Source of the DNA: a virus
Virus record (IMG/VR): IMGVR_UViG_3300017751_000016
Coordinates: 1 to 60,616 of that record
Reading direction: 5' to 3' (one strand)
Length of the DNA stretch: 60,616 nucleotides
Part shown: positions 1 to 60,616 of the stretch, piece after piece
How positions within the stretch are numbered: the first letter of the stretch is position 1
Layout: each line of letters begins with the position of its first letter
The notes under the pieces: generated by a model
Told to the model about the DNA's origin: nothing
Database searches by the model: none
What the model saw: only the letters and a program-made list of their open reading frames with translations
Made by a program: the position numbers and the translations under genes

Positions 1-72
1 AACACTGTCGGTGCTGTTGGGAAGCGCAGATGGACAACACTAGGACGCCGTTCGAATCGGAGCAGTGTTCTT
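1..72 (+). ncRNA. tRNA-like element; possible acceptor half of permuted tmRNA
   Basis: Bases 1-7 (AACACTG) pair perfectly with 63-69 (CAGTGTT) like a 7-bp acceptor stem. A D-arm-like hairpin (11-14 with 24-27) and a T-arm with the canonical loop TTCGAAT (51-57) lie inside. GGAC just before the T-arm resembles the conserved GGAC of tmRNA. There is no room for an anticodon arm (12 nt instead of 17), so this is not a normal tRNA. Its place directly upstream of the tmRNA coding piece is where a permuted ssrA gene keeps its acceptor piece. Against this, no CCA is encoded and the 3' strand pairs poorly with the coding piece 5' end (GGGGCTA). The window starts at base 1, so a true acceptor piece could lie further left. 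A decayed tRNA is the main alternative. Confidence 0.35.
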
Positions 73-77
73 CTGAT

Positions 78-227
78 GGGGCTATTCATAGATTCGACAG
101 ACAACTGAAAGCATGTGGAGAATCGACTAACGCAGAAGGTCGTTAAACTAGAAGCAAAAATATAATCGCAGCTAATGACGATTACTATGAGGGTCTACGC
201 CTAGCAGCGTAAACTTCATCGGGGTTT
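78..227 (+). ncRNA. ssrA: tmRNA coding piece (permuted, two-piece type)
   Basis: The 5' end GGGGCTATTCATAGATTCGACAG-like start (78-100) matches the conserved tmRNA beginning GGGGCTG-ATTC-GGATTCGAC. A hairpin with CGACT...GGTCG (124-141) corresponds to the pseudoknot before the tag. The resume codon is GCA at 168, preceded by ATAATC as in the usual ATAGTC-GCA context. The tag reading frame 168-212 encodes A-ANDDYYEGLRLAA and stops with TAA; the A-N-D start and L-A-A end are typical of degradation tags. The tag is followed directly by a terminator rather than by further pseudoknots and a T-arm, as expected when the gene is circularly permuted and the acceptor piece lies upstream. The product would rescue stalled ribosomes and tag proteins for ClpXP. 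Two-piece tmRNA is typical of alphaproteobacteria and has been reported in marine myophages. Confidence 0.85.
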
Positions 228-261
228 GAAGGAGCCTTGTTACCCAAGTCCTTCTTTTTTT
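228..261 (+). terminator. Rho-independent terminator after tmRNA
   Basis: GAAGGA (228-233) pairs with TCCTTC (249-254), CTTG (236-239) pairs with CAAG (245-248) inside it, and seven T follow (255-261). A competing hairpin CTTCA (214-218)/TGAAG (227-231) belongs to the 3' end of the tmRNA coding piece and overlaps the terminator stem. Confidence 0.75.
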
Positions 262-279
262 AACCAATGGAGAAAAATT

Positions 280-351
280 ATGTGGACTAAGCCAACTTAC
301 GAAAATGTACGACTCGGCTTTGAAATCACCATGTATTTCAAAACTCGTTAA
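280..351 (+). CDS. pqqA: PqqA-like PQQ precursor peptide (23 aa)
   Basis: A 23-codon gene, ATG at 280 and TAA at 349-351, with GGAG at 269-272 as ribosome binding site, 7 nt before the start. The peptide begins MWTKPTYENVRLG and continues FEITMYFKTR. It matches the PqqA family over its whole length: MW-KP at the start, the R-x-G-x-E segment, and the invariant Glu15-x3-Tyr19 pair that the radical SAM enzyme PqqE (with PqqD) cross-links and that becomes the PQQ skeleton. Known bacterial PqqA peptides are 22-24 aa, so this copy looks full length and functional. No pqqBCDE genes are visible here; the phage would feed the host pathway. PQQ serves periplasmic methanol, alcohol and sugar dehydrogenases. 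The gene lies between the tmRNA terminator and the endolysin gene. Confidence 0.85.
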   Translation: MWTKPTYENVRLGFEITMYFKTR

Positions 352-358
352 AATGCTA

Positions 359-376
359 GTGGGGTATGGGTTCCAC
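359..376 (+). other. Hairpin between pqqA and endolysin gene
   Basis: GTGGGG (359-364) can pair with TTCCAC (371-376), four Watson-Crick and two wobble pairs, loop of six. It has no T-run, so it is more likely an RNA-stability or attenuating structure than a terminator. Role unknown. Confidence 0.3.
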
Positions 377-410
377 CCTTAAAAACGGACCTTAATTAAA
401 GGATACAATC

Positions 411-986
411 ATGTATATATTAGAAGATACGCTTGCTATGTTAGGTGCAGTTTTTGTAGTAACATCAGCAAGTATGTTTGCTTATAATGAAGATGATACG
501 CCTATAGAATTAGAAGTAATAACAACGGTTGAAGAGAATTCTTCATGGTATGATCTTGCACAAAAAAATACCGAGTGTTTAGCAACGAATATTTATTTTG
601 AAGCTCGTGGTGAGTCATACGAAGGCAAGAAGGCAGTAGCTTTTGTTACTCTGAATCGTGTAGAAAGTCCTAATTTTCCTGATACCATATGTGATGTTGT
701 TTATCAAGCTCGACACTCTCGTTGGTGGAAGACAGAAAGAGATCGTCTTGTGCCGATCAAACATCAATGTCAGTTTAGCTGGTACTGTGATGGTAAATCT
801 GATTACATCAGAAACATTCACGAGTACGAAGAGTTATACAAATTAGCGAGTGAGATTATTGTCGGTAAGCATAGCGACAACACAGGCGGCGCTGATTACT
901 ATCACTCAACAAAAGTCAAGCCTGATTGGCGATTAGCATTTACAAGAACGACTAAAATAGATAAACATATATTTTATGCTGAATAA
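411..986 (+). CDS. SleB/CwlJ-like cell wall hydrolase (endolysin)
   Basis: 191 aa. The C-terminal domain from about residue 55 is a Hydrolase_2 (SleB/CwlJ) fold: CLATNIYFEARGES with the catalytic Glu64, the AFVTLNRV segment, and the late motif CQFSWYCDGKS (residues 120-130). A hydrophobic stretch at residues 7-24 looks like a signal anchor or signal-arrest sequence, so export through the Sec system is likely. The enzyme should cut peptidoglycan glycan strands at lysis; this family is common in marine T4-like phages in place of T4 lysozyme. Start chosen at 411, with AAAGGA 8 nt upstream. The stop overlaps the next gene by 11 nt. Confidence 0.85.
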   Translation: MYILEDTLAMLGAVFVVTSASMFAYNEDDTPIELEVITTVEENSSWYDLAQKNTECLATNIYFEARGESYEGKKAVAFVTLNRVESPNFPDTICDVVYQARHSRWWKTERDRLVPIKHQCQFSWYCDGKSDYIRNIHEYEELYKLASEIIVGKHSDNTGGADYYHSTKVKPDWRLAFTRTTKIDKHIFYAE

Positions 987-1653
987 TAATTTTTTATGTA
1001 ATTGGTGCGAAGGGACTGAATGGAATAATCCTGACAATGTACCAGAAGACAAATGGCCATTGGCTCAATTTGGATTAGTAGACCTGTCTACTATAGAATG
1101 TGCAAGTTGTGGAAGTAAGCCAAGACAGAGATGCTTAAAACAAACACTCGACCAGAATCGAACAACTGAATGGCAACAATACAAAACACTACAACTCAGT
1201 CCTGATTTGTTGCCGATCATCTCTCACTGGTTCAATGAGTTTGAGGTATCTGAATATAACGGTGAAAATAGTATAGATTTAGAAGATGCTAACCGACTTG
1301 ATAACACATATGATCTTATTTCCTGCATACACATATTGGAACATATAAAAAATGATACTGTTGCAATTGAAGAATTAATTCGTATATTAAAGCCGGGCGG
1401 GCAAGTGTATATAATGGTACCACAGCCTGCACTGCCATCGAATGCAATCACTAGAGACTGGGGTTATCCAGATGAAAATGATTACGGGCATTATAGAATT
1501 TACGGAAGAGATTTTAAAGATAAATTGATAAGTATTACTAAAGCTACTGCTAAACTGGATGTGTTTGAAAAAATAGATTCTTTTACATCGAAAAAAGAAT
1601 TAATTTATGTGTTGACTAAAAATGTGTTGACATCGACCTCTGATACTGTATAA
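976..1653 (+). CDS. Class I SAM-dependent methyltransferase
   Basis: 225 aa. The C-terminal half is a methyltransferase core: YDLISCIHILEHI (motif III-like, residues 112-124) followed by ILKPGGQVYIMVP, the usual post-motif strand of Methyltransf_11-type enzymes. The N-terminal part has Cys9/Cys12 and Cys40/Cys43, a possible zinc knuckle. The canonical glycine-rich motif I is weak, so the SAM site is degenerate or shifted. The substrate is unknown. The adjacent epimerase, 8 nt downstream, suggests a sugar or nucleotide-sugar acceptor. It overlaps the endolysin gene by 11 nt and is probably co-transcribed. Confidence 0.7.
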   Translation: MLNNNFLCNWCEGTEWNNPDNVPEDKWPLAQFGLVDLSTIECASCGSKPRQRCLKQTLDQNRTTEWQQYKTLQLSPDLLPIISHWFNEFEVSEYNGENSIDLEDANRLDNTYDLISCIHILEHIKNDTVAIEELIRILKPGGQVYIMVPQPALPSNAITRDWGYPDENDYGHYRIYGRDFKDKLISITKATAKLDVFEKIDSFTSKKELIYVLTKNVLTSTSDTV

Positions 1654-1661
1654 TATAATAT

Positions 1662-2525
1662 ATGAATGAAGAAAATATAGACGCAAGAATAGTAGTTACA
1701 GGTGGTTGTGGATTCATAGGATCTCACCTAGTGTATCGTCTTGCTGAGATTGGATTTGATGTCACTGTTGTAGATGATATGCGACAAGGAGATTATGTAT
1801 TTGATCTTCCCAATGTCAGATATATCTTTGAAGATGTTGCTTGGTGTGATCTTACTGAACGAATGCCACGACCTCTTGCTATCATACATTTAGCAAACAG
1901 TCCTAGAGTTCGCAGATCACTTGAAGAGCCAAGAGACACTATTGACAATAACATCACCACAACTACGGCTGTGTGTGATTGGGCAAGACACTGGCAGACA
2001 TTCTTGTTCTTTGCGACATCTTCTAGCACACAGTATAAAGAATCGGTTAATCCTTACACATGGAGCAAAGCAGCGTGTGAAGGTATTTTAGATTTGTATG
2101 AAGAACTTTATGATTTAAAGTTTATGAAAATGTTCTTCTACAATGTGTATGGACCAGGAGAAGCAGACTATGGTCCATACAGTACAGTAATAAGAAAGTT
2201 TAAGAAAGACTATTTGGCGGGTGATTCTCTCACTATTTTCGGCAACGGAAGCAAAGAAAGAGACTTCACTCATGTAGATGATGTTGTACAAGGCATACTG
2301 CAACTGTTAGTAGATGAAAGACACCTGAAAGAAGTACACTTCGGTAAAGGTGATCCCAAGACTATAATATCAATTGCTCAAGCATTTAACACTTCAATCG
2401 TTCACAGTTTTGATAAACCAGGTGAAGCGCAGACTACTATCTGTAAAACACCTTACATAGAATGTCCTAATGATGTCCTCAGTTACATAGATAATTGGGT
2501 GAAGGAGAACAAGATTGACAATTAG
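1662..2525 (+). CDS. NAD-dependent nucleotide-sugar epimerase/dehydratase
   Basis: 287 aa, extended short-chain dehydrogenase family. It has the NAD-binding motif GGCGFIGSHL (residues 14-23), the acidic end of strand 2 (VVDDMRQG), the catalytic Tyr-x3-Lys (YTWSK), and FYNVYGPGE, the substrate-side motif of GalE/RmlB-like enzymes. At under 300 aa it is short for the family, but all core motifs are present. It would make or interconvert UDP/TDP sugars in the cytoplasm, and could supply the many glycosyltransferases encoded further along. No clear Shine-Dalgarno is visible before ATG 1662. Confidence 0.85.
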   Translation: MNEENIDARIVVTGGCGFIGSHLVYRLAEIGFDVTVVDDMRQGDYVFDLPNVRYIFEDVAWCDLTERMPRPLAIIHLANSPRVRRSLEEPRDTIDNNITTTTAVCDWARHWQTFLFFATSSSTQYKESVNPYTWSKAACEGILDLYEELYDLKFMKMFFYNVYGPGEADYGPYSTVIRKFKKDYLAGDSLTIFGNGSKERDFTHVDDVVQGILQLLVDERHLKEVHFGKGDPKTIISIAQAFNTSIVHSFDKPGEAQTTICKTPYIECPNDVLSYIDNWVKENKIDN

Positions 2526-2805
2526 AGTAGTAAACGAATTTATGGCAAACTCAGAAAAACTTACAGATGTTTTTATCATCACAAAAAAATTCAATACGGC
2601 CGCTGAATTCTCACAGCACATTGAACGCAAAGCAATTCATACGAAATCGTCCTGTATTGACGTTCTTATTGAATATTGTACAAAAAATGATGTTGAAATC
2701 GAAAGTGCCAATAAGTTAATTAGTACCAGTCTCAAAGAAAAGATACAAGCAGAAGCGCAAGAACTCAATCTTCTTAAGGTAAAATCTAATAAACTACCCT
2801 TTTAA
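2515..2805 (+). CDS. gp33: Late-transcription coactivator, gp33-like
   Basis: 96 aa. The core, FNTAAEFSQHIERKAI...IDVLIEYCTKNDVEIESANKLIS...LKEKIQAEAQELNLL, is the pattern of the T4-like late-promoter accessory protein gp33, which bridges the host RNA polymerase beta-flap and the sliding clamp. Position just upstream of gp59 and gp32 is the T4 order 33-59-32. The start is probably TTG 2515, 8 nt after GGAG (2503-2506); ATG 2541 has no ribosome site. Exact late promoters across the window fit a working gp33. Confidence 0.75.
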   Translation: MTIRVVNEFMANSEKLTDVFIITKKFNTAAEFSQHIERKAIHTKSSCIDVLIEYCTKNDVEIESANKLISTSLKEKIQAEAQELNLLKVKSNKLPF

Positions 2806-2806
2806 T

Positions 2807-3406
2807 ATGGAACCATTTGAAGTTTTTAGAATATATCTGTCTTTAAAGTTGCATTTTACAACTAAAGAGTATGATATCACGCAAACAAAAGGCGCTGTTA
2901 GAGGCAAGAAGGAAACTTTTTTAAAAAGAAAAGACCTTACCTCTATCCGCAAATTGGCGAGAGACTACACTAAAGAACAAATTATAGACATTCTTGTTGC
3001 CAATTTTTCACAGGGTGATAGATGGGGTGGAATATTTGATTCATCTTGTCTAGAAACTTATAAAAAGTGGTTGACAAACAAGCGCAAAATGTTGTATAAT
3101 TTTAATAATGATCTTGATTTAATTCTTACTAGAATGGAAAAAGAAGAAATCAAATCAGCAATATCAGAAGGCACACATCCTTTAATTTTTAGAATGTATA
3201 TGGGTCGTGAAATAAGTTTGGACAGCATGGTAATGATAGAAAAGCTTAGACCCTTTGTTGAAGAATATTATGATGATTTTGTCTTACAGGATATATGTCT
3301 TTTGATATTAAAGTATAAACCCTTTATCAAATTTGATAAAGATAAAATTAACGCTAAACACATGGAGCAACTAAATTTAGTTTACGGCGATGAGCAAATC
3401 AAATAA
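2807..3406 (+). CDS. gp59: DNA helicase loader gp59
   Basis: 199 aa. The N-terminal MEPFEVFRIYLSLKLHFTTKEYDITQTKGAVRGKKETFLKRKD and the central FSQGDRWGGIF match the gp59 family, which loads the gp41 helicase onto gp32-coated forked DNA. It starts 2 nt after gp33 and stands upstream of gp32, as in T4. The helicase itself is outside this window. Confidence 0.85.
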   Translation: MEPFEVFRIYLSLKLHFTTKEYDITQTKGAVRGKKETFLKRKDLTSIRKLARDYTKEQIIDILVANFSQGDRWGGIFDSSCLETYKKWLTNKRKMLYNFNNDLDLILTRMEKEEIKSAISEGTHPLIFRMYMGREISLDSMVMIEKLRPFVEEYYDDFVLQDICLLILKYKPFIKFDKDKINAKHMEQLNLVYGDEQIK

Positions 3407-3542
3407 GTTTAGACCGCAAGAAAAACGCATCAAGCGTGTAGGGAAAAAGCCTGGCAAGAATATTGACAGGGAATTAAAGAATATAAATAAGATTGATACA
3501 TCAAAGCTGGACGATGTGTTTGAAAATTTATATACGAAGTAA
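3390..3542 (+). CDS. Small basic protein, unknown
   Basis: 50 aa, ATG at 3390, TAA at 3540-3542. It starts MSKSNKFRPQEKRIKRVGKK and is rich in Lys/Arg (about one third in the first 25 residues), with a more acidic C-terminus. It overlaps the end of gp59 by 17 nt and fills the gap before gp32, so it is likely translated from the same transcript. The basic N-terminus could bind nucleic acid; no family recognised. Confidence 0.55.
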   Translation: MSKSNKFRPQEKRIKRVGKKPGKNIDRELKNINKIDTSKLDDVFENLYTK

Positions 3543-3580
3543 TACAACGCAATATAACGCAATACAATCTATACAACGCA
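3541..3580 (+). repeat. Short direct repeats in the gp32 leader
   Basis: Three close copies of AATACAACGC: 3541-3550, 3551-3560 (AATATAACGC) and 3570-3579, with a fourth partial copy AATACAATCT at 3561. They lie in an unstructured A-rich leader just before the gp32 ribosome site (AGGAG, 3585-3589). In T4, gp32 represses its own translation by binding an unstructured leader; these repeats are a plausible operator (inference). Confidence 0.5.
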
Positions 3581-3596
3581 TACTAGGAGAAAATAT

Positions 3597-4514
3597 ATGT
3601 CGTTTAATTCACTATCCGATCTACGCAAGGCCCGTGGCAACTTCGATTCACTTATGAAAGAAGTTGAAAAACTTGATACACCTCAGCAAAGCAATCGAGG
3701 CGATGATCGAGAATGGAAACCTACGGTAGACCAAGCAGGTAATGGCTATGCTGTTATTCGCTTTCTTCCTGCACCACAAGGCGAAGATATGCCTTGGTCA
3801 CAACTTTGGAATCACGGATTTCAAGGACCATCTGGTAAGTGGTACATCGAAAACTCACTTACTACACTCAAGCAAACTGACCCTGTATCAGAACTCAATT
3901 CAGAGCTTTGGAACAGCGGTGTAGAAGCTAACAAAGAAGTTGCTCGTAAGCAGAAGCGCCGACTATCATATTACGCTAACATTCTTGTAGTAGAGGATTC
4001 TGGCAATCCTGCTAACAACGGCAAAGTGTTCTTGTACAAGTTTGGCAAGAAAATCTTTGACAAAATCAAAGACGCTATGCAGCCCGAGTTTCAAGACGAA
4101 GATCCAATGAATCCTTTTGACTTCTGGGATGGTGCTAACTTCAAGCTGAAGATTCGTCAAGTAGAAGGCTATCGCAACTACGACAAGTCTGAGTTCTCGG
4201 CAGTTAGTCCTGTGTCTGACTCTGATGAAGAGATTGAAGCAATCTGGAACAAGCAGCATTCACTTGCTGAAATCATTGCTCCTTCTAACTTCAAGTCGTA
4301 TGATGAACTGAAGAAGAAGCTTGACTTTGTTCTTGGATCAGCATCACGAGTAGGCACAGCAGAAAGCATTTCAGCTACTACTGGCGACTTGGCAGACGAT
4401 GCGTTTCTAAAGGATGTTACGACAGCGGTTGAAAGCAGACAACAAACTGCGATTGATACAGATGACACCGATGACACCATGTCATACTTTGCTAAACTAG
4501 CACAAGATGACTAG
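3597..4514 (+). CDS. gp32: Single-stranded DNA binding protein gp32
   Basis: 305 aa. The N-terminus is basic (LRKARGNFDSL, the LAST-like region). The core contains YAVIRFLPAP, PWSQLWNHGFQGPSGKWYIENSLTT and RRLSYYANILVVED, typical of marine T4-like gp32. The C-terminus is strongly acidic (DTDDTDDTMSYFAKLAQDD), as needed to contact helicase loader and polymerase. The His/Cys zinc ligands of T4 gp32 are absent, as in cyanophage homologues. It coats ssDNA in replication, recombination and repair. Strong ribosome site AGGAG before the start; ends at a shared bidirectional terminator. Confidence 0.93.
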   Translation: MSFNSLSDLRKARGNFDSLMKEVEKLDTPQQSNRGDDREWKPTVDQAGNGYAVIRFLPAPQGEDMPWSQLWNHGFQGPSGKWYIENSLTTLKQTDPVSELNSELWNSGVEANKEVARKQKRRLSYYANILVVEDSGNPANNGKVFLYKFGKKIFDKIKDAMQPEFQDEDPMNPFDFWDGANFKLKIRQVEGYRNYDKSEFSAVSPVSDSDEEIEAIWNKQHSLAEIIAPSNFKSYDELKKKLDFVLGSASRVGTAESISATTGDLADDAFLKDVTTAVESRQQTAIDTDDTDDTMSYFAKLAQDD

Positions 4515-4531
4515 TCAATAGTCTGTAATAG

Positions 4532-4556
4532 AAAAAGGGGCTTTGCCCCTTTTTTG
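4532..4556. terminator. Bidirectional terminator between gp32 and tape-measure gene
   Basis: AAAAAGGGGC-TTT-GCCCCTTTTTT: 5-bp GC stem flanked by A-run and T-run, so it can stop transcription from both sides of this convergent gene pair. Confidence 0.85.
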
Positions 4557-6587
4557 TTATCTAGTTCCATTCGATTTGAATTGTGCCAACGAACTGCTGT
4601 TTTCTCTACTTGAAGAAGGATTTACGATTATTGGTTGTTGACTTCCACCACCTCCACCACTCGTATTGTTATTTGTAGTATTGTAAATATTTGTAATATT
4701 ATTTGTAGTAGCATTTCCAGCAGCATCAGTCATATTTGCAACAGCATCCGCAGTTGGTGTAACCGAAACTTGCGCTTCCTGTGAATTTGGCATAATTTCA
4801 GCTGAGGTTTGATTTACAGGAGGCTTTTCTGTGACTCCAAATCTAGATTCATCAGCTTGATTGAAAGCCGAACTTTGTACACTTGGAGCAACAGTAGTAG
4901 AATCTCCACCGCCGTCTAGCTGGCTAAGTCTTTCTAATACTCGGTTAGTATCTTTTTCTGATAGATCATCGTCAGCAAGTATAGCATTTAGTTGAGCCGT
5001 GTCAGAAGTTTCTTTAAGTATATCAGGATTAATTTTACTTTTTCCTACCCAGTTCTTGTTGTACAATCCACTGTCTTCTGCTGCTTCTAGTGCGGCTTCA
5101 CCTGATGTAGTCGTGGCTGCATCACCTATCATTTCTCCAGCTTTATTTCCCATAAAATAACCTGCTACACCACCAATAGCACCACCTACTACTCCGCCGA
5201 TAACTGTGCCAACTCCAGGAACAATTGATCCCAAAGCAGCGCCCATAGTAGCACCGGTAGATCCCATTGCTAAAGAACCAGCAAGCCCACCAGTCGCTGC
5301 CGTCACTGCTTCTACTTTACCCGAAGTTTCATCTTGCTCCGTGAACATCTGACCAGTTTCTTCATTTATTGCACCAGATTCAACCAGCTGATCGGCTGCG
5401 TTGTAATCTTGGTATCCCTCATACACAGAACCTGCTACTGCTAATGGTATTGCTGCCTTACTTGCAATTCTTCCTACACCACCTAGAACTTTACTGGTAG
5501 TACTGGCGCTACGAGCAACATCGTCAGCTACGTTTGTTGCTTGTATAGCAGGAAAGCCTCTAGATGCGTTTATTTTGTTTATTCTAGAGTTCTTCGCTGC
5601 GCCCTGTAATGGCTTGCCGTTTATATCTAGAAGATCGTCAGGCGAAATGGCAGGTGTCTTTCCTGTAATTCTGCTTCTCATTCTCTGAAAAAGATTTGCT
5701 TTTTTTGGACCTCCTGTCATTCCAGGAAGAAAAGATGGTAATCCAAAACCACCACCACTATCTTCTGACATCTTTTTCAATTCTGCTAAAATTTGCTCAA
5801 GAAGTTCTACTTTTTTATTATCTAGGGATTCTCTATCAATACCAGAAACAAACGTGTTGCCCCCTTCTGCATTCTTTTCAATTGCTGATGAAGATGGAGT
5901 ATCGGCTTCTGTTGGTGTAACTCCAAGCTGTTCTACCGAGTTAGCCATTCCACCGATCTGTGCCTTATTCTCCTGTTCAGTTTCTACATCTTCTTTTTGC
6001 CTCTTTATGACAGTATTCGCAGAAGGTTTTAAGCCAAACATTTTTTCCATAGTAAATGCTTGTTTAAAGGAATCTTTGAATCCAAGACCCTCGTCTGTTT
6101 TCATCAATTTTCGCCATGCGGTGCCACCTACACTTCCTCGACCTACATCACTGGCTAAAGTCTTTTGAGCTTTATCTAAACCAAATTTTTCTACTAGTTC
6201 ATCACCTTGATCGCCGGCAGCACTTCTTATTCTTTCTACTTGTTTTATTAAGTCTTTGATGGCAGCTACGCTTGCTTTGCCTGTTTGTTGCTGCGCCGCT
6301 GCCATTTTTTTCATGAGAGACGCCAATTCTTTCTTTGTTTCATCGCCCTGGTTTTCAATTATGTTTTGTATATCTATTGTATTTTTGCCTAAGCTTTTGG
6401 CGATATCAGAAGAGACCTGAGAAATTTTATTTGTTTTTATTCCTGCTGACCTGCCCACATTCATTGCCGATCTAATATTAGTACTAAGTGCCTCTGCACC
6501 ATCACTAGTAAAGCGACCAGTTGTCGTGTCTCTTACTGACCCGCCGTTAAAACTTGGGTCTAGTACATTTTTAGATACTCTAAGCAT
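4557..6587 (-). CDS. Tape-measure-like tail protein (gp29 position)
   Basis: 676 aa. The N-terminal third is helical and rich in Lys/Glu/Gln (residues 50-130), followed by a low-complexity middle. A long Gly/Ala/Val hydrophobic block (about 425-480, ...GSIVPGVGTVIGGVVGGAIGGVAGYFMG...) looks like membrane-penetrating helices, and the C-terminus is Asn/Ser/Gly-rich (NNITNIYNTTNNN, SGGGGGS). Length is close to T4 gp29 (590 aa) and it follows the gp26-gp51 pair directly (TAATG overlap), as a tape-measure gene follows its chaperones. It probably sets tail length inside the tube and may form a channel at DNA ejection. Direct sequence likeness to gp29 is not evident, so the call rests on position and architecture. 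Confidence 0.6.
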   Translation of the reverse strand: MLRVSKNVLDPSFNGGSVRDTTTGRFTSDGAEALSTNIRSAMNVGRSAGIKTNKISQVSSDIAKSLGKNTIDIQNIIENQGDETKKELASLMKKMAAAQQQTGKASVAAIKDLIKQVERIRSAAGDQGDELVEKFGLDKAQKTLASDVGRGSVGGTAWRKLMKTDEGLGFKDSFKQAFTMEKMFGLKPSANTVIKRQKEDVETEQENKAQIGGMANSVEQLGVTPTEADTPSSSAIEKNAEGGNTFVSGIDRESLDNKKVELLEQILAELKKMSEDSGGGFGLPSFLPGMTGGPKKANLFQRMRSRITGKTPAISPDDLLDINGKPLQGAAKNSRINKINASRGFPAIQATNVADDVARSASTTSKVLGGVGRIASKAAIPLAVAGSVYEGYQDYNAADQLVESGAINEETGQMFTEQDETSGKVEAVTAATGGLAGSLAMGSTGATMGAALGSIVPGVGTVIGGVVGGAIGGVAGYFMGNKAGEMIGDAATTTSGEAALEAAEDSGLYNKNWVGKSKINPDILKETSDTAQLNAILADDDLSEKDTNRVLERLSQLDGGGDSTTVAPSVQSSAFNQADESRFGVTEKPPVNQTSAEIMPNSQEAQVSVTPTADAVANMTDAAGNATTNNITNIYNTTNNNTSGGGGGSQQPIIVNPSSSRENSSSLAQFKSNGTR

Positions 6588-6745
6588 TATTGATTACTCT
6601 TTTGTTTGTCCGCTTTTTTCTTTAAATGTGTTATTAGCATGCCAACATAAACTTCTCTTTCCCAAGGCATCATATTTTCTAACTCGGTTAAACTGTAATG
6701 ATGCTCTTGCATTAACAAAAAATTCGTTTTGTAATAATTTTCCAT
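6587..6745 (-). CDS. gp51: gp51-like baseplate hub assembly protein / tail chaperone
   Basis: 52 aa, ATG at 6745 and TAA at 6589-6587: MENYYKTNFLLMQEHHYSL then TELENMMPWEREVYVGMLITHLKKK. The (L/M)-E-x-M-x-PWER-x-(V/I)-Y segment is the mark of the small baseplate hub assembly proteins found after gp26. A longer ORF in another frame (6594-6788) covers the same DNA but has no such motif. There is no Shine-Dalgarno before the ATG. The reading frame is open upstream and joins gp26 through a slippery TTTTTTC, so it may be made as a gp26-gp51 fusion. Its stop overlaps the start of the tape-measure-like gene (TAATG). Confidence 0.7.
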   Translation of the reverse strand: MENYYKTNFLLMQEHHYSLTELENMMPWEREVYVGMLITHLKKKADKQKSNQ

Positions 6746-6762
6746 CGAATCTTGAGAAAGAG

Positions 6763-7455
6763 TTAGCCGAAAAAATGTTCGTACCCATTTATCACAGTAC
6801 TATTTTTAGTATCACATTCTGTGCAGGTATAGTCAACCTTATGAATCAACGAAGGAATATTTTGAAAGAATTTGGCAGCTTCCTCGAGTACGCTTACTGG
6901 TAAACTGTCAATAAATTCTATCATTTCTTCTATAGTTTCTTCTTCTGGCTTTATAATTTCTTCGCCTTGATATACATAATCAATGGAATTTAATAATATT
7001 TCTATGTCCGTCAGTTCTTTTTCACTCATTTGAACTTCAGCAGAAGGATACTTTAACATAATTCCCGTATCTTCACTCAACTCTACTTTTTGTTCTGTAA
7101 TGTCTGGATTACCGATCACTTGAAATTCAGTTAGATCCATATCATAGTTTATTTGAGCTTCACATTTACCACAACTCAATATAAAGGATTGATTGTTTCC
7201 TATAGACTTTGACCTCAGCTGCAAAAATATCCATTGTAGCTGATACATTGCAAGACTTTTCGCCTCTATCTTTCCCAGAGAACAATTTTCTACAACTTGA
7301 CAACAAGCAGAATACATATCTGCTGTTTCTTCGGACGCTGTAGCAAGAGTTAATATTTTATTTTCTTTTACAAGAAAAGGTCTAAATTTAATTTTCCCTT
7401 TTATTCCGGGTACATCTAATTCAAAAGTTGGTACATCAATTACAGGTAATGCCAT
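6763..7455 (-). CDS. gp26: Baseplate hub protein gp26
   Basis: 230 aa from ATG 7455, preceded by GGAG. MALPVIDVPTFELDVPG...KIKFRPFLVKENKIL...ATASEETADMYSA is the T4_baseplate (gp26) family signature. Two CxxC pairs (CGKC and CTEC) look like a zinc ribbon. It acts in assembly of the central baseplate hub. The end of the gene contains a T-TTT-TTC slippery heptamer two codons before the stop, in phase for a -1 shift into the gp51-like frame. An upstream TTG start at 7467 would add four residues but lies over the ribosome site. Confidence 0.85.
   Translation of the reverse strand: MALPVIDVPTFELDVPGIKGKIKFRPFLVKENKILTLATASEETADMYSACCQVVENCSLGKIEAKSLAMYQLQWIFLQLRSKSIGNNQSFILSCGKCEAQINYDMDLTEFQVIGNPDITEQKVELSEDTGIMLKYPSAEVQMSEKELTDIEILLNSIDYVYQGEEIIKPEEETIEEMIEFIDSLPVSVLEEAAKFFQNIPSLIHKVDYTCTECDTKNSTVINGYEHFFG
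6769..6775 (-). promoter_or_regulatory. Candidate -1 frameshift site joining gp26 to gp51
   Basis: On the minus strand the codons CAT-TTT-TTC-GGC-TAA end gp26. The heptamer T-TTT-TTC fits the X-XXY-YYZ rule. A -1 slip would continue CGG-CTA-ACT-CTT-TCT-CAA-GAT-TCG and then run in frame into ATG-GAA-AAT of the gp51-like gene. I see no strong hairpin just downstream, and frameshifting itself is not shown by sequence. Confidence 0.5.
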
Positions 7456-7487
7456 TATATTCTCCAATAGTAGTATAATATATTATT

Positions 7488-8072
7488 TTAATTTGGACCG
7501 CCGTCTCCAATAGGATCTATTCCTACGTCATCGTAAATTCTTACCCATTTTTTAGCAGAAAAAGAAATTGTCATTCTCATAAGTCCTTGGTTGCTCCAAG
7601 AAACTGGTGTCAAGTTGATTAGTTTAGGCGTTGCATCAATTAATTTCCATGCAGCTAGAACATCATCTTTGGTGCTTAGTGATTTTATAGTAATATCTGC
7701 TACATAGTCAGTATAATATCTGACTTCTTTACTATTTGGATTTGCAGCAAGTGAGATCCAATCTTCAAATAATTCTCTACCAGAAAACAATTCATCCACC
7801 AAGAAGGTAAACGACATTTCTGTCGTTAAAAATTCTACGTTCTGAGTTCTATATTCTGTCCACGCACCTATCTTTATGGGCAAGTTAGTTGCTGCAATAC
7901 CAGGTATTTGAGCCTCTTCACAATACATGCTTATCGTTCGCATATAATCTGGTGAAGTACCTATCAAAGGCGGAGGTAAATTGAATACAACCTCAAATCT
8001 ATCAGATCGAGGAGTGTGTTGAGTTCTTATCTGCGTTAAGAAATTTTCGTATTTGGTCTGTGACTTAGCCAT
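7488..8072 (-). CDS. gp54: Baseplate tail-tube initiator, gp54-like
   Basis: 194 aa with the tail-tube fold pattern (gp19/gp54/gp48 superfamily): RFEVVFNLP, YCEEAQIPGIAATNLPIKIG, TEMSFTFLVDELFSGRELFEDWI, and MTISFSAKKWVRI near the end. A separate clear gp48 (14238) and gp19 (53550) exist, which leaves gp54 as the best assignment. gp54 sits on top of the gp48 cap and starts polymerisation of the tail tube. The first 8 nt overlap the upstream gene. Confidence 0.65.
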   Translation of the reverse strand: MAKSQTKYENFLTQIRTQHTPRSDRFEVVFNLPPPLIGTSPDYMRTISMYCEEAQIPGIAATNLPIKIGAWTEYRTQNVEFLTTEMSFTFLVDELFSGRELFEDWISLAANPNSKEVRYYTDYVADITIKSLSTKDDVLAAWKLIDATPKLINLTPVSWSNQGLMRMTISFSAKKWVRIYDDVGIDPIGDGGPN

Positions 8073-8640
8073 CTATTATATCTCTACTCTCTCGCCAAAC
8101 TTGTTGGTTCGAGGCTCCTTGGAAGTTTTGTGTTGGCAAAAATATAGATGCTTTCCAATGTTCTGGGTCTACTTTTAAGAATCTACTGTTTACTTGGCTG
8201 TACAGATATTTTTTTATTGTTGGCTGCACACCAGGAAACTTACTGAAAGATTTTAGCATACTCCATTTAACTTCGATCTTGCTCTTATCTGTCAGTTGCT
8301 TGTCGGTATAATTCAACAGTTCGCCCAGAAGTTTTGCTCTAAGCAAAGGTGGAAGATAATGTAAATTGAGTCCTACAAATCCACCAGGTGTATCATCAAA
8401 TGGCAAACACAGTGGGAACTGATCCCAATACGGTAACGTGTCTTTGTGTTTGGGATCATACACATACATGTACAGATTGCCAGGCTCTAAACGATTAGTG
8501 AATTCACCAATGTCTGAGCGAGATGCGTCACCAAAACTTCTGATGTTGCCCGCAACTTTACGGACAGCATCTTGATACCAGCGGAAGGATCGATCATTGC
8601 CGCCAGTGTTTGTTTGTATGTTTTCAAAAGGATTAGCCAT
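8065..8640 (-). CDS. gp2: DNA end protector gp2-like protein
   Basis: 191 aa. Central motif PGNLYMYVYDPKHKDTLPYWDQFPLCLPF...GFVGLNLHYLPPLLRAKLLGELL is well conserved in T4-like phages, in a protein annotated as DNA-end protector (gp2). The next gene upstream is gp4, the T4 neighbour of gene 2. It would cap packaged DNA ends and protect them from RecBCD until ejection. The call is based on remembered family pattern and position, not on a search. A late-promoter element lies five bases before the ATG, and there is no ribosome site, so a leaderless mRNA is possible. Confidence 0.55.
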   Translation of the reverse strand: MANPFENIQTNTGGNDRSFRWYQDAVRKVAGNIRSFGDASRSDIGEFTNRLEPGNLYMYVYDPKHKDTLPYWDQFPLCLPFDDTPGGFVGLNLHYLPPLLRAKLLGELLNYTDKQLTDKSKIEVKWSMLKSFSKFPGVQPTIKKYLYSQVNSRFLKVDPEHWKASIFLPTQNFQGASNQQVWRESRDIIDG

Positions 8641-8645
8641 AATAC

Positions 8646-8653
8646 TATTTATA
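8646..8653 (-). promoter_or_regulatory. T4-type late promoter, leaderless arrangement
   Basis: TATAAATA on the minus strand (8653 to 8646), then GTATT, then the ATG of the gp2-like gene at 8640. In T4 the element spans -13 to -6, so +1 would be the A of ATG. No Shine-Dalgarno exists between. Confidence 0.6.
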
Positions 8654-8654
8654 A

Positions 8655-9101
8655 CTATATACCGAGTTCTTTCTCAGTAATAATCATGAACTCCCAGTTG
8701 CGATCAAGACAAAATTCTTTTGCGGCTTCCCATTTAGCAAGATTCACTCCCCATTGTTTGACTTCGTTGATGAATCTTTTTGTTTTACGAGAAGGTCTTT
8801 TTGGCTCTTGTGTAAAACGCTTTGGCTTCACCTCAACTAGACACATTCTTACTTTTTCTTTACTTCGAATCTTCACAATAAAGTCTACAAAATACCGATG
8901 AATCTTGTTATCTAGCGGTGAACGATACGGTATTACTATCTCTTCGCTGCCCCATTCTAATACTGAGTCGCTTATATCGCACCAATTCATAAACTTCAAC
9001 TCGTAGCTAGACCTATATGTTATGCTTCTCACATTACCTTTGTATTTTGCTGGATTTCTTGGCTGAAATCTTCCTGAATAAACTTCTTTCGAATATGTCA
9101 T
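8655..9101 (-). CDS. gp4: Head completion protein gp4
   Basis: 148 aa. YKGNVRSITYRSSYELKFMNWCD and VLEWGSEEIVIPYRSPLDNKIHRYFVDFIV, then MCLVEVKPKRFT, form the nuclease-like core of T4 gp4 (gp50) family: the Glu...D-x...E-V-K residues resemble a PD-(D/E)xK active site. It acts after DNA packaging so that heads can join tails. First gene of the minus-strand operon; the divergent 67-bp region to 9169 holds promoters for both directions. Confidence 0.85.
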   Translation of the reverse strand: MTYSKEVYSGRFQPRNPAKYKGNVRSITYRSSYELKFMNWCDISDSVLEWGSEEIVIPYRSPLDNKIHRYFVDFIVKIRSKEKVRMCLVEVKPKRFTQEPKRPSRKTKRFINEVKQWGVNLAKWEAAKEFCLDRNWEFMIITEKELGI

Positions 9102-9120
9102 GTACTAAACTTTTGTCCGT

Positions 9121-9128
9121 TATAAATA
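9121..9128 (+). promoter_or_regulatory. T4-type late promoter for the fibre operon
   Basis: Exact TATAAATA, 40 nt before ATG 9169, with AGGA as ribosome site. Drives 9169 and probably the whole fibre/modification operon to 14180. Confidence 0.8.
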
Positions 9129-9144
9129 AAATAAACTAGAACAC

Positions 9145-9152
9145 TATTTATC
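9145..9152 (-). promoter_or_regulatory. Possible late promoter for gp4 operon
   Basis: GATAAATA on the minus strand, one mismatch from the consensus, 43 nt before the gp4 start in the divergent region. The only candidate seen for this operon. Confidence 0.4.
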
Positions 9153-9168
9153 TATCAGGAATTGAACA

Positions 9169-9714
9169 ATGGCTACTATTGTAACTAGAGCTGGCAAAGC
9201 ATCTGCACTCACAACGGCAGAAATGGATGCTAATTTTACAAATTTGAACGATGAGCTTGCGGCGGTAGATGTTAGTGGTAAGCTGGATGCCGCTAACGGT
9301 ACTGCTACCGGAACTTTGAACGCAGCTAATATCACTGCTACCGGAGATATTTCAGCGGACAACATCACTGCGGATCTTAAAGGTTACGGCGAAGTAATGC
9401 TGACAACTGCTTCTGCAACTGGTGCTATCAGTCTAGACTTATCTGCTGCTAATATCTTCAGACTAAATCTTACAGGAAACGCTACTGTAACTTTTACTAA
9501 TCCTCCTGCAGCGGGTTCTACTTCGGTTGCTACTATTATTGCAATTCAAGATGGATCTGGTGGTCATACAATTACGTGGACAGACGGTGCTTATGCCGGC
9601 GGTGTTGTTCCTCCTGCTACTACTGGCGCCAATGATGTTGATATTTGGACAGCATTTACATATGACCAAGGCACGTCATATGTTGTTTCTCTATCTATGA
9701 AGGATGTTAGCTAA
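9169..9714 (+). CDS. Short tail-fibre/attachment protein
   Basis: 181 aa. The N-terminus MATIVTRAGKASALTTAEMDANFTNLND is a small docking module seen again in the 34015 protein (PLTNTEVDNNFGNLN) and in many marine phage fibres. The rest is a beta-rich Thr/Ala/Asn sequence (GTLNAANITATGDISADNI). It probably sits on the tail or baseplate. It overlaps the next fibre gene by one base (TAATG), so the two are translationally coupled and may work together. Confidence 0.6.
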   Translation: MATIVTRAGKASALTTAEMDANFTNLNDELAAVDVSGKLDAANGTATGTLNAANITATGDISADNITADLKGYGEVMLTTASATGAISLDLSAANIFRLNLTGNATVTFTNPPAAGSTSVATIIAIQDGSGGHTITWTDGAYAGGVVPPATTGANDVDIWTAFTYDQGTSYVVSLSMKDVS

Positions 9715-10412
9715 TGCCAATTGGTAAGTTTGGTCTAGAAAAAACCTGGAGAGCTAGTGGTACTGGTACTACTACCGTCACTGCTTCTGGTAATTTTGAT
9801 GTGCCATTCGGAAAACATGATATCACAGTAGAGGGCAAAGGCGGCACAGGTACAGCAGCAGTTCCTTCCAATGTGGCATCATACAATGCAGGTGCGGCGG
9901 GTAATCCTGCAACATACAATGCACCAACACCAGGTAACGTAGCATCATACAATGCAGCTACGCCGGGTAACGTAGCATCATACAATGCAGACTCTGGTGG
10001 CAATATCGCTACTTACAATTCAGAGACTGCGGGTAATCCTGCAACATACAATGCACCAACACCTGGATCTGCGGCATCATACAATGCACCAACACCTGGA
10101 TCTGCGGCAACATACAATTCGCCAATTGCTGGCACTATATCAACATATAATCCTGCAACTGGGGGAAATGTTGCGACATATAATTCTTCATCAGGAGGAA
10201 ATCCTGCAACATACAATCCAGTAACATACAATGCACCAGGAACTACACCCGGTACCGTAGCATCATACAATCCAGTAATATACTCACCTGGTGGAGTTGT
10301 ACCTGGAAATGTTTCAAGTGGCGGTACCGCTGCAACATACAATGCACCATCAGGTTCACCAGGAACTGTTTCAGGTGGCGGTACCGCTGCAACATACAAT
10401 GCACCAGTATAA
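9714..10412 (+). CDS. Repeat fibre protein, N-terminal part (ends at in-frame TAA)
   Basis: 232 aa. After a unique head (about 45 residues with FDVPFGKHDITVEGKG) it consists of 10-12-residue repeats of the form G-N/S-x-A-T/S-YN-x-P-TPG. Tyr, Asn, Pro and Gly dominate. The TAA at 10410-10412 is followed, in the same frame and with no gap, by 242 more codons of identical repeats to 11138. The full gene is therefore probably 9714-11138, about 474 codons. The TAA sits where neighbouring repeats read TTT or could read TAT, so a single T-to-A change explains it. It may be a nonsense mutation, a sequence error or a readthrough site. A co-transcribed prolyl-hydroxylase-like enzyme and a glycosyltransferase follow. 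Confidence 0.7.
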   Translation: MPIGKFGLEKTWRASGTGTTTVTASGNFDVPFGKHDITVEGKGGTGTAAVPSNVASYNAGAAGNPATYNAPTPGNVASYNAATPGNVASYNADSGGNIATYNSETAGNPATYNAPTPGSAASYNAPTPGSAATYNSPIAGTISTYNPATGGNVATYNSSSGGNPATYNPVTYNAPGTTPGTVASYNPVIYSPGGVVPGNVSSGGTAATYNAPSGSPGTVSGGGTAATYNAPV

Positions 10413-11138
10413 ACAGCAGGAACGGTTGCATCATTTAATCCAGTAACATACAATGCACCAACATTTTCACCAGGAACGGTTGCATCATATAATCCAATAA
10501 TATACAATCCGGATACTTACGTTCCACCATCTTCAAATGGCGGTAATGCTGCAACATATAATGCACCATCATTTTCACCAGGAAATGTTTCTGGTGGTGG
10601 CACCGCAGTGACCTACAATACATTTACACCACCAGGGCCTGCAACATACAATGCACCAACACCTGGATCTGCGGCAACATATAATGCACCAACACCTGGA
10701 TCTGCTGCAACATACAATGCACCAACACCTGGATCTGCTGCAACATACAATGCACCAACACCGGGTACTGTAGCTTCATACAATTCAGGTGCTTCTAGTA
10801 ATCCTGCAACATACAATCCAGAAATATCAGGAAATCCTGCGTCATACAATTCGCCAATATCTGGTAACGTGGCTAGTTATAATGCAGACGTAGCAGGAAA
10901 TATAGCGAGTTATAATTCAGCGGCCGGAGGTAATGTAGCAACATATAACTCTGCTCAGCCAGCAGTCGCTGGTCAACCTGCAACCGCAATGGGAGTGACT
11001 TTACCAGGATCTAATGTTGGCGGAACAGCAGCACCATATACACCTCCACAAAAAGTATCTTACTATGATTATCCAGATTCAGATACTTATCCGGTCACTG
11101 TGACTGATGGCGGTAATGTAGTAATAAAAAGCAATTGA
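10413..11138 (+). CDS. Repeat fibre protein, C-terminal part
   Basis: In-frame continuation of 9714-10412 after the TAA. It holds the same YN-x-P repeats, including four near-perfect copies of ATYNAPTPGSA, and ends with a distinct tip: QPAVAGQPATAMGVTLPGSN then YTPPQKVSYYDYPDSDTYPVTVTDGGNVVIKSN. If made separately, the likely start is GTG 10608 (176 aa), but no good ribosome site precedes it. The unique C-terminus may be the receptor-binding or trimerising end, which would be lost without readthrough. Confidence 0.6.
   Translation, partial: TAGTVASFNPVTYNAPTFSPGTVASYNPIIYNPDTYVPPSSNGGNAATYNAPSFSPGNVSGGGTAVTYNTFTPPGPATYNAPTPGSAATYNAPTPGSAATYNAPTPGSAATYNAPTPGTVASYNSGASSNPATYNPEISGNPASYNSPISGNVASYNADVAGNIASYNSAAGGNVATYNSAQPAVAGQPATAMGVTLPGSNVGGTAAPYTPPQKVSYYDYPDSDTYPVTVTDGGNVVIKSN
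10641..10772 (+). repeat. Tandem 33-bp repeats inside fibre gene
   Basis: Four copies starting at 10641, 10674, 10707 and 10740, each beginning GCAACATA(C/T)AATGCACC and encoding ATYNAPTPG plus two residues. Near-identity at DNA level allows copy-number change by recombination. In frame and coding, so not a CRISPR. Confidence 0.85.
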
Positions 11139-11192
11139 CAATCATCTAAATATGATGTAGAATTGTATATATTATTTAAAAAGTGAAAAATT

Positions 11193-11783
11193 ATGACCGG
11201 AATAAACAAGTATTTAGGTACTTTCGAATGCTATGCTCACATGAATCGAGCATTCACGGAAGAAGAAGTTGAAAAGATACGGGAGATAGAAGAACTACAG
11301 AGCTTTCAAAAAGGTACAATTAGCAGTAAGCTCTCAGGCACCGCCTTAAAGAAAGCAAGAGATTCAGATGTATTCTTTATGGACCATGATGAAAATACTG
11401 ATTGGTTGTATCAAAGAATGTCCTACCTAATAGCGCAAGCTAACCACGATCACTTTTTATATAATGTAGATGACTTTGGTCCCATGCAATATACTAAATA
11501 TAAAAAAGATGGTCACTACTGTTGGCATTGGGACGTATTCTTTGGTTGGCAGAAAAATGCTAGGAAAATATCAGTAGTAGTATTTTTGAATGAGCCAGAA
11601 GATTATGAAGGCGGCGAGTTTGAAATAGTTACTAATGGCAATCTAGATGAGATTAAGAAACTAAAACCTTTAAAAGGCGATGCACTGTTTTTTGCGTCTT
11701 GGATGCCACATCGAGTTTTACCGGTAACTTCTGGTGAAAGAAATACACTTGTGACTTGGGTTACTGGTCCTAGAGAATCGTAA
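11193..11783 (+). CDS. 2OG-Fe(II) oxygenase, prolyl-hydroxylase type
   Basis: 196 aa. The double-stranded beta-helix carries H112-W-D114 and H173 as iron ligands and R183, ten residues after the distal His, as the 2-oxoglutarate anchor. Surrounding motifs (YTKYKKDGHYCWHWD, KISVVVFLNEPEDYEGGEFEI, GDALFFASWMPHRVLPVTSGER) match the P4Hc/PKHD class of hydroxylases. Length is typical for phage members. It lies 54 bp after a Pro-rich repeat fibre and before a GlcNAc-transferase-like gene in the same operon, so the fibre repeats are the obvious candidate substrate (inference). Other 2OG oxygenase substrates cannot be excluded. Confidence 0.85.
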   Translation: MTGINKYLGTFECYAHMNRAFTEEEVEKIREIEELQSFQKGTISSKLSGTALKKARDSDVFFMDHDENTDWLYQRMSYLIAQANHDHFLYNVDDFGPMQYTKYKKDGHYCWHWDVFFGWQKNARKISVVVFLNEPEDYEGGEFEIVTNGNLDEIKKLKPLKGDALFFASWMPHRVLPVTSGERNTLVTWVTGPRES

Positions 11784-12511
11784 TGTTTAATTTTTTGAAG
11801 AGAAAAGAAAAGCCTATAATTGAGTTTTATTGTCATCCAAATGTCGAAGGTACTATTCCAGCTCCAAGACCAGCAAACAAACATGTGCCAGATTGGTTTA
11901 AAAGCATACCACCTACAATGACTGGACGTGATGCTAGAAATAGAAAAGGCCTGACTGCAAAAAAATGTATGCCAATGTTAGATGCAATGACACTAGGCTA
12001 TGTCATACCACTCTGCGGCGACCTTGGATTAAAGTCATCTGAGGACTGCGGCACTATTGAAGTTTTTAATCCTGAACCTATGAAATTGGCTGAGTTTCAT
12101 ACTCTAGATCAACTAGGACCAAAAGCTCCGGGTATGCCAGCGCCGCCAGTAAAATTTATTAATCCATGGGTTATAAAAACAGCACCCGGCTGGAGTACTT
12201 TAATAATTCCATTAGTGAACAACAGTCTTGCAAATCCTCACTTCACCTGTTTGGGTGGTCTGGTAGACACAGATACTTATCCTAAAGAGATTAACTTTCC
12301 TGCTGTTTGGCACACTCCAAATTTTGATGGCTTTCTACCGTCGGGCACTCCATTAGTACTAGCTATACCTATAAAGAGGTCTTCTGTTCCTAGAGAATGC
12401 GTGACTAGACCGATGACAGACAAAGAATTCAAAGATATTGATCTTTTACACAGAAGGCAATCCAATAAAATAAACGTCTACACTGATGAGTTGAGAGAGA
12501 AAAGAAAATAA
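11783..12511 (+). CDS. Unknown protein, DUF6065-like, paralogue 1
   Basis: 242 aa. Starts MFNFLKRKEKPIIEFYCHPN and has PAPRPANKHVPDWFKSIPP, a PDWFK signature that I associate with the DUF6065-type proteins of phages and marine bacteria. Other features are KKCMPMLDAMTLGYVIPLCGD and a C-terminal charged helix. It shares with the next protein a MF-x-(F/I)-(L/F)K start, the M(V/L)DAxxxGYVIP(A/L)C(G/C)D segment and a W-x-I/F-x(2)K/N-x..LI-P strand. It looks like a cupin-like beta fold and may act with the neighbouring modifying enzymes. Overlaps the oxygenase stop by one base and the next start by one base. Confidence 0.5.
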   Translation: MFNFLKRKEKPIIEFYCHPNVEGTIPAPRPANKHVPDWFKSIPPTMTGRDARNRKGLTAKKCMPMLDAMTLGYVIPLCGDLGLKSSEDCGTIEVFNPEPMKLAEFHTLDQLGPKAPGMPAPPVKFINPWVIKTAPGWSTLIIPLVNNSLANPHFTCLGGLVDTDTYPKEINFPAVWHTPNFDGFLPSGTPLVLAIPIKRSSVPRECVTRPMTDKEFKDIDLLHRRQSNKINVYTDELREKRK

Positions 12512-13233
12512 TGTTTTCAATATTCAAAAAAGAAAAAGACATTGAGTTTGTAGACGTAACTAGAAATGCGTATCTAGATTTTCCTATCATGATGGCGAAA
12601 GATGTGCCTGTACTGGGAAAAGATGAGAGAATAGAGAAGTATGGCGTGAACACGTTTGTACATTGTCCTGGTATGGTAGATTACGCTAAATTAGGATATG
12701 TCATACCTGCTTGGTGTGATATGCGTATTAAGGCAAACAAAGCGGGAGTTGTTGCCACAATTGGAGACAATAAGAGAGGCACTAGAGGATTTCATCTGCC
12801 CAAAAAAATGGATCATACCATCGTTGATGGTATTTTTGAGCCAGAAGATGACGTTCCATTAACAGTTCTGCATATAGGTGCACCTTGGAACATTTTTGTC
12901 AATAAGAATATATCTGCATTAATACTTCCTGCTACTTATCATTCGAAAATTTTCGATGATTTACATGTTTGGCCAGGAGTAGTTGACTACAAAAATTTCA
13001 CTACTGCTAATCTGATTTGTACTCCTAAGCGTAAGTGTGAACTAACCATCAAAGCTGGTGAACCACTTCTACATATTATACCTTTTCTTAATACTCATTT
13101 AGAAGGTGGATATGGACCAGGTACAGATCAACAGGTAGATAAAAGTAGAAATACTATTTTGGGAGGAGACTCTCAATATTACAGAAAATTTCTTTCTGTC
13201 AGAAAAATATTTAGACTGGATAAAAAAGAATGA
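12511..13233 (+). CDS. Unknown protein, DUF6065-like, paralogue 2
   Basis: 240 aa. Starts MFSIFKKEKDIEFVDVTRN. The segment HCPGMVDYAKLGYVIPAWCDM aligns with the same region of the upstream paralogue, and APWNIFVNKNISALILPATYHS with its PWVIKTAPGWSTLIIPLVNN. It is most likely an old tandem duplication. No catalytic motif recognised. It overlaps the glycosyltransferase start by 4 nt (ATGA), which ties it to the same operon and perhaps the same complex. Confidence 0.5.
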   Translation: MFSIFKKEKDIEFVDVTRNAYLDFPIMMAKDVPVLGKDERIEKYGVNTFVHCPGMVDYAKLGYVIPAWCDMRIKANKAGVVATIGDNKRGTRGFHLPKKMDHTIVDGIFEPEDDVPLTVLHIGAPWNIFVNKNISALILPATYHSKIFDDLHVWPGVVDYKNFTTANLICTPKRKCELTIKAGEPLLHIIPFLNTHLEGGYGPGTDQQVDKSRNTILGGDSQYYRKFLSVRKIFRLDKKE

Positions 13234-14180
13234 AAATATTCGTTAGTGTAGTATCATTTAGAGATCCTTTGCTGAAATACACTATTAAAAGCTTACTGGA
13301 AGAACAGTCGGGCGACAATGAAATTATAATTGGGATATTTGAACAAACAAAACTAGAAGATAGTCTGGTTTCTATTGAAAAGAAACTCATAGAAAACCCT
13401 AATATCAGATACAAAAGAATTGAGCCTGAATACGCAGCAGGAGTAGTTTGGGCAAGAAAAATAAATGCAGCTCAGATAGAAGATGAAGATTTTTTATATC
13501 AAGTTGATTCTCATATTGTTTACGACAAAGACTGGGACCGATACTTATTACAAGACTGGGAGCTTGCTAGACAAAAAACAAACAGCTCTAGAGTAGTTCT
13601 AACTGCCGCATGTCATAATTACAGTCTTGATGCTGCTGGTATTCCCCATAAACTGTCAGACAAAAATAATCCTCTTGCTACTTCTGCCAAGTATTTTACT
13701 TTTCAGAAACACAACAGAATGCCAGCAGCACATGGCGAATGGATACCAAAAACTGATGATGTAATGCCAGCTATTCATATTTTTGCAGGCAATTTTTTTG
13801 CTCCTACACGATGGGTTGATGATGTTGGATATGATGCTAGAATATTCTTTGAAGGCGAAGAGCATTATATGGTAATGAAATCTTTCATACAAGGCTGGCA
13901 TCTATATCACCAAAGAGAAATGCATTGCTATCACTATGATGGATCAAATGATCATGTAACAAAACACTGGATTGATCCTGTCACTGATAACTATTCGAAT
14001 ATGATGGTAAAGGGATTAGTGTATTGGAAAAAATTTATTGACAGCATCTCGGAAGAAGACTTAAAAAAATATCATGAATACTCTGGAGTAGATTATATTA
14101 ATTGCATAATTGAAGAAAGAGCGTTTACTCGTCAAATTATAGATCCTCATGCAACTGGCACACCGGACTCAGAAGATTAG
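13230..14180 (+). CDS. GlcNAc-transferase-like glycosyltransferase (GT60 type)
   Basis: 316 aa. Motifs of the PF11397 (GlcNAc) family: IFVSVVSFRDPLLKYTIKSLL at the N-terminus, EYAAGVVWARK (residues 67-77), and the metal-binding FLYQVDSHIVYDKDWD (88-103), in which DSH replaces DxD. Later HCYHYDGSNDHVTKHW fits the family's C-terminal part. Its best known member, Dictyostelium Skp1 GnT1 (GT60), adds GlcNAc to hydroxyproline made by a prolyl hydroxylase. Here the enzyme is encoded in one operon with a prolyl-hydroxylase-like oxygenase and a Pro-rich fibre. Confidence 0.75.
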   Translation: MKIFVSVVSFRDPLLKYTIKSLLEEQSGDNEIIIGIFEQTKLEDSLVSIEKKLIENPNIRYKRIEPEYAAGVVWARKINAAQIEDEDFLYQVDSHIVYDKDWDRYLLQDWELARQKTNSSRVVLTAACHNYSLDAAGIPHKLSDKNNPLATSAKYFTFQKHNRMPAAHGEWIPKTDDVMPAIHIFAGNFFAPTRWVDDVGYDARIFFEGEEHYMVMKSFIQGWHLYHQREMHCYHYDGSNDHVTKHWIDPVTDNYSNMMVKGLVYWKKFIDSISEEDLKKYHEYSGVDYINCIIEERAFTRQIIDPHATGTPDSED

Positions 14181-14199
14181 TAATACATTAAATTCCTGT

Positions 14200-14207
14200 T
14201 ATAAATA
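14200..14207 (+). promoter_or_regulatory. T4-type late promoter for gp48 operon
   Basis: Exact TATAAATA, 30 nt before the gp48 ATG (14238), with AGGA ribosome site. Confidence 0.8.
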
Positions 14208-14237
14208 AAGAAAACGATTCTGCATACAGGAATTAAA

Positions 14238-15575
14238 ATGAACGATACCGTAAGAACTCCTACCGGGCAACAGCGAAATAGAACCTCTGCGGCACAGAGG
14301 GCTGCAGACAATGGAAAAATTTCACAAGAACAAGCTAATGAAATGCGTTTCATTCAAGATGCTGCGCCAGCTGAGGAAGATAATTCAGGGACTATATTTG
14401 ACGGAAAAAATAATCATGATACTGAAAATCTGTCTGATATTAGTCAAGAAGATCAAGATAACCTAAAGAAATACGTTTATACTACAGTCAAAGCATTTGA
14501 ATATCCTTTGCGGCTAGGCGAATCTACCAACAACTCAGAACCAGAGCATCTTCATAGTGTTCGATTTACTGCTCTTGCAAGAGAAAATAGTAGAGTGGCG
14601 CTGGCGACAAATTCAGCAATAGACGAAGAAAACAAAAGCTGGTTTGGATCAGACTATGCTGATTATGGCGTTAGTGGTAGTCTAGAAGCGGTCGACAGAA
14701 CAGAACAAAATAGATTAAGTGCAGAACAAGCCGGTGCTTTGGCTTTATTATCAGGCGGCGCCGCCGGTGCTGCGTTAGGAGTAAAACTAGCTGGAAAGAT
14801 CGGCGAAGGTACAAATGCAATTGGAAGTACTCTTGGATTTATTGGTGGTGCAGGCGCCGGCGTTGGTCTTGCAGCAGGCGTGGTAGAAAGAGTAAGAACG
14901 GTAAGAACTCTCGGTTTGATTGATTTATATATTTCTCAACCACCAATAGCTAGATACAGTGCTAACTGGGAAAACAAAGAACTTGGCGCTCTCGCTGGAG
15001 CTGCTGGTGCTGTCACTGATGCAATTCAGAACAGCGATATGAGTCAGTTACTGTCAGCTGGCACAGGAGTTGGTGAGCTTGGAATACGAAGTGCAATTAA
15101 AGCTGCCGCATCTTTACCGTCTTCACTAGGCATCACCGGGGAAATTGGGGCAGGGGTTGATCTCGCATCAGGAAAAACACCAAACCCATATAAAGAACAG
15201 CTATTTACAAGTATGGGATTTCGTCAGTTTGCGTTTAACTACAAATTTGCTCCAAGAAACAACGCAGAGTATGAAAATGTTAAGCGAATTATTGAACTTT
15301 TTAAATATCATATGCATCCTGAAAATGATCCTACTGGACTTTTCTTAGAATATCCTTCCGAGTTTGAAATAGAATATTGTTATAGGGGTGACATTAATCC
15401 CCACTTAAATAAAATATCTTCGTGTGCGCTTACTGATATGAAAATCACGTATGGCAATCAAGACGCTTTTACCACTATATTAAATACCGGTGGTGTGCCC
15501 GCTGAAATTAATGTAGAGTTGGCGTTTACTGAACTCGAAACTCTAACGAACAACAGAATAGCGGATGGTTTCTAA
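14238..15575 (+). CDS. gp48: Baseplate tail-tube cap gp48
   Basis: 445 aa. The C-terminal domain (about 310-445) has the gp48 signature NPYKEQLFTSMGFRQFAFNYKFAPRN...VKRIIELFKYHMHPE, LFLEYPSEFEIEYCY, LNKISSCALTDMKITYG and PAEINVELAFTELETL. A Gly/Ala-rich hydrophobic insert (about 165-225) separates it from the N-terminal YVYTTVKAFEYPLRLG part, as in marine homologues. gp48 caps the hub and is the platform for gp54 and the tail tube. Confidence 0.88.
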   Translation: MNDTVRTPTGQQRNRTSAAQRAADNGKISQEQANEMRFIQDAAPAEEDNSGTIFDGKNNHDTENLSDISQEDQDNLKKYVYTTVKAFEYPLRLGESTNNSEPEHLHSVRFTALARENSRVALATNSAIDEENKSWFGSDYADYGVSGSLEAVDRTEQNRLSAEQAGALALLSGGAAGAALGVKLAGKIGEGTNAIGSTLGFIGGAGAGVGLAAGVVERVRTVRTLGLIDLYISQPPIARYSANWENKELGALAGAAGAVTDAIQNSDMSQLLSAGTGVGELGIRSAIKAAASLPSSLGITGEIGAGVDLASGKTPNPYKEQLFTSMGFRQFAFNYKFAPRNNAEYENVKRIIELFKYHMHPENDPTGLFLEYPSEFEIEYCYRGDINPHLNKISSCALTDMKITYGNQDAFTTILNTGGVPAEINVELAFTELETLTNNRIADGF

Positions 15576-16081
15576 TGTTTTTTAAAGCAATGCCCAAAAT
15601 ATCGTATAAGACTGGCGATAAAACAATACTAACTAAAGACATTTTTAGAAGAGTCGGGTTAGATAGAAAGAAGAACAATAAACTAGCAGTAAATGCGTAC
15701 TACATAAAAGATGGAGAAACGCCAGACATGTTGGCGAATAATTTTTATGGTAGTTCAAAGTACCATTGGATACTTCTCATCGTTAATGATATTGTAAGTG
15801 TGAATGAAGAGTGGCCAAAAAATCAAGAATTGATGTTCACATATACTGAGTCTAAGTATGGAATAGGAAATGCATCACTAGATCATCACTATAGGCTTAC
15901 GTCAGATATTTCAATAATAGTAGATCACGATGCAGATGCCATAACCGATGGCACAATAGAAGCAGTTTCAAATTTAGATTATGAACTTCAATTGAATGAA
16001 GAAAAAAGACAAATCTTTGTATTGAAACCTGAATTTCTAGCAGAGTTTATTGTTTCTTATAAATCATTGATGGCGCAATAA
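15575..16081 (+). CDS. gp53: Baseplate wedge protein gp53
   Basis: 168 aa. YYIKDGETPDMLANNFYGSSKYHWILLIVNDI is the gp53 LysM-like core that joins wedges around the hub. The start overlaps the gp48 stop by one base (TAATG). Confidence 0.87.
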   Translation: MFFKAMPKISYKTGDKTILTKDIFRRVGLDRKKNNKLAVNAYYIKDGETPDMLANNFYGSSKYHWILLIVNDIVSVNEEWPKNQELMFTYTESKYGIGNASLDHHYRLTSDISIIVDHDADAITDGTIEAVSNLDYELQLNEEKRQIFVLKPEFLAEFIVSYKSLMAQ

Positions 16082-16082
16082 C

Positions 16083-17453
16083 ATGGAAGATGAAGTTCTC
16101 ATACATGCTGGTGATTATAAGATAGAAAAGCTTATTATTACCAGTCTCAGTACAGAAAGTAGTGCTGATATTACAGAATTTATGATAGAGATAAATCTGT
16201 ATGAAGACTTGTTTTCGCCTTGCATGACTGGAAACTTGATTCTTGCCGATGCTGCAAACTTGATATCAAATTTACCTATTCTTGGTAACGAATATATCAC
16301 AATGAAGATACGGACTGTTAGCTTGGAAGATACGCCAGACAATGTAATTGAAAAAACATTTCAAGTGTATGCAATATACGATAGAATTCTGAATGATGAT
16401 CGTTCGCAGTTTTACAATATTTCTTTTATGTCTATCGAAGGATATGAACAACAAACAGCCACGATAACAAAATCTTATAATGATACTACTGATAATATAG
16501 TTTCAAGTATATACGAAGAATACATGAAATATGATAGACAGCTGGTTATAATGGATACTCCACATACAAGAAAAGTAAAATACACATCGAATTATTGGTC
16601 ACCAGTAAAAAATATAAATTATGTATCAAAGAAAGTAAAAGGTAATTCTTTATTAGGTTCTGATTACCTCTTCTTTGAATCAAATAAAGCGTTTTATTTT
16701 GCAAGTGTCGAAAGTTTAATATACTCACAAAGAACCGGCGGCGTGTTTGACGAATATGTTCTAGAAAGAAACGGCGCAGAGATGCCAAGAAGAATAACTG
16801 ACTTAGACTTTGTTGGAAATAGAATGCCAGATTCTATGACTAAAATTGAAAACTTGAAAATGTTGACTACAGTAGATGTGATCGATGGAAATAATAAAGG
16901 AGCATTTGCTTCTAGTGTGGACGGTTACGATTTATATACTAAAAAAATAATTCAACAAAATTTTGACTTTGTGAAAGATATGGGGAAATTTACAAAGACT
17001 GGTCCCACTAACATTTTACCACAAAACATAAAGCGCAATCCAGCAACAAAGAAAGATTTTTATTCTTTCAATTCTGGATTGTACAACGATTATGGACTGT
17101 CTGATGAAGAAGATTTGCCAGATGGTTCAACCGCAAGCTATGTCGCTGATAGAATTCTTTTCAGACAAAACTATTTGAATTCGTTTGACAATTATAAATT
17201 TGAAATGACAATACCAGGAAGAACTGACATACAAGTAGGGCATGTAATAAGTCTATTACATCCTTCAGCAGAGCCACCATCTGATGATTTGACTACTGTA
17301 TTGGATCCTTTATTATCTGGACTATATATTATTTCAGCAATACATCATAAAATTAATGCAGATAGACATGTTATGCAAACAGAACTAATTAAAAATGGTC
17401 TTTCTTCTTCGCCCGAAAACGTAGAGTCAAACGGAGAAGAAGATGTATCCTAA
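16083..17453 (+). CDS. gp27: Baseplate hub protein gp27-like
   Basis: 456 aa. ITEFMIEINLYEDLFSPCMTGNLILADAANLISNLPILGNEYITMKIRT and later YKFEMTIPGRTDIQVGHVISLLHPS fit the gp27/gpD hub family that makes the trimeric collar under the tube. It directly precedes gp5 with an 11-nt overlap, the gp27-gp5 pairing of contractile tails. Confidence 0.78.
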   Translation: MEDEVLIHAGDYKIEKLIITSLSTESSADITEFMIEINLYEDLFSPCMTGNLILADAANLISNLPILGNEYITMKIRTVSLEDTPDNVIEKTFQVYAIYDRILNDDRSQFYNISFMSIEGYEQQTATITKSYNDTTDNIVSSIYEEYMKYDRQLVIMDTPHTRKVKYTSNYWSPVKNINYVSKKVKGNSLLGSDYLFFESNKAFYFASVESLIYSQRTGGVFDEYVLERNGAEMPRRITDLDFVGNRMPDSMTKIENLKMLTTVDVIDGNNKGAFASSVDGYDLYTKKIIQQNFDFVKDMGKFTKTGPTNILPQNIKRNPATKKDFYSFNSGLYNDYGLSDEEDLPDGSTASYVADRILFRQNYLNSFDNYKFEMTIPGRTDIQVGHVISLLHPSAEPPSDDLTTVLDPLLSGLYIISAIHHKINADRHVMQTELIKNGLSSSPENVESNGEEDVS

Positions 17454-18930
17454 TTTTAAGTGGTGGATAGGTGTAGTCGAAGATAGAGTCGACCCTGCTC
17501 AATTAGGAAGATGTAGAGTACGCATCATTGGATATCATACTGAAAACTTAGCTGATTTGCCCACTACAGATTTGCCGTGGGCAGTTCCTATTATGCCTAT
17601 GACTTCGGCTAGTATTTCTGGTGTAGGTGAAACACCTTCGTTTGTAGAGGGTAGCACTGTAGTTGGTTTTTTCAGCGATGGAGAAGATGAACAAGTTCCT
17701 GTAATATTTGGCACGTTGCCAGGTAAACCAAGAAATAAAAGAAGTAGCGATAAAGGATTTGCTGACCCTAATGAAGTTTATCCGAGAGAAGGCGAAAGTG
17801 GCCTCAACGGACTACAAGAGCCCGATCTATCAAGACTTGCAAGAAATGCTGTGGCAGAAGGACACTTAACTCTTACAAACAAAAGAGCAACAAGACAAGA
17901 GGCAATTCCTAGAGCATCAGCTCCTCATATTGATTCTATTCAATCAGACAAAGCGGGTGCGGTGTACGACAGAGAGATTTGGGAAGAACCGCATGCTAGA
18001 TTTGGCGAAGACGGTTGGATGTATAATGCAGCAAATCAAGAACCAAATTATGACAACAAAACATCTGCGTATCCATATAACAAAGTAACTGAAACTGAAA
18101 CTGGTCATGTGTTTGAAGTAGACGATACGCCAAACAATGGCAGAATACACGAGTATCATAATGCGGGCACTTTCTATGAAATCCAAGCAGATGGCTCAAA
18201 GATAACAAAGGTTGTTGGTGACGAATACGAAATCACCCTGAAAGATAAAAAAGTATACATCAAAGGATCGTGTGATGTTACCATAGGAGGCGATGCGAAA
18301 TTGCTCGTCACGGGTGACATGTATCAAGAGATCGGTGGAAATCTTTTCACTTCTGTGGGTGGTGATAGGATAACAAAGGTTGTCGGTAATGATATGACAG
18401 AAGTGCTGTCTGGTCAAAGCACAAATGTCTCTCGTAGTAGCTCGTTTAGAACTGGCGGTAATCATACAGATACTATTATTGGAGATAGAACTGAAACTGT
18501 TGCTGGTAATAAATTTGGTACAGTTGGGGGAAATCTTTCATCTATAACTGTTGGGTCTGCAAATCACACTTCTATATTGGGCTGCAAGATAATGAGTGCG
18601 ACAGGAAATTTAAAACTACTAGCACCAATCGGCACTTTCAAAGCTGCTAGTTTAAATATGTCGCTCAAGGCTACGTTAAATCAAACTATGACTGGTTCTG
18701 TACAATTAGTAGAAGCAAAATCTTTGCAGACTTTTTCATCGTTAGGAGCGCAAGTATTGCTATCAACAGCACAGCAGACTATCGCACCTGCTAGAAGTAT
18801 TATTGGTAATACTACACACACAGGCAACTATACAGTGATTGGTGTTGCAAGCGGAACAATCGTGAGACAAGGCGCAATTGTATTAGGAACCCATAAACAT
18901 CCGGCTAATATGACACCGCCGGTACCTTAG
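17443..18930 (+). CDS. gp5: Central spike gp5 (no lysozyme domain)
   Basis: 495 aa. The N-terminal OB-fold is WWIGVVEDRVDPAQLGRCRVRIIGYHT...LPWAVPIMP...GSTVVGFFSDGEDEQVPVIFGTLPG. After a linker the C-terminal half is a beta-prism/helix of short GG repeats (GDEYEITLKDKKVYIKGSCDVTIGGDAKLLVTGD...VGGDRITKVVGND), ending in GTHKHPANMTPPVP. The T4 lysozyme insert is missing, as in many marine phages and VgrG proteins, so the spike pierces the outer membrane mechanically. Overlaps the gp27-like gene by 11 nt. Confidence 0.85.
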   Translation: MYPNFKWWIGVVEDRVDPAQLGRCRVRIIGYHTENLADLPTTDLPWAVPIMPMTSASISGVGETPSFVEGSTVVGFFSDGEDEQVPVIFGTLPGKPRNKRSSDKGFADPNEVYPREGESGLNGLQEPDLSRLARNAVAEGHLTLTNKRATRQEAIPRASAPHIDSIQSDKAGAVYDREIWEEPHARFGEDGWMYNAANQEPNYDNKTSAYPYNKVTETETGHVFEVDDTPNNGRIHEYHNAGTFYEIQADGSKITKVVGDEYEITLKDKKVYIKGSCDVTIGGDAKLLVTGDMYQEIGGNLFTSVGGDRITKVVGNDMTEVLSGQSTNVSRSSSFRTGGNHTDTIIGDRTETVAGNKFGTVGGNLSSITVGSANHTSILGCKIMSATGNLKLLAPIGTFKAASLNMSLKATLNQTMTGSVQLVEAKSLQTFSSLGAQVLLSTAQQTIAPARSIIGNTTHTGNYTVIGVASGTIVRQGAIVLGTHKHPANMTPPVP

Positions 18931-18939
18931 GAGTAATAT

Positions 18940-19569
18940 ATGAGTTTATGTGGAGCTACTGAAAAACTAGTAGAGCTTACTGACAGTATTTTAACAAAAG
19001 ATGAGTTGATAGACAAAGCTATCGATAAGCTACCTATAACTCCAGCTCAAGGCCAGTCTATTCAAGACGCAATTGAAATTGCTCTTATTGCAACAGACGC
19101 TGCTGCTTTGCAGTCTATAGTTATTTCTAAGCTAAAAGAATATGTACCTGAGATTGAATTACCAGAAGAAATAAAAGGATTGCAAGCTGATATAGAATCT
19201 TTTGCGTCCGACATCTTAACAGCAAAACTGGCGGCAGATGACTTAAAAAATGAAGTGTCAAATCTAAAAACAAAATACAGCGGGTTAGATTTGGGCGATG
19301 TGGCAATCGATGATATTCCAAATTTGTTAAAGACTGGTGCATTAGACTTAAACAATCTGTGCCAGAAGATACCAAATTTTGAAGAAGACGGCGCCGGATT
19401 CATTTTAAAAGGTACTCCAATCACTACTCCAAAAAAGAGTGCTATTGCTGATTTATTAGGCATACAGATACCAGAAGTAAAAGATTTTGTATATAGAATT
19501 GATGCAGTCAAACAAGCAAAGGGCAAATCTTTTATTAATGTTAATATACCAGATTCTATAGGGTTATAA
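18940..19569 (+). CDS. Baseplate-associated protein, unknown
   Basis: 209 aa, strongly helical, with heptad-like stretches (about 60-110, EIKGLQADIESFASDILTAKLAADDLKNEVSNLKTKYSG). No family recognised. Placed between gp5 and gp25 with a good AGGAG site, so a baseplate hub or spike-linked role is likely, for example a gp28- or PAAR-like accessory. No PAAR signature seen. Confidence 0.55.
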   Translation: MSLCGATEKLVELTDSILTKDELIDKAIDKLPITPAQGQSIQDAIEIALIATDAAALQSIVISKLKEYVPEIELPEEIKGLQADIESFASDILTAKLAADDLKNEVSNLKTKYSGLDLGDVAIDDIPNLLKTGALDLNNLCQKIPNFEEDGAGFILKGTPITTPKKSAIADLLGIQIPEVKDFVYRIDAVKQAKGKSFINVNIPDSIGL

Positions 19570-19578
19570 CAAAACTGT

Positions 19579-19586
19579 TATAAATA
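19579..19586 (+). promoter_or_regulatory. T4-type late promoter, leaderless arrangement, for gp25
   Basis: Exact TATAAATA, then CGATT, then the gp25 ATG at 19592. With T4 spacing (+1 five bases after the element) transcription would start at the A of ATG. No Shine-Dalgarno is present. Confidence 0.65.
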
Positions 19587-19591
19587 CGATT

Positions 19592-19996
19592 ATGGCAAAC
19601 GAATCATTAAAAAAATCAAGACTCTATAAAGACTTGGATTTAAGCTTTACTGCTAATCCTGCTACGGGCGATGTCGCAAAAAAAATAGATGTGAATGCGG
19701 TAAAGCAATCTTTAAGAATATTAATGCTTACTAACTTCTACGAGAGGCCGTTTGATCCTAAAAAAGGAGCAAATTTGAGAGGGCTTTTGTTCGAACCCAT
19801 GAGCAAACTGTCTGCAAATCTTATTTCGAAAACTTTGCAGAATTTAATACAGAGCTATGAGCCAAGAGTTAGAATAGAAACTATGACAGTTTTTCCTAGT
19901 GTGGATGAAAATTCATATATGGTTAACCTCACATTTTTTGTTGTGGGTATTGCTCGCCCTCAAACACTTACAGCAAATTTAAAAAGATTAAGGTAA
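19592..19996 (+). CDS. gp25: Baseplate wedge gp25
   Basis: 134 aa, GPW/gp25 family: LRILMLTNFYERPFDPKKGANLRGLLFEPM with the conserved Glu-Arg-Pro-F of the family, then RVRIETMTVFP. It is the sheath-initiating wedge component. The late-promoter element ends five bases before the ATG. Confidence 0.9.
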   Translation: MANESLKKSRLYKDLDLSFTANPATGDVAKKIDVNAVKQSLRILMLTNFYERPFDPKKGANLRGLLFEPMSKLSANLISKTLQNLIQSYEPRVRIETMTVFPSVDENSYMVNLTFFVVGIARPQTLTANLKRLR

Positions 19997-20000
19997 AAAA

Positions 20001-21914
20001 ATGGCACAACTTAATGTATCAGAATTAGACTTCGATAATATCAAGCAGTCGTTAAAATCGTTTTTGATAGAATCAGGCGAGTTTAGTGACTACGATTTTG
20101 AAGGTTCTGCCCTTTCTGTATTGTTAGATACCCTATCATATAATACTCACTACAATGCAGTTCTTGCTCATATGTTGGCAAATGAATCCTTTTTAGATTC
20201 AGCAATTAAGCGAAGTTCTGTTGTGTCTATAGCAAAAAGTTTGGGCTACACTCCAAGATCGAGAAGATCGGCCACTGCATATGTTGATCTGTCTATTACT
20301 CCATCGGCATCAAATACTGCTATAAACTTTACCCTGTTAAGAAATATTCCATTTACTTCTACTCTCGACGGGACTAGTTTTACTTTTTATCCAAGTACCG
20401 ATACTTCTACTACTCTACAAACTGTAGATGGAGTAGATAAGTTTGTTTTCAATGATCTAGCCATTAAAGAAGGCACTCGTGTTACAAATCGATTTATCAT
20501 CGACACAAATAATCTTTCTGGTCCATTGACAATTCCAAATATGAATGTAGACACCACTACATTGCGGGTTCGTGTTCAAAAATCTGGTACTGATGCGACT
20601 ATTGAATCTTATAAATTAAGCACTGGCGTATTGGATTTGAAGAGTACTACTGCTGCATACTTTATAGAGGAAGGTGTTGATGGTAAATATGTTATTCGAT
20701 TTGGAGATGACGTATTTGGTAAAAAATTAAGCACTGACAACATTGTATTAATTGATTATCTCGTTACATCTGGATCGGCTGCAAATAAAGCAAAAACATT
20801 TACAATAGCTGCCACATTGACGGGTGGAGTTGATGAGATAAAATCTTTTGATAGTGCAAATACCATTATCGCTTCTGGTGGCGCTGAAAAGGAAAGCATA
20901 GACAGTATCAGAAAAACAGCACCAATATTCAACCAAACAAGAGAAAGGGCAGTATCTGCTACAGACTATCGCAGTCTCATATTGGCATCAAATCCTAACA
21001 TACAATCTTGTTCAGTATGGGGAGGAGAAAACAATGATCCACCTATTTATGGTAAAGTGTTTATTTCTCTGGATCCGGTTGAAGGCCAAATCATAACTGA
21101 TGACATTAAAAATACAATTGAAACTAGTATAATTCAGCCCAGAGCCCCTGTTGCAGTTTTACCAGAATTTGTTGATCCTGAGTACACCTATATAGGACTA
21201 AAAGTTGGCATAGCATATGATCCATCTACTACGAGCTTATCTTCAGGTGAACTGACAGCAGCAGCCAACTCAGCTATCATAAATTATTTTTCTACTGACT
21301 TGAATCAGTTAAATAAGAATTTTTACTATTCTCGTATACATAATGCAGTTAAAGCAGTGTCTCCTTCTATATTGTCGGTGAATGTAGTTCCAAGTTTACA
21401 GAAAAGACTTCTTACTGAGCTAGGAATATTTGCAAACTATAGTTTTACTTTTAATAGTAAGATTCAGCCAAGAGAACTTCACAGTACATGGTTTACATTA
21501 GACGTAGCCGGCAGCAATTATCAAGTTAAACTGCAGGATTTTCCTAACGCTGGCGTAGTATCTCCCGCTTACAGTGGACTTGGAATTGTGAATGCGGTAG
21601 ATGCGAATAGCAAAAAAATACAGAGTGTAGGAACAATAGACTACGATACTGGAAAACTTACGTTAAATGCAATGAAAATTGTTTCATTGTTTGGCACTGA
21701 TACTACGCTTAAAATTAAAACTAGTCCACATGCTGATGTTAAAGATATTTCTACTAGTACTTTAACTAGACAGTCTGATGTTTCTACTGGAGCAGTTGTT
21801 GCAAAACCAGCAAAAAATACTATACTAACTTTGAATCGAAGTTCTCTTAATAGTATTACAGGTGAAAGAAAAGGAATTGAAATAATAGCAACAACCGAAG
21901 TCGCAGGTTATTAA
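20001..21914 (+). CDS. gp6: Baseplate wedge gp6
   Basis: 637 aa. [50 protein letters not shown] is the gp6/baseplate J-like N-terminus, and [44 protein letters not shown] is the J-domain. gp6 forms the inner baseplate iris together with gp25 and gp53. Close T4-like neighbours on both sides. Confidence 0.92.
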
Positions 21915-24358
21915 TGTCTAATCAAATTCCAGATTTTCTCAAGTATGTAGCAAGCATAAAAATTATTAATGGCGGCTCTGGTTTCTCAACCCCGGTCACT
22001 ATAACTATTTCAGGTGGCGGTGGAACTGGTGCAACTGCTACTGCTGATGTATTAGATGGAGTAATCCATGCAATACACTTAACACACATAGGTGAGAATT
22101 ATACTTCTGCGCCTACAGTAACAGCTACTGACGGAATTGGATCTGGTGCTGTATTTGAAGCAACTCTGGGTTTCGCAACTGGAAATCCTACTATATATGA
22201 TGAGAAAACTTCCTCTAGTATTAAGTACACGTTACCAGAATTTATCAGAGATGACTATCCAAAATTTATACAATTCATTGAAAAATATTATGAATACATG
22301 GATTCTGCTGGCAACCCTATAAATTTACTGCTCAATAAAAAATATTCAGATATTGATGATTTAGAAACCGCAGAACTCAATAAAAGATTTCTTGAACTTG
22401 CCAGTGACTATCCTCAACTTCTTCAGGCAGATAGAAAAACTGTATTAAAAAACATAAAGAACATATACGAGTCAAAAGGATCGGAACGGTCCATTAAGGC
22501 CTACTTCAAGCTACTATACAACGAAGAAGTTGACGTATATTATCCTAGTAGAGATATACTCAGAGCATCTGATGGAGTTTGGACAGAAGAAACTTCTGTC
22601 AGGGCATCTGCGGGATATGATAACTATGAGGTGTCAAACTTAAACGGCACCTTAGCTGATATAATATATTATGAGACTATTGGATCTGTAACTTTTCCAA
22701 GAACTATTCCAATAACAATACCCAGAGTGTCAAAAATAGCTCATACTTCACCTCAAGTTTATGAAGTAGCTATAAAATTACCAGAGAGTATAACAGAAAT
22801 TCCAGGTCCAGGAGCAGATGCTACTGCTGAAGTTGTAGTTAGTGCTGGTGTAATTACATCGATAACTGTTACTAACGGAGGGTTGGGGTATATTGCAGCT
22901 CCCGTTATTGAAATTTCTGGCGGCACAGGCGCTGAATGTAGAGCGGTTGTCACTAATGGAGTAATAACTTCGATAGTTGTTAATAACGGAGGTACTGGGT
23001 ATACTGGAAGTTCTGTTGTTACATTCAATACCGATTCTGTTAGAACATTTATTGTAGAACGTGGTGGATCTTCCGCAGAGTCAAATGTAAAAGCATATAT
23101 TGACAGAGTAGTTGTGTCCGTGACTACTGGAACTTATTCAGGATCAAATGCTGGTTTTATTGCTGGCCAAATTTATGCAAATTTGAATGAAAGTGGACAA
23201 ACTTCACAAAATGCAATAATAAGAATTGAAGCGTTGGACGCAAAAAATTCTCCTTCTGCTTGGGCTATAATTAATCCAGGTAAACGATACACCAAATCTC
23301 GATTTAACATAACTATAGGATCTAGAATAAGAGAGACTGTAGTAATAACTTTAAATACAGGTTATCTATTTAGAGAACAAGGAAAATTTAAAGACGATAG
23401 AGGTAAGTTGTCTAATGTTAATAGAATACAAGATAACTACAGATATCAAAGTTATTCTTATATAATAAAAACAGGTTTAGCTGAAACTGAATGGAAAAAA
23501 AGATATAAAGATTTGATGCATCCTGCGGGCCTAGAAGTTTTTGGTGATTTAATTATCTCCAACAATATAGCACTGGGTGGATTCTTTGACATATTATCAG
23601 AAGGTCTTCATATTCATGCTTTCGAGTTGCAAGATTATGTAACTGGAACAGAAGTATTCACACGAGTAGTTCAATGGTACAGAGATTTTAATGATGTTAC
23701 CACTCACAGTGACAGCGAATTCTTTACCATAGGTAAAAATATTGTAGACGTTTCTGTTATAAGTGACGATTACATACAAGATTATGTATTAGAGAGTGAC
23801 TACTTACCATTAAACTATACCGGCTCAGGTATAAGTAAGTTTGTAGAAAAAGTTTTAATTGACACTGCTACGCCAATAGATACTTTCGCTCCTGTATTGG
23901 AATACAACAGATCGCATGCAGACACGACACTTGCAAGTGAAATTTTCTCTGCAGGAATTTCTAGATTAGAATCAGACGCTGTGTCAACTATAGATGTATT
24001 GACGTACCTGATGGACTTGGGCTTACCTATATCTGATACAGTTTCAATTTCTGATGATTATGATCAAGAGTATGTAGAAGCTGGATACGTACCATTATAC
24101 TATATTGGTTCTGGTATGAGCAAAGTAGTAGGAAAGTCAATTGATGAATCAATAAGTACTACAGAAGTGTTTGAACGTGTTATAAATACATCTACAGATA
24201 TACTAGAAACCCTTGTGGTAAGTCAACAAGTTGTAAAAACTTTATCACTAACTAAAACTGAGTCTGTTAGCGCATCAGCTTCTGGTGTACTATCAATATC
24301 AGACTATGCTCCTACGTACTTCGGCGAAGACTACGTTGGTGAGCATCGCAATCTTTAA
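21914..24358 (+). CDS. gp7: Baseplate wedge protein in the gp7 position
   Basis: 814 aa. Residues 10-90 and about 296-372 are Gly-rich beta repeats of the type [23 protein letters not shown], shared with the gp8 and giant proteins here. Between them is a helical domain, [21 protein letters not shown]...[49 protein letters not shown], common in marine T4-like baseplate proteins. The C-terminus has two copies of a YVxLxYxGSGxSKxV motif (around residues 632 and 732). Position between gp6 and gp8 supports gp7; sequence likeness to T4 gp7 is not evident. Confidence 0.6.
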
Positions 24359-24376
24359 AAAATACGGAGAAATAAA

Positions 24377-24829
24377 ATGATCAAGAAAGACAGCACAAAA
24401 GCGACTGGTAAAGTCAATGTTGTAGTAAGCGATGCAAATGGAAAAGTCAAACAAGACTTTACTGTTTCTAATTTAGTTGTCGATGCTGGCTTAGCTCACA
24501 TTGCCAAAGCTCTAGAAGCAAATCCAGCACCCACTGCTATGTCACACATGGCAGTAGGAACAGGTACTACCGCAGCCGCAGCCGCAGATACTACGCTAGA
24601 AACAGAAGCGGCAGGTGGTCGTGTTGCTTTAACTTCAACTACTGCTACTGATAACAGTGTTGCTTATGTTGCATCTTACGCTGCAGGCGTTGCAGCAACA
24701 GCTCTAACAGAGGCTGCTATTTTTAATGCTTCATCAGCTGGTACTATGTTATGCCGTACAGTGTTTCCCGTGATCAATAAGGGTCTAGCAGATACTATGA
24801 CAGTTACGTGGACCGTTACAATCTCTTAA
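24377..24829 (+). CDS. Small structural/fibre protein
   Basis: 150 aa. FTVSNLVVDAGLAHIAKALEANPAPTAMSHMAVGTGTTAAAAADTTLETE, followed by FPVINKGLADTMTVTWTVTIS, resembles small phage tail-fibre-associated proteins that carry the same (LVVDAGL-HIA ... MAVGTGTTA) pattern. Inserted between gp7-like and gp8. Good ribosome site (GGAG). Role unknown; probably peripheral to the baseplate. Confidence 0.55.
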   Translation: MIKKDSTKATGKVNVVVSDANGKVKQDFTVSNLVVDAGLAHIAKALEANPAPTAMSHMAVGTGTTAAAAADTTLETEAAGGRVALTSTTATDNSVAYVASYAAGVAATALTEAAIFNASSAGTMLCRTVFPVINKGLADTMTVTWTVTIS

Positions 24830-24841
24830 TAGGTAAAACTA

Positions 24842-26548
24842 GTGGCAACAATATTACTTTCTAAGCTGGCTAGGGTCGAATTAGCAAGATCCTTTCTCAG
24901 AGAAATAAAAAATGTAGTAGACGATGACAATAATAAGTTATTCGACTACTACCATTTTGCCTTTGGCAGGACAACTGCATGGGCAGATGAAGAGACTCCA
25001 GAAGATCCATATGACTCTGAAAAATATCTGAAACAATTTAGAAATAATATATTATTTACTCAACCAATCACAGTTGCGGATTCTTGTAATTTGATACCAA
25101 GGAGAGATTGGGATAGTACAGGAGAAACAGTATACGATTCGTATGATGATGATTATTCTCCAACGAATCTTGCTGCATCTGGCGCTACTACATTAGCAGA
25201 CGCTAAATTTTATGTAATGACAGATGATTTTAGAGTGTACAAATGCATAGACAATAATGGCGGTGTTTTCAGTACTGATAAACCTATTCACACCACGACT
25301 GACATATATGAAAGTTCTATTGACGGATACAAATGGAAATTTATGTTTCAAGTGTCTTCTTCTGACCAGAACAAATTTTTAGATGCTTCGTATATTCCTG
25401 TCAGAAAAATAACTATAGACAATCCATATTATGGTGACATAAACGGAGAAGTAGATTCCATTAATATTACCGACGGCGGCACTGGATATTCATCTACTCC
25501 CACTGTGGTAATACAGGGAGATGGAGTCGGAGCAGAAGGAACTGCTGTAATGTCAGGCGATGGGCTATCGGTTGCAAGCGTGACTCTTACTAGTGCAGGT
25601 TCTGGATATTCTTATGCATTTGTTGAGTTTATTGCTGCTGGACATCCAGATGCAGATAGAGCTGAAGGCACTGTTTCTCTTGGAGACACAGACAACGAAA
25701 TTGTCTTACAGGCGACAATAGAAGATGCTGCAATTGAAGGAACGATTGAAAGAATAGTCATTGCTTCTGCTGGAAGAGATTATGTAGTTGGAGATACCTT
25801 CGTAAGTGTAGTTGGTGATGGCCAGATAGAAGCAACAGCAACAGCGACTGTAGCTGCTGGTACTGGATTAATTACAGCAATCACCATGTCTAATGTTGGG
25901 TCTGGTTACACTTTTGCAGATGTTAAATTTGTAAACTCAGCTGGCGTAGAATATTTTACTGAAGAGGAAGATTCTGCCAACAAAGCATCTGCTAGAGCTA
26001 TAATATCGCCACTAAAAGGTCATGGAAACAATCCTGTTAAAGAATTTTTTAGTACGACAATAGCTGTAGTTGTATCTCTTTCTGACAACGATAATCGTGA
26101 TCTTATATTAGACAATGACTTTAGACAAATAGGGCTAGTAAAAAATATATATAATTACGAAGAGACTGCGATATACAGAACATCTGATGGCCCAGTAACA
26201 GGTACTGCCTCTTTCATAGTGAATGTTGATGATTCTTCAGATTATAATTTAGATGATATTATCACTACTGATGGTGGTGGTGAATTTAGAGTAATACAAA
26301 AAGTAACTACAACAGATTCGCCAGCAACATATAACATATATTTGCAACCTATAATTCACACAATAACTGCTTCTAGTACATTATATAATAAAACAGTAGC
26401 GGCAGCCGATGCTTTGCCTGCTATAAATAGTGTTACTGATCCAGAAATAAGTACTGCATTTGGCGAAGTAATTTACATAGAAAATAGAACTAGTATCGCT
26501 AGATCAGAAGATCAAGTCGAAACAATAAAAGCATTGATAAATTTTTAG
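24842..26548 (+). CDS. gp8: Baseplate wedge gp8
   Basis: 568 aa from GTG 24842. The opening LARVELARSFLREIKN...YYHFAFGRTTAWADEETPEDP and the region YKCIDNNGGVFSTDKP...DGYKWKFMFQVSSSDQNKFL are gp8 hallmarks (DNRVYK/KWKFL motif). Residues about 203-373 are an insertion of the Gly-rich IxxGGTGYSSTPTVVI repeat. An exact TATAAATA lies inside the 3' part (26422-26429) and could help drive the next gene. Confidence 0.85.
   Translation: MATILLSKLARVELARSFLREIKNVVDDDNNKLFDYYHFAFGRTTAWADEETPEDPYDSEKYLKQFRNNILFTQPITVADSCNLIPRRDWDSTGETVYDSYDDDYSPTNLAASGATTLADAKFYVMTDDFRVYKCIDNNGGVFSTDKPIHTTTDIYESSIDGYKWKFMFQVSSSDQNKFLDASYIPVRKITIDNPYYGDINGEVDSINITDGGTGYSSTPTVVIQGDGVGAEGTAVMSGDGLSVASVTLTSAGSGYSYAFVEFIAAGHPDADRAEGTVSLGDTDNEIVLQATIEDAAIEGTIERIVIASAGRDYVVGDTFVSVVGDGQIEATATATVAAGTGLITAITMSNVGSGYTFADVKFVNSAGVEYFTEEEDSANKASARAIISPLKGHGNNPVKEFFSTTIAVVVSLSDNDNRDLILDNDFRQIGLVKNIYNYEETAIYRTSDGPVTGTASFIVNVDDSSDYNLDDIITTDGGGEFRVIQKVTTTDSPATYNIYLQPIIHTITASSTLYNKTVAAADALPAINSVTDPEISTAFGEVIYIENRTSIARSEDQVETIKALINF
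26422..26429 (+). promoter_or_regulatory. Possible intragenic late promoter before giant gene
   Basis: TATAAATA within gp8, 128 nt before the 2401-aa gene. Exact match, but chance occurrence in AT-rich coding DNA is possible. Confidence 0.35.
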
Positions 26549-26557
26549 GAAAAAGTA

Positions 26558-29500
26558 ATGGCTCTCAATTTAAATTCTTCCCCCTATTATGACGATTTTG
26601 ACGGTAACAAAAACTATTCTAGGATTTTGTTTAAGCCAGGAGTTGCGGTGCAAGCGAGAGAGCTTACTCAACTTCAGACTTTGTTGTCCGATCAATTATC
26701 TCAACTATCCAGCTTTACACTAAAAGATGGTGCAATAATCAGTGGGTGTGAGGAGAGAGTCTCATCTATTAGATATATTAAGATTAAAGACACTGATTTA
26801 GGTGGCACTGTAGTCAACAATAGTGACCTTTCAAATTATGTTGGCGCCGAAGTAATCGGTGGTACTACTGGAATAAAGGCACAGATAATTGCAGTCAGAC
26901 AAGGGGCCGAAGAAACTCCAGCTACCGCAAATGTAAAAACTCTATATCTCAACTACAACGACAGAGCAGGAACAGCCAGAAAAGTTTTTGCTATCGGCGA
27001 AACTCTTACTGTAGTTTCTCTCAATAATACGATCAGCGGCGATACTTTTGTCACATATGATTCTGGTGCAGAACCTACTGGCTCAAGATTGAGATATGAA
27101 GGATCAGCACCCAAAATAGAACTGAGTCCTGGTATAATTTATGCTCGTGGGTCTTTTATCAGAACTACCTCGCTCGCAGCTTTCATCGATCCTTTCGTTA
27201 TCGCTTCGGATAAAAATATTGGTTTCTATATTTCAGAAGCGGTAGTCGGATCATCGAATACAGGCTACAGCGATCTTTTAGATCCTGCTAGGGGTTCTTT
27301 TAACCACAATGCACCTGGAGCAGATCGTCTCCAGTTGGTTGCATCTCTTAGATCATACGATTATCAAACTGCTGCGCTGCCAGAAAATTTCTATCAGTAC
27401 GCAACTTGGCGCAACGGCGGAATGATAAGAAGTAAAATCAAGACAAATCCGTTAGCTGGCGTAGGCGATGCTATAGCTAAATCTGCTTTTGATGCAAATG
27501 GCAGCTATACTATAACTGGATTGCAAACTGTTATTCACGAACATCTTGCCCTCGATGGTAACGGAGGCCGCTTTAGTGCTGCACAAGGTGGCAGTGCCGA
27601 TAAGTTTGTATTTGCAATTACACCTGGTAAAGCAAATGTTGGCGGGTATCCAATTGAAAATAAAAATAAAGATTGGAAAATAACTATAGATAAACCTACC
27701 GACACCAAAATTGAAACCAGTATAGCACAATCAACTGCTTACGGAAACTATACATTAATTGATGAGACTTCTGGTGCGTGGGATGTTGACGGTGGAGAAA
27801 CTGTATCCCTATATGATACTGCACAGAACTCAGTGACTTCTGCAACTTTTTCTTCTACTTCTATCACTGGAAATCAAATAGGATCGGCAAAAATTAGATA
27901 TATTTCTCTCGATTCTGGTGATGCTGGAACTGCCGCAGCGCAATATAGATTATACATGTACGATATTAAAATGTCGAGTGGCACATTTAAAGACGTTGAA
28001 AGCATAGCGTATACTAATGATACTGCGAATGCAGTTGCTGATACTGTATTAGTAAGCGGCGAAGCTGTAATTCAAGAAGGCAACTATAATAGGCTAGTAT
28101 GGGAATTACCTTACGCAAGTCTAAAAACATTAAAAGCAAACAGTAGCGCATATAATTTTGATTTTAAATTTATTGACGAATTTGATGTCGAAGTAAACGG
28201 CAGCACTGGTGTAGTCGCATTATCTCCATCAGATCCTAGTAGTCAATCATTTTTCTTTGCAACTGGAACGCTTTCAGATTCTGTTATAACAAGCAACATT
28301 CATCTAGTTGCTGTTGACTCGTTTACTATTGGCTCAAAAACATATGCGGCAGGTGAATATGTAGATTTAACAGATGCTAGTGTGACGGTAACTTGTGCTG
28401 GAACAAGCTCAGTGTCAATAACATTTTCATCTCCTCCTACTGGTGGCAATGCTGATCTTAAAGCGTATGTTAATATGCAACAAAACAGCAACAAGAATCC
28501 TATTAGTAAAACATACACAAAAGACAAGATAGTTAAGATTGATACACAAGATGCTGGCGCACAGTCATTGGCTAGCAACTTATATTGCTTGGGTGTTTCT
28601 GATCTAATTAAAATTAAATCAATTACTGCAACTGATAATGCAGATTATGTTACCAATAGAGTCAATGTTACAAATGAATTCATAGTTGATAATGGACAAA
28701 GAGATAGTTACTATGGTCTTGCTAAATTAAAACAAAAAGCTACTAGTGCGTATGACTTGGCAACAAAAAGATATATTCTAGTAACATTAGATTATATGAT
28801 TTCTGCCGACGGTTCTACTGGACCAACATTTGCATGTGTAGATTCCTATTCTGCTGCAATTGCTGGCGGAGACATGACGTTACAAGAAATTCCTTTGTAT
28901 TATCCATCTTCAGGTAGAATAATTGATTTAAGAAATTGCATAGACTTTAGACCTTATGTAATTGATACCGCTGAATTGATAGACAAGGCAGCATTCGATG
29001 CTGCGGATGCAGCTGGTAAAACAGTACTATTGAATGCGGTAGCTGCAAATCCTAGTACAAATGAAGTGATCAATAGACCAACTAATGGATTAACAAATCC
29101 AGTACCAAGTGCAACTTTTAATACAAATCTAGAATACTATTTGGCACAAGCATTTAAGGTAGTAGTAACAGCAGAGGGCGAATTTAAAGTATTGACCTCA
29201 GATTCTGCTGAATTTCCAAAAATTCCACCAGTGCCGGATAATGCACTGACGATTTCTGAAGGTATATTTGCTCCGTATCCTTGTTTGTCGCCAAAGGCTG
29301 CTAATTATTATAAAAGAGCAGACTTAAAGGCTTACATCGAACAGGTAAGAACTAAGCGTTATACGATGAAAGATATTGGTGGACTAGAAAAAAGAATTGC
29401 CAATCTTGAATACTATACTGCTTTAAGTTTATTAGAAAAAGAATCCAAGTCATTAGAAATCCTTGATGCATCTGGTGTAGATAGATTTAAAAATGGATTA

Positions 29501-32500
29501 ATGATAGACGCATTCAATACATATGGTGTCATGGCAGTTGGTCATGATGACAATAAATGTTCTTTGGATCTAAAGAGACAGCAGTTAAGAGCCGCATTTG
29601 ATTCTAGTATCATTGCATTTAAACCAATTGCTACAAGTACAACAGTGGGACAAACTGGCGACATGTTCCATGTTCCATATGTTGAAGCCGTATATACAAA
29701 ACAACTGCAAGCTAGTAAAACAAAAAATCTAATCAGTGAATTGTTATTTGCTGATCCAGAGCCCTTGCCGGTTGTTCCTGATCCAATACCGGATCCAGCA
29801 CCTGCGCCGGTCATTCCTCAGCCACCTGTCACGCCTGTAACACCTCCGGTACCACCGAAAGCTGACGAACCTTATTATAACTTGATTCGTTCTTCTACTA
29901 CGATCAACGAAGGTCAGTCGGTTACTATATCGTTAGAGGTGTTAAATCTACCAAATCCACTTGGCACTACAGTAGGTTATTCAGTATCTGGTGTGGACTC
30001 AGCAGATATAAGTGGAGCATCTCTTACTGGTAGTTTCACGTTAGATGCTTCTGGAGACGCATCAGTAACTTTTAATACTGTCGCAGATGCTGATGCAGTG
30101 GATGAAACACTTACATTAACGCTAACAGGGTTGGCTGGAACTACTAAAGGAACTCTAAGTACTAGTGTTACAATATCTGATACTACGGTTATTATACCGC
30201 CGCCGCCACCTGTACTTGGACCATATGCTGGTTCGCTGAGTCTTTCTCCATCTCAAGATGCTTGGTTTGATGATAGCTACGCTGAACCTGCCTATCAGAA
30301 CAAAGAAGGTTCGTGGGATAACTTAGAAATAAAAGGCGACTGGAAAGAAACTTGGGGATCTTGGGAGTTAATATCAGAAGATATAGTCAATGCGACATCA
30401 ACTATAACTGAAGGCGAAATAGGAATTCCACCCAAGGGTTACGGTGGCAATTCGAGACCCACTTCAGTTGATATTGTAACTAAAGAAGAAGCAAATGGAT
30501 ACTGGGAAACAGAAGTAAAGACATATACTGGTCGCAGACAACTTTACGATATAACTACAACCATTGCTGGCAAAAATACGCAAACATGGGAAAGAACTGG
30601 CTCTCGTATATTCTACGGAACTATTCCAGACGAAGTTACTGAATCTACTGGCGACTCAGTTATCAATACTGAAGTTGCTGCATGGGTTCGACCTATTAGT
30701 ATAAGTGGTACTGTTGATGGTCTGATGCCAAATGCAGCTCATGCGATTGCTATGGGCGGCATAAGTAAGGGCAGCGTAACTTCTAATTCAAACGGTAGAG
30801 CTACTTTCTCTATCAGCGTAAATCAAGGCGAATTCAAATGTGGAAACATTACGGTTGAAGTTACTGATTCTAATGTAGCATCAGGAATTGATTCTTATGC
30901 GTCAGCAATATTTAGTGCGAATGGAAGTAAAAGAACTTTACAAACTACTTATGTTACTACCAGATGGCCAGAACCACCAGTAGGCGCAATTCCTCTTCAA
31001 GAAACAAAAACTGAAATACTTCCAGTTGGCGAAGATGGAAGAACACTGACGAAAAAAGGTGATATTATCATCACCACTGTACAGGAAGAAGGCGTTCCAA
31101 ATTGGATACCAGTAGACGATGTATTTGTAACTAGTTCTTGTGCCCTTGGTGTTGGTGACGGCACAATTGGAAATTCAATAAGCACCTACCAGAGATATGA
31201 TGGAACGACATACAATGTAGAAGAGCCGAGTGCTGCATGTACTCCTGCCGCACCAACAGAAGTGCTTACTTTAACTGCAATTGATACGAGTATTACTACT
31301 CTTACGCCAACCACTATTACTACAAAAGTAGTAGAAGAAGTTGATACAACTACTGGTACAGTTGCTCTAGTCCAAGCAGTTGATGATGTTATTGTAACTG
31401 AGGTTTCTCTTTTTGATACTGCTACAAATACTAACAGCGGAGGCGATGCATCTGGAGTAGTCACCGTGACACTATCGAATGATGCAATTTTGGTAGCCGA
31501 CGGACTTGACGAATCAGACTTTGTTGCCGGAGTAACTACTACTGAAGGTAGATATGCTGTTGCAACCGAAAACTTAATTCGTAGTGGTGGAGCTACTGTT
31601 GATTTAATCACAACTCCATTCTCCTCTACGATTAATGATGCTACAGTAAGTCCTGCTAACAATACTATAGTCGCAACGGCAGCTGCTGCATTTGATCATG
31701 CACCTATCTTTAAAATTCCAACATTCCAGCAAATTTCTGATAGCATTTGTATATTTGATCCATTGGCACAAACTTTCTATGTTACTGGAATGCCTGGAGG
31801 AATGTTCGTTCCTTCGATTGACGTATTCTTTAAGACTATATCAAGCGAAGCAAACAACAATGGTGTCACTCTTGAAATCAGAGAAGTTGTTAATGGAAAT
31901 CCTACTGCAAAAGTTGTACCTAACGGCAGAGTGTTCCTAAGAAGATCAGATGTTGACGCATCTGGAATAAATGCTGACGGCAGTGTTGATTTCAGATCAA
32001 CCAAATTTAGATTCAATCATCTTGTACATCTAAACAATGATACAGAGTATTGTATTGTTCTCAGACCAGAAGCCAATGATCCAGGATACGAAGCTTGGGT
32101 GGCAGAACTGGGCGAATTGCAAATTAATTCAACAAATAGAATTACAAAGCAAGCGCATGGCGGTGTATTGTTTACTTCTGCTAATGACAGAAGTTGGTCT
32201 GCACATCAATCAGAAGATTTGATGTTTATGGTCAACAGATGTAACTTTAAAACCAACACAGATTATGTACTTAACACAGCTAACAAAAATATTGATTGGA
32301 TTAAAGTAGACAATAATACATGGGACGATACAGTAGTTGATGGCAAAGTAAAAGCTCCTAAGTTTGATTTAGATTCTTTTGTCCACGGTTTCAAACTCAC
32401 ATTAGCAACTGCTGGTGACTATGCAACTGATGGCACATATGCTCTAACATTCACCGGCGGCGGCGGCTCAAACGCAGCGGGAACATACGTTGTATCAGGT

Positions 32501-33763
32501 GGACTTGTGACCACCGTCACACTAACTAATCCAGGAAATGGATACACTTCTGCTCCCACAATTACATTACCGCTTGGTACTCCTACGACACAAGCAACAG
32601 TCAGTGTTGAATTGAATAGGGGCCAAGTAACATATTTCGATTCTTTTTACAAAACGTGGGAAATACTAGTTACTGATGGAAAATTCACATCGGCTGATCT
32701 TATATCTGACGGTATTAATTTTGTCAATATTGATAGTATTAACGACAGAGTTGTTGACGCACATGTATTGAAAGCTTCGGTGATTAACCCAAATGAAAAA
32801 TGTTTTATAACTAAAAGTATCGCTCTAACGAAAACTGCGGCGGCTTCTGCTAACACTACACATACTTCGTTGGAGACAAATGCAACAGTTGAATTGGAAG
32901 AAGAGAAGACAATTTACAGCTATTCCAATGAGCAAAGAAATTATGCAGGAAATAAAACTGCTCTTGTTAAATTTACATTGAATACTCCTTTAAACAATCT
33001 TAGCCCGATAGTTGATCTTGCTGGAATGTCTATGGGTATGTACAAAAATAAAATAAACAATCCAAGTCCAGTGTCTGAAAGTGTCAGATTTGGTGGCAAC
33101 GCAGATGCCAAATATATTTCTCGTCAAGTAGTTCTTGCAGACAAACAAGATGCTGAAGATATGAGAGTATTCCTAGACAACAAAATACCCGCAGGTGCTG
33201 ACGTAGAAGTTTACGGTAAGTTTAGAAATGCAGAAGACGATGCTGAATTTGTAAATGATATTTTCTGGCACAAACTAGAAATTGAAACTTCTCCTAAAGT
33301 TAGAAGTGAAAATTTTGCACAGTATGTTTATAAGATTCCTGCAAAAGGTTCGAACTCATACGGAACAGATAGTGGTACTGGCGTATATGAGTATGAGGTT
33401 TATAGAATCAGCAACATTGCAGTCAGTGCTGGTGGTACTGGATATACTCAAGGCAGCGCACCAACAGTAACATTGACTCACTCGGCAGGAACTGGATACG
33501 GTGCAACAGCGGCAGCAATTGTTGAAAGTGGAGTTGTAACTGGTATTAAAATTACAAATCCTGGTCGTGGATACGATACTGGTACTGTAACTGCTACCCT
33601 CTCTGGCGGAGATGGAACTGGAGCGACTGCTGGTACTGTAACTGTTTCGCCAATTACATTCAAGGGATATAAAGATTTTGCAATAAAGATTGTTCACCTC
33701 AGTGACAATACTGCAAAAATACCTAAGTCTTCTGGACTTAGAGCATACGCATTACAGGTTTAA
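26558..33763 (+). CDS. Giant baseplate/fibre protein (2401 aa, DUF4815-like)
   Basis: The N-terminus, NSSPYYDDFDGNKNYSRILFKPGVAVQARELTQLQTLLSDQL, is the DUF4815-type start of large marine T4-like structural proteins. Around residues 1067-1101 is a Pro-rich linker (PVVPDPIPDPAPAPVIPQPP). Residues about 1105-1210 look like a Calx-beta domain (STTINEGQSVTISLEV...DADAVDETLTLTLTGL...VTISDT), followed by PPPPP at about 1213. The C-terminal part includes FDPLAQTFYVTGMPGGMFVPSIDVFF...RPEANDPGYEAWVAELGE and Gly-rich GYT repeats at about 1960-2015 and 2288-2368. It stands in the T4 gp9-gp12 region and probably combines wedge-pin and fibre-anchor roles. Function is inferred from position. Confidence 0.7.
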   Translation: MALNLNSSPYYDDFDGNKNYSRILFKPGVAVQARELTQLQTLLSDQLSQLSSFTLKDGAIISGCEERVSSIRYIKIKDTDLGGTVVNNSDLSNYVGAEVIGGTTGIKAQIIAVRQGAEETPATANVKTLYLNYNDRAGTARKVFAIGETLTVVSLNNTISGDTFVTYDSGAEPTGSRLRYEGSAPKIELSPGIIYARGSFIRTTSLAAFIDPFVIASDKNIGFYISEAVVGSSNTGYSDLLDPARGSFNHNAPGADRLQLVASLRSYDYQTAALPENFYQYATWRNGGMIRSKIKTNPLAGVGDAIAKSAFDANGSYTITGLQTVIHEHLALDGNGGRFSAAQGGSADKFVFAITPGKANVGGYPIENKNKDWKITIDKPTDTKIETSIAQSTAYGNYTLIDETSGAWDVDGGETVSLYDTAQNSVTSATFSSTSITGNQIGSAKIRYISLDSGDAGTAAAQYRLYMYDIKMSSGTFKDVESIAYTNDTANAVADTVLVSGEAVIQEGNYNRLVWELPYASLKTLKANSSAYNFDFKFIDEFDVEVNGSTGVVALSPSDPSSQSFFFATGTLSDSVITSNIHLVAVDSFTIGSKTYAAGEYVDLTDASVTVTCAGTSSVSITFSSPPTGGNADLKAYVNMQQNSNKNPISKTYTKDKIVKIDTQDAGAQSLASNLYCLGVSDLIKIKSITATDNADYVTNRVNVTNEFIVDNGQRDSYYGLAKLKQKATSAYDLATKRYILVTLDYMISADGSTGPTFACVDSYSAAIAGGDMTLQEIPLYYPSSGRIIDLRNCIDFRPYVIDTAELIDKAAFDAADAAGKTVLLNAVAANPSTNEVINRPTNGLTNPVPSATFNTNLEYYLAQAFKVVVTAEGEFKVLTSDSAEFPKIPPVPDNALTISEGIFAPYPCLSPKAANYYKRADLKAYIEQVRTKRYTMKDIGGLEKRIANLEYYTALSLLEKESKSLEILDASGVDRFKNGLMIDAFNTYGVMAVGHDDNKCSLDLKRQQLRAAFDSSIIAFKPIATSTTVGQTGDMFHVPYVEAVYTKQLQASKTKNLISELLFADPEPLPVVPDPIPDPAPAPVIPQPPVTPVTPPVPPKADEPYYNLIRSSTTINEGQSVTISLEVLNLPNPLGTTVGYSVSGVDSADISGASLTGSFTLDASGDASVTFNTVADADAVDETLTLTLTGLAGTTKGTLSTSVTISDTTVIIPPPPPVLGPYAGSLSLSPSQDAWFDDSYAEPAYQNKEGSWDNLEIKGDWKETWGSWELISEDIVNATSTITEGEIGIPPKGYGGNSRPTSVDIVTKEEANGYWETEVKTYTGRRQLYDITTTIAGKNTQTWERTGSRIFYGTIPDEVTESTGDSVINTEVAAWVRPISISGTVDGLMPNAAHAIAMGGISKGSVTSNSNGRATFSISVNQGEFKCGNITVEVTDSNVASGIDSYASAIFSANGSKRTLQTTYVTTRWPEPPVGAIPLQETKTEILPVGEDGRTLTKKGDIIITTVQEEGVPNWIPVDDVFVTSSCALGVGDGTIGNSISTYQRYDGTTYNVEEPSAACTPAAPTEVLTLTAIDTSITTLTPTTITTKVVEEVDTTTGTVALVQAVDDVIVTEVSLFDTATNTNSGGDASGVVTVTLSNDAILVADGLDESDFVAGVTTTEGRYAVATENLIRSGGATVDLITTPFSSTINDATVSPANNTIVATAAAAFDHAPIFKIPTFQQISDSICIFDPLAQTFYVTGMPGGMFVPSIDVFFKTISSEANNNGVTLEIREVVNGNPTAKVVPNGRVFLRRSDVDASGINADGSVDFRSTKFRFNHLVHLNNDTEYCIVLRPEANDPGYEAWVAELGELQINSTNRITKQAHGGVLFTSANDRSWSAHQSEDLMFMVNRCNFKTNTDYVLNTANKNIDWIKVDNNTWDDTVVDGKVKAPKFDLDSFVHGFKLTLATAGDYATDGTYALTFTGGGGSNAAGTYVVSGGLVTTVTLTNPGNGYTSAPTITLPLGTPTTQATVSVELNRGQVTYFDSFYKTWEILVTDGKFTSADLISDGINFVNIDSINDRVVDAHVLKASVINPNEKCFITKSIALTKTAAASANTTHTSLETNATVELEEEKTIYSYSNEQRNYAGNKTALVKFTLNTPLNNLSPIVDLAGMSMGMYKNKINNPSPVSESVRFGGNADAKYISRQVVLADKQDAEDMRVFLDNKIPAGADVEVYGKFRNAEDDAEFVNDIFWHKLEIETSPKVRSENFAQYVYKIPAKGSNSYGTDSGTGVYEYEVYRISNIAVSAGGTGYTQGSAPTVTLTHSAGTGYGATAAAIVESGVVTGIKITNPGRGYDTGTVTATLSGGDGTGATAGTVTVSPITFKGYKDFAIKIVHLSDNTAKIPKSSGLRAYALQV

Positions 33764-33764
33764 T

Positions 33765-34010
33765 ATGAGCATAAATAAGTTTGTCCAGATAAAAGATTCA
33801 CCAAACTTTTATAGAGATGTACATTCTAAAGGTTTGGTGAATACTGATCATAGAGCATTGGAAGAATATAAAAATGCCAGACGACAAAGACAAAAGTCTA
33901 GTGAGTCAATTGTTCAATATGAAAATGATATAAATACATTGAAAGACGAAGTAACATTTTTAAAAGAATCGTTGAAGTTAATTTTAGATAAAATGAATTC
34001 TCAGGAATAA
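33765..34010 (+). CDS. Small coiled-coil protein, unknown
   Basis: 81 aa from ATG 33765: MSINKFVQIKDSPNFYRDVHSKGLVNTDHRALEEYKNARRQRQKSS, then a heptad-rich helix IVQYENDINTLKDEVTFLKESLKLILDKM. An upstream ORF start at 33690 would run through the end of the giant gene and is not supported. The D-x-x-F-x-R-D-x-xS/T-x-A/G-L-x-N-x-D opening recalls small proteins near tail fibre genes in marine phages. Possibly a fibre-assembly chaperone. Confidence 0.55.
   Translation: MSINKFVQIKDSPNFYRDVHSKGLVNTDHRALEEYKNARRQRQKSSESIVQYENDINTLKDEVTFLKESLKLILDKMNSQE
33929..33936 (+). promoter_or_regulatory. Possible intragenic late promoter before 34015 gene
   Basis: Exact TATAAATA inside the 81-aa gene, 78 nt before ATG 34015. 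May be chance. Confidence 0.35.
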
Positions 34011-34014
34011 GTAG

Positions 34015-34497
34015 ATGGCAACATTAACATTAAGGTCAGTTAAAGGTACTCCTTTGACAAATACTGAAGTTGATAATAACTTTGGTAATTTGAATACTGA
34101 TAAATATGAGTCTGGCGATTCAGTTAGTGTTGATGATCTGGTAGTTTCTGGAGAGACAACTGTTAGTACATCCGCCGCTGTAAGTGCTGCTGGTACTGTA
34201 CAGGGTGATGCTACTGCATTGACAAAAACATACAATCTAGTTACGACAGCAACAGCGGATCAAGGTGTCAAACTTCCTTCTGCTGCTACTGGTAAATCGT
34301 GTACTGTATTAAATGCTACTTCAGTCAACATTAAGATTTATCCTGCTACATCTGATCAAATAGATAGCCTGTCAGTCAATGTTGCAAAAGACTTGGCACC
34401 AGGTGCATCTTATAATTTAGTCTGTTCTTCTAGTAGTACATGGAAGACATTGCAGCCAACTCTAATTTTCGACTCATCGGGCGCTCGCCTGAATTAA
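34015..34497 (+). CDS. Small fibre/decoration protein
   Basis: 160 aa. Starts MATLTLRSVKGTPLTNTEVDNNFGNLN, the same docking module as the 9169 protein. The C-terminal part (YNLVTTATADQGVKLPSAATGKSCTVLNATSVNIKIYPATSDQIDSL...APGASYNLVCSSSSTWKTL) is a compact beta domain common as phage fibre trimer tips. Confidence 0.6.
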   Translation: MATLTLRSVKGTPLTNTEVDNNFGNLNTDKYESGDSVSVDDLVVSGETTVSTSAAVSAAGTVQGDATALTKTYNLVTTATADQGVKLPSAATGKSCTVLNATSVNIKIYPATSDQIDSLSVNVAKDLAPGASYNLVCSSSSTWKTLQPTLIFDSSGARLN

Positions 34498-34510
34498 GGA
34501 ATAATAAAAA

Positions 34511-35899
34511 ATGCTTCCAATACGAATCAAAGCTTCCAGCAGTCCAGTGTCTTCTGCAAACTTCCAAGGTTTACAGCAAATGTCAGATGCTGAAATTAAT
34601 CAATACCTGTCTGCTGTAATTACACAAAAGTTTGCAGATGATACAAATGGAACAGGCACTGCCGAACTCAATGTAGACACTGCGAATGCTTTAACTGGTA
34701 CCTCTATTGGTACATGGACTAACCAAATCAGGAATGATGCGATCGGCACTCATCCAACTAGTGGCGCAACCACTAATACTACTCACTACTTCAAGCAAGT
34801 CACTGCTGCTGCATCTGAGAGCATTACTAATCGCCCTGTAGGATATGACTCTGCAATTAAAGAATTTACGGATGCGGGCCTCGATACTGACATTTTAGAT
34901 AAAGTAATTGAAGACATGGTTACTAGCACTGGCTATACGGTAGGCCAGTATGTTTTAGCTGCGTCTGCTCCTTCTGGTGGCACATGGACTTCACGGTATA
35001 CGCTCACCGATACAAATCAAGGTGGTAGCACCTCACTATATCTTTGGCAAAAAACTGCACCATCTACTGCTGCAAATGGCGATTTAGCTCCACTCAAGCT
35101 AGATGGTACTAATGTTAAAATGATGTCTGATGCTGAAATTGAACAAGTTGTTCCTAATTTTAGAAATAGAATTATTGACTCTGGTATAGGCACATATAAA
35201 ATACAATCTTCCACTCCAGGTACTGGTACTTGGACTCAAATGGGAGACACATTAAACGACACACGCCAAGTAGTATCTTCGGAAAACTACGCAGGCAACT
35301 ATGTAGGAAACTTTAGCGGAACATATGCGGGTAACTATGTAGGCGGCTATGTGGGCTCTAAAACATATTCTGGTACATATGCTGGTGGTTATGCAGGCAA
35401 CTATGTAGGAAGCTATGTGGGCGCTAAAACATATTCGGGTTCTTATACTGGATCTTTCTCTGGAACTTATGCAGGCAACTATGTAGGCACTAGTGCATAT
35501 GCTGGAGCTTATGCGGGTGATTATGCAAGAGCTGAAGGTTACACTTTGTTTTATTCAGGATATGCAGGCGGCACAAACTATTATACAGGATATTACACCG
35601 GCTTTTATACCGGATACTATACCGGTGCAAAGACTTATACTGGTAATTATACTGGCGCATACAACAGAAACTTTACTGGTAACTATGTAGGCACTTCTGC
35701 GTATTCTGGAACTTATTCTGGTACATACACTGGCTACTACACTGGTAACTATGTTGGTACTTCTACCTATTCTGGTTCATATACTGGCAACTATAGCGGA
35801 AGCTATAGCAATACTTTTTCTGGAACTTATGCTGGAGACACTGTACAAGCGTCAACAGAAGTTGTTTCTAATGTAAAACTTTGGCTGAGAACTGCGTAA
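34511..35899 (+). CDS. Tyr-Gly repeat tail fibre/adhesin
   Basis: 462 aa. The N-terminal 240 residues contain two copies of MSDAEI(N/E)Q(Y/V)L/P-type motifs (QMSDAEINQYLSAVI and MMSDAEIEQVVPNF). Residues about 260-440 are 4-residue repeats of the form Y-x-G-x (YAGNYVGNFSGTYAGNYVGG...), very rich in Tyr and Gly, spaced with KTYSGT breaks. This periodicity suggests a thin beta-solenoid or polyglycine-like shaft. It likely binds host surface sugars. The next gene is a CapK-like ligase. Confidence 0.65.
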   Translation: MLPIRIKASSSPVSSANFQGLQQMSDAEINQYLSAVITQKFADDTNGTGTAELNVDTANALTGTSIGTWTNQIRNDAIGTHPTSGATTNTTHYFKQVTAAASESITNRPVGYDSAIKEFTDAGLDTDILDKVIEDMVTSTGYTVGQYVLAASAPSGGTWTSRYTLTDTNQGGSTSLYLWQKTAPSTAANGDLAPLKLDGTNVKMMSDAEIEQVVPNFRNRIIDSGIGTYKIQSSTPGTGTWTQMGDTLNDTRQVVSSENYAGNYVGNFSGTYAGNYVGGYVGSKTYSGTYAGGYAGNYVGSYVGAKTYSGSYTGSFSGTYAGNYVGTSAYAGAYAGDYARAEGYTLFYSGYAGGTNYYTGYYTGFYTGYYTGAKTYTGNYTGAYNRNFTGNYVGTSAYSGTYSGTYTGYYTGNYVGTSTYSGSYTGNYSGSYSNTFSGTYAGDTVQASTEVVSNVKLWLRTA

Positions 35900-35914
35900 A
35901 AACTATTTTATATA

Positions 35915-37210
35915 ATGGATTTTGAACTTGAACGGCTGAAAAGATTTCGCAAATTAATTAGATATGCGAATCAGAATTCTCCCTACTATGCTAGAATTAT
36001 TAGAGAGAATAGGATAGACATTGAATCCTCGGTTCCCGAGGATTTTCCTATTCTCACTAAAACTATGGCGATGGAAAACTTTGATGACATTGTTACAGAC
36101 AGAAAGATAACCAAAGAAAAAATTGAAGAGTTTATCACTACTTCTTCAGATCCAAGAGAGTTATACTTAAACAAATACACTGCTCTAGTCACTTCAGGTT
36201 CTTCTGGAGAAGAGGGGTACTTTGTTTCTCATGCCAAAGACACTTTTCGTGGATTAAAATCTCTCATACCTACCAAAACTTCTCTTAAATTTTCTATCAT
36301 ACTAAAGTTCATTTCTTTCTTTATCAAGAAGAAAAAAAGAATAGGGTTTGCATTTTACGGAAACACTGGTGGTCATTATGCTGGATATGATTCGGCAACT
36401 AAATGGCCTAAGATGCTATTTAATGTAAAAGGATTTGAGATTAATGATTCTGTAAATGTTGTGCTGAGTGAACTAAATGAGTTTCAACCAGAAGTCGTAT
36501 GCGGCTACACTACGATGCTTAAAATTTTAGCAGAAGAACAAGCGTCTGGGAGACTAAAAATAAAACCGATGTTTGTAATTTCTTCAGCAGAGACTGTAAC
36601 TAAAGAAGATATTGACTTTTTGTCTGAATCTTTTCCTGGCTCATACGTTATTAGTCTTTATGCTAGTAGTGAGCATGGTAACATGGGAAGGTCAAATCGT
36701 GATAAAGAAACAATGTCGCTGTATGATGACAAACTTATATTTGAATTTTTTGAAGATCATGTGCTAGTGACTAACTTATGCAACTATACCATGCCTTTAA
36801 TTAGATATAAAATGGCTGATGTGCTTACAGTTGTGAGTGAAAAACACACATATCCAACTGTAGTAAAAAATCTAGTCAGCAGGGCAGAAACTAAAGTCAA
36901 TTTTATAAATGCTACCGGAGAATTAGAAAGTTTTACTTCTTTCATCACTCGCAGATTTTATGTGAAAGGGGTGAGTAAATTTCAGATGCAAGTGAATAGT
37001 ACTACTTCTTTTATGTTTCCTATATGCCTCGAAAACCATCTCACAGAAAGTGAAAGAACAGATGCAGTATCAAAAGTAAAAGCTCGTCTCAAAGAAATAT
37101 TACACAGAAAAAATTTAGATAATGTGTCTTTCGAAATTAAAATAGTCAAAGACATACCAGTAAATAAAAAAACTAGAAAATTTCAATTGATTGTAGATGA
37201 GACGATTTAA
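35915..37210 (+). CDS. CapK/PaaK-like adenylate-forming enzyme
   Basis: 431 aa. ANL-superfamily motifs: TALVTSGSSGEEGYF (residues 90-104; phosphate-binding TSGSSG), then EVVCGYTTMLKILAEEQ, MFVISSAETVT, SLYASSEHGNMG (A5-like YxSSE), and MPLIRYKMADVL (A7-like YxxxD). This is the layout of phenylacetate-CoA ligase and capsule protein CapK. It would adenylate a carboxylate and pass it to CoA or another acceptor. In a phage late region, next to a fibre and several glycosyltransferases, it may acylate a glycan or protein (inference). It begins 15 nt after the fibre gene, without a clear ribosome site. Confidence 0.75.
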   Translation: MDFELERLKRFRKLIRYANQNSPYYARIIRENRIDIESSVPEDFPILTKTMAMENFDDIVTDRKITKEKIEEFITTSSDPRELYLNKYTALVTSGSSGEEGYFVSHAKDTFRGLKSLIPTKTSLKFSIILKFISFFIKKKKRIGFAFYGNTGGHYAGYDSATKWPKMLFNVKGFEINDSVNVVLSELNEFQPEVVCGYTTMLKILAEEQASGRLKIKPMFVISSAETVTKEDIDFLSESFPGSYVISLYASSEHGNMGRSNRDKETMSLYDDKLIFEFFEDHVLVTNLCNYTMPLIRYKMADVLTVVSEKHTYPTVVKNLVSRAETKVNFINATGELESFTSFITRRFYVKGVSKFQMQVNSTTSFMFPICLENHLTESERTDAVSKVKARLKEILHRKNLDNVSFEIKIVKDIPVNKKTRKFQLIVDETI

Positions 37211-37258
37211 AATCTTGTCTATATAGTAATGAAGTTTTATTAATATGGAGTTTATATC

Positions 37259-37747
37259 ATGACTGAACTAGCCGTTTCTTCGGAAACCTCTGTCAAACAA
37301 GTATCCGCAGACACACCTAAAAAGAAATATCTTTTCCCTTATTGGTCTAATAAGGAAAACAGACACCTTATCGTCACGATAGAAAATACTAATGGTCAGA
37401 GCAACATGGCTTCCATTATGGATCCTGACGGCACTAATCCTGACATGAAGTTGGTTCTAGAGCAGTATACCGAAGACGAAATTGATAAAAACACACAAGA
37501 TGGTCTAGACAGACGCAACGAAAATATCAAGCGTCAAATGGAAAGGCGTGAATCTCAGATGGTTCGTGGTAAACAAGAATCATTATTTAACTGCAAGCTA
37601 GAAGCTTTCGAAGTAGATGCCATTAAAAATTCTAAAAATACTGAGATGAAACGAAAAATTCGTAAGTCTAAGTCTATCATGGAAGTTCAGGCATACGCAA
37701 CTATTCTATTGATGAAGGAACTAGAGAATGACGAAGCAACAGACTAA
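37259..37747 (+). CDS. Unknown protein, charged C-terminal helix
   Basis: 162 aa. SADTPKKKYLFPYWSNKENRHLIVTIENTNGQSNMASIMDPDGTNPDM, then a highly charged helical part (QDGLDRRNENIKRQMERRESQMVRGKQESLFNCKLEAFE). Resembles conserved hypothetical proteins found with fibre genes of T4-like cyanophages. GGAG ribosome site. It overlaps the next gene by 20 nt. Confidence 0.5.
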   Translation: MTELAVSSETSVKQVSADTPKKKYLFPYWSNKENRHLIVTIENTNGQSNMASIMDPDGTNPDMKLVLEQYTEDEIDKNTQDGLDRRNENIKRQMERRESQMVRGKQESLFNCKLEAFEVDAIKNSKNTEMKRKIRKSKSIMEVQAYATILLMKELENDEATD

Positions 37748-38432
37748 AGGGTTTGTAATTGTTGCGTCTGTCAGAAAAGGGTTTTATCGTTACGCTAAAG
37801 TATTAGCAGAATCAGTTAGAGACTTTTATCCAGAAGCAAACATAACATTTTTCACACACGAAGAATGGGTTGAGCCTGAAGACTATACACTGTTTGATAA
37901 CATTGTAACTGAAGGCATTCCTCGTCACATTCGTGCTAAGTTGTGGGCATTAGAAAAAACTCCATACGATATTACCTGTTATCTAGACGCTGACATGATG
38001 TGTGAGCATGAAGATATTCAGAATGTGTGGGACGAGTTGCCTGATGATTTAGATATTGTCTTCACTAAGAATCGTCCTTACAACGCCAAACTGACTAAAC
38101 TGGCTGAAGGCGAAGAGATGACTTGTCACTGTGGATTCTTTATCTATAGAAAGAATGAAGCAACTATGGATCTTATGGGGGCATGGTACACTGAGTATCT
38201 AGCACAGTGGGAACCAGACTACGACATGCTTCACTACCCCAAAGAGGCTAGAAAGTGGGACACATTTACTATGTGGCGGCTGCTCACATACGGAGATAAA
38301 GGTGTTAAGTGGGGATACATCAAAGAGCCAGATGCTCGTTGGAACTTTGTGAACGGATATCATTTCGAAGAATTACAAGGCACTGATATTGTTTTGTATC
38401 ATCACACAATTCCACCAGATAAGTTAGACTAG
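37728..38432 (+). CDS. Glycosyltransferase, DxD type
   Basis: 234 aa. FVIVASVRKGFYRYAKVLAESVRDFYPEANITFFTH (nucleotide-sugar side of a GT-A fold), ITCYLDADMMCEH (D-x-D metal site), MTCHCGFFIYRKN, and LYHHT near the end. Similar to GT8-like enzymes. Retaining or inverting mode, donor and acceptor cannot be told. It belongs to the modification island of this window. Confidence 0.65.
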   Translation: MTKQQTKGFVIVASVRKGFYRYAKVLAESVRDFYPEANITFFTHEEWVEPEDYTLFDNIVTEGIPRHIRAKLWALEKTPYDITCYLDADMMCEHEDIQNVWDELPDDLDIVFTKNRPYNAKLTKLAEGEEMTCHCGFFIYRKNEATMDLMGAWYTEYLAQWEPDYDMLHYPKEARKWDTFTMWRLLTYGDKGVKWGYIKEPDARWNFVNGYHFEELQGTDIVLYHHTIPPDKLD

Positions 38433-38443
38433 GAGTTTAAATA

Positions 38444-39100
38444 ATGAAATGGATTGATATTAATAATACTGAAATATCAGAAATTTTAAACTCGTATAGT
38501 GATTGGTTCTTTGACCAAGACTTAACTGAGCTAGATAAAATTGCAAATCATGAAGGCAGACATCAAGGCTACACTTTGTCAAAAGCGTGTGGTCTTGAAC
38601 ACCTAAAGGAAATTGTCACTAAAGATGGCGAACATATAGGTTATCCTGAGAAAACAATTTCAGTAGACATTGCTTCAGAAGATCGAGTATCGTCAGAGCA
38701 TAAGAAAAGATGTAGAGACATGGCGACTACATTGTGTTCTTATCTAGGTGCTAGAAATCAAGCTGTCAATGTGTATTATCCAGCAGCAGGTTTTATGAGT
38801 TGGCACAACAACTGGAATGCAGCAGGATATAATATTCTTCTGTCATACTCAAAAGAAGGAAATGGATTCTTTCGTTACAGAGATCCTATCACACACGAAG
38901 TAGTGAACATGCCAGACAAGCCTGGTTGGACATGTAAAGTAGGATACTTTGGAAAAGGTAGAGAACCAGACAAAGTGTTTTATCACTGTGCTGGCTCTCA
39001 TGAACAAAGACTGTCTTTAGGCTTTGTCGTACCTCACTTAGAAATGTGGCAAGACATGATTGAAGACATTTCAGGTGAAGACGCTACTTCGTTCCAATAG
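38444..39100 (+). CDS. 2OG-Fe(II) oxygenase-like protein
   Basis: 218 aa. The C-terminal half follows a double-stranded beta-helix pattern: NVYYPAAGFMSWHNNWNAAGYNILLSYSKEGNGFFRYRDP, then GWTCKVGYFG and VFYHCAGSHEQRLSLGFVV. The first iron motif reads H121-x-N123 instead of H-x-D, and H181 (or H186) with R189 would be the distal ligand and 2OG anchor. This HxN variant occurs in phage relatives I recall, but it may mean altered chemistry. Convergent with the minus-strand methyltransferase-like gene (17-bp overlap). Confidence 0.45.
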   Translation: MKWIDINNTEISEILNSYSDWFFDQDLTELDKIANHEGRHQGYTLSKACGLEHLKEIVTKDGEHIGYPEKTISVDIASEDRVSSEHKKRCRDMATTLCSYLGARNQAVNVYYPAAGFMSWHNNWNAAGYNILLSYSKEGNGFFRYRDPITHEVVNMPDKPGWTCKVGYFGKGREPDKVFYHCAGSHEQRLSLGFVVPHLEMWQDMIEDISGEDATSFQ

Positions 39101-39740
39101 CCATAAAACGATCAAACTCATTTAGACCGTCAAACGTCCAGTATTTTTGTTTAATAGAACCTTGATACTGGACATTTTTTATGCCTGTGTTTTCTATATG
39201 ATTTTCAATTGAGTCTACACAATTAATACCATACATTTCTTTGATTAAGTTTGAATTCTGAACAGCAAATATACAATCAGGGTTTGATGTGGTTAGCTCT
39301 TTCAAAGGATACATAGTTTCTGCACACATTGATATAAGAACATCGCTATGTAAAGCATTAATATCATGAAACGCAAACGGAACATCCCAATTGATATGAT
39401 TTAAATCGATGCCTTGTTCTCTATAGTAACGATTGAATACTTGCGATAGTTCTAATGCGTCTTTATCAATATCAATCAAGTTTATTTTTCCAACATTAAA
39501 GTTTTCACAGAGTAAAGGAACTAGTGGAAATCCTAACCAAGAATTTAAGACAGTTATAGTTAATTTTTTATTTGTATCTAACACAGTGTCTAGTTCTTCA
39601 CACAACCAAATAGCAGCTTCCATTGAATTTGGATTTAAAGACTTTCTAAAGTCTTCTTGCTTGTAAGGCATTTCATGATTAATCTTATCTAGACCATCAC
39701 CCCAATTTTTGTAGTTGTTCAAAAAATTATAATTTAACAT
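39084..39740 (-). CDS. Methyltransferase-like protein
   Basis: 218 aa from ATG 39740 (GGAG about 10 nt upstream); an upstream ATG at 39764 would add eight residues but has no ribosome site. TITVLNSWLGFPLVPLLCENFNVGKINLIDIDKDALELSQVFN fits a class I SAM-binding fold (motif I degenerate, motif II acidic LIDID). ISMCAETMYPL could be the motif-IV region. Last gene of the minus-strand glycosyltransferase run. Substrate unknown, perhaps a glycan. Confidence 0.5.
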   Translation of the reverse strand: MLNYNFLNNYKNWGDGLDKINHEMPYKQEDFRKSLNPNSMEAAIWLCEELDTVLDTNKKLTITVLNSWLGFPLVPLLCENFNVGKINLIDIDKDALELSQVFNRYYREQGIDLNHINWDVPFAFHDINALHSDVLISMCAETMYPLKELTTSNPDCIFAVQNSNLIKEMYGINCVDSIENHIENTGIKNVQYQGSIKQKYWTFDGLNEFDRFMAIGTK

Positions 39741-39747
39741 CTTCCGG

Positions 39748-40410
39748 TCACTCCATAGAATCATATAAACACACTAGTAGATTGTCTCGTACTACATGCT
39801 TCTCAATATCAGTAGGCCATATATAGCCATTGTTGTAACTGTAAACCCATCCATCTGGGAAGTGATCTATTTTTAATAATCTTTCACGTTGATGAGCAAA
39901 TAGATTATCTAGGCCACGATAGTAGAAAAACATTTGTGATGGATAGTCACGAACAAATTTTGTGATCTTGTCAATATTTAGTCTGTCGTTCCAACGCAAT
40001 ACTGATGAGTTCAATTCAGTGTACGCCCACGGAATATCTACAACATCTCGTTTCATTTTTTTAAGATTGTGCCAACAAGTTCTAATGAATGTCAAGTTAT
40101 CTTCAGGATCGTAGTTCACAATACAATCTATATTTTGTTGTATCTCAACATCTAAGTCTAGAAAAAGCTTTTCGCCTTTTTGAGTGACAACAGTGCGATC
40201 AAACAGATATAATTTGTTCCACCATTTTTCATAGTAGTTGTCTTCAGGTAAATCAATCACTAAGATATCAGGATTCAATCCCCAAGGAGCTTCTGTTAAA
40301 CAATAGAAGTCAAACTCCTCAGTAATATGTTCTTTACACATTTCGTGTATTTTATTTACATGTTCGTGTGAGTATTTTTCTCCCCACTTCACGGTATAAA
40401 TGCTAATCAT
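39748..40410 (-). CDS. Glycosyltransferase-like paralogue 4 (DxD)
   Basis: 220 aa from ATG 40410 (ATGA overlap with the upstream stop). Family pattern shared by all four: V-KWG-KY--E-VN-I--M near the start, LFLDLDVEIQQNID (metal site), then an FNSS/LNSSVL-W strand and an FPDGWVYSYNNGY region. Likely a GT-A fold cytosolic glycosyltransferase. Shortest C-terminus of the four. Confidence 0.6.
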   Translation of the reverse strand: MISIYTVKWGEKYSHEHVNKIHEMCKEHITEEFDFYCLTEAPWGLNPDILVIDLPEDNYYEKWWNKLYLFDRTVVTQKGEKLFLDLDVEIQQNIDCIVNYDPEDNLTFIRTCWHNLKKMKRDVVDIPWAYTELNSSVLRWNDRLNIDKITKFVRDYPSQMFFYYRGLDNLFAHQRERLLKIDHFPDGWVYSYNNGYIWPTDIEKHVVRDNLLVCLYDSME

Positions 40411-41234
40411 TTCCAATGCTCCAATAAATTTGGATCTGCTAAATCATCTTGTTTAGTGCTGCCTCTGCTTTTATCTTCAAATGGTAGCAAGTCAATATTA
40501 AACACACATAAGATAGCATCTTCTCTGTATGTATCTACTGCTAAATCTCCTTCATCCCAGTCTCTTCCTCTGTTGTAAGAATAAGCCATCCAACTAGGAA
40601 AATGTCCCCATAGTGGAGTATTGCTAAAGTCTCCCCAACGCCAACTGTGGTAGTTATCAGTGCCGTCTGTAAACGTGAACCAGATTCTTTCTTGGTGTTC
40701 TAGTACATCTTCCCAAATCACTTCGCACTGATCGTCACTCCATACTTGACAGCTACCATTTGTGTATGCGCCATGGGCGAGCTTGAAGTTTCTGCTGTTC
40801 ATCGGACGAGGATCTTGCCACCAACTACGAAGTTTAGTAGGACGATCTAAATCGTATGTAATGATAGGGCCCATATCATTCTGTATAATAACATCGAGAT
40901 CCAAGAAAACGAAACGACCAGTGGGTGTATCGTCAGCAAAATTATGAGTGTTGAAGACAAAAGTCTTAGGACGATCCCAACAGCGAGCCATATTGTATTT
41001 AAAATCATCAGTACCAAACCAATACTTAGGATGAATGCTGTCAATGTCAGGGAAGTCAATTACTTTAATCTCCTCGTCTAGTCCTTCAGGATGTTCTGTG
41101 TAGCAATAGAAGTGAAAATCAAACTTCTCTGGATCAGTGTGGCGTTTTGCCATGTTTTTTAGTTTGTTGACAAAGTGAGGGCCGTACTTAGTACCCCACT
41201 TACAGCAAACATAATTAACTCTCATCTTACTCAT
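40407..41234 (-). CDS. Glycosyltransferase-like paralogue 3 (DxD)
   Basis: 275 aa from ATG 41234 (ATGA overlap). VNYVCCKWGTKYGPHFVNKLKNMAKRH, FVFLDLDVIIQNDMG (DxD), SWWQDPRP, GSCQVWSDDQC, GTDNYHSWRWGD, WMAYSYNRGRDW. Ends DDLADPNLLEHWK, the same tail as paralogue 2 (LDEPNLLLLWDS), which points to tandem duplication. Confidence 0.6.
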   Translation of the reverse strand: MSKMRVNYVCCKWGTKYGPHFVNKLKNMAKRHTDPEKFDFHFYCYTEHPEGLDEEIKVIDFPDIDSIHPKYWFGTDDFKYNMARCWDRPKTFVFNTHNFADDTPTGRFVFLDLDVIIQNDMGPIITYDLDRPTKLRSWWQDPRPMNSRNFKLAHGAYTNGSCQVWSDDQCEVIWEDVLEHQERIWFTFTDGTDNYHSWRWGDFSNTPLWGHFPSWMAYSYNRGRDWDEGDLAVDTYREDAILCVFNIDLLPFEDKSRGSTKQDDLADPNLLEHWK

Positions 41235-41992
41235 ACTGAGTCCCAAAGTAATAATAGGTTAGGCTCATCTAATTGTTCAAGTTTTATCTGCTTTTTCGCA
41301 GCAGGATCTGGAGTCAAGTCTGTATTGAATATACAAACTTTCGGATCAGGTCTAAATACTTTAGATTCAAGATCGTCAGGATATTTCATGCCTCTGTTAT
41401 AAGAATACACCCAATCGTGTGGTATATTTTTCCAGAAATCTCTTTGGCGCCAATAATGATAGTTATCTGATCCTTTAAAAAATGTAGTAAATACTATGTC
41501 TTCGTTTATCAGAACGTCATGGTAGATATGTTTACATTGCTCGCCTTTCCAGCACATCATGCTAGAGTTATAAAATGTTCCTCTAATTTCTATAAACAGT
41601 CTTTCATGAATTTGCTTTGGATCTTGCCAGTTAGAATGTACAATTCTAGGCTTCTCTGCTAATTCTTCTAGCTCGTCTATGTTGTTCTGAATGATTACAT
41701 CTAAATCAAAATAACACCACTTTCCTTCGTAGCCTAGCCATTCTTGAGAATTGAATACGAGAAACTTAGCACGATCCCAACAATAGTTTTCTTTACCGAA
41801 CCAATGACCTGGATGCAAAACACCGTCATCTGGAATAGGGTGTGTGTCACACTCCAGCCCTTCGCTGTCATCTGTGTAACAGGTAAATGTGAAAGGCTTC
41901 GTGTAGTTCTTTTCAACCATGCGATAAAGGTTATTCACATAGTCAGGAGAGTACTTATCACCCCATTTTATGCATACAAAATTCATGCTCAT
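41231..41992 (-). CDS. Glycosyltransferase-like paralogue 2 (DxD)
   Basis: 253 aa from ATG 41992. FVCIKWGDKYSPDYVNNLYRMVEKN, WCYFDLDVIIQNNID (DxD), SNWQDPKQIHERLF, SSMMCWKGEQC, GSDNYHYWRQRD, WVYSYNRGMKYP. Closest to paralogue 3. A second ATG (41986) two codons later is equally possible. Overlaps paralogue 1 by 35 nt. Confidence 0.6.
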   Translation of the reverse strand: MSMNFVCIKWGDKYSPDYVNNLYRMVEKNYTKPFTFTCYTDDSEGLECDTHPIPDDGVLHPGHWFGKENYCWDRAKFLVFNSQEWLGYEGKWCYFDLDVIIQNNIDELEELAEKPRIVHSNWQDPKQIHERLFIEIRGTFYNSSMMCWKGEQCKHIYHDVLINEDIVFTTFFKGSDNYHYWRQRDFWKNIPHDWVYSYNRGMKYPDDLESKVFRPDPKVCIFNTDLTPDPAAKKQIKLEQLDEPNLLLLWDSV

Positions 41993-42608
41993 ATTCTTTC
42001 TCAATATCGGGAAAGTCTGCTTGCCCGTTTAGTAATGCTATTGTTTTGTCTGGCTGATATTTGTTGCCAGAGAATTTAAATGAGTATATCTCGTCTTCTG
42101 GAAAATGCTCGAAAGTAAAGTTTTCATGGTACAAGAATCTATCGTCACCTGCGTATTTAACCATGTAGTAATCTTTGTTTTCTTCCCAGTAATTATATAT
42201 ATGTCTTGCATCTTCCCACAACATTACACTAGAGTTGAAGTTGCTTAGATAATTAAACGACCATCTAGCGTCTTTATGATAAGGAAAGTTTTTATCTTTC
42301 CAATAAGTATAGCAAATGACAGGGGCATTGTCAAGTAAATCAAACAAATGATCTATATCATGTTGTATTCTTACATCTAGGTCTAGATACAGTATCTTGC
42401 CGTAAGTATGTAGGTTGAATAATTTTACCTTTTCCCAGTGACCTTCTACTTCTTTGTCTATCGGTATTGTATAAATATCTTCATACAATTCTGTATTATC
42501 ATCTGTTACGCACACATAATTGTACTTCCCATCAGTCGCATCATATATGCGATTGACATCACCGGCAGTGTATTTACTGCCATATTTTAGTGTCAAAATT
42601 GTTTTCAT
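41958..42608 (-). CDS. Glycosyltransferase-like paralogue 1 (DxD)
   Basis: 216 aa from ATG 42608. ILTLKYGSKYTAGDVNRIYDAT, ILYLDLDVRIQHDIDHLF (DxD), FNYLSNFNSSVMLWED, YAGDDRFLYHENF, EIYSFKFSGNKYQPD. First gene of the minus-strand cluster. No Shine-Dalgarno is visible before the ATG, and no exact late promoter is visible on this strand, so the cluster may be expressed early or middle. Confidence 0.6.
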   Translation of the reverse strand: MKTILTLKYGSKYTAGDVNRIYDATDGKYNYVCVTDDNTELYEDIYTIPIDKEVEGHWEKVKLFNLHTYGKILYLDLDVRIQHDIDHLFDLLDNAPVICYTYWKDKNFPYHKDARWSFNYLSNFNSSVMLWEDARHIYNYWEENKDYYMVKYAGDDRFLYHENFTFEHFPEDEIYSFKFSGNKYQPDKTIALLNGQADFPDIEKEYEHEFCMHKMG

Positions 42609-42625
42609 ATTGAATATCAATTTGT

Positions 42626-42633
42626 TATAAATA
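42626..42633 (+). promoter_or_regulatory. T4-type late promoter
   Basis: Exact TATAAATA, 27 nt before ATG 42661 with AGGA ribosome site. Confidence 0.8.
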
Positions 42634-42660
42634 AAAAGAGTGAACTAACAGGATAATCAT

Positions 42661-42987
42661 ATGGCAGGTATAACAAACATAGTTATAGATCAAGGGACTA
42701 CTTTTGATCTCACTATTAATGTAACCGCAGACGATGGGTCTCCCACCGATCTTACTGATTATACTATTTCGTCTCAAATTCGTAAAAGTTATTACACGAA
42801 TACTTATACAGAACTCACCACGAGTAAAGTAAATTTAACAGGCGAGATTACGCTTTCGTTGACTCCTACACAAACTTCAGCATTGAAAGCTGGTAGATAT
42901 GTGTATGATGTTGAAATGGCATCGTCTGAGGAAACTGTAAGAGTAGTTGAAGGTATTGTAACTGTAACCCCAGAGGTAACACGATAA
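42661..42987 (+). CDS. Ig-like/BppU-type structural protein
   Basis: 108 aa. IVIDQGTTFDLTINVTADDGSPTDLTDYTISSQIRKSYYTNTYTEL...GEITLSLTPTQTSALKAGRYVYDVEMAS...VRVVEGIVTVTPEVT. The pattern matches the small beta-sandwich (BppU N-terminal-like) domains that attach receptor-binding parts to baseplates. First gene of a fibre operon. Confidence 0.6.
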   Translation: MAGITNIVIDQGTTFDLTINVTADDGSPTDLTDYTISSQIRKSYYTNTYTELTTSKVNLTGEITLSLTPTQTSALKAGRYVYDVEMASSEETVRVVEGIVTVTPEVTR

Positions 42988-43250
42988 TGGCAATTAAAGT
43001 TTCTGCTCCCTCTAGCAGTGGTAGAAAAGTTAAAGTTTCTGTTCCTTCTAGCGACAGTAGATTAGTTTCTACGATTGCTACGGGATCAAAAAGAGTAACT
43101 GGCGCTAAAGTCGAGCAATTAACTAATGTTGATGCTACTGGTTTAGAAGACGGCTACACACTAGTATACGATGAATCAACTGGCAAGTGGGTAGCAAAAC
43201 AATTAACTGCTGAGATCAATCTTTCTAGTTTAGATGGCGGCACTTACTAA
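42987..43250 (+). CDS. Small structural protein, unknown
   Basis: 87 aa. Ser/Lys/Val-rich start with an imperfect internal repeat (IKVSAPSSSGRKVKVSVPSSDSRLV), end VYDESTGKWVAKQLTAEINLSSLDGGTY. The last residues (LDGGTY) recur at the end of the fibre at 45095 (FADLDGGTY) and in 46251 (IDCGTYS), so this is a common capping sequence of the local fibre set. TAATG overlap with the previous gene. Confidence 0.5.
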   Translation: MAIKVSAPSSSGRKVKVSVPSSDSRLVSTIATGSKRVTGAKVEQLTNVDATGLEDGYTLVYDESTGKWVAKQLTAEINLSSLDGGTY

Positions 43251-43322
43251 AAATTATACTATGGAAACATGTTTTTATAATAAGTAAAAAGTATTTTTTT
43301 TTAATAAAAGGAGAATTGCCAC

Positions 43323-45095
43323 ATGGCAACAGTAATTCAGATTAAACGATCTACCGCAGCAACTGCACCAACCGCATCTCAGTTAGCGGCGTCAGAAATG
43401 GCATATGCACAAGATAAGGCTAGTGACGGTGCCGGTGCGATTCTATATATTGAGTCCGTCAATAATGACAACACAGCAGCGATTCACAAAGTTGGTGGTA
43501 AATACTACACTGACCTAGTAGACGCTGCAACTTCAGCTAAAACTAATAACGCTATTGTTAAGCGTGATGGTTCTGGTGCTATCTCTGCTGACGTAACTGG
43601 TGATGTCACAGGTGATGTCACTGGTAACGCTGACACAGCAAGCGCATGGGCAACTGCTCGTACTATTACACTTGGTGGCGACCTTTCTGGTTCCGTATCA
43701 ATTGACGGTTCTGGCGATGTTACTCTTACTGGTACAGTATCTGGTGCAGATGCAACTACACTGACTGGATCTGGTCTTGCTTCAGACGGTACTGAGGTAC
43801 TCAATACTGGTACTGACGGCACTGACGCTACTTTCACTGGTGATGTAACTGGTGATTTAACTGGTAACGCTGACACAGCAACTGCACTCGAAACTGCTCG
43901 CACTATCGGTGGTGTTTCATTCGACGGTTCTGCAAACATCGACCTCGCTGGTGTAAACACTGCGGGTAACCAAGATACTTCAGGCAATGCTGCAAGTGCA
44001 ACTGCACTCGAAACTGCTCGAACTATTGGCGGCGTATCATTTGACGGTTCTGCTAACATTGATCTTCCAGGCGTAAACACTGCTGGTAATCAAGACACTT
44101 CAGGCAACGCTGCTACTGCAACTACGCTTGCAACTGCTCGTGCAATCAGCACTTCAGGTGACGCAACTGGTACTGTAAACTTTAACGGTTCTGCCGATGC
44201 AGACATCGCTCTTACACTTGCTAACTCAGGCGTTACTGCTGGTACTACCGGTTCTGCTACTGCTGTTCCTGTTATCACTGTTGATGCTAAAGGTCGTGTA
44301 ACTGCTGTTTCATCACAAGCAATTGCTACTTCATTCGACATCTCTGACGGCTCAAACACTGATACTGTTGCTGGTGGCGAAACTCTTACTTTCGAAGGCA
44401 CAACTAACGAAACTGATGTTACTGTTTCTGCTAACAAAGTAACTGTTGGTCTCGTAGCCAACCCAACTATCGGTGGTAACCTCACTGTATCTGGTAACTT
44501 GACTGTTTCTGGTACAACTACTCAGGTTAATACTACTAACATGGCTGTTGAAGATTCACTCGTAGCTTACGCTACTGGCAACTCTTCAGACGCAGTTGAT
44601 ATTGGTTTCTTCGGTAAGTTCAACGACGGTGCTGCTAAAACTACTGGTTTATTCCGTGACGCAAACGATGGTGATTTCCATCTCTTTGAATCACAAGAAG
44701 ACATCACTGGCAACACTGTTGACAAGACTGCAACTGGCTATGCTGTTGCTACTTTAGTTGCTAACATCACTGGCGATGTAACTGGCGATCTTACTGGTAA
44801 TGTCACAGGTAATGTTACAGGTAATATTACTGGCGATGTAACTGGTAATGTAACTGGTAACCTTACTGGCGATGTAACTGGTTCATTGACTGGCGGCACT
44901 GTTTCTGGTCTATCTGCTGCAATCGCTGTTGCAGACGGTGGTACTGGTGCAGGCACATTCACTAGCAAAGGTATCATTTATGGTAACGGAACTGGTGCAA
45001 TGCAAATAACTGCTGCAGGTACAGAAGGCAAAGTACTAGTTGCTGGTTCAGGCGGAACTCCTGAGTTTGCAGACCTCGATGGTGGTACATACTAA
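43323..45095 (+). CDS. Long tail fibre with 40-aa repeats
   Basis: 590 aa. N-terminal IQIKRSTAATAPTASQLAASEMAYAQDKASDGAGAILYIE is the fibre docking module. The shaft has repeats ETARTIGGVSFDGSANIDL-GVNTAGNQDTSGNA (40 aa) and a run of GDVTGNVTGNLTGDVTG near the end, then GTEGKVLVAGSGGTPEFADLDGGTY. Such GNADTAT-type shafts are typical of T4-like marine tail fibres. The strong AAGGAG site and terminator (45109) suggest high expression. Confidence 0.8.
   Translation: MATVIQIKRSTAATAPTASQLAASEMAYAQDKASDGAGAILYIESVNNDNTAAIHKVGGKYYTDLVDAATSAKTNNAIVKRDGSGAISADVTGDVTGDVTGNADTASAWATARTITLGGDLSGSVSIDGSGDVTLTGTVSGADATTLTGSGLASDGTEVLNTGTDGTDATFTGDVTGDLTGNADTATALETARTIGGVSFDGSANIDLAGVNTAGNQDTSGNAASATALETARTIGGVSFDGSANIDLPGVNTAGNQDTSGNAATATTLATARAISTSGDATGTVNFNGSADADIALTLANSGVTAGTTGSATAVPVITVDAKGRVTAVSSQAIATSFDISDGSNTDTVAGGETLTFEGTTNETDVTVSANKVTVGLVANPTIGGNLTVSGNLTVSGTTTQVNTTNMAVEDSLVAYATGNSSDAVDIGFFGKFNDGAAKTTGLFRDANDGDFHLFESQEDITGNTVDKTATGYAVATLVANITGDVTGDLTGNVTGNVTGNITGDVTGNVTGNLTGDVTGSLTGGTVSGLSAAIAVADGGTGAGTFTSKGIIYGNGTGAMQITAAGTEGKVLVAGSGGTPEFADLDGGTY
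43861..44140 (+). repeat. 120-bp tandem repeats in fibre gene
   Basis: Period of exactly 120 bp: ACTGCACTCGAAACTGCTCG at 43881-43900 recurs at 44001-44020, with a diverged third copy at 44121. Encodes the 40-aa shaft module. Confidence 0.8.
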
Positions 45096-45108
45096 ATAGT
45101 AATGACAG

Positions 45109-45133
45109 AGAGGGGAGTTGCTCCCCTCTTTTA
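45109..45133 (+). terminator. Rho-independent terminator after long fibre gene
   Basis: AGAGGGGAG (45109-45117), loop TTG, CTCCCCTCT (45121-45129), then TTTT-A-C: a 9-bp stem with a short T-run. Confidence 0.8.
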
Positions 45134-45156
45134 CTTAACACAAAGGTGATAATATA

Positions 45157-45732
45157 ATGGAAAACGAAAACTTAGTCAATGCATACATTGCAAATCTTGC
45201 AAAGAGTGTAAATGATTTAACACTGGAAAACCTTCTATTGAAGGCCAAACAACAGAATGCTGCTGCTGACACAAATGCAACACAGGAGCAATTAACAAAT
45301 CAAGCTGAAGAAATACAAGAGCTAAAAGATACTGAAGAAAAATTGCGAAATGAAAGCTTTGATCTTCAAAGAAAAGCTAAAGATGACACCGACTTTATTG
45401 AAAGATTAGAAGGTGGACTTGAGCAAGCAAACGCTATCATAGCGCAGTTTGAAGAAGAAAAGAATGGGGCGCTGGCTAAAGTTGCGAAGCTTGAGAAGGA
45501 AGCTAAACAACGAGTAGTACAAGCACCTACTGATACTAAAAAATTAAAAGAAGAAAAAAATACATTATTTAATCAGAATGTTAAGTTGTTAAAAGATTTA
45601 GATTATGCCGAAAATAAAATAAAAGAGCTGAAAGTTAAGCTCAGAAATAATACCCAAGAGGAATCGGTAAATGGCAACAATAATCAAGCCAAAACGGTCG
45701 GAAACGGCGGACTCGATACCGAGTTCAGATGA
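45157..45732 (+). CDS. Coiled-coil structural protein
   Basis: 191 aa, almost wholly helical and charged: SVNDLTLENLLLKAKQQN, then long Glu/Lys/Gln heptads to residue 170 (EEIQELKDTEEKLRNESFDLQRKAK...). The C-terminal 20 residues (VNGNNNQAKTVGNGGLDTEFR) are read from DNA that also encodes, in another frame, the start of the next gene (62-nt overlap). May be a fibre chaperone or shaft. Confidence 0.6.
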   Translation: MENENLVNAYIANLAKSVNDLTLENLLLKAKQQNAAADTNATQEQLTNQAEEIQELKDTEEKLRNESFDLQRKAKDDTDFIERLEGGLEQANAIIAQFEEEKNGALAKVAKLEKEAKQRVVQAPTDTKKLKEEKNTLFNQNVKLLKDLDYAENKIKELKVKLRNNTQEESVNGNNNQAKTVGNGGLDTEFR

Positions 45733-46024
45733 TCTCGCTGTAGGCGAAATTGCATTAAACCCTACTGACAAAAAGATTTATACGAAGAAAGCAGACGGTA
45801 CAGTAGTAGACATGAATCCTGGCATCACTGCTTCGGATACAGATGTTACTAATACTATTTCAAAGTTTACATTTGCAGACACAGAAACTGGCAATATGTT
45901 TGTAGATTTTGATACGGAATCTGGTACAGCAATTGTTAAAGTAGCAATCAATGCAGACCAAGACTACGGACTCATCACTCAAGATGTTGGCGACTTCAAC
46001 GCAATTGACTACGGGAGTCTCTAA
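45671..46024 (+). CDS. Fibre-set protein, IKPKRS module
   Basis: 117 aa. MATIIKPKRSETADSIPSSDDLAVGEIALNPTDKKIYTKKADGTVVDMNPG is a docking module shared with the 46926 protein (IVIKPKRSEVTGAPTSEDLEVGEIAVNLADGTLFSKNSSGTVVQL). The rest is FADTETGNMFVDFDTESGTAIVKVAINADQDYGLI. Overlaps the coiled-coil gene by 62 nt in another frame. Confidence 0.6.
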   Translation: MATIIKPKRSETADSIPSSDDLAVGEIALNPTDKKIYTKKADGTVVDMNPGITASDTDVTNTISKFTFADTETGNMFVDFDTESGTAIVKVAINADQDYGLITQDVGDFNAIDYGSL

Positions 46025-46026
46025 TC

Positions 46027-46251
46027 ATGGCGAGTAGAATTAAGTTTAGAAGAGGTAGTACTACCGAACATGCTAGTTTTACTGGTGCAGAAGGTGAGAT
46101 TACTGTAAACACAACCAAGGATACTCTTGTAGTACATGACGGAGCCACCGCTGGCGGCTTTGAAATGATGAGATCAGACCTTGATAACATAGGAAGTACT
46201 GTAATCCCAGCGGCGAATATCACTGATATCGATTGCGGCACTTACTCATAA
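46027..46251 (+). CDS. Fibre-set protein, RRGSTTEH module
   Basis: 74 aa. IKFRRGSTTEHASFTGAEGEITVNTTKDTLVVHDGATAGGFEM is the N-terminal module of major-tropism-determinant-like phage proteins. The same 40 residues occur in the next gene, both as protein and DNA, so this is a tandem duplicate with a shorter tail. Confidence 0.6.
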   Translation: MASRIKFRRGSTTEHASFTGAEGEITVNTTKDTLVVHDGATAGGFEMMRSDLDNIGSTVIPAANITDIDCGTYS

Positions 46252-46263
46252 CGGAGACTGGAA

Positions 46264-46914
46264 ATGCCAACTATATTACAATTAAGACGAGGTACGACCA
46301 CTGAGCATGCCAGTTTCACTGGAGCAGAGGGCGAAATTACTGTCGATACTACCAAGGATACTCTAGTAGTACATGACGGCTCAACTGCTGGTGGTTTTGA
46401 ACTTGCTCTAGCAGACGGAACAAATGTATCTGTTTCTACTGAACAGGTACAAGACATTGCGGCTGGTATGATTACATCAGCATCACATACTAATATCACT
46501 GCAACATACGATGATGGAGCTGGCACTCTTGCTCTCGCCGCAGCAGCTTCTTCTTCTTATGGTGACTCTGATGTTGGAACATATCTAAGTAGCAACGGGT
46601 TTGCAACACAAAGCACTATTGTTGCTGCAATCACTGATTCTGCTCCTGCTACTCTAGATACTTTGAACGAACTTGCTGCTGCGTTAGGTGATGATGCCAA
46701 CTTTGCAACAACAACAACAAACAGTTTAGCAGCAAAAGCCCCGCTCGCAGCACCTACTTTTACTGGTACTGTCACATTGCCATCGTCTACTTCTATTGGA
46801 GATGTTTCTTCAACAGAGATTGGTTATGTCAATGGTGTTACATCTGCTATACAGACTCAAATAGATTCAAATAGAATTGACATCTATAATGCTGCTGGTA
46901 CTCTGCTAAACTAA
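46264..46914 (+). CDS. Fibre-set protein, RRGTTTEH module, longer
   Basis: 216 aa. LQLRRGTTTEHASFTGAEGEITVDTTKDTLVVHDGSTAGGFEL, then a fibre shaft with STIVAAITDSAPATLDTLNELAAALGDDANFATTTTNSLAAKAPLAAPTFTGTVTLPSSTSI, a very common tail fibre repeat. Likely a receptor-facing fibre. Confidence 0.65.
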   Translation: MPTILQLRRGTTTEHASFTGAEGEITVDTTKDTLVVHDGSTAGGFELALADGTNVSVSTEQVQDIAAGMITSASHTNITATYDDGAGTLALAAAASSSYGDSDVGTYLSSNGFATQSTIVAAITDSAPATLDTLNELAAALGDDANFATTTTNSLAAKAPLAAPTFTGTVTLPSSTSIGDVSSTEIGYVNGVTSAIQTQIDSNRIDIYNAAGTLLN

Positions 46915-46925
46915 GGTAATAAATT

Positions 46926-47165
46926 ATGGGTATAGTAATCAAACCAAAAAGAAGTGAAGTGACCGGTGCGCCTACCTCTGAGGATTTGGAGGTAGGCGAG
47001 ATCGCCGTAAATTTGGCCGATGGTACGTTATTCTCTAAAAATAGTAGCGGCACCGTTGTACAATTAAAAAGTTATGATGCTGATTTGTTTTCAATACCTA
47101 ATTCTGTTGATTTGGGGAATCTTTCAACAGGTACAGTATCTAGGGATTTAGGAACACTCGCCTAA
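46926..47165 (+). CDS. Fibre-set protein, IKPKRS module, short
   Basis: 79 aa. MGIVIKPKRSEVTGAPTSEDLEVGEIAVNLADG..., paralogue of the 45671 N-terminus, ending SIPNSVDLGNLSTGTVSRDLGTLA. One-base overlap (TAATG) with gp13. Confidence 0.6.
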   Translation: MGIVIKPKRSEVTGAPTSEDLEVGEIAVNLADGTLFSKNSSGTVVQLKSYDADLFSIPNSVDLGNLSTGTVSRDLGTLA

Positions 47166-48130
47166 TGGCATTATCATCTAGACAAGAACTCATTGATTAC
47201 TGTTTACGCAGGTTAGGTTTTCCTGTAATAGAAATTAATGTTGATGAAGATCAGGTCAATGATCGTATTGATGATGCTTTACAGTTGTGGCAAGAGTATC
47301 ACTTCGATGGTACTGAGCGCACCTATGTTCAACACAGAATTACAGGTTCAACTCTAAATCTTACTACATCAGTTGGCGGAAACTTCATTAACAATGACAG
47401 AGTAGTTGGATCTACATCTGGCGCCAGTGCTTTAGTTAAGGGCGGAAGTGGAACAACTCTTACAATTGAAGATACTGCTGGAGCATTTGCTGCCGGAGAG
47501 ACTGTTACAGGTTCTATCTCTGGTACTACTGCAACACTAGATGCAATTCCTTATGTCGCTGGCGACATGGATAACAAATATATTCCTATCAGTAGTGGCA
47601 TCACAGGCATTGTTAGACTGTTCAACTTCGGTGGAGCGGCTACAGCGAACACTCGTGACGGCAATCTGTTTGATCTTCAGTATCAATTCAGACAGAATGA
47701 TTTATATAATCTGATGGGTGCTGATATGATTTACTATTCTATGGTACAATCACATCTACAAACACTAGAAGAACTTCTTATTAGTGACCGACAAATCAGA
47801 TGGAACAGAAAGACAGACAGACTGTATATCGACACTGACTGGGACAAGACATTCAATCCTGGTGACTATGTGATTGCAGAAGCGTATGCTATTCTCGATC
47901 CAGCAGATTACGCAGAAGTTTACAACGACATGTTCCTAAAGAAATACGCTACTGCTCTTATCAAGAGACAGTGGGGCGAGAACATGAAGAAGTTCGGTGG
48001 AATTCAAATGCCTGGCGGTGTTACACTCAACGGTGACAAGATTTTTGAAGAAGCTATCACAGAAATTAATACTATAGAAGACGAGATGCAATCTCGGTAC
48101 TCATTACCTCCCTCGTTCTATGTAGGATAA
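47165..48130 (+). CDS. gp13: Neck protein gp13
   Basis: 321 aa. SRQELIDYCLRRLGFPVIEINVDEDQVNDRIDDALQLWQEYHFDGTER and later YFRQNDLYNLMGADMIYYSMVQSHLQTLEELLISDRQIRWNRKTDRLYID..DW, KKYATALIKRQWGENMKKFGGIQMPGG are gp13 signatures. It binds gp14 to close the head. A Gly/Thr-rich insert (residues 65-120) is a marine feature. Confidence 0.92.
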   Translation: MALSSRQELIDYCLRRLGFPVIEINVDEDQVNDRIDDALQLWQEYHFDGTERTYVQHRITGSTLNLTTSVGGNFINNDRVVGSTSGASALVKGGSGTTLTIEDTAGAFAAGETVTGSISGTTATLDAIPYVAGDMDNKYIPISSGITGIVRLFNFGGAATANTRDGNLFDLQYQFRQNDLYNLMGADMIYYSMVQSHLQTLEELLISDRQIRWNRKTDRLYIDTDWDKTFNPGDYVIAEAYAILDPADYAEVYNDMFLKKYATALIKRQWGENMKKFGGIQMPGGVTLNGDKIFEEAITEINTIEDEMQSRYSLPPSFYVG

Positions 48131-48133
48131 CCC

Positions 48134-48880
48134 ATGCCTACTAACTTTTATTTTCAAAGTGGACTGACAAGCGGGACTACCAATGAACAGCGTCTTGTAG
48201 AAGACCTCATTATTGAAAGTCTGAAAATCTATGGTCAGGACATTTACTATCTCCCTAGAACGCTAGTGAATACAGACAATATCTTTGATGAAGATACTTT
48301 GTCTCAGTTTACTCAAGCGTATCCTCTAGAGATGTACATACAGAATGTAGATGGCTTTGAGGGTCAAGGCGATCTATTCACTAAGTTTGGTATTGAAATT
48401 AGAGACCAAGCATCGTTTGTTCTATCTAAAAGAAGATGGGAACATATGGTGCAAATTTCAGGTGGAATATTTTCACTAGAAGCTAGACCGTCTGAAGGAG
48501 ATTTGTTATTCTTACCTATTACTGGTTCTTTATTTGAAATCAAACTAGTTGAGTTTCAGAATCCTTTTTATCAGCTAAGTAAAATTAATACATTTACTAT
48601 GCAGTGTGAGTTGTTTGAATACTCATCAGAAGTTATTGCTACTGGCATTTCAGCAATTGACGATATATATCAAAGTCAAAATATTGATATGTTCTTATAT
48701 CAATTCTTACTTGAAGACGGAACACTGCTGCTACAGGAACAGGGCGAGTCGTTAATTCTTGAAGACTATGCGCTGACCAAAGCAACCGAAAGAACTGACA
48801 ACGCAGATTTCTTTAGTGAAAATGAAGCAGATGATATTATAGATTTCTCTGAAATTAATCCGTTTGGAGAAATAGTCTAA
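48134..48880 (+). CDS. gp14: Neck protein gp14
   Basis: 248 aa. EQRLVEDLIIESLKIYGQDIYYLPRTLVNTDNIFDEDTLSQFTQAYPLEMYIQNVDGFEGQGDLFTKFGIEIRDQASFVLSKRRWE is the gp14 core. Acidic C-terminus. One-base overlap with gp15. Confidence 0.92.
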   Translation: MPTNFYFQSGLTSGTTNEQRLVEDLIIESLKIYGQDIYYLPRTLVNTDNIFDEDTLSQFTQAYPLEMYIQNVDGFEGQGDLFTKFGIEIRDQASFVLSKRRWEHMVQISGGIFSLEARPSEGDLLFLPITGSLFEIKLVEFQNPFYQLSKINTFTMQCELFEYSSEVIATGISAIDDIYQSQNIDMFLYQFLLEDGTLLLQEQGESLILEDYALTKATERTDNADFFSENEADDIIDFSEINPFGEIV

Positions 48881-49677
48881 TGTTTAAAAATGTACAATTC
48901 TACCATGAGCATATCAGAAAAGCCATCATTGCTTTTGGTATGATATTTAATAATATTAGAATTTCACGAGATAACAGTGACGGTGACCTTGTTCAAACAA
49001 TGCGTGTGCCGTTGGCTTATTCTACAAAACAGAAGTTCTTGTCTCGTATTGCATTGATTCCTGATGCAGAATCTCGTGGCGAAGTTGCTATTGTATTACC
49101 TCGCATGGGGTTTGAGATACAGCAGTTGACATACGACCCTTCTCGTAAAGTTTCTCCTATACAAAGAAATAAGGCAGTGGGTACAGGAGATGATACGAAT
49201 ACTGTCAGAACTTCTTATGTCGCTACTCCGTATAATATGTCTCTTTCTTTATATGTGTTTGCAAAAAACCAAGAAGACGGACTCAGAATTATAGAACAAG
49301 TACTACCATTTTTTAACCCGGATTTTAATATCACTGTCAATGAGTTACCTGCTCTGGGAATAAAAAGAGATATTAAAATTACAATGGACAGTATTGATTA
49401 TGATGATACATACGAAGGTGACTTAGCAGAGAGACAGAGTATTATCTGGACACTTAATTTTACAATGCGATTAAACTTTTATGGTCCTGTAGATAATCAA
49501 GCTGTTATTAAAGAGGCTATCGCTAAATTGTATGAAAAAGATGACTTCTTAAATGTCAGAATAAAGAGTACTGCAACTATAGGTGTTTCTGGTGTAATTG
49601 ATAAGACGCTTACACCGGCAGATGAATATGAATATATAACTAGTATACTTGAAAGTTTTGGTGATGAAATTGAATAA
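48880..49677 (+). CDS. gp15: Proximal tail sheath stabilizer gp15
   Basis: 265 aa. FKNVQFYHEHIRKAIIAFGMIFNNIRISRDN...RVPLAYSTKQKFLSRI and RTSYVATPYNMSLSLYVFAKNQEDGLRIIEQVLPFFNPDF are characteristic. It caps the tail and links it to gp13/gp14. Confidence 0.92.
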   Translation: MFKNVQFYHEHIRKAIIAFGMIFNNIRISRDNSDGDLVQTMRVPLAYSTKQKFLSRIALIPDAESRGEVAIVLPRMGFEIQQLTYDPSRKVSPIQRNKAVGTGDDTNTVRTSYVATPYNMSLSLYVFAKNQEDGLRIIEQVLPFFNPDFNITVNELPALGIKRDIKITMDSIDYDDTYEGDLAERQSIIWTLNFTMRLNFYGPVDNQAVIKEAIAKLYEKDDFLNVRIKSTATIGVSGVIDKTLTPADEYEYITSILESFGDEIE

Positions 49678-50116
49678 TCCATTTGATAGTTTAGACGATG
49701 CGTTTGACACAAAAGACAAGACTAAAGCACTACAGTCAAACCTAAAACAAGTCAGGAAAGATAATAATCTTCCTGTGCCTCCTGCTGATGCTGAAAAGGA
49801 TCTTGAGGAAGATTTTCAAGAAGCTCGTGATATACTGAGGCGAACAGCCGAGTATAGCGAAGAAGCAATCAAAGGCATGTTGCACATTGCGAAGAACAGC
49901 GATCAACCAAGAGCATATGAAGTCGCAGGTCAATTGATCAAGGCACTTCAAGACAATGCTGGTGCTATGATGGATGTCCAAGACAAAGCAAAAAAAGTTA
50001 AAGGTGAAGAAGTCAAGTCTAAGAATAATGCTGTAACAAATAATAATTTATTTGTAGGAAGTACTAAAGACTTGCTCAGAGCCTTAAAGGACGAGCAGGT
50101 CATAGATCATGAGTGA
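49664..50116 (+). CDS. gp16: Terminase small subunit gp16
   Basis: 150 aa from ATG 49664, overlapping gp15 by 14 nt. NPFDSLDDAFD..., then the helical core DFQEARDILRRTAEYSEEAIKGMLHIAKNSDQPRAYEVAGQLIKALQDNAGAMMDVQDKAKK, as in gp16 proteins that form oligomers and regulate gp17. Overlaps gp17 by 8 nt. Confidence 0.88.
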   Translation: MKLNNPFDSLDDAFDTKDKTKALQSNLKQVRKDNNLPVPPADAEKDLEEDFQEARDILRRTAEYSEEAIKGMLHIAKNSDQPRAYEVAGQLIKALQDNAGAMMDVQDKAKKVKGEEVKSKNNAVTNNNLFVGSTKDLLRALKDEQVIDHE

Positions 50117-51764
50117 AGAAACTTCCTATCACGGTAATCCTAATCTAAAATCTATTGGCTACAAACACGACTTTACTCAAGAGCAAATCAAAGAGTATTT
50201 GAAGTGCCAAGACGATCCTATCTATTTTATTGAAAATTATTGTATGATTGTAACTCTTGATACTGGCTTACAGTTGTTCAAGTTATATGATTGTCAAAAG
50301 ACAAAAGTAGATATTATCATGAATAATCGTAAGGTTATTCTAATGGAAGGTAGACAACAAGGTAAAACTGTTACTGCCGCTGCATGTATTCTACATTACA
50401 CTATCTTCAATGCTGATAAAACTGTTGCTATCATGGCAAACAAAACAGCATCAGCAAGAGAAGTGCTTCTGCGTTATCAAACTATGTACGAAAACTTGCC
50501 TATATGGATGCAACAAGGGGTAAAGACATGGAACAAAGGTGATGTTGACTTAGAAAATAACTGTCGTGTATTCACAGCAGCGACAACAACATCTGGTATT
50601 CGTGGTAAATCTGTAAACTGGCTGTATATTGACGAAGCAGCAATCATTCCAAATAATGTTGCTGATGAATTCTTTGCGTCAGTGTATCCTACAATTTCTG
50701 CGGGTGAAACAACAAAGATTTTGCTGACATCTACTCCACTTGGATACAATCACTTCTGGAAATTTTGGAATGAAGCAGAAAAGGGCGCAAATGGATTTAC
50801 AAATCACTTCATTCATTACACACAAATACCTGGCAGAGATGAGAAATGGGCTGAAGAGCAACTCAAGCTTCTAGGCGAACTAAAGTTTACACAAGAAGTA
50901 TTGTGTGAGTTTCTTGGATCGTCAAACACACTTATCAATGCAAGAACTATTGGAGCTTTGAGTTCAAAAGAAGTATTGTATGAAAATTCTGAAGGAAACG
51001 CAGTTGACATATACGAAGATCCAATAAAGAATCATTATTATTGTATTACAGTAGACACTGCCAGAGGTATTGGTGGTGACTATTCAGCGTTTGTTGTTGT
51101 TGATATTACTGAGATGCCTTATAAAGTGGTAGCTAAGTATCGTAATAACAAAATTGCACCAATGCTGTACCCAAATGTTATAGCAAAAGTAGGAGAAGAT
51201 TATAATAACGCCTTTGTTTTAATTGAGAACAATGACATTGGCGGTCAAGTAGTAGAAATATTACATGAAGAAATAGAATATGACAATATTTTTAGTACAG
51301 TGACAGAAAAATCTAGACAGTATGTATCGCCTGGTTTTGGTAAATCTACTAGACTAGGTGTCAATACATCGAAACAAGTAAAGAGACAAGGTTGTTTCAA
51401 CTTTAAGTCTCTCATGGAAGAAAAAAAGCTTTTAGTATTCGATGCCGATATCATTAGTGAGATATCAACATTTGTTGAAAAGGGCAATACTTATCAAGCA
51501 GACGAAGGATACAATGATGACTGCGTGATGTGCATGGTTCTCTTTGGTTGGCTATCTACTATGCCATTCTTTAAAGAATTGGTAGATGTAAATACCAGAG
51601 AGGGACTATACAATCAACAAATGAAAAGTATTACACAAAATTTAACACCATTTATAGTCAAAAAAGGTAATGAAGGCCCTGACCCATGGGTAGCTGGCGG
51701 TGATTATTGGTTAGTTGATGAAGAATACAGTAAAAGACTTTCTGAGTCAAAGTTCAAATACTAA
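50109..51764 (+). CDS. gp17: Terminase large subunit gp17
   Basis: 551 aa. ATPase: Walker A GRQQGKT (residues 81-87), Walker B LYIDEA (172-177), and LLTSTP as coupling motif (205-210). RNase H-like nuclease: YCITVDTARGIGGDYSAFVVVD with the first catalytic Asp at 316, LIENNDIGG (Glu) and YNDDCVMCMVLFGW (last Asp). Drives headful packaging. Followed by a late promoter for the sheath gene. Confidence 0.95.
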   Translation: MSEETSYHGNPNLKSIGYKHDFTQEQIKEYLKCQDDPIYFIENYCMIVTLDTGLQLFKLYDCQKTKVDIIMNNRKVILMEGRQQGKTVTAAACILHYTIFNADKTVAIMANKTASAREVLLRYQTMYENLPIWMQQGVKTWNKGDVDLENNCRVFTAATTTSGIRGKSVNWLYIDEAAIIPNNVADEFFASVYPTISAGETTKILLTSTPLGYNHFWKFWNEAEKGANGFTNHFIHYTQIPGRDEKWAEEQLKLLGELKFTQEVLCEFLGSSNTLINARTIGALSSKEVLYENSEGNAVDIYEDPIKNHYYCITVDTARGIGGDYSAFVVVDITEMPYKVVAKYRNNKIAPMLYPNVIAKVGEDYNNAFVLIENNDIGGQVVEILHEEIEYDNIFSTVTEKSRQYVSPGFGKSTRLGVNTSKQVKRQGCFNFKSLMEEKKLLVFDADIISEISTFVEKGNTYQADEGYNDDCVMCMVLFGWLSTMPFFKELVDVNTREGLYNQQMKSITQNLTPFIVKKGNEGPDPWVAGGDYWLVDEEYSKRLSESKFKY

Positions 51765-51769
51765 AAACT

Positions 51770-51777
51770 TATAAATA
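51770..51777 (+). promoter_or_regulatory. T4-type late promoter for sheath gene
   Basis: Exact TATAAATA, 55 nt before the gp18 start. A second near-match CATAAATA lies at 51793-51800. Confidence 0.8.
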
Positions 51778-51832
51778 ATTAAACGAATAACAACATAAAT
51801 AATGTTTGATTTTTTTAACGAGGAGAATAAAT

Positions 51833-53518
51833 ATGGCTTTTCAGCTATCACCTGGAGTCCAGGTAACAGAGAGAGACCTCACTTCCGTAGTTCCAGCAGT
51901 AGGCAGTTCTATCGGTGGTACCGCAGGCCAGTTTGCTTGGGGCCCATGTGAGCAAGTAACTACAATTAGCTCAGAAAATGAGCTTGCAACACGCTTTGGC
52001 AAGCCAGGCGCAACAAATAACAGAGCTTTTTTTGCTGCTGCTTCTTTTCTTGCGTACACTAGTACTCTTAAAGTTGCAAGAGCAATCAACTCTGCTTCTT
52101 TGAATGCTACTTCTGGCGTTGCTGCGGCAGACGGAACTGGTGTTTTAATCAAGAATGATGACGTATATGAGACTACTTTCGCAACTGGCTCTGGCGGCAA
52201 CGGAATGTTCGCTGCTAAGTATCCAGGCGCTATCGGTAGTTCACTAAAAGTTTCATTCGCAGACGCATCTGACTATGCTACATGGGCATACAAAGCTCAA
52301 TTTGACTATGCACCTTCTGCTACTGCACACGCTACGGCAGCAGGCGGTTCTGTCGATGAGATGCACATCATTGTAATTGACGAAGACGGACTATTTACTG
52401 GCACTTCTGGTACAGTACTCGAAAAGTTTGCCGGTGTTTCTAAAGCATCTGATGCTAAAGATTCTGTAGGTCGCTCAAACTTCTATAAGAATGTTATCAA
52501 TCAAAGATCACTTTACATTTGGTGGACAGCTCATCCAGCTGCTACTAATAACTGGGGATCACTTGCTAACGCACTAACTTTTGACAGCAACCATGTAGCT
52601 GCCGAGTCAACTACATCACTAACAGCAGGCGCCGATGGTACTATTTCAGACGGCGACAAGCAAGCTGCATTCATTTTGTTTGCAAATGATGAGCTAGTAG
52701 ACGTTAATCTTATCTTTGTAGGTGATGCTTCTGCCACTGTTGGAGATTATGTTATCGACAATGTTGCCGAAGTTCGCAAAGATTGTATGGTATTTGTTTC
52801 GCCACAATATGCGTCTGTTGTTGACAACGTAGGTTCAGAGTCTACTGATATCATAACAGAAATTGCGGCATACACTCGTAGTTCATACGCAGTATTTGAT
52901 TCTGGCTACAAATACATGTATGATCGTTATAACGATGCGTATGTATATGTTCCTTGTAACGGCGATACTGCTGGTGTTTGTGCTAATACTGATACTGTTG
53001 CTGATCCTTGGTTCTCTCCTGCAGGCCTTAATCGTGGTGCAATCAAGAATGCTGTTAGACTTTCTTACTCACCAAACAAATCTGACCGTGATGCTTTATA
53101 CAAAGCAGGCGTTAATCCAATTGTTGGATTTCCTGGTTCAGGTATCGTATTGTTCGGTGACAAAACACTCCTTGAAAAGCCAAGTGCATTTGATCGTATC
53201 AATGTTCGAAGACTGTTTATTGTTCTTGAAAAAGCAATTGCAACCGCAGCTAAGTTTCAACTCTTTGAGTTTAACGATGCGTTTACAAGAGCGCAGTTTA
53301 AGAACTTGGTCGAGCCATTCTTACGAGACGTCCAAGGACGAAGAGGCATCTATGATTTCCGTGTAGTATGTGACGGAACAAATAATGGAACTCAGGTCGT
53401 TGATGCAAATAATTTTGTAGCTGATATCTTTATTCAGCCAGCAAAGTCAATCAACTTCATTCAACTTAATTTCATCGCTACTAGAACAGGAATTGCGTTC
53501 GAAGAAGTTGGTGCTTAG
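51833..53518 (+). CDS. gp18: Tail sheath gp18
   Basis: 561 aa from ATG 51833 (AGGAG 8 nt before); a TTG at 51806 would precede the ribosome site and is rejected. FQLSPGVQVTERDLTSVVPAVGSSIGGTAGQFAWGPCEQVTTISSENELATRFGKP is the gp18 N-terminus, and VRLSYSPNKSDRDALYKAGVNPIVGFPGSGIVLFGDKT...FDRINVRRLFIVLEKAI with ...QPAKSINFIQLNFIATRTG its C-terminal domain. Shorter than T4 gp18 (659 aa), as in most marine T4-like phages. Confidence 0.95.
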   Translation: MAFQLSPGVQVTERDLTSVVPAVGSSIGGTAGQFAWGPCEQVTTISSENELATRFGKPGATNNRAFFAAASFLAYTSTLKVARAINSASLNATSGVAAADGTGVLIKNDDVYETTFATGSGGNGMFAAKYPGAIGSSLKVSFADASDYATWAYKAQFDYAPSATAHATAAGGSVDEMHIIVIDEDGLFTGTSGTVLEKFAGVSKASDAKDSVGRSNFYKNVINQRSLYIWWTAHPAATNNWGSLANALTFDSNHVAAESTTSLTAGADGTISDGDKQAAFILFANDELVDVNLIFVGDASATVGDYVIDNVAEVRKDCMVFVSPQYASVVDNVGSESTDIITEIAAYTRSSYAVFDSGYKYMYDRYNDAYVYVPCNGDTAGVCANTDTVADPWFSPAGLNRGAIKNAVRLSYSPNKSDRDALYKAGVNPIVGFPGSGIVLFGDKTLLEKPSAFDRINVRRLFIVLEKAIATAAKFQLFEFNDAFTRAQFKNLVEPFLRDVQGRRGIYDFRVVCDGTNNGTQVVDANNFVADIFIQPAKSINFIQLNFIATRTGIAFEEVGA

Positions 53519-53521
53519 GCT

Positions 53522-53529
53522 TATAAATA
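53522..53529 (+). promoter_or_regulatory. T4-type late promoter for tail tube gene
   Basis: Exact TATAAATA, 20 nt before gp19, with AGGAG. Confidence 0.82.
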
Positions 53530-53549
53530 AAAGTAAATAGGAGATATAA

Positions 53550-54065
53550 ATGAATATTACAGAGTTTAAGGCTCGCCTAGGTGCCGGGGGAGCAAGACCC
53601 AATCAATTTAGGGTCTTGCTAGGTTTTCCAAGTTACGTCACAGGCGTTGATACTTCATACAGTCTGTTAGTGTCTGGAGCAGCAGTTCCAGCATCAACAG
53701 TTAATCCAGCGATTATTCAATACAGAGGCCGTGAAGTTAAACTAGCGGGTGAGCGTATTTTTGATCCATGGACAATTACAGTGGTCAATGACAGCAATCA
53801 GTCACTCCGTCGTCCGTTTGAAGACTGGATGGCTGGCATGAACGATACTTCTACTAATACGGGTATTTTGACACCAGCTGACTATCAAGCAGACGTTACT
53901 GTTCAACACTTAGATAGAAACGATGACGTATTGCGTGGTGGTACTTATGTACTTCGCAATGCATTTCCAATTCAGATGTCTGAGATTGCATTACAATACG
54001 CACAAAACGATATAATTGAAGAATTTACAGTGACATTCCAATATCAGAACTACGATAACTTCTAG
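53550..54065 (+). CDS. gp19: Tail tube gp19
   Basis: 171 aa. ARPNQFRVLLGFPSYVTGVDTSYSLLVSGAAVPASTVNPAIIQYRGREVKLAGERIFDPWTITVVND is the gp19 family core; ends IIEEFTVTFQYQNYDNF. Polymerises into the inner tube. Confidence 0.95.
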   Translation: MNITEFKARLGAGGARPNQFRVLLGFPSYVTGVDTSYSLLVSGAAVPASTVNPAIIQYRGREVKLAGERIFDPWTITVVNDSNQSLRRPFEDWMAGMNDTSTNTGILTPADYQADVTVQHLDRNDDVLRGGTYVLRNAFPIQMSEIALQYAQNDIIEEFTVTFQYQNYDNF

Positions 54066-54093
54066 GTTCTGATGCTTAAGGATATATTATAAT

Positions 54094-55656
54094 ATGAATA
54101 TTTTTGGTTTTAACATTTCTCGTGAAGGGCCACCTAAGTCTGAAAAGTCTTTTGTGGCTCCTTCTGACGAGGGTGGAATTGAATCCATACGAGCCGGTGG
54201 GTACTACGGTACCTACATGGATCTTGAGGGCGTAGCAAATAACGAAGCAGAATTAATTAAGCGTTATAGAGATATCTCTTTAATGGCTGATGTTGATACT
54301 GCGATTCAAGACATTATCGATGATGCTATTGCTAATCTCGATGATGAAGATCCTGTAACACTCGACACAGATAAGTTGAATGTTTCTGAATCTGTTAAAA
54401 AACAAATACAAGATGAATTTGAAAACATTGTAGAGCTGCTAGATTTTAAAAGCAGGTCACACGATTACTTTAGACGTTGGTATGTTGACGGTCGTTTATA
54501 CTTTCATAAAGTTATCGACACTGAAAATCCTAGAAAGGGTATCAGAGATATTAGATACATTGACCCACGTAAAATTACAAAGGTCAAAGAAGTACACAAA
54601 GAAAAAAATGAACAAGGTATACAGTTCATTAAAGATGTTGAAGAGTTTTATATCTTTAACGACAAAGGACTATCAGCTAAGCCAGGACAATATAAAGCTC
54701 CAGGTAATGACAGTGCCTTAAAGATTACGAAAGATGCAATAACTTATTGTCCTTCTGGTCTAGTAGATCAAGACAAGAACACTGCACTTTCATATTTGCA
54801 TAAAGCCATTCGCCCTGCAAATCAACTTAGAATGATGGAGAATGCCGTAGTTATCTACAGAATTACGAGAGCTCCTGAACGAAGAATATTTTATGTTGAT
54901 GTTGGTAACCTACCAACTAATAAAGCAGAACAATATTTAAAAGACATTATGGACCGCTATCGCAATAAGTTAGTGTATGACGCTAACACCGGCGAGGTTC
55001 GTGATGATAAAAAGTTTATGTCAATGCTTGAAGACTTTTGGTTGCCACGAAGAGAAGGCAGCAGCGGTACTTCAATTGATACATTACCAGCAGGACAGAA
55101 TCTAGGACAGATTGAAGATGTAGAATACTTCCAGAAGAAGTTATATCAGTCTTTGAATGTTCCTGTTTCAAGACTTGAGCAGCAAGCGGGTCTTAACTTC
55201 GGTCGTTCTGCTGAGATCAATAGAGACGAACTGAAGTTCTCTAAGTTTGTTGCTAGACTTAGAAAGAAGTTTGGAGTGATGTTTGATGACTTGCTCAAGA
55301 CACAGCTTATTCTAAAGAATATTATTACAGAAGAAGATTGGAGAAGCATTAAAGATGATTTGATGTATAAGTTTGCACAAGATGCTTACTATACTGAGTC
55401 AAAGAATCAAGAAATTTTGCGTAGTAGAGTTGAAGTTCTTAATGGTATGTCTAGTTATATAGGTACATTGTTTAGCAAATCATATATTCAAAGAAATGTA
55501 TTGATGCTAAGTGATGAAGAGATAGAACAGATTGACATGGATCTAAAACTTGAACAACCTTTTGTAACACAAGAGCAGCAATTCCAAATGGATACTCAGC
55601 AGCAACAAGCAGAAGCTGAGAGTGAAGTACAACAACAAGATACTGGAGAAGAATAA
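54094..55656 (+). CDS. gp20: Portal vertex gp20
   Basis: 520 aa. EAELIKRYRDISLMADVDTAIQDIIDDAI, RYIDPRKITKVKEV, YCPSGLVDQDKNTALSYLHKAIRPANQLRMMENAVVIYRITRAPERRIFYVDVGNLP, KAEQYLKDIMDRYRNKLVYDANTGEVRDDKKFMSMLEDFWLPRREG are classic gp20 motifs. Gln-rich C-terminus. Dodecameric head vertex and packaging channel. Confidence 0.96.
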   Translation: MNIFGFNISREGPPKSEKSFVAPSDEGGIESIRAGGYYGTYMDLEGVANNEAELIKRYRDISLMADVDTAIQDIIDDAIANLDDEDPVTLDTDKLNVSESVKKQIQDEFENIVELLDFKSRSHDYFRRWYVDGRLYFHKVIDTENPRKGIRDIRYIDPRKITKVKEVHKEKNEQGIQFIKDVEEFYIFNDKGLSAKPGQYKAPGNDSALKITKDAITYCPSGLVDQDKNTALSYLHKAIRPANQLRMMENAVVIYRITRAPERRIFYVDVGNLPTNKAEQYLKDIMDRYRNKLVYDANTGEVRDDKKFMSMLEDFWLPRREGSSGTSIDTLPAGQNLGQIEDVEYFQKKLYQSLNVPVSRLEQQAGLNFGRSAEINRDELKFSKFVARLRKKFGVMFDDLLKTQLILKNIITEEDWRSIKDDLMYKFAQDAYYTESKNQEILRSRVEVLNGMSSYIGTLFSKSYIQRNVLMLSDEEIEQIDMDLKLEQPFVTQEQQFQMDTQQQQAEAESEVQQQDTGEE

Positions 55657-55919
55657 TGGATCAACAACAAGCTATTAGAGATATGATGGACAGCATTGCA
55701 CAAGGCAAATCTGCTGAGGTTCAAACTAAATTTGACTCATTGATGTTTAATAGAGCAAGTGATGCTGTCAATGATTATAAGCAAGAACTAGCTAGAAGTG
55801 TTTTTAAGAATTCAGATTTACAGGCAATGGGACTAGCTGATGGCGAAGAGCACATCACAGAAGTAGATCCTGCTGCTGGACCAGAAGACTACGAGGATAA
55901 TTCCGATGAAGACATTTAA
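55656..55919 (+). CDS. gp67: Prohead core protein gp67-like
   Basis: 87 aa. MDQQQAIRDMMDSIAQGKSAEVQTKFDSLMFNRASDAVNDYKQELARSVF fits small prohead core proteins after gp20. The C-terminus is very acidic (GPEDYEDNSDEDI), like T4 gp67. Cleaved to small peptides by gp21 in T4. One-base overlap with gp20. Confidence 0.7.
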   Translation: MDQQQAIRDMMDSIAQGKSAEVQTKFDSLMFNRASDAVNDYKQELARSVFKNSDLQAMGLADGEEHITEVDPAAGPEDYEDNSDEDI

Positions 55920-56283
55920 ATCTTTCAGAGAACAAATAGAACTACAAGAAGCTAAAAAGTGTAGCGACTGTGGTTGCGATCCGATGAATCCTAAAGAAGG
56001 ATGCGACTGCGATCACAAAGATATGAGCGAAGCATCTATGGACGGCGTTGCTGCTGGCTCACTTGAAGGCGACAAGCACATGTGTGCGACTAAAATCTTC
56101 AAAGAAGGTTTCGGTGAGGGCGTTCCGATTAAAGGCGAGCATGCTGATCCAGACGAGTTTGGTAATATCTCTTGGTACACTACTATGTTTGATCACGGCA
56201 TTGAAACAGTAGAAGTACAAGAAGAAAGCGTTAAGATTCTTGAACAAGAAGCACATATGAATCATAAGAAGAAAGCATACTAA
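55906..56283 (+). CDS. Prohead-region protein, Cys-rich start
   Basis: 125 aa. The N-terminus MKTFKSFREQIELQEAKK resembles capsid/core targeting sequences of T4-like phages. It is followed by a Cys cluster (CSDCGCDPMNPKEGCDCDH) that may bind metal. The C-terminal part HMCATKIFKEGFGEGVPIKGEHADPDEFGNISWYTTMFDHGIETV...HMNHKKKAY is a conserved hypothetical of marine T4-like phages, always in this head block. Possible gp68 counterpart by position. Overlaps gp67 by 14 nt. Confidence 0.6.
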   Translation: MKTFKSFREQIELQEAKKCSDCGCDPMNPKEGCDCDHKDMSEASMDGVAAGSLEGDKHMCATKIFKEGFGEGVPIKGEHADPDEFGNISWYTTMFDHGIETVEVQEESVKILEQEAHMNHKKKAY

Positions 56284-56298
56284 TAACGGAGAAGATAA

Positions 56299-56688
56299 AT
56301 GGCAGCAGTAACTACTGTTCTAAAGCTTACACAAGTTCAGGGTGTTGTAAAAGTACACGGCGAGAACAGCGACTCTGCCACTATCGCTTTAGCAACTACT
56401 TTAAAAAAGAACACCGAAACACAGTCATCACCTGAAGTAAATATTAAAAGAATTTACTGGTCTTGTGATAAAAATTCAGACATTACTATCACAAGAAACA
56501 GTGTAATACTATATCACTTTCATGATGCAGGCGAGCTTGATTTTAATGGCTTTTCTGACATTCAAGAAAATGGATCTGATATGGTAATAAATTTTAATAA
56601 TGGTTATGGTACCATTATTATTGATGTTGCTAAAGTAGCTGGCTACGGTCCACAACAGCATCAAGGCGCTGACGGAGACTTAGGATAA
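56299..56688 (+). CDS. Head-block structural protein, unknown
   Basis: 129 aa, all-beta in appearance: VVKVHGENSDSATIALATTLKKNTETQSSPEVNIKRIYWSCDKNSDITITRNSVILYHFHDAGELDFNGF...DMVINFNNGYGTIIIDVAKVAGY. Common between gp20 and gp21 in cyanophage-like genomes; possibly a capsid decoration protein. One-base overlap with gp21. Confidence 0.55.
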   Translation: MAAVTTVLKLTQVQGVVKVHGENSDSATIALATTLKKNTETQSSPEVNIKRIYWSCDKNSDITITRNSVILYHFHDAGELDFNGFSDIQENGSDMVINFNNGYGTIIIDVAKVAGYGPQQHQGADGDLG

Positions 56689-57347
56689 TGAAACTAATTA
56701 AAGAAGTAACAGAAGAGATTAGATATATCTCTGAGTTAAACGAAGAGACTGGTAAGAAGTCACACTTTATCGAAGGTGTATTTCTACAGTCTAATCTTAA
56801 AAATCGTAACGGCCGGATGTATCACAAAGAAGTGATGCAGAAAGAAGTTGCTCGTTACACTGCGGAATCTATTGACAAGAAAAGAGCATACGGCGAGCTA
56901 GGACATCCAGATGGTCCTACAGTAAACCTTGATCGTGTCTCTCATATGATTGTTGGTCTTAAAGAAGATGGTGACAACTATATCGGTAGAGCAAAGATTC
57001 TAGATACACCTATGGGTCGTATTGTTAAAGAACTTATTGGCGAGGGTGCAAGCTTAGGTGTAAGCTCTCGTGGATTGGTTTCACTCAAAGAAAGAAACGG
57101 TGTCAATGAAGTGCAAGAAGATTTCATGTTAGCTACTGCTGCTGATATTGTTGCCGACCCTTCTGCTCCCGATGCGTATGTACAAGGCATTATGGAGAAC
57201 AAAGAGTGGACATGCGTGAACGGAATTTGGCAAGAGAAAGAACTTGATGAAGCAAAGAGTATGATTCGTGCTGCCTCTTCGAAAGAACTAGAAGCAGTTA
57301 AGCTACAAGTTTTTGAAAACTTTCTTTCAAAACTGTCTAAAATTTAA
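56688..57347 (+). CDS. gp21: Prohead core protease gp21
   Basis: 219 aa. Serine protease of the S78/U9 type: VFLQSNLKNRNGRMYHKEVM, YGELGHPDGPTVNLDRVSHMI with catalytic His73, and GASLGVSSRGLVSL with Ser126, then ATAADIVADPSAPDAYVQGIME. It cleaves gp22, gp23 and core proteins after (L/I)-x-E sites during head maturation. Confidence 0.94.
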   Translation: MKLIKEVTEEIRYISELNEETGKKSHFIEGVFLQSNLKNRNGRMYHKEVMQKEVARYTAESIDKKRAYGELGHPDGPTVNLDRVSHMIVGLKEDGDNYIGRAKILDTPMGRIVKELIGEGASLGVSSRGLVSLKERNGVNEVQEDFMLATAADIVADPSAPDAYVQGIMENKEWTCVNGIWQEKELDEAKSMIRAASSKELEAVKLQVFENFLSKLSKI

Positions 57348-57351
57348 CTTT

Positions 57352-57359
57352 TATAAATA
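57352..57359 (+). promoter_or_regulatory. T4-type late promoter for scaffold gene
   Basis: Exact TATAAATA, 39 nt before gp22, with AGGAG. Confidence 0.82.
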
Positions 57360-57398
57360 TACATTAGCACATAGTAAAAACCGAATAGGAGAAACAAC

Positions 57399-58559
57399 AT
57401 GGGTGTAGAAAACAAGATCCGAGAGCTTATGGAGGGCGCAGCAAATCGTCCTAAAGATAAGCAACAAGGTGATGCTTCTAATCCTACACAAGGCGATTCA
57501 AACGCAAATCCTGAAATGCAAGACCTTAGTGGTACTGGCAATGCAGAAGGCGGATTGACTTCACCTGTGGGTAAAGCGGCATCAGCAAAAGAAGGTAAAG
57601 ATACTACTTTACCTAAAGGCGCAGGAGCAGGTAAAGCACCTAACTTTGACGCCAAAGAAGATCCAAGATCCGTAGTTATGCAAAAATCATCTGCTGGTGT
57701 TCGTGAAGACGTTGACACTGACGAAGATGAAGTTATTGCTGAAGACGAAGTTGTAACTGACGAAGTTATTGCTGAAGACGAAGTTGTTGCTGAAGACGCA
57801 GAAGAGATTGCTGAGGAAGAAGTATCAGTAGAAGAGAATGCTTTGTTCGAAGCCGATCTTAAAGCTCTATTTGCAGACGAAGAGCATCTCACAGAAGAAT
57901 TTAAAGTAAGAGCAGCCGAAGTATTCGAAGCTGTTGTTACGTCTAGAGTTAGTGCTGAAATTGCAAGCATTGAAGAAGAACTTACTGAGGCAGCAAATGT
58001 TGAATTTGAGTCACAGTTAGAGCAAATGGTGGAAAATGTTGACAAGTATCTTTCTTATGTCACTGAAAACTGGATGGCGCAGAACGAAATTGCTATCGAG
58101 AACGGTGTTCGTACTGAGGTTACTGAGTCTTTCATCAAGGGACTACAGCAAGTATTCTCTGAGCATTACATCGAAGTACCAGAAGAGAAGTATGATGTAA
58201 TGGCTGAGATGCAAACAAAAATTGATAGCCTAACTGCTACACTTGACGAAGAGATTCAGTCTAAGATGGCGATTCAGGAAGAGTCAATCACTTTGAAGAA
58301 GCAAGCTGTATTCACTAAACTCTCAGAAGGCCTAGCGTCAACTGAAGCAGAAAAATTTGCGACATTAGTCGAAGACATTACTTACACAGGTATGGATTCA
58401 TATGAGCAAAAACTTCAGGTAGTCAAAGAAAACTATTTCCCATCTGAGAAAGTAGTTTCTGAGTCTGTACTTGAGGACACATTTGAAGGTAGTGATGAGA
58501 TAACCAACAATGTTATGTCTAAGTACACTCAAGCAATTTCAAAATCAACTAAGTTCTAA
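57399..58559 (+). CDS. gp22: Prohead scaffold gp22
   Basis: 386 aa, very acidic (VDTDEDEVIAEDEVVTDEVIAEDEVVAEDAEEIAEEEVSVEE at about 107-147). The helical C-terminal half has the gp22 pattern FKVRAAEVFEAVVTSRVSAEIASIEEELTEAANVEFES, VDKYLSYVTENWMAQNEIAIENGVRTEVTESFIKGLQQVFSEHYIEVPEEKYD. The internal acidic repeat (EVIAEDEVV twice) is a marine elaboration. Confidence 0.93.
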   Translation: MGVENKIRELMEGAANRPKDKQQGDASNPTQGDSNANPEMQDLSGTGNAEGGLTSPVGKAASAKEGKDTTLPKGAGAGKAPNFDAKEDPRSVVMQKSSAGVREDVDTDEDEVIAEDEVVTDEVIAEDEVVAEDAEEIAEEEVSVEENALFEADLKALFADEEHLTEEFKVRAAEVFEAVVTSRVSAEIASIEEELTEAANVEFESQLEQMVENVDKYLSYVTENWMAQNEIAIENGVRTEVTESFIKGLQQVFSEHYIEVPEEKYDVMAEMQTKIDSLTATLDEEIQSKMAIQEESITLKKQAVFTKLSEGLASTEAEKFATLVEDITYTGMDSYEQKLQVVKENYFPSEKVVSESVLEDTFEGSDEITNNVMSKYTQAISKSTKF

Positions 58560-58571
58560 AATTAATTTTTT

Positions 58572-58579
58572 TATAAATA
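58572..58579 (+). promoter_or_regulatory. T4-type late promoter for major capsid gene
   Basis: Exact TATAAATA, 41 nt before gp23, with AGGAG. Confidence 0.85.
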
Positions 58580-58620
58580 GTACTGTTAATAAAACAAAAC
58601 TGAAAACCAAGGAGACTTAA

Positions 58621-59883
58621 ATGTATCTTTCAGAGCAAATTGAAAGCAAGTGGGCACCAGTCCTCGAACATGCTGATCTGACACCTATCGCAGATCCGTA
58701 TAAGAAGGCTGTAACTGCTGTTATTCTAGAAAACCAAGAAAAAGCCCTTCGTGAAGAGAAGGGTATCATGGAAGCAACTCATACTAACGCCACTGGCGCT
58801 AGTGTTGACAACTATGACCCAATCCTAATCAGCCTTGTTAGACGAGCTTTGCCTAACTTGATGGCTTATGACGTTGCTGGTGTTCAGCCAATGACTGGTC
58901 CTACTGGTTTGATCTTCGCTATGAAGTCACACTACACTAGCCAGACTGGTACTGAAGCACTCTTCAACGAAGCTGACACTGACTTCTCTGGTGCTGGTAC
59001 TCACGCAGGTTCTAACCCTGTTGACGGTTCTTACACTACTGGTAACGGTGTATCTACTTCTACTGCTGAAGGCTTCGGCGATTCAACTACTTTGAACGAG
59101 ATGGCTTTCTCAATCGAGAAGACTACTGTTACAGCTAAGTCTCGTGCATTGAAAGCTGAGTACACTGTAGAACTCGCACAAGACCTCAAAGCAATCCACG
59201 GTCTTGACGCTGAGTCAGAGCTTTCTAACATTCTTTCACAAGAAATTCTTGCTGAAATTAACCGTGAAGTTATCCGTACTATCTACAAGGTAGCTAAGCC
59301 GGGTTCTGCTTCAACTGCTACTCCTGGTACTTTCGACCTTGACGTTGACTCAAACGGTCGTTGGTCAGTAGAGCGTTTCAAAGGTCTCTTGTTCAACATC
59401 GAGCGTGATGCTAACGTGATTGCACAAGATACTCGTAGAGGCAAAGGTAACTTCATCATCTGTTCATCAGACGTTGCAAGTGCCCTCGCAATGGCTGGCG
59501 TACTTGATTACACGCCTGCTCTTTCTACTAACTTGAATGTTGACGATACTGGTAACACTTTCGCTGGTGTTCTTAACGGTCGTTACAAAGTTTACATCGA
59601 TCCATACAGTGCTAACACTGGTGCTGCATCGCAGTTCTACGTTGCTGGCTACAAAGGTACTTCACCTTATGACGCTGGTCTCTTCTACTGCCCATACGTT
59701 CCATTACAAATGGTTCGTGCGATTGACCCTAACACCTTCCAGCCTAAAATCGGCTTTAAGACTCGTTACGGCATGGTTGCTAACCCATACGTTACACAAG
59801 CTGATGGTACTACTGACGCAGATACATTTACTGCTGATCGTAACCAGTACTACCGTGCTGTTAAGGTTTCAAACCTTATGTAA
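58621..59883 (+). CDS. gp23: Major capsid protein gp23
   Basis: 420 aa. Hallmarks: VRRALPNLMAYDVAGVQPMTGPTGLIFAMKSHY, LNEMAFSIEKTTVTAKSRALKAEYTVELAQDLKAIHGLDAESELSNILSQEILAEINREVIRTIY, GKGNFIICSSDVASALAMAGVLDY, DAGLFYCPYVPLQMVRAIDPNTFQPKIGFKTRYGMV. An I-M-E site at 49-51 in the N-terminal peptide fits gp21 cleavage. Codon choice is noticeably more optimised (GGT, ACT, GAC, AAC) than neighbours, as expected for the most abundant protein. Terminator follows. Confidence 0.97.
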   Translation: MYLSEQIESKWAPVLEHADLTPIADPYKKAVTAVILENQEKALREEKGIMEATHTNATGASVDNYDPILISLVRRALPNLMAYDVAGVQPMTGPTGLIFAMKSHYTSQTGTEALFNEADTDFSGAGTHAGSNPVDGSYTTGNGVSTSTAEGFGDSTTLNEMAFSIEKTTVTAKSRALKAEYTVELAQDLKAIHGLDAESELSNILSQEILAEINREVIRTIYKVAKPGSASTATPGTFDLDVDSNGRWSVERFKGLLFNIERDANVIAQDTRRGKGNFIICSSDVASALAMAGVLDYTPALSTNLNVDDTGNTFAGVLNGRYKVYIDPYSANTGAASQFYVAGYKGTSPYDAGLFYCPYVPLQMVRAIDPNTFQPKIGFKTRYGMVANPYVTQADGTTDADTFTADRNQYYRAVKVSNLM

Positions 59884-59915
59884 GATAAAAAGAATTGCGT
59901 TAAGCAATCATTTTG

Positions 59916-59943
59916 AAAGGGCTCTTCGGAGCCCTTTTTTTTT
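59916..59943 (+). terminator. Rho-independent terminator after gp23
   Basis: AAAGGGCTC, TTCG tetraloop, GAGCCCTTT, then a long T-run to 59943. Near-perfect terminator. Confidence 0.9.
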
Positions 59944-59988
59944 GTCTGTAATTTTATATTACAATCTAGCAATGTGTTTTTTTCTTAT

Positions 59989-59996
59989 TATAAATA
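59989..59996 (+). promoter_or_regulatory. T4-type late promoter for cytochrome gene
   Basis: Exact TATAAATA, 36 nt before ATG 60033. This ties the following metabolic gene to the phage late programme. Confidence 0.82.
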
Positions 59997-60032
59997 GTCA
60001 TGAAACACATTATATTTAAATAGAGGTGTATT

Positions 60033-60616
60033 ATGAAATCAATTATCGGAACAGTACTAGTAGCACCAGCACTATTGCTTATGCTTTCTACTACAGCATC
60101 ACGGCCAGTAATGGCACAAACATATACAGAAAAAGTTGCTGACATTATCAACAACAATTGCGTAGTCTGTCACAGAGAAGGTGGCATTGGGCCAATGAGC
60201 TTTGAGACTTACGAGCAAGTCAGACCATGGGCACCACTTATCTCGCTCAAAGTAGCAACACGAGAAATGCCTCCATACGCATACGATCATGGCATCGGCA
60301 TTCAAAGTTTACAAGGCGATTGGCGTCTATCGCAAAACGATATTGATACCGTAGTCGCTTGGGTAAACGGTGGTTCACTATACGGCGATCCAGATACGAT
60401 GGTGCAAGCACCACCTCTTAGAGATCCAGAAGCATGGAATTTCGAAGCCGACTTTGGCGCACCTGATGCAATCATTCCTTCAGTAGCAATTGATATTCCT
60501 GCGAACGGTAATGATTTGTGGCACAAACATTTAGTACCTACAGGTCTTACTGAAGATCGTTGTATTAAAGCAGTACAAGTTAAGCCTCGTGGCAATGCAA
60601 AGGCAGTAGTGCATCA
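60033..60616 (+). CDS. Exported c-type cytochrome / monooxygenase-like protein (partial)
   Basis: 194 codons open to the window end; ATG 60033 with AGAGG ribosome site. A signal peptide (KSIIGTVLVAPALLLMLSTTA, then VMA-QT cleavage) sends it to the periplasm. The mature N-terminus has VADIINNNCVVCHREGGIGPMSFETYEQVRPW: a CxxCH haem site at about 43-47. The distal Met ligand may be the one in REMPPYAYD. DWRLSQNDIDTVVAWVNGGSLYGDP ends the cytochrome domain. The following IDIPANGNDLWHKHLVPTGLTEDRCIKAVQVKPRGNAKAVVH is the start of the domain found in copper ascorbate-dependent monooxygenase-like bacterial proteins, where a VHH follows. The family is bacterial and not known to me in phages. Phage late promoter upstream argues it is a true viral gene. 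Confidence 0.78.
   Translation, partial: MKSIIGTVLVAPALLLMLSTTASRPVMAQTYTEKVADIINNNCVVCHREGGIGPMSFETYEQVRPWAPLISLKVATREMPPYAYDHGIGIQSLQGDWRLSQNDIDTVVAWVNGGSLYGDPDTMVQAPPLRDPEAWNFEADFGAPDAIIPSVAIDIPANGNDLWHKHLVPTGLTEDRCIKAVQVKPRGNAKAVVH

Follow-up and report, generated by a model that had tools for sequence, protein, structure and literature searches.

A predicted two-piece tmRNA gene of mosaic structure at the end of a T4-like marine phage contig

The extreme left end of the DNA stretch analysed here (the window, an entire linear virus contig of 60,616 bases) very probably holds two parts, spacer and coding piece, of a permuted tmRNA gene that looks functional and belongs to a T4-like marine phage, and this gene appears, from comparison with related phage sequences, to be a recombinational mosaic. 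tmRNA is an RNA by which stalled ribosomes are rescued and their incomplete proteins tagged. The T4-like gene set of the window includes gp32, helicase loader, terminase, sheath, tube, portal, scaffold and major head proteins. Among isolated phages, those with the best-matching portal proteins are Melnitz, an OM43 phage (54.5%), and Mosig, a Pelagibacter phage (54.1%).

Coding piece, spacer and missing acceptor piece

The elements of the gene that precede its 3' hairpin are the following (L-numbers denote the virus contigs compared).

1-77, + strand: pre-tmRNA spacer (intervening segment), bases 5-81 of 81; 77/77 identical to L005 and L006, 75/77 to L007
78-254, + strand: coding piece of the two-piece tmRNA (Rfam, ARAGORN on L013, complete homologues, phage model)
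78-84, + strand: 5' side of the acceptor stem (GGGGCTA), predicted to pair with TAGCTCC of the acceptor piece beyond the contig edge
124-167, + strand: PK1-like region between the tRNA-like part and the tag, upstream of the latter; 44/44 identical to L013
168-212, + strand: resume codon GCA, tag frame AANDDYYEGLRLAA and stop codon TAA (translation; ARAGORN on L013 and L015)

Sequence comparison confirmed the assignment of positions 78-254 to a circularly permuted, two-piece tmRNA, of which they form the predicted coding piece; the original prediction of such a gene is supported by homologues, Rfam, ARAGORN and covariation. The conserved 5' end, resume codon and LAA-ending tag on which it had relied were all found in the window. 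In particular, the 5' signature GGGGCTATTCATAGATTCGACAG, the PK1-like region, the resume codon and the LAA-ending tag frame with its stop codon lie within 78-212, and the window thus has both features of a coding piece, the GGGG..TTCGAC 5' end and a downstream tag frame. A sequence model of phage coding pieces, derived from 14 other phages with the present tag group left out, has its sole match in the window at 79-212 (E=1.6e-11). The predicted start at position 78 holds, whereas the end has to be moved from 227 to about 254.

At their own cut-offs, the Rfam models called nothing in the window. Under permissive limits, tmRNA_permuted scored 21.7 bits over 1-212 (cut-off 47) and was flagged as cut off at the 5' end, and beta_tmRNA gave a sub-threshold 18.8 bits at 202-254. 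These scores stay below threshold because the acceptor piece lies outside the contig. The complete homologues with the same tag segment score 77-86 bits with tmRNA_permuted, above the cut-off of 47 (L013, 86.0; L016, 79.9; L014, 77.5). A complete acceptor piece together with this tag segment is found in four contigs, L013, L014, L015 and L016, and ARAGORN called L013 as tmRNA* with the same tag as the window. A standard one-piece tmRNA with a downstream 3' part was also considered and rejected: ARAGORN finds none, and pqqA and an endolysin gene follow instead.

The acceptor piece, with its T-arm and CCA located upstream and pairing with the coding piece, is present in all complete relatives, including L005 with the same spacer and L013 with the same tag; the relatives are the many complete genes recovered from virus contigs by pattern and protein scans. 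In L005 and L006, the acceptor piece ends with TAGCTCCACCA and is followed by the spacer start AAAGAACACTG. Base 1 of the window corresponds to base 5 of their 81-base spacer, identity extending through the following 123 bases, and since the spacers are identical, the acceptor piece can be placed just off the contig edge, four bases to the left of base 1. In agreement with this placement, TAGCTCC-ACCA is present in L005 and L007 alongside an identical GGGGCTA. The acceptor stem, formed by the acceptor piece with the coding piece, has 7/7 pairs in all complete relatives and shows covariation. Taken together, the acceptor and T stems are paired in 168/168 cells across 14 distinct relatives, with double changes in 8 of the 12 pairs, a result matched by 0/500 shuffles. 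RNAalifold applied to the coding pieces yielded no consensus pairs, and PK1 was therefore assigned by position only. When folded as a single strand, the coding piece shows no more stability than shuffled sequences (z -0.49).

The spacer at 1-77 is thus more than plain flanking DNA of the gene. Its ends in the window pair with each other (AACACTG at 1-7 with CAGTGTT at 63-69), extending the acceptor stem. Self-pairing of the spacer ends was observed in 17 of 18 relatives, with the stem opening 0-2 bases past CCA and closing 4-6 bases short of GGGG; the terminal spacer stem thereby continues the acceptor helix. Shuffled spacers equalled the observed pairing in 0-9 of 500 trials for 16 relatives and in 51 of 500 for L204; L159 has a 10-base spacer without a terminal stem. 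The likely role of the spacer stem is to offer the two cleavage sites to the processing enzymes, and the spacer (1-77) would be removed on maturation. A tRNA at 1-70, suggested by a 7-bp end helix and a TTCGAAT loop, has no anticodon arm by eye and is not called by ARAGORN; this reading was rejected because the sequence is the tmRNA spacer of L005-L007. The T-loop-like motif itself, G-TTCGAAT-C at spacer positions 46-62 on a 5-bp stem with one mismatch, was seen by eye in none of the other spacer types.

Conservation points to a functional tmRNA. Prophages are known to leave decayed ssrA pieces behind, and a similarly broken piece of the gene, without function in this phage, would fit the presence of only a part of the gene in the window, as well as the altered LTA tag end of two relatives. 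However, the truncation coincides with the contig end, all four contigs that share its tag segment have the whole gene with the acceptor pairing preserved, and the stems covary, all of which makes such a remnant highly improbable. By analogy with known two-piece tmRNAs, the transcript of a functional gene would fold so that the acceptor piece, the spacer stem and the coding piece are lined up, and tRNA-processing enzymes would excise the spacer to leave two RNAs joined by base pairing. Both RNAs, charged with alanine, would enter stalled ribosomes with the host SmpB; alanine and AANDDYYEGLRLAA would then be appended, and the LAA end would be recognised by the ordinary proteases of the host. 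No SmpB gene was found in the 60,616-base fragment.

Degradation tag and 3' hairpin

The tag is followed by two further elements.

221-254, + strand: 3' pseudoknot-like hairpin (PK2); beta_tmRNA match at 202-254, outer stem covarying in 6 phages
255-261, + strand: run of seven T after the hairpin, without counterpart after the same hairpin in L159, L160 and L163

With GCA (168-170) as resume codon, the gene encodes the tag AANDDYYEGLRLAA, which takes up 14 codons (168-209) before the stop codon at 210-212. It ends with LAA as predicted and is one residue longer than initially given. The arginine before LAA had been regarded as unusual in comparison with ANDENYALAA of E. coli, which proved the wrong yardstick: ARAGORN finds arginine at this position in several other phage tags, namely AANDDYYGDVRLAA, ANDNYYTEELRLAA and ANDAFYGEDRLAA. 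Given this recurrence, a new protease is not indicated, and the proposal that tagged proteins are redirected to a different protease or degradation rate gained no support. A different protease is possible, and nothing in the sequence calls for one.

A more general version of this proposal, according to which the tag has evolved for a different protease or rate to the benefit of the phage, appears improbable. It would account for the strong variation of tags beside a conserved tRNA-like body (mean pairwise identity 0.65 versus 0.88 in one family, in a table where the simple tag finder misread some starts, the tags being named here after ARAGORN), for the recurrence of RLAA and for the existence of LTA variants. 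On the other hand, the usual AAND start and LAA end are both retained, exchange of segments explains the variation, and no other sequence feature points to a new protease. The LTA ends were observed in L014 and L016, whose tmRNA genes look otherwise intact, and may reflect relaxed selection on the degron. Another deviating tag frame was noted in the phage tmRNA at positions 1368-1600 of L270, where ARAGORN reports 32 residues, ANTKSGTVKVTVSKAAFFGREAANDSAVLLAA; it resembles a longer reading frame placed ahead of an ordinary tag.

In the 3' hairpin, the stem is formed by 228-233 and 249-254, and GGGT (222-225) is able to pair with ACCC (242-245). This hairpin had been taken for a terminator located immediately after the tag. 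A structure that acts only as a transcription terminator between the tmRNA and pqqA, outside the RNA, would agree with the perfect hairpin followed by seven T. We nevertheless consider it quite improbable: the hairpin (228-254) recurs with a covarying stem but without the T-run in L159, L160 and L163, and it corresponds to the 3' element in the beta permuted model of Rfam. It is therefore first of all a conserved 3' element of the RNA, and together with the T-run it may in addition stop transcription as an intrinsic terminator. A simple terminator scan called none at this position, probably because of its loop-length limit.

Permuted tmRNAs of phages are already known. The Rfam family RF04321, tmRNA_permuted, was merged from the alpha, beta and cyano models RF01849-RF01851 (PMC11915505). 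The present gene shares with it the order of acceptor piece, spacer and coding piece, the tRNA-like domain, and the tag followed by a 3' hairpin, and differs in that the window holds only the spacer and the coding piece. In its 3' hairpin the gene follows the beta type, yet the overall beta scores of L013 and L014 are below the beta cut-off. The two-piece ssrA with a glutamine riboswitch mentioned in the original prediction has indeed been published: it belongs to the Methylophilales phage Melnitz and was reported as alpha-type with the riboswitch in its 3' domain (PMC9004378). Melnitz is likewise a marine T4-like myophage with a permuted tmRNA, but its tag is ANDNYVPVDYALAA. Rfam gave no match for the glutamine riboswitch within the window or in the surroundings of the homologous genes of L013, L014, L005 and L017.

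Mosaic structure and exchange of tag segments

The comparison of the locus with its relatives involves four more features.

111-123, + strand: stretch that would hold the left exchange point, identical in both parental types
280-351, + strand: pqqA, PQQ precursor peptide, cargo of the exchanged segment (Pfam PqqA, PF08042, 39.5 bits, cut-off 21.1)
355-391, + strand: orphan 3' hairpin (PK2) of the replaced tmRNA version, aligning with the PK2 region of L017 and L019
411-986, + strand: cell wall hydrolase (endolysin-like) gene (Hydrolase_2, 91 bits; PHROG endolysin)

The window is identical to L005 up to position 123 and to L013 from position 111 on. Bases 124 to about 600, comprising the tag, hairpin, pqqA and half of the endolysin gene, are ~99% identical to one phage group, whereas the flanks match others. 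Identity to L013 is 98-100% from about 101 to 600 and mostly 67-85% beyond; the pattern is reversed for L017, with 94-100% from 650 onward. The right exchange point falls inside the endolysin gene, at about 601-650, away from the contig end.

The replaced version of the gene has left a trace. L017 and L012 have the tag ANDEAFALAA and lack pqqA. Positions 354-410 of the window align (47/57) with the PK2 region of L017, which is directly 3' of its tag. Similarly, GCTAGTGGGGTATGGGTTCCACC of the orphan hairpin is identical in L019, where the hairpin directly follows the tag, and GCTAGTGGGGTATGGGTTCCACCC, located after pqqA in the window, is the 3' hairpin directly 3' of the tag in L012 and L019. 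The old hairpin thus stands after pqqA, and therefore the segment with the new tag, hairpin and pqqA was placed ahead of it. Since L013-L016 share this arrangement of new tag, pqqA and orphan hairpin, it predates the right-hand exchange of the window itself. Both the adjoining pqqA and the mosaic origin of the tag segment had been overlooked in the initial reading.

The two junctions differ in their position on the contig. The right junction and the orphan hairpin are internal, while the left junction is found no more than 123 bases from the contig end, in a ~36-base stretch common to many phages, and the join of an L005-type spacer to this tag could thus be an assembly error. In that case, the phage would in truth have a different type of spacer and acceptor stem, such as the one in L012 or L013. 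The contig starts inside the spacer, the shared bases could mislead an assembler, and the combination of spacer and tag occurs in no other contig found; nevertheless, comparable mosaics exist inside other contigs (L005 and L007, L014, L259 with L260), and we regard a chimera as rather unlikely, if a real possibility. The right junction and the orphan PK2, being internal, would be unaffected by it.

Tag replacement was observed in several other phages. Between L259 and L260, identity reaches 95-100% in more than 450 bases through the end of PK1 and 93-100% in the hairpin, but drops to 67-72% in the tag segment of ~50 bases, their tags being ANDETFALAA and ANDAFYGEDRLAA, respectively. L005 and L007 have the body, spacer and PK1 in common and the tags ANDEAFALAA and ANDSVYSLAA. 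L257 and L258 also combine the same body with different tags. In L257, the replaced tag ANDESYRIAA with its own PK2 is followed by a homing-endonuclease-like ORF and then by an orphan PK2, which is the hairpin following the tag in L258 (same contig as L204). This ORF, located on the reverse strand, matches PHROG 314, homing endonuclease (1.7e-12), and has no Pfam match.

In our main reading, the conserved tRNA-like body is the common ground for an exchange of the PK1/tag/PK2 segment and its downstream cargo among phages, presumably by homologous exchange in the conserved flanks. In the window, the segment from 124 to about 600 very probably introduced pqqA together with half of the endolysin gene, its 5' part, and orphaned the old PK2. 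A general scheme can be proposed, for which we see the chances as evenly divided: phage two-piece tmRNA genes would serve as exchange platforms, their conserved tRNA-like body receiving cassettes of tag and 3' hairpin from co-infecting phages, along with cargo (pqqA or a homing endonuclease, for instance). Because an incoming cassette supplies its own tag and 3' end, the function of the tmRNA would survive, the old 3' hairpin remaining as a scar.

T4-like phages possess free-standing homing endonucleases with co-conversion of flanking DNA. The endonuclease-like ORF in the tmRNA region of L257 resembles these systems as a possible motor of tag exchange, and homing endonucleases perhaps drive some of the exchanges; in contrast, the cassette of the window has no endonuclease, and homing is only putative. 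No description of tag exchange as a cassette was found in the literature, most subscription papers being outside the search. Under the proposed scheme, phage tmRNA genes would acquire their degradation tag as an exchangeable module instead of altering it by slow drift, and orphan hairpins would give a simple readout of past exchanges. It also makes testable whether the phage gains from a change of tag or the tag hitch-hikes with mobile cargo. A tmRNA, a metabolic peptide gene and a lysis gene would here share a single exchange hotspot.

pqqA, the endolysin gene and possible hosts

The pqqA gene is located between the 3' hairpin and the endolysin gene, and Glu and Tyr are invariant in the aligned phage and bacterial PqqA peptides. 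A viral pqqA has been reported in a Lake Baikal methylotroph phage, which likewise encodes the PqqA peptide; in the part of that report available to us, pqqA is discussed with methanol dehydrogenase and not with tmRNA (PMC7678222).

The closest bacterial pqqA genes come mostly from marine gammaproteobacteria, in a comparison of genomes that were found by pqqA and include no Methylophilales. A host origin of the tag cassette was considered and is not supported, since four of five such genomes have a full one-piece tmRNA with a different tag, and no tmRNA lies near pqqA in them.

We found pqqA in at least 356 virus stretches, some of which may be host-like, and, not annotated as such, in isolated OM43 phages. 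The gene appears widespread and mostly unannotated in phages (window 280-351; L056-L062; L167-L246), and it is also present in a 340-kb virus contig (L177) and in a 335-kb contig binned as Neomarinimicrobiota (L067). It occurs within about 600 bases after the tmRNA in three more contigs, L195, L202 and L204. In L264, the tmRNA is followed by pqqA and, further on, by a SleB-like hydrolase, both genes being named by eye.

A tmRNA just upstream of a SleB-type cell wall hydrolase gene, with several tag types, was observed at about half of 40 loci found through the hydrolase; the adjacency is seen at window positions 78-986 and in L013, L017, L019, L029 and L264. Directly upstream of the tmRNA, L013 has a glycine-zipper protein gene (2126-2512). 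Finally, the right contig end of the window (60033-60616) contains a partial ORF that encodes a CxxCH motif and resembles cytochrome c only weakly, at a score under the Pfam cut-off, and the DNA of this ORF has an 84% identical stretch in L007.

What the first reader, a model, noticed from the sequence alone, without database searches (positions are those of the whole stretch)
10395..10430. Single in-frame TAA splits an otherwise intact repeat fibre
Seen: the reading frame continues with the same repeats for 242 codons after TAA 10410-10412, with no other stop or shift. One T-to-A change in a TAT/TTT-like codon accounts for it. Options are recent inactivation, assembly error, population variant, or programmed readthrough producing a short form and a long form with a unique tip. 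A switch of the tip by suppression would be a simple way to vary receptor binding.
Basis: seen in the sequence. Interest (0 to 1): 0.72.

Follow-up and report, generated by a model that had tools for sequence, protein, structure and literature searches.

The report
Lone stop codon in phage fibre
One copy of a repeat-rich phage fibre-like gene carries a single premature stop that none of the 68 distinct related copies examined has, so it is most likely a recent chance mutation (or a sequencing error) and not a built-in switch.

Summary
Frame 9714-11138 is one fibre-like gene: a conserved N-terminal cap, about 11-residue YN/PG repeats and a conserved C-terminal cap. It is cut by one TAA at 10410-10412, and 241 sense codons follow in frame up to TGA 11136-11138.

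The interpretation as a readthrough switch is not supported. In IMG/VR relatives I found 46 distinct complete copies and 22 copies cut by contig ends. None has an in-frame stop. The closest relative, L006, has a tyrosine codon exactly there.

TAA is the ordinary stop of 34 of 45 window genes. It is also the least leaky bacterial stop (PMC5289835). No tRNA lies in the window, and the 125-kb relative carries only tRNA-Arg.

The downstream part was under purifying selection until recently, and no other gene checked in the window is broken. The predicted folded domain uses both caps, so the 232-residue product is probably non-functional.

Best reading: a private, very recent nonsense substitution. 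A base error in a repeat array where related assemblies break is the main rival. Reads would decide between them. Ordinary; low interest.

The parts
9714..10412 (+). upstream open frame: N-terminal cap plus first half of the repeats; 232 aa if translation ends at the TAA
10410..10412 (+). the in-frame TAA; the closest relative has a tyrosine codon here
10413..11138 (+). continuation of the same frame: rest of the repeats, C-terminal cap, TGA stop 11136-11138
9726..9845 (+). conserved N-terminal cap (KFGLEKTW...VEGKGG)
   Evidence: family-wide matches; strands predicted with confidence
9870..10960 (+). array of about 33-bp (11-residue) YN/PG repeats, variable in number and order between relatives
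   Evidence: bounds approximate
10971..11135 (+). conserved C-terminal cap (GVTLPGSNVGGT...SYYDYPD...IKSN)
   Evidence: family-wide matches; confident
9169..9714 (+). upstream neighbour, tail-fibre-like gene (phrog_9017, phrog_7760)
11193..11783 (+). downstream neighbour, 2OG-Fe(II) oxygenase, used to find syntenic relatives

Best explanation
The TAA is a private, very recent nonsense substitution, most likely at a former tyrosine codon, in a fibre-like gene of a T4-like phage; no second copy of the gene was found in the window. Shown: the stop, the intact frame on both sides, and its absence from every relative examined. Inferred: translation ends at residue 232, and the product lacks half of the repeats and the C-terminal cap. 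The two caps are the only parts confidently predicted to fold and appear to pack as one domain, so the short product is probably non-functional. The allele is either a defective or tolerated variant in the sampled population, or a loss favoured by a host change.
For: 0 interruptions in 46 complete and 22 edge-cut distinct relatives (first set). Tyrosine codon opposite the TAA in the closest relative. Downstream codons still show purifying selection (dN/dS 0.26 and 0.125) and no second lesion, so the event is recent. The rest of the contig shows no other broken sense gene against four relatives. No exact repeat of 12 bases or more covers bases 10409-10416, so repeat collapse alone would not create the stop. 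TAA is the normal stop here. Truncated tail-fibre genes occur in selected phage mutants (PMC6445280).
Against: No reads were available, so the base itself is unverified. It lies in a repeat array where contigs of close relatives end. An exact search found no second copy of the allele, although records very near the window may be left out of that search. Loss of function of the short product is inferred from prediction only. L006 begins only 9 bases before the compared codon, at a contig end.
Confidence: 0.56

Rival explanations
1. The TAA is a base-level consensus error, for example from low coverage or mixed strains in a repeat array. The real phage has an intact gene.
For: Every relative is intact. 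The site lies between repeated segments (exact 31-mer repeats end at 10406 and an 18-base repeat starts at 10417). Contigs of close relatives from two metagenomes end inside this gene. There is only one lesion, and the reading frame is kept.
Against: The bases around the stop are unique in the window, so the letters should come from reads of this spot. No other gene checked in the contig is damaged.
Confidence: 0.34
2. Programmed or suppressor-dependent readthrough makes a short and a long fibre from this gene, varying the tip.
For: The frame is intact and conserved after the stop, as readthrough would require.
Against: No relative has the stop. UAA is the least read-through stop in bacteria (PMC5289835) and ends 34 of 45 genes here. 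No tRNA in the window, and only tRNA-Arg(TCT) in the relatives. No strong structure 3' of the stop. The C-terminus is the family's conserved cap, not an optional tip. A change this recent would leave the frame intact anyway.
Confidence: 0.05
3. The codon was changed by a diversity-generating retroelement or a similar targeted diversification system.
For: The affected gene is a variable fibre-like gene, and the changed base is an adenine.
Against: No reverse transcriptase (PF00078) in the window or in relatives G003, G004, G005. The relatives differ mainly in repeat number and order, which is not the pattern of adenine mutagenesis.
Confidence: 0.01

Closest known systems
Premature stops in tail-fibre and other genes of selected phage host-range mutants (Kayvirus 812K1/420, PMC6445280)
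   Same: A lineage-specific premature stop in a phage gene. [quoted passage not shown]
   Different: There the tail-fibre stop came from a 77-bp deletion in an isolated, selected mutant. Here it is a substitution in a metagenomic contig, with no phenotype known.
Programmed readthrough in phages, such as the leaky stop that yields the RNA phage Q-beta A1 protein (from general knowledge)
   Same: A stop followed by a long conserved in-frame extension.
   Different: Q-beta uses a leaky UGA kept in its relatives (general knowledge). Here it is UAA and is absent from all relatives.
Phages with a reassigned stop codon, such as genetic code 15 (PMC9523058, abstract)
   Same: An in-frame stop codon inside a phage gene.
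   Different: There it is TAG read as glutamine across the genome. Here it is one TAA, while TAA ends 34 of 45 genes.

Membership tests
Programmed stop-codon readthrough gene | the stop is conserved at the same place in relatives | tested here: not met
   0 of 46 complete and 22 edge-cut distinct copies are interrupted
Programmed stop-codon readthrough gene | coding constraint continues after the stop | tested here: met
   dN/dS 0.26 against L006 and 0.125 against L004 for the last 91 codons; a very recent mutation gives the same result
Programmed stop-codon readthrough gene | leaky codon or stimulating RNA element | tested here: not met
   UAA, least read-through stop; downstream fold z = -1.70
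Programmed stop-codon readthrough gene | extended protein is made | not testable with these tools
   needs virion proteomics or a reporter
Stop codon reassignment or phage-borne suppressor tRNA | in-frame TAA in several genes, TAA not used as the normal stop | tested here: not met
   TAA ends 34 of 45 genes; no other sense gene interrupted
Stop codon reassignment or phage-borne suppressor tRNA | tRNA reading UAA encoded by the phage | tested here: inconclusive
   none in the window; relatives carry only tRNA-Arg(TCT); the window is a fragment of its genome
Recent nonsense mutation (pseudogene at an early stage) | stop private to one lineage, with intact relatives | tested here: met
Recent nonsense mutation (pseudogene at an early stage) | allele present in the sequenced population | not testable with these tools
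   no reads held; exact search found no second copy
Diversity-generating retroelement target | reverse transcriptase encoded nearby | tested here: not met
   PF00078 absent in the window and in G003, G004, G005; these records are linear and may be fragments

The most novel reading that the evidence does not exclude
In its host, which might carry an ochre suppressor, this phage reads the UAA at low level and so makes a short and a long fibre, as a newly arisen lineage-specific switch.
Probability: 0.05. Interest if true: 0.6.

Novelty: new member of a known kind. Interest (0 to 1): 0.13.

Why it matters
As a switch it would have been a simple way to vary receptor binding. As found, it is a single broken allele, and it shows that a lone in-frame stop in a metagenomic phage fibre gene should be checked against relatives before a mechanism is proposed. 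The by-product is a family of capped repeat proteins in uncultivated T4-like phages, for which searches of named phage records gave no convincing relative.

Tried and rejected
Nucleotide and protein searches of named phages with the fibre, its caps or two family members found no relative; one further family member gave only weak, repeat-type matches. An exact pattern over the stop found no second copy of the allele in IMG/VR. Reinitiation after the stop is unlikely: the first in-frame start codons I found are GTG 10608, 195 bases on, and ATG 10989, 576 bases on. Stops flagged in other genes were mostly frames antisense to real genes; the sense ones checked were upstream start differences or two adjacent genes. 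The fibre is not a stop hotspot by composition (3.9% of single-base changes give a stop, against 4.3% in other genes). A fold search gave no convincing match: best Foldseek E 7.9, and VIA-align Z about 5 against Bxb1 tail tip and cyanophage Pam3 fibre. A profile search of solved structures found nothing.

Full report
What is there. The window is a linear 60.6-kb virus record. It carries T4-type genes: gp32-like ssDNA-binding protein, DNA end protector, head closure, baseplate and large terminase. Among named phages the baseplate tail-tube-cap protein is nearest to Pelagibacter phage HTVC008M, at about 34% identity over half its length. Between a tail-fibre-like gene (9169-9714) and a 2OG-Fe(II) oxygenase gene (11193-11783) lies the frame 9714-11138. 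It is open except for TAA 10410-10412. The 241 codons after TAA contain no stop, whereas the other five frames of the same stretch contain 6 to 17.

One gene, not two. Both ends are conserved through a family of related genes: an N-terminal cap (KFGLEKTW...VEGKGG) and a C-terminal cap (GVTLPGSNVGGT...SYYDYPD..YPV.V..GG...IK). Between them lie variable repeats of about 11 residues. Complete family members run from 266 to 882 residues, counted from the preceding stop to the end of the C-cap match. The caps are the parts predicted with most confidence. In the short member L118 the ordered residues are the two caps, about 40% of the chain, with pTM 0.43. A structural alignment placed 81-83 residues spanning 16-268 on one region of a single chain, though at a weak Z of about 5. 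I infer that N- and C-caps form one domain with the repeats looped out between them. A product ending at residue 232 would then lack half of that domain. That it is a fibre is itself an inference, from its neighbours and its repeats; Pfam and PHROGs give no family for the window's own copy.

The stop is private. Using the fibre, its downstream neighbour and a family profile I collected relatives from IMG/VR. Across 46 distinct complete copies and 22 copies cut by contig ends there is no interruption. The nearest relative appears to be one phage split over two contigs of one metagenome (G004, G005). Much of the shared DNA is about 93% identical to the window, and the relative has a tyrosine codon exactly opposite the TAA. 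A conserved readthrough signal is therefore excluded for the family. A newly acquired one is not formally excluded.

The gene was functional until recently. The last 91 codons show dN/dS of 0.26 against L006 and 0.125 against L004, compared with 0.21 (L005) and 0.075 (L004) for the N-terminal part. There is no second stop and no frameshift. The fibre is not a stop hotspot by composition: 3.9% of its single-base changes give a stop, against 4.3% in other genes. No second copy of either cap was found elsewhere in the window.

Readthrough is unlikely. TAA is the regular stop here (34 of 45 genes). UAA is reported as the least read-through stop in bacteria (PMC5289835). Neither ARAGORN nor Rfam finds a tRNA in the window. 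The 125-kb relative has only tRNA-Arg(TCT). The RNA 3' of the stop is not unusually structured. There is no reverse transcriptase to suggest a diversity-generating retroelement.

Real allele or error? This cannot be settled without reads. For an error: the stop lies in a repeat array, and contigs of close relatives from two metagenomes end inside it. Against: bases 10409-10416 lie in no exact repeat of 12 bases or more elsewhere in the window, so repeat collapse alone would not create the stop, and no other gene checked in the contig is damaged. I put a real recent nonsense allele at 0.56, an error at 0.34, readthrough at 0.05 and targeted diversification at 0.01. Premature stops in fibre and other genes of selected phage mutants are known (PMC6445280), so the finding is ordinary.

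Noticed in passing
35915-37210 (+): An AMP-forming acyl-CoA-ligase-like gene (F390 synthetase-related, NCBIfam TIGR02304 E 4e-22 but below its cut-off) is present in the window and missing at the same junction in relatives G003, G005 and G007: a recent gain or repeated loss.
   Followed up: partly
34511-35899 (+): A second, unrelated repeat protein with YxGxYxG-type repeats (22-residue, 66-bp units), and no Pfam or PHROGs match.
   Followed up: no
9714-11138 and L118, L123, L155, L161, L065, L105: A family of capped repeat proteins next to a 2OG oxygenase in many uncultivated T4-like phages. The caps are conserved while the repeat arrays differ strongly in length and motif. A few members match phrog_22415, of unknown function.
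   Followed up: partly
L058, L059, L061, L066: Some relatives carry two C-cap-bearing fibre genes in tandem.
   Followed up: no
45671-46914 (+): Two adjacent small genes (46027-46251 and 46264-46914) begin with the same motif (RRG-TTEHASFTGAEGEITV...TKDTLVVHDG), which looks like a duplicated fibre head module.
   Followed up: no
just left of window base 1: Relatives G003 and G004 have a tRNA-Arg(TCT) gene about 1.4 kb before the region that matches the window's start, so the window's phage probably has it just outside the contig.
   Followed up: no

Follow-up and report, generated by a model that had tools for sequence, protein, structure and literature searches.

A candidate cytochrome c-fused, PHM/DBM-fold copper monooxygenase encoded next to the major capsid gene of T4-like phages

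Directly downstream of the major capsid gene, the phage DNA studied here carries the 5' part of a gene, called A below, whose product is predicted to be secreted and to combine a cytochrome c with a part resembling type II copper monooxygenases. Judged from the sequences of its complete relatives and from their modelled fold, gene A is probably an auxiliary metabolic gene (AMG) for a secreted haem c type II (PHM/DBM-fold) dicopper monooxygenase, which would mostly be made together with a second subunit, B. On the best reading, the enzyme would be periplasmic, fed by its cytochrome and made late in the development of T4-like phages. The initial annotation of this DNA had suggested an "electron carrier or oxidase". 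The cytochrome part of that suggestion stands; for the rest, the protein is more probably a dicopper monooxygenase of the PHM/DBM fold that carries its own haem c and is usually encoded together with B.

Gene A and its late promoter

The window, that is, the whole stretch of DNA analysed, corresponds to one entire IMG/VR record (60616 bases), and the 3' end of gene A is missing because the contig stops there. What is present (60033..60614, plus strand; 194 aa, open at the 3' end) covers only half of the gene. Upstream on the same strand lie gp22 (scaffold protein, 57399..58559, assigned by Pfam/PHROGs profile searches), gp23 (major capsid protein, 58621..59883; PF07068, E=4e-142) and a predicted intrinsic terminator, a stem-loop at 59915..59938. 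The ATG of gene A stands behind the ribosome-binding site AGAGGTG (60022..60028, plus strand), and GAGGTGTATT-ATG is present in its relatives too.

The first 28 residues (60033..60116) form a signal peptide predicted by eye, MKSIIGTVLVAPALLLMLSTTASRPVMA followed by Q, with cleavage after VMA and before QTYT (RPVMA/QTYT). Nearly all relatives of A have a hydrophobic N-terminal leader, the sequence of which varies. The haem c attachment site, CVVCH (C43, C46, H47; 60159..60173), is invariant among 106 aligned homologues, and the Pfam cytochrome c match over this region is weak. M79, within REMPPY (60267..60269), corresponds to M55 of the mature protein from the related contig L029; it is conserved in 106/106 aligned homologues and is the probable distal haem ligand. 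The CxxCH motif, the signal peptide and the distal ligand together mark A as a c-type cytochrome, with haem attachment predicted. The PHM/DBM-fold copper domain begins at 60429 and is cut at 60614 after H194, which is both the last residue of the window copy and the first histidine of the HH pair of the CuH site; thus only the very start of this domain is inside the window.

An exact match to the T4-type late promoter, TATAAATA, is found at 59989..59996 (plus strand), 44 nt before the gene A ATG. The octamer occurs 15 times in the window against 5.5 expected from shuffling, and further copies directly precede gp18, gp19, gp22 and gp23. Among gp23-linked contigs, a few of which are near-copies of each other, TATAAATA lies 37-67 nt upstream of the gene A start codon in all 21 tested, whereas it precedes gene A in only 1 of the 17 contigs with other surroundings. 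The single exception, L017, belongs to a 340-kb record that itself has a T4-like gp23. The contigs with other surroundings serve as a built-in control for reading the octamer as a promoter, and the octamer just upstream would make gene A a T4-type late gene. The late promoter, the signal peptide and the CxxCH motif directly after gp23 and its terminator, all noted in the initial annotation, are indeed present.

Two other features of the window may be recorded. The late region encodes a 2401-aa protein (26558-33763; PHROG 358, E=2e-256), and about five minus-strand ORFs of 220-280 aa lie inside the plus-strand late region at 39084-42620, the two that were searched having no Pfam match.

Phage linkage, carriers and cellular origin

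A scan of IMG/VR showed that at least 233 viral stretches encode relatives of gene A. One of them, L002, comes from another metagenome, has the same gp23-gene A junction (99.9% identity over 3.8 kb) and carries the gene A frame on to 281 aa. When the window proteins were compared by tblastn with the fetched loci, gp23 was found to be followed by gene A in 22 contigs, many of them with the full gp18-19-20-21-22-23 order. Beyond the gene A region, L012, L042 and L029 encode a tail-tube-like protein and UvsY (the neighbours in L042 and L029 being assigned by similarity of ORFs), and L012 further on encodes the UvsW helicase. Phage genes, which the initial annotation proposed to look for on both sides of gene A, are thus found there in its relatives. 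L042, a T4-like phage with both A and B, also carries a fragment of an AMP-binding (acyl-CoA/adenylating) enzyme, 223 aa long (11385-12056), between the tail-tube-like gene and uvsY; a host A/B-like cluster has an AMP-binding enzyme as well.

Carriers of gene A extend beyond T4-like phages to unrelated phages in which the gene lies elsewhere than next to the capsid gene. Their terminases are clearly different (438-439 aa, 523-524 aa and a divergent 552 aa type), and the carriers include records of 217-340 kb, from which it follows that at least four phage lineages have gene A. Gene A has no match in a collection of 50,697 annotated phage records, and all viral members of the family known here come from metagenomes. 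For this family, the earlier statement that c-type cytochromes are "rare to absent" in phages does not hold in view of the IMG/VR scan, even though the annotated records have no match. In a viral record of 230 kb, L063, a gene for a NifU-like iron-sulphur scaffold protein (9205-9579; PF01592, E=1.6e-51) directly follows A.

The cellular relatives belong to marine gammaproteobacteria labelled Pseudohongiella, OM182, Pseudomonadales and similar. In the tree of A, the viral rows form one clade (SH-aLRT 99) nested among gammaproteobacterial genes, next to L083-L086, and the nearest host A genes are 81-88% identical to viral A. By these sequence relationships, viral A derives from Pseudohongiellaceae-like marine gammaproteobacteria. 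A viral-type A falling in the viral clade is also carried by L082 (PBPT01000016.1, 335 kb), a contig of a MAG labelled Neomarinimicrobiota, with a clamp-loader-like gene near A (recognized by eye) and a T4-like gp23 in the same MAG; this contig is therefore probably a large phage binned with a bacterium. The median dN/dS, calculated by NG86 from pairs of which some are close to saturation at synonymous sites, is 0.087 for viral A and 0.082 for viral B, values indicating that both genes are under strong purifying selection. Host-derived as far as its sequence tells, flanked by phage genes and apparently kept under selection, gene A has the attributes of a phage AMG.

Host genomes contain 13-36 matches to B each, a few genes being counted as two pieces, and their cytochrome c-PHM genes often stand 2-5 in tandem (L083-L158, G036-G045). 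In a sample of the family to which G036 belongs, and which includes the Pseudohongiella chromosome G044, close A homologues occur in 32 of 59 genomes. This expansion in cells apparently represents an undescribed oxygenase family, independent of phages. The surroundings of some host genes include an MFS transporter, beta-propellers, an AMP-binding enzyme and a PQQ dehydrogenase, and DprE-like, UbiA-like and RND-like genes were recognized by eye around the host B ortholog; these neighbourhoods point to no clear pathway or substrate.

Gene B, the predicted fold and the metal ligands

Complete A proteins are about 417-434 aa long (typically ~425 aa) and consist of a cytochrome c and a C-terminal domain that is covered by no named Pfam model. 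The only Pfam match on A is to cytochrome c, below threshold; NCBIfam gives only a weak cytochrome c6 match, far below threshold, and PHROGs has no family for A. Cu2_monooxygen and Cu2_monoox_C do not match A, and one B protein reaches Cu2_monooxygenase only below threshold (E=0.095; 12.6 bits against a cut-off of 23). Searches of PDB sequences, with single sequences and with profiles, returned no PHM match. Since sequence searches thus miss both Pfam Cu2_monooxygenase and PHM, family membership rests on the predicted fold together with the motifs. The missed Pfam cut-off reflects a limit of model sensitivity and is not a biochemical criterion.

The mature L029 protein was modelled with AlphaFold, using no templates and 106 homologues (pLDDT 86, pTM 0.84). 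An earlier model built from 24 near-identical viral sequences had a pLDDT of 48, which rose to 86 when cellular homologues and B were added. In a Foldseek comparison with the PDB, PHM and DBH account for all of the best 31 matches (E 2e-12 to 5e-9). Re-alignment gave a Z of 18.7 with human DBH (267 residues, 3.7 A) and of 18.5 with PHM 1sdw (247 residues, 2.8 A); an unrelated fold comes next, at 8.4. The model therefore predicts for A the tandem jelly-roll fold of PHM. Among the predicted viral structures of BFVD no PHM-like match was found, the top matches being spurious.

The copper ligands of PHM are H107/H108/H172 for CuH and H242/H244/M314 for CuM, several of which are named in PDB mutant titles. 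The corresponding residues of A occur in the same order, H170/H171/H217/H297/H299/M382 in mature L029 numbering, and the sequence GG[ST]xxxDEM around the CuM methionine (M314 of rat PHM) is common to A and rat PHM. All the viral A (11/11), cellular A (65/65) and viral B (9/9) proteins compared agree at each of the ten haem and copper ligand positions, so that by sequence all three groups have the HH...H pattern of a CuH site and the HxH...M pattern of a CuM site. In the relatives the frame runs on intact past the end of the window, through the paired histidines and the Met/His copper ligands, and this second check suggested in the initial annotation also turned out in its favour. The proposal that the window holds a c-type cytochrome joined to the beginning of a domain resembling copper monooxygenases is borne out by these ligands and by the predicted PHM/DBM fold.

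Gene B, which encodes a protein of about 390-420 aa, lies directly after or near A in 44 viral contigs. Comparison of profiles with hhalign shows A and B to be homologous end to end (362 columns, 100% probability), and the haem and copper ligands of A recur in B. It is missing downstream of A in 13 contigs in which at least 1.6 kb of downstream sequence is present; 12 B-less records were searched throughout, and the sole match was A itself. B is therefore dispensable, unless these contigs are incomplete. Viral B forms one clade (100/100), which is sister to a host B ortholog with weak support (84/57) and on a long branch. The host B-type ortholog is 51-57% identical to phage B and longer (568-609 aa), and its N-terminus bears an additional region that is absent from the phage protein. 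A separate small cytochrome c gene (9266-9634; PF00034, E=2.9e-7) stands between A and B in L048, a 126-kb phage record, and a small gene similar to it is found in L036 (9441-9812).

Proposed function and comparison with known systems

A and B would be exported late in infection, the host attaching haem c to CxxCH and supplying copper. The N-terminal cytochrome domain may then take electrons from the periplasmic c-type pool of the host, filling the role that ascorbate plays in animal PHM/DBM, and deliver them to the two copper sites, CuH (HH...H) and CuM (HxH...M). With O2 activated at CuM, the enzyme would hydroxylate a small molecule in the periplasm. In this way the phage could keep an oxidation going during the shut-off of host synthesis, one that its gammaproteobacterial host carries out by means of many paralogs. 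A broader proposition we consider about evenly balanced: that phages of at least four lineages carry a complete, previously undescribed two-protein PHM/DBM system of the periplasm, wired to cytochrome and massively expanded in marine Pseudohongiellaceae, in which the paralogs encoded side by side cooperate and haem c replaces ascorbate. The open-access papers searched included none about PHM-like enzymes of phages or about fusions of cytochrome c with PHM, which is weak evidence of absence.

It is conceivable, though unlikely, that A and B are not hydroxylases, and that they form a periplasmic electron-transfer, oxygen-reducing or copper/haem-handling module built on the PHM fold, serving as an electron sink or in protection against peroxide or copper. 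Both proteins have a haem c domain, and the "type C" paralogs of the hosts keep the haem and CuH sites and have R/N/S in place of the CuM HxH in 17 of 21 cases (RARM in the gene at L083:2594-4408, minus strand), implying that a complete CuM site is not needed for the scaffold to be of use. The loss of HxH in this paralog clade suggests a non-oxygenating or regulatory member. However, CuM is the O2-activating site in PHM/DBM; its complete set (HxH...M) is present in viral A, viral B and all cellular A, and the CuM-less variants form a separate clade.

There is less to be said for A and B as virion-associated or envelope proteins, acting in capsid decoration, attachment or superinfection exclusion and selected for position or late expression and not for catalysis. 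Such a role would suit the adjoining gp23 and the late promoter seen in T4-like phages, but the signal peptide should direct A to the periplasm, the gene lies far from the capsid genes in other phage lineages, and a full catalytic ligand set has been kept under strong purifying selection. Display on the virion surface, which the initial annotation considered, is favoured by none of the present results.

A peptide-amidation (PAM-like) or N-acylglycine-oxidising system is quite improbable. The PHM fold would fit it, and some host clusters contain NHL-repeat/SGL beta-propeller proteins, which share their fold class with the PAM lyase, and an acyl-CoA-ligase-like enzyme; however, no propeller gene was seen by eye beside the phage A-B pair in the loci listed. 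In PHM the carboxylate of the substrate glycine is bound by R240, N316 and Y318. A motif alignment with rat PHM places Q295/H384/W386 of A and L/F/A of B at these positions, and with these residues replaced a glycine-extended peptide is an unlikely substrate. By this alignment A is not a PHM sensu stricto, and PAM-like amidation was judged unlikely.

The joining of a host gene to phage DNA, in a chimeric contig or at a prophage edge, might be suspected from the place of gene A at the contig end and from the cellular origin of its family, but it is ruled out by the recurrence of the identical junction in 22 independent contigs, the match in L002, the phage genes downstream, the distinctness of the viral clade from cellular genes and the tie of the late promoter to the gp23 context.

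A secreted dicopper monooxygenase thus remains the preferred reading of A, and its relation to known proteins can be set out as follows. A resembles animal PHM and DBM/DBH in its predicted two-subdomain fold (Z about 18), in the ligand order HH...H...HxH...M and in GG[ST]xxxDEM. It differs from them in being bacterial and phage-borne, with only about 11-14% identity, in the haem c domain fused at its N-terminus, and in giving no Pfam Cu2_monooxygenase match over the cut-off; it also lacks the conserved substrate-carboxylate residues of PHM. Small type I cytochromes c (PF00034/PF13442) share the CxxCH motif and a weak profile match with A; unlike in these proteins, the likeness is confined to the first ~110 residues and stays below Pfam cut-offs, the copper domain being the main part of A. 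Direct homologues exist in Pseudohongiellaceae and related marine gammaproteobacteria as uncharacterised paralogs of the cytochrome c - PHM-like type, and a large oxygenase family that has had no name becomes visible in this way. In the hosts the orthologs are scattered (G036, G037 and G039 have their best A ortholog and their best B ortholog on separate contigs) and B is longer, whereas phages pair A with a shortened B, a natural experiment on which host paralogs cooperate. With their predicted haem and copper sites, A and B are expressible proteins and make a directly testable system. They imply that phages can depend on host periplasmic cytochrome c maturation in late infection, and they point to an O2-using reaction that phages may keep running in the host periplasm.

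Precedents for copper-monooxygenase AMGs are pmoC of methanotroph phages (PMC7674155) and amoC of marine viruses (PMC8115048), each a phage-borne gene from an abundant aquatic host, which link phages to methane and ammonia oxidation. They are analogous and not homologous to A, since they belong to the unrelated, membrane-bound CuMMO family. The phages concerned carry one subunit only, whereas the carriers of A encode a complete predicted dicopper domain together with its haem donor. A would extend these known cases to another superfamily of copper oxygenases, one otherwise known from work on animals and here fused to a cytochrome and selected across several phage lineages.
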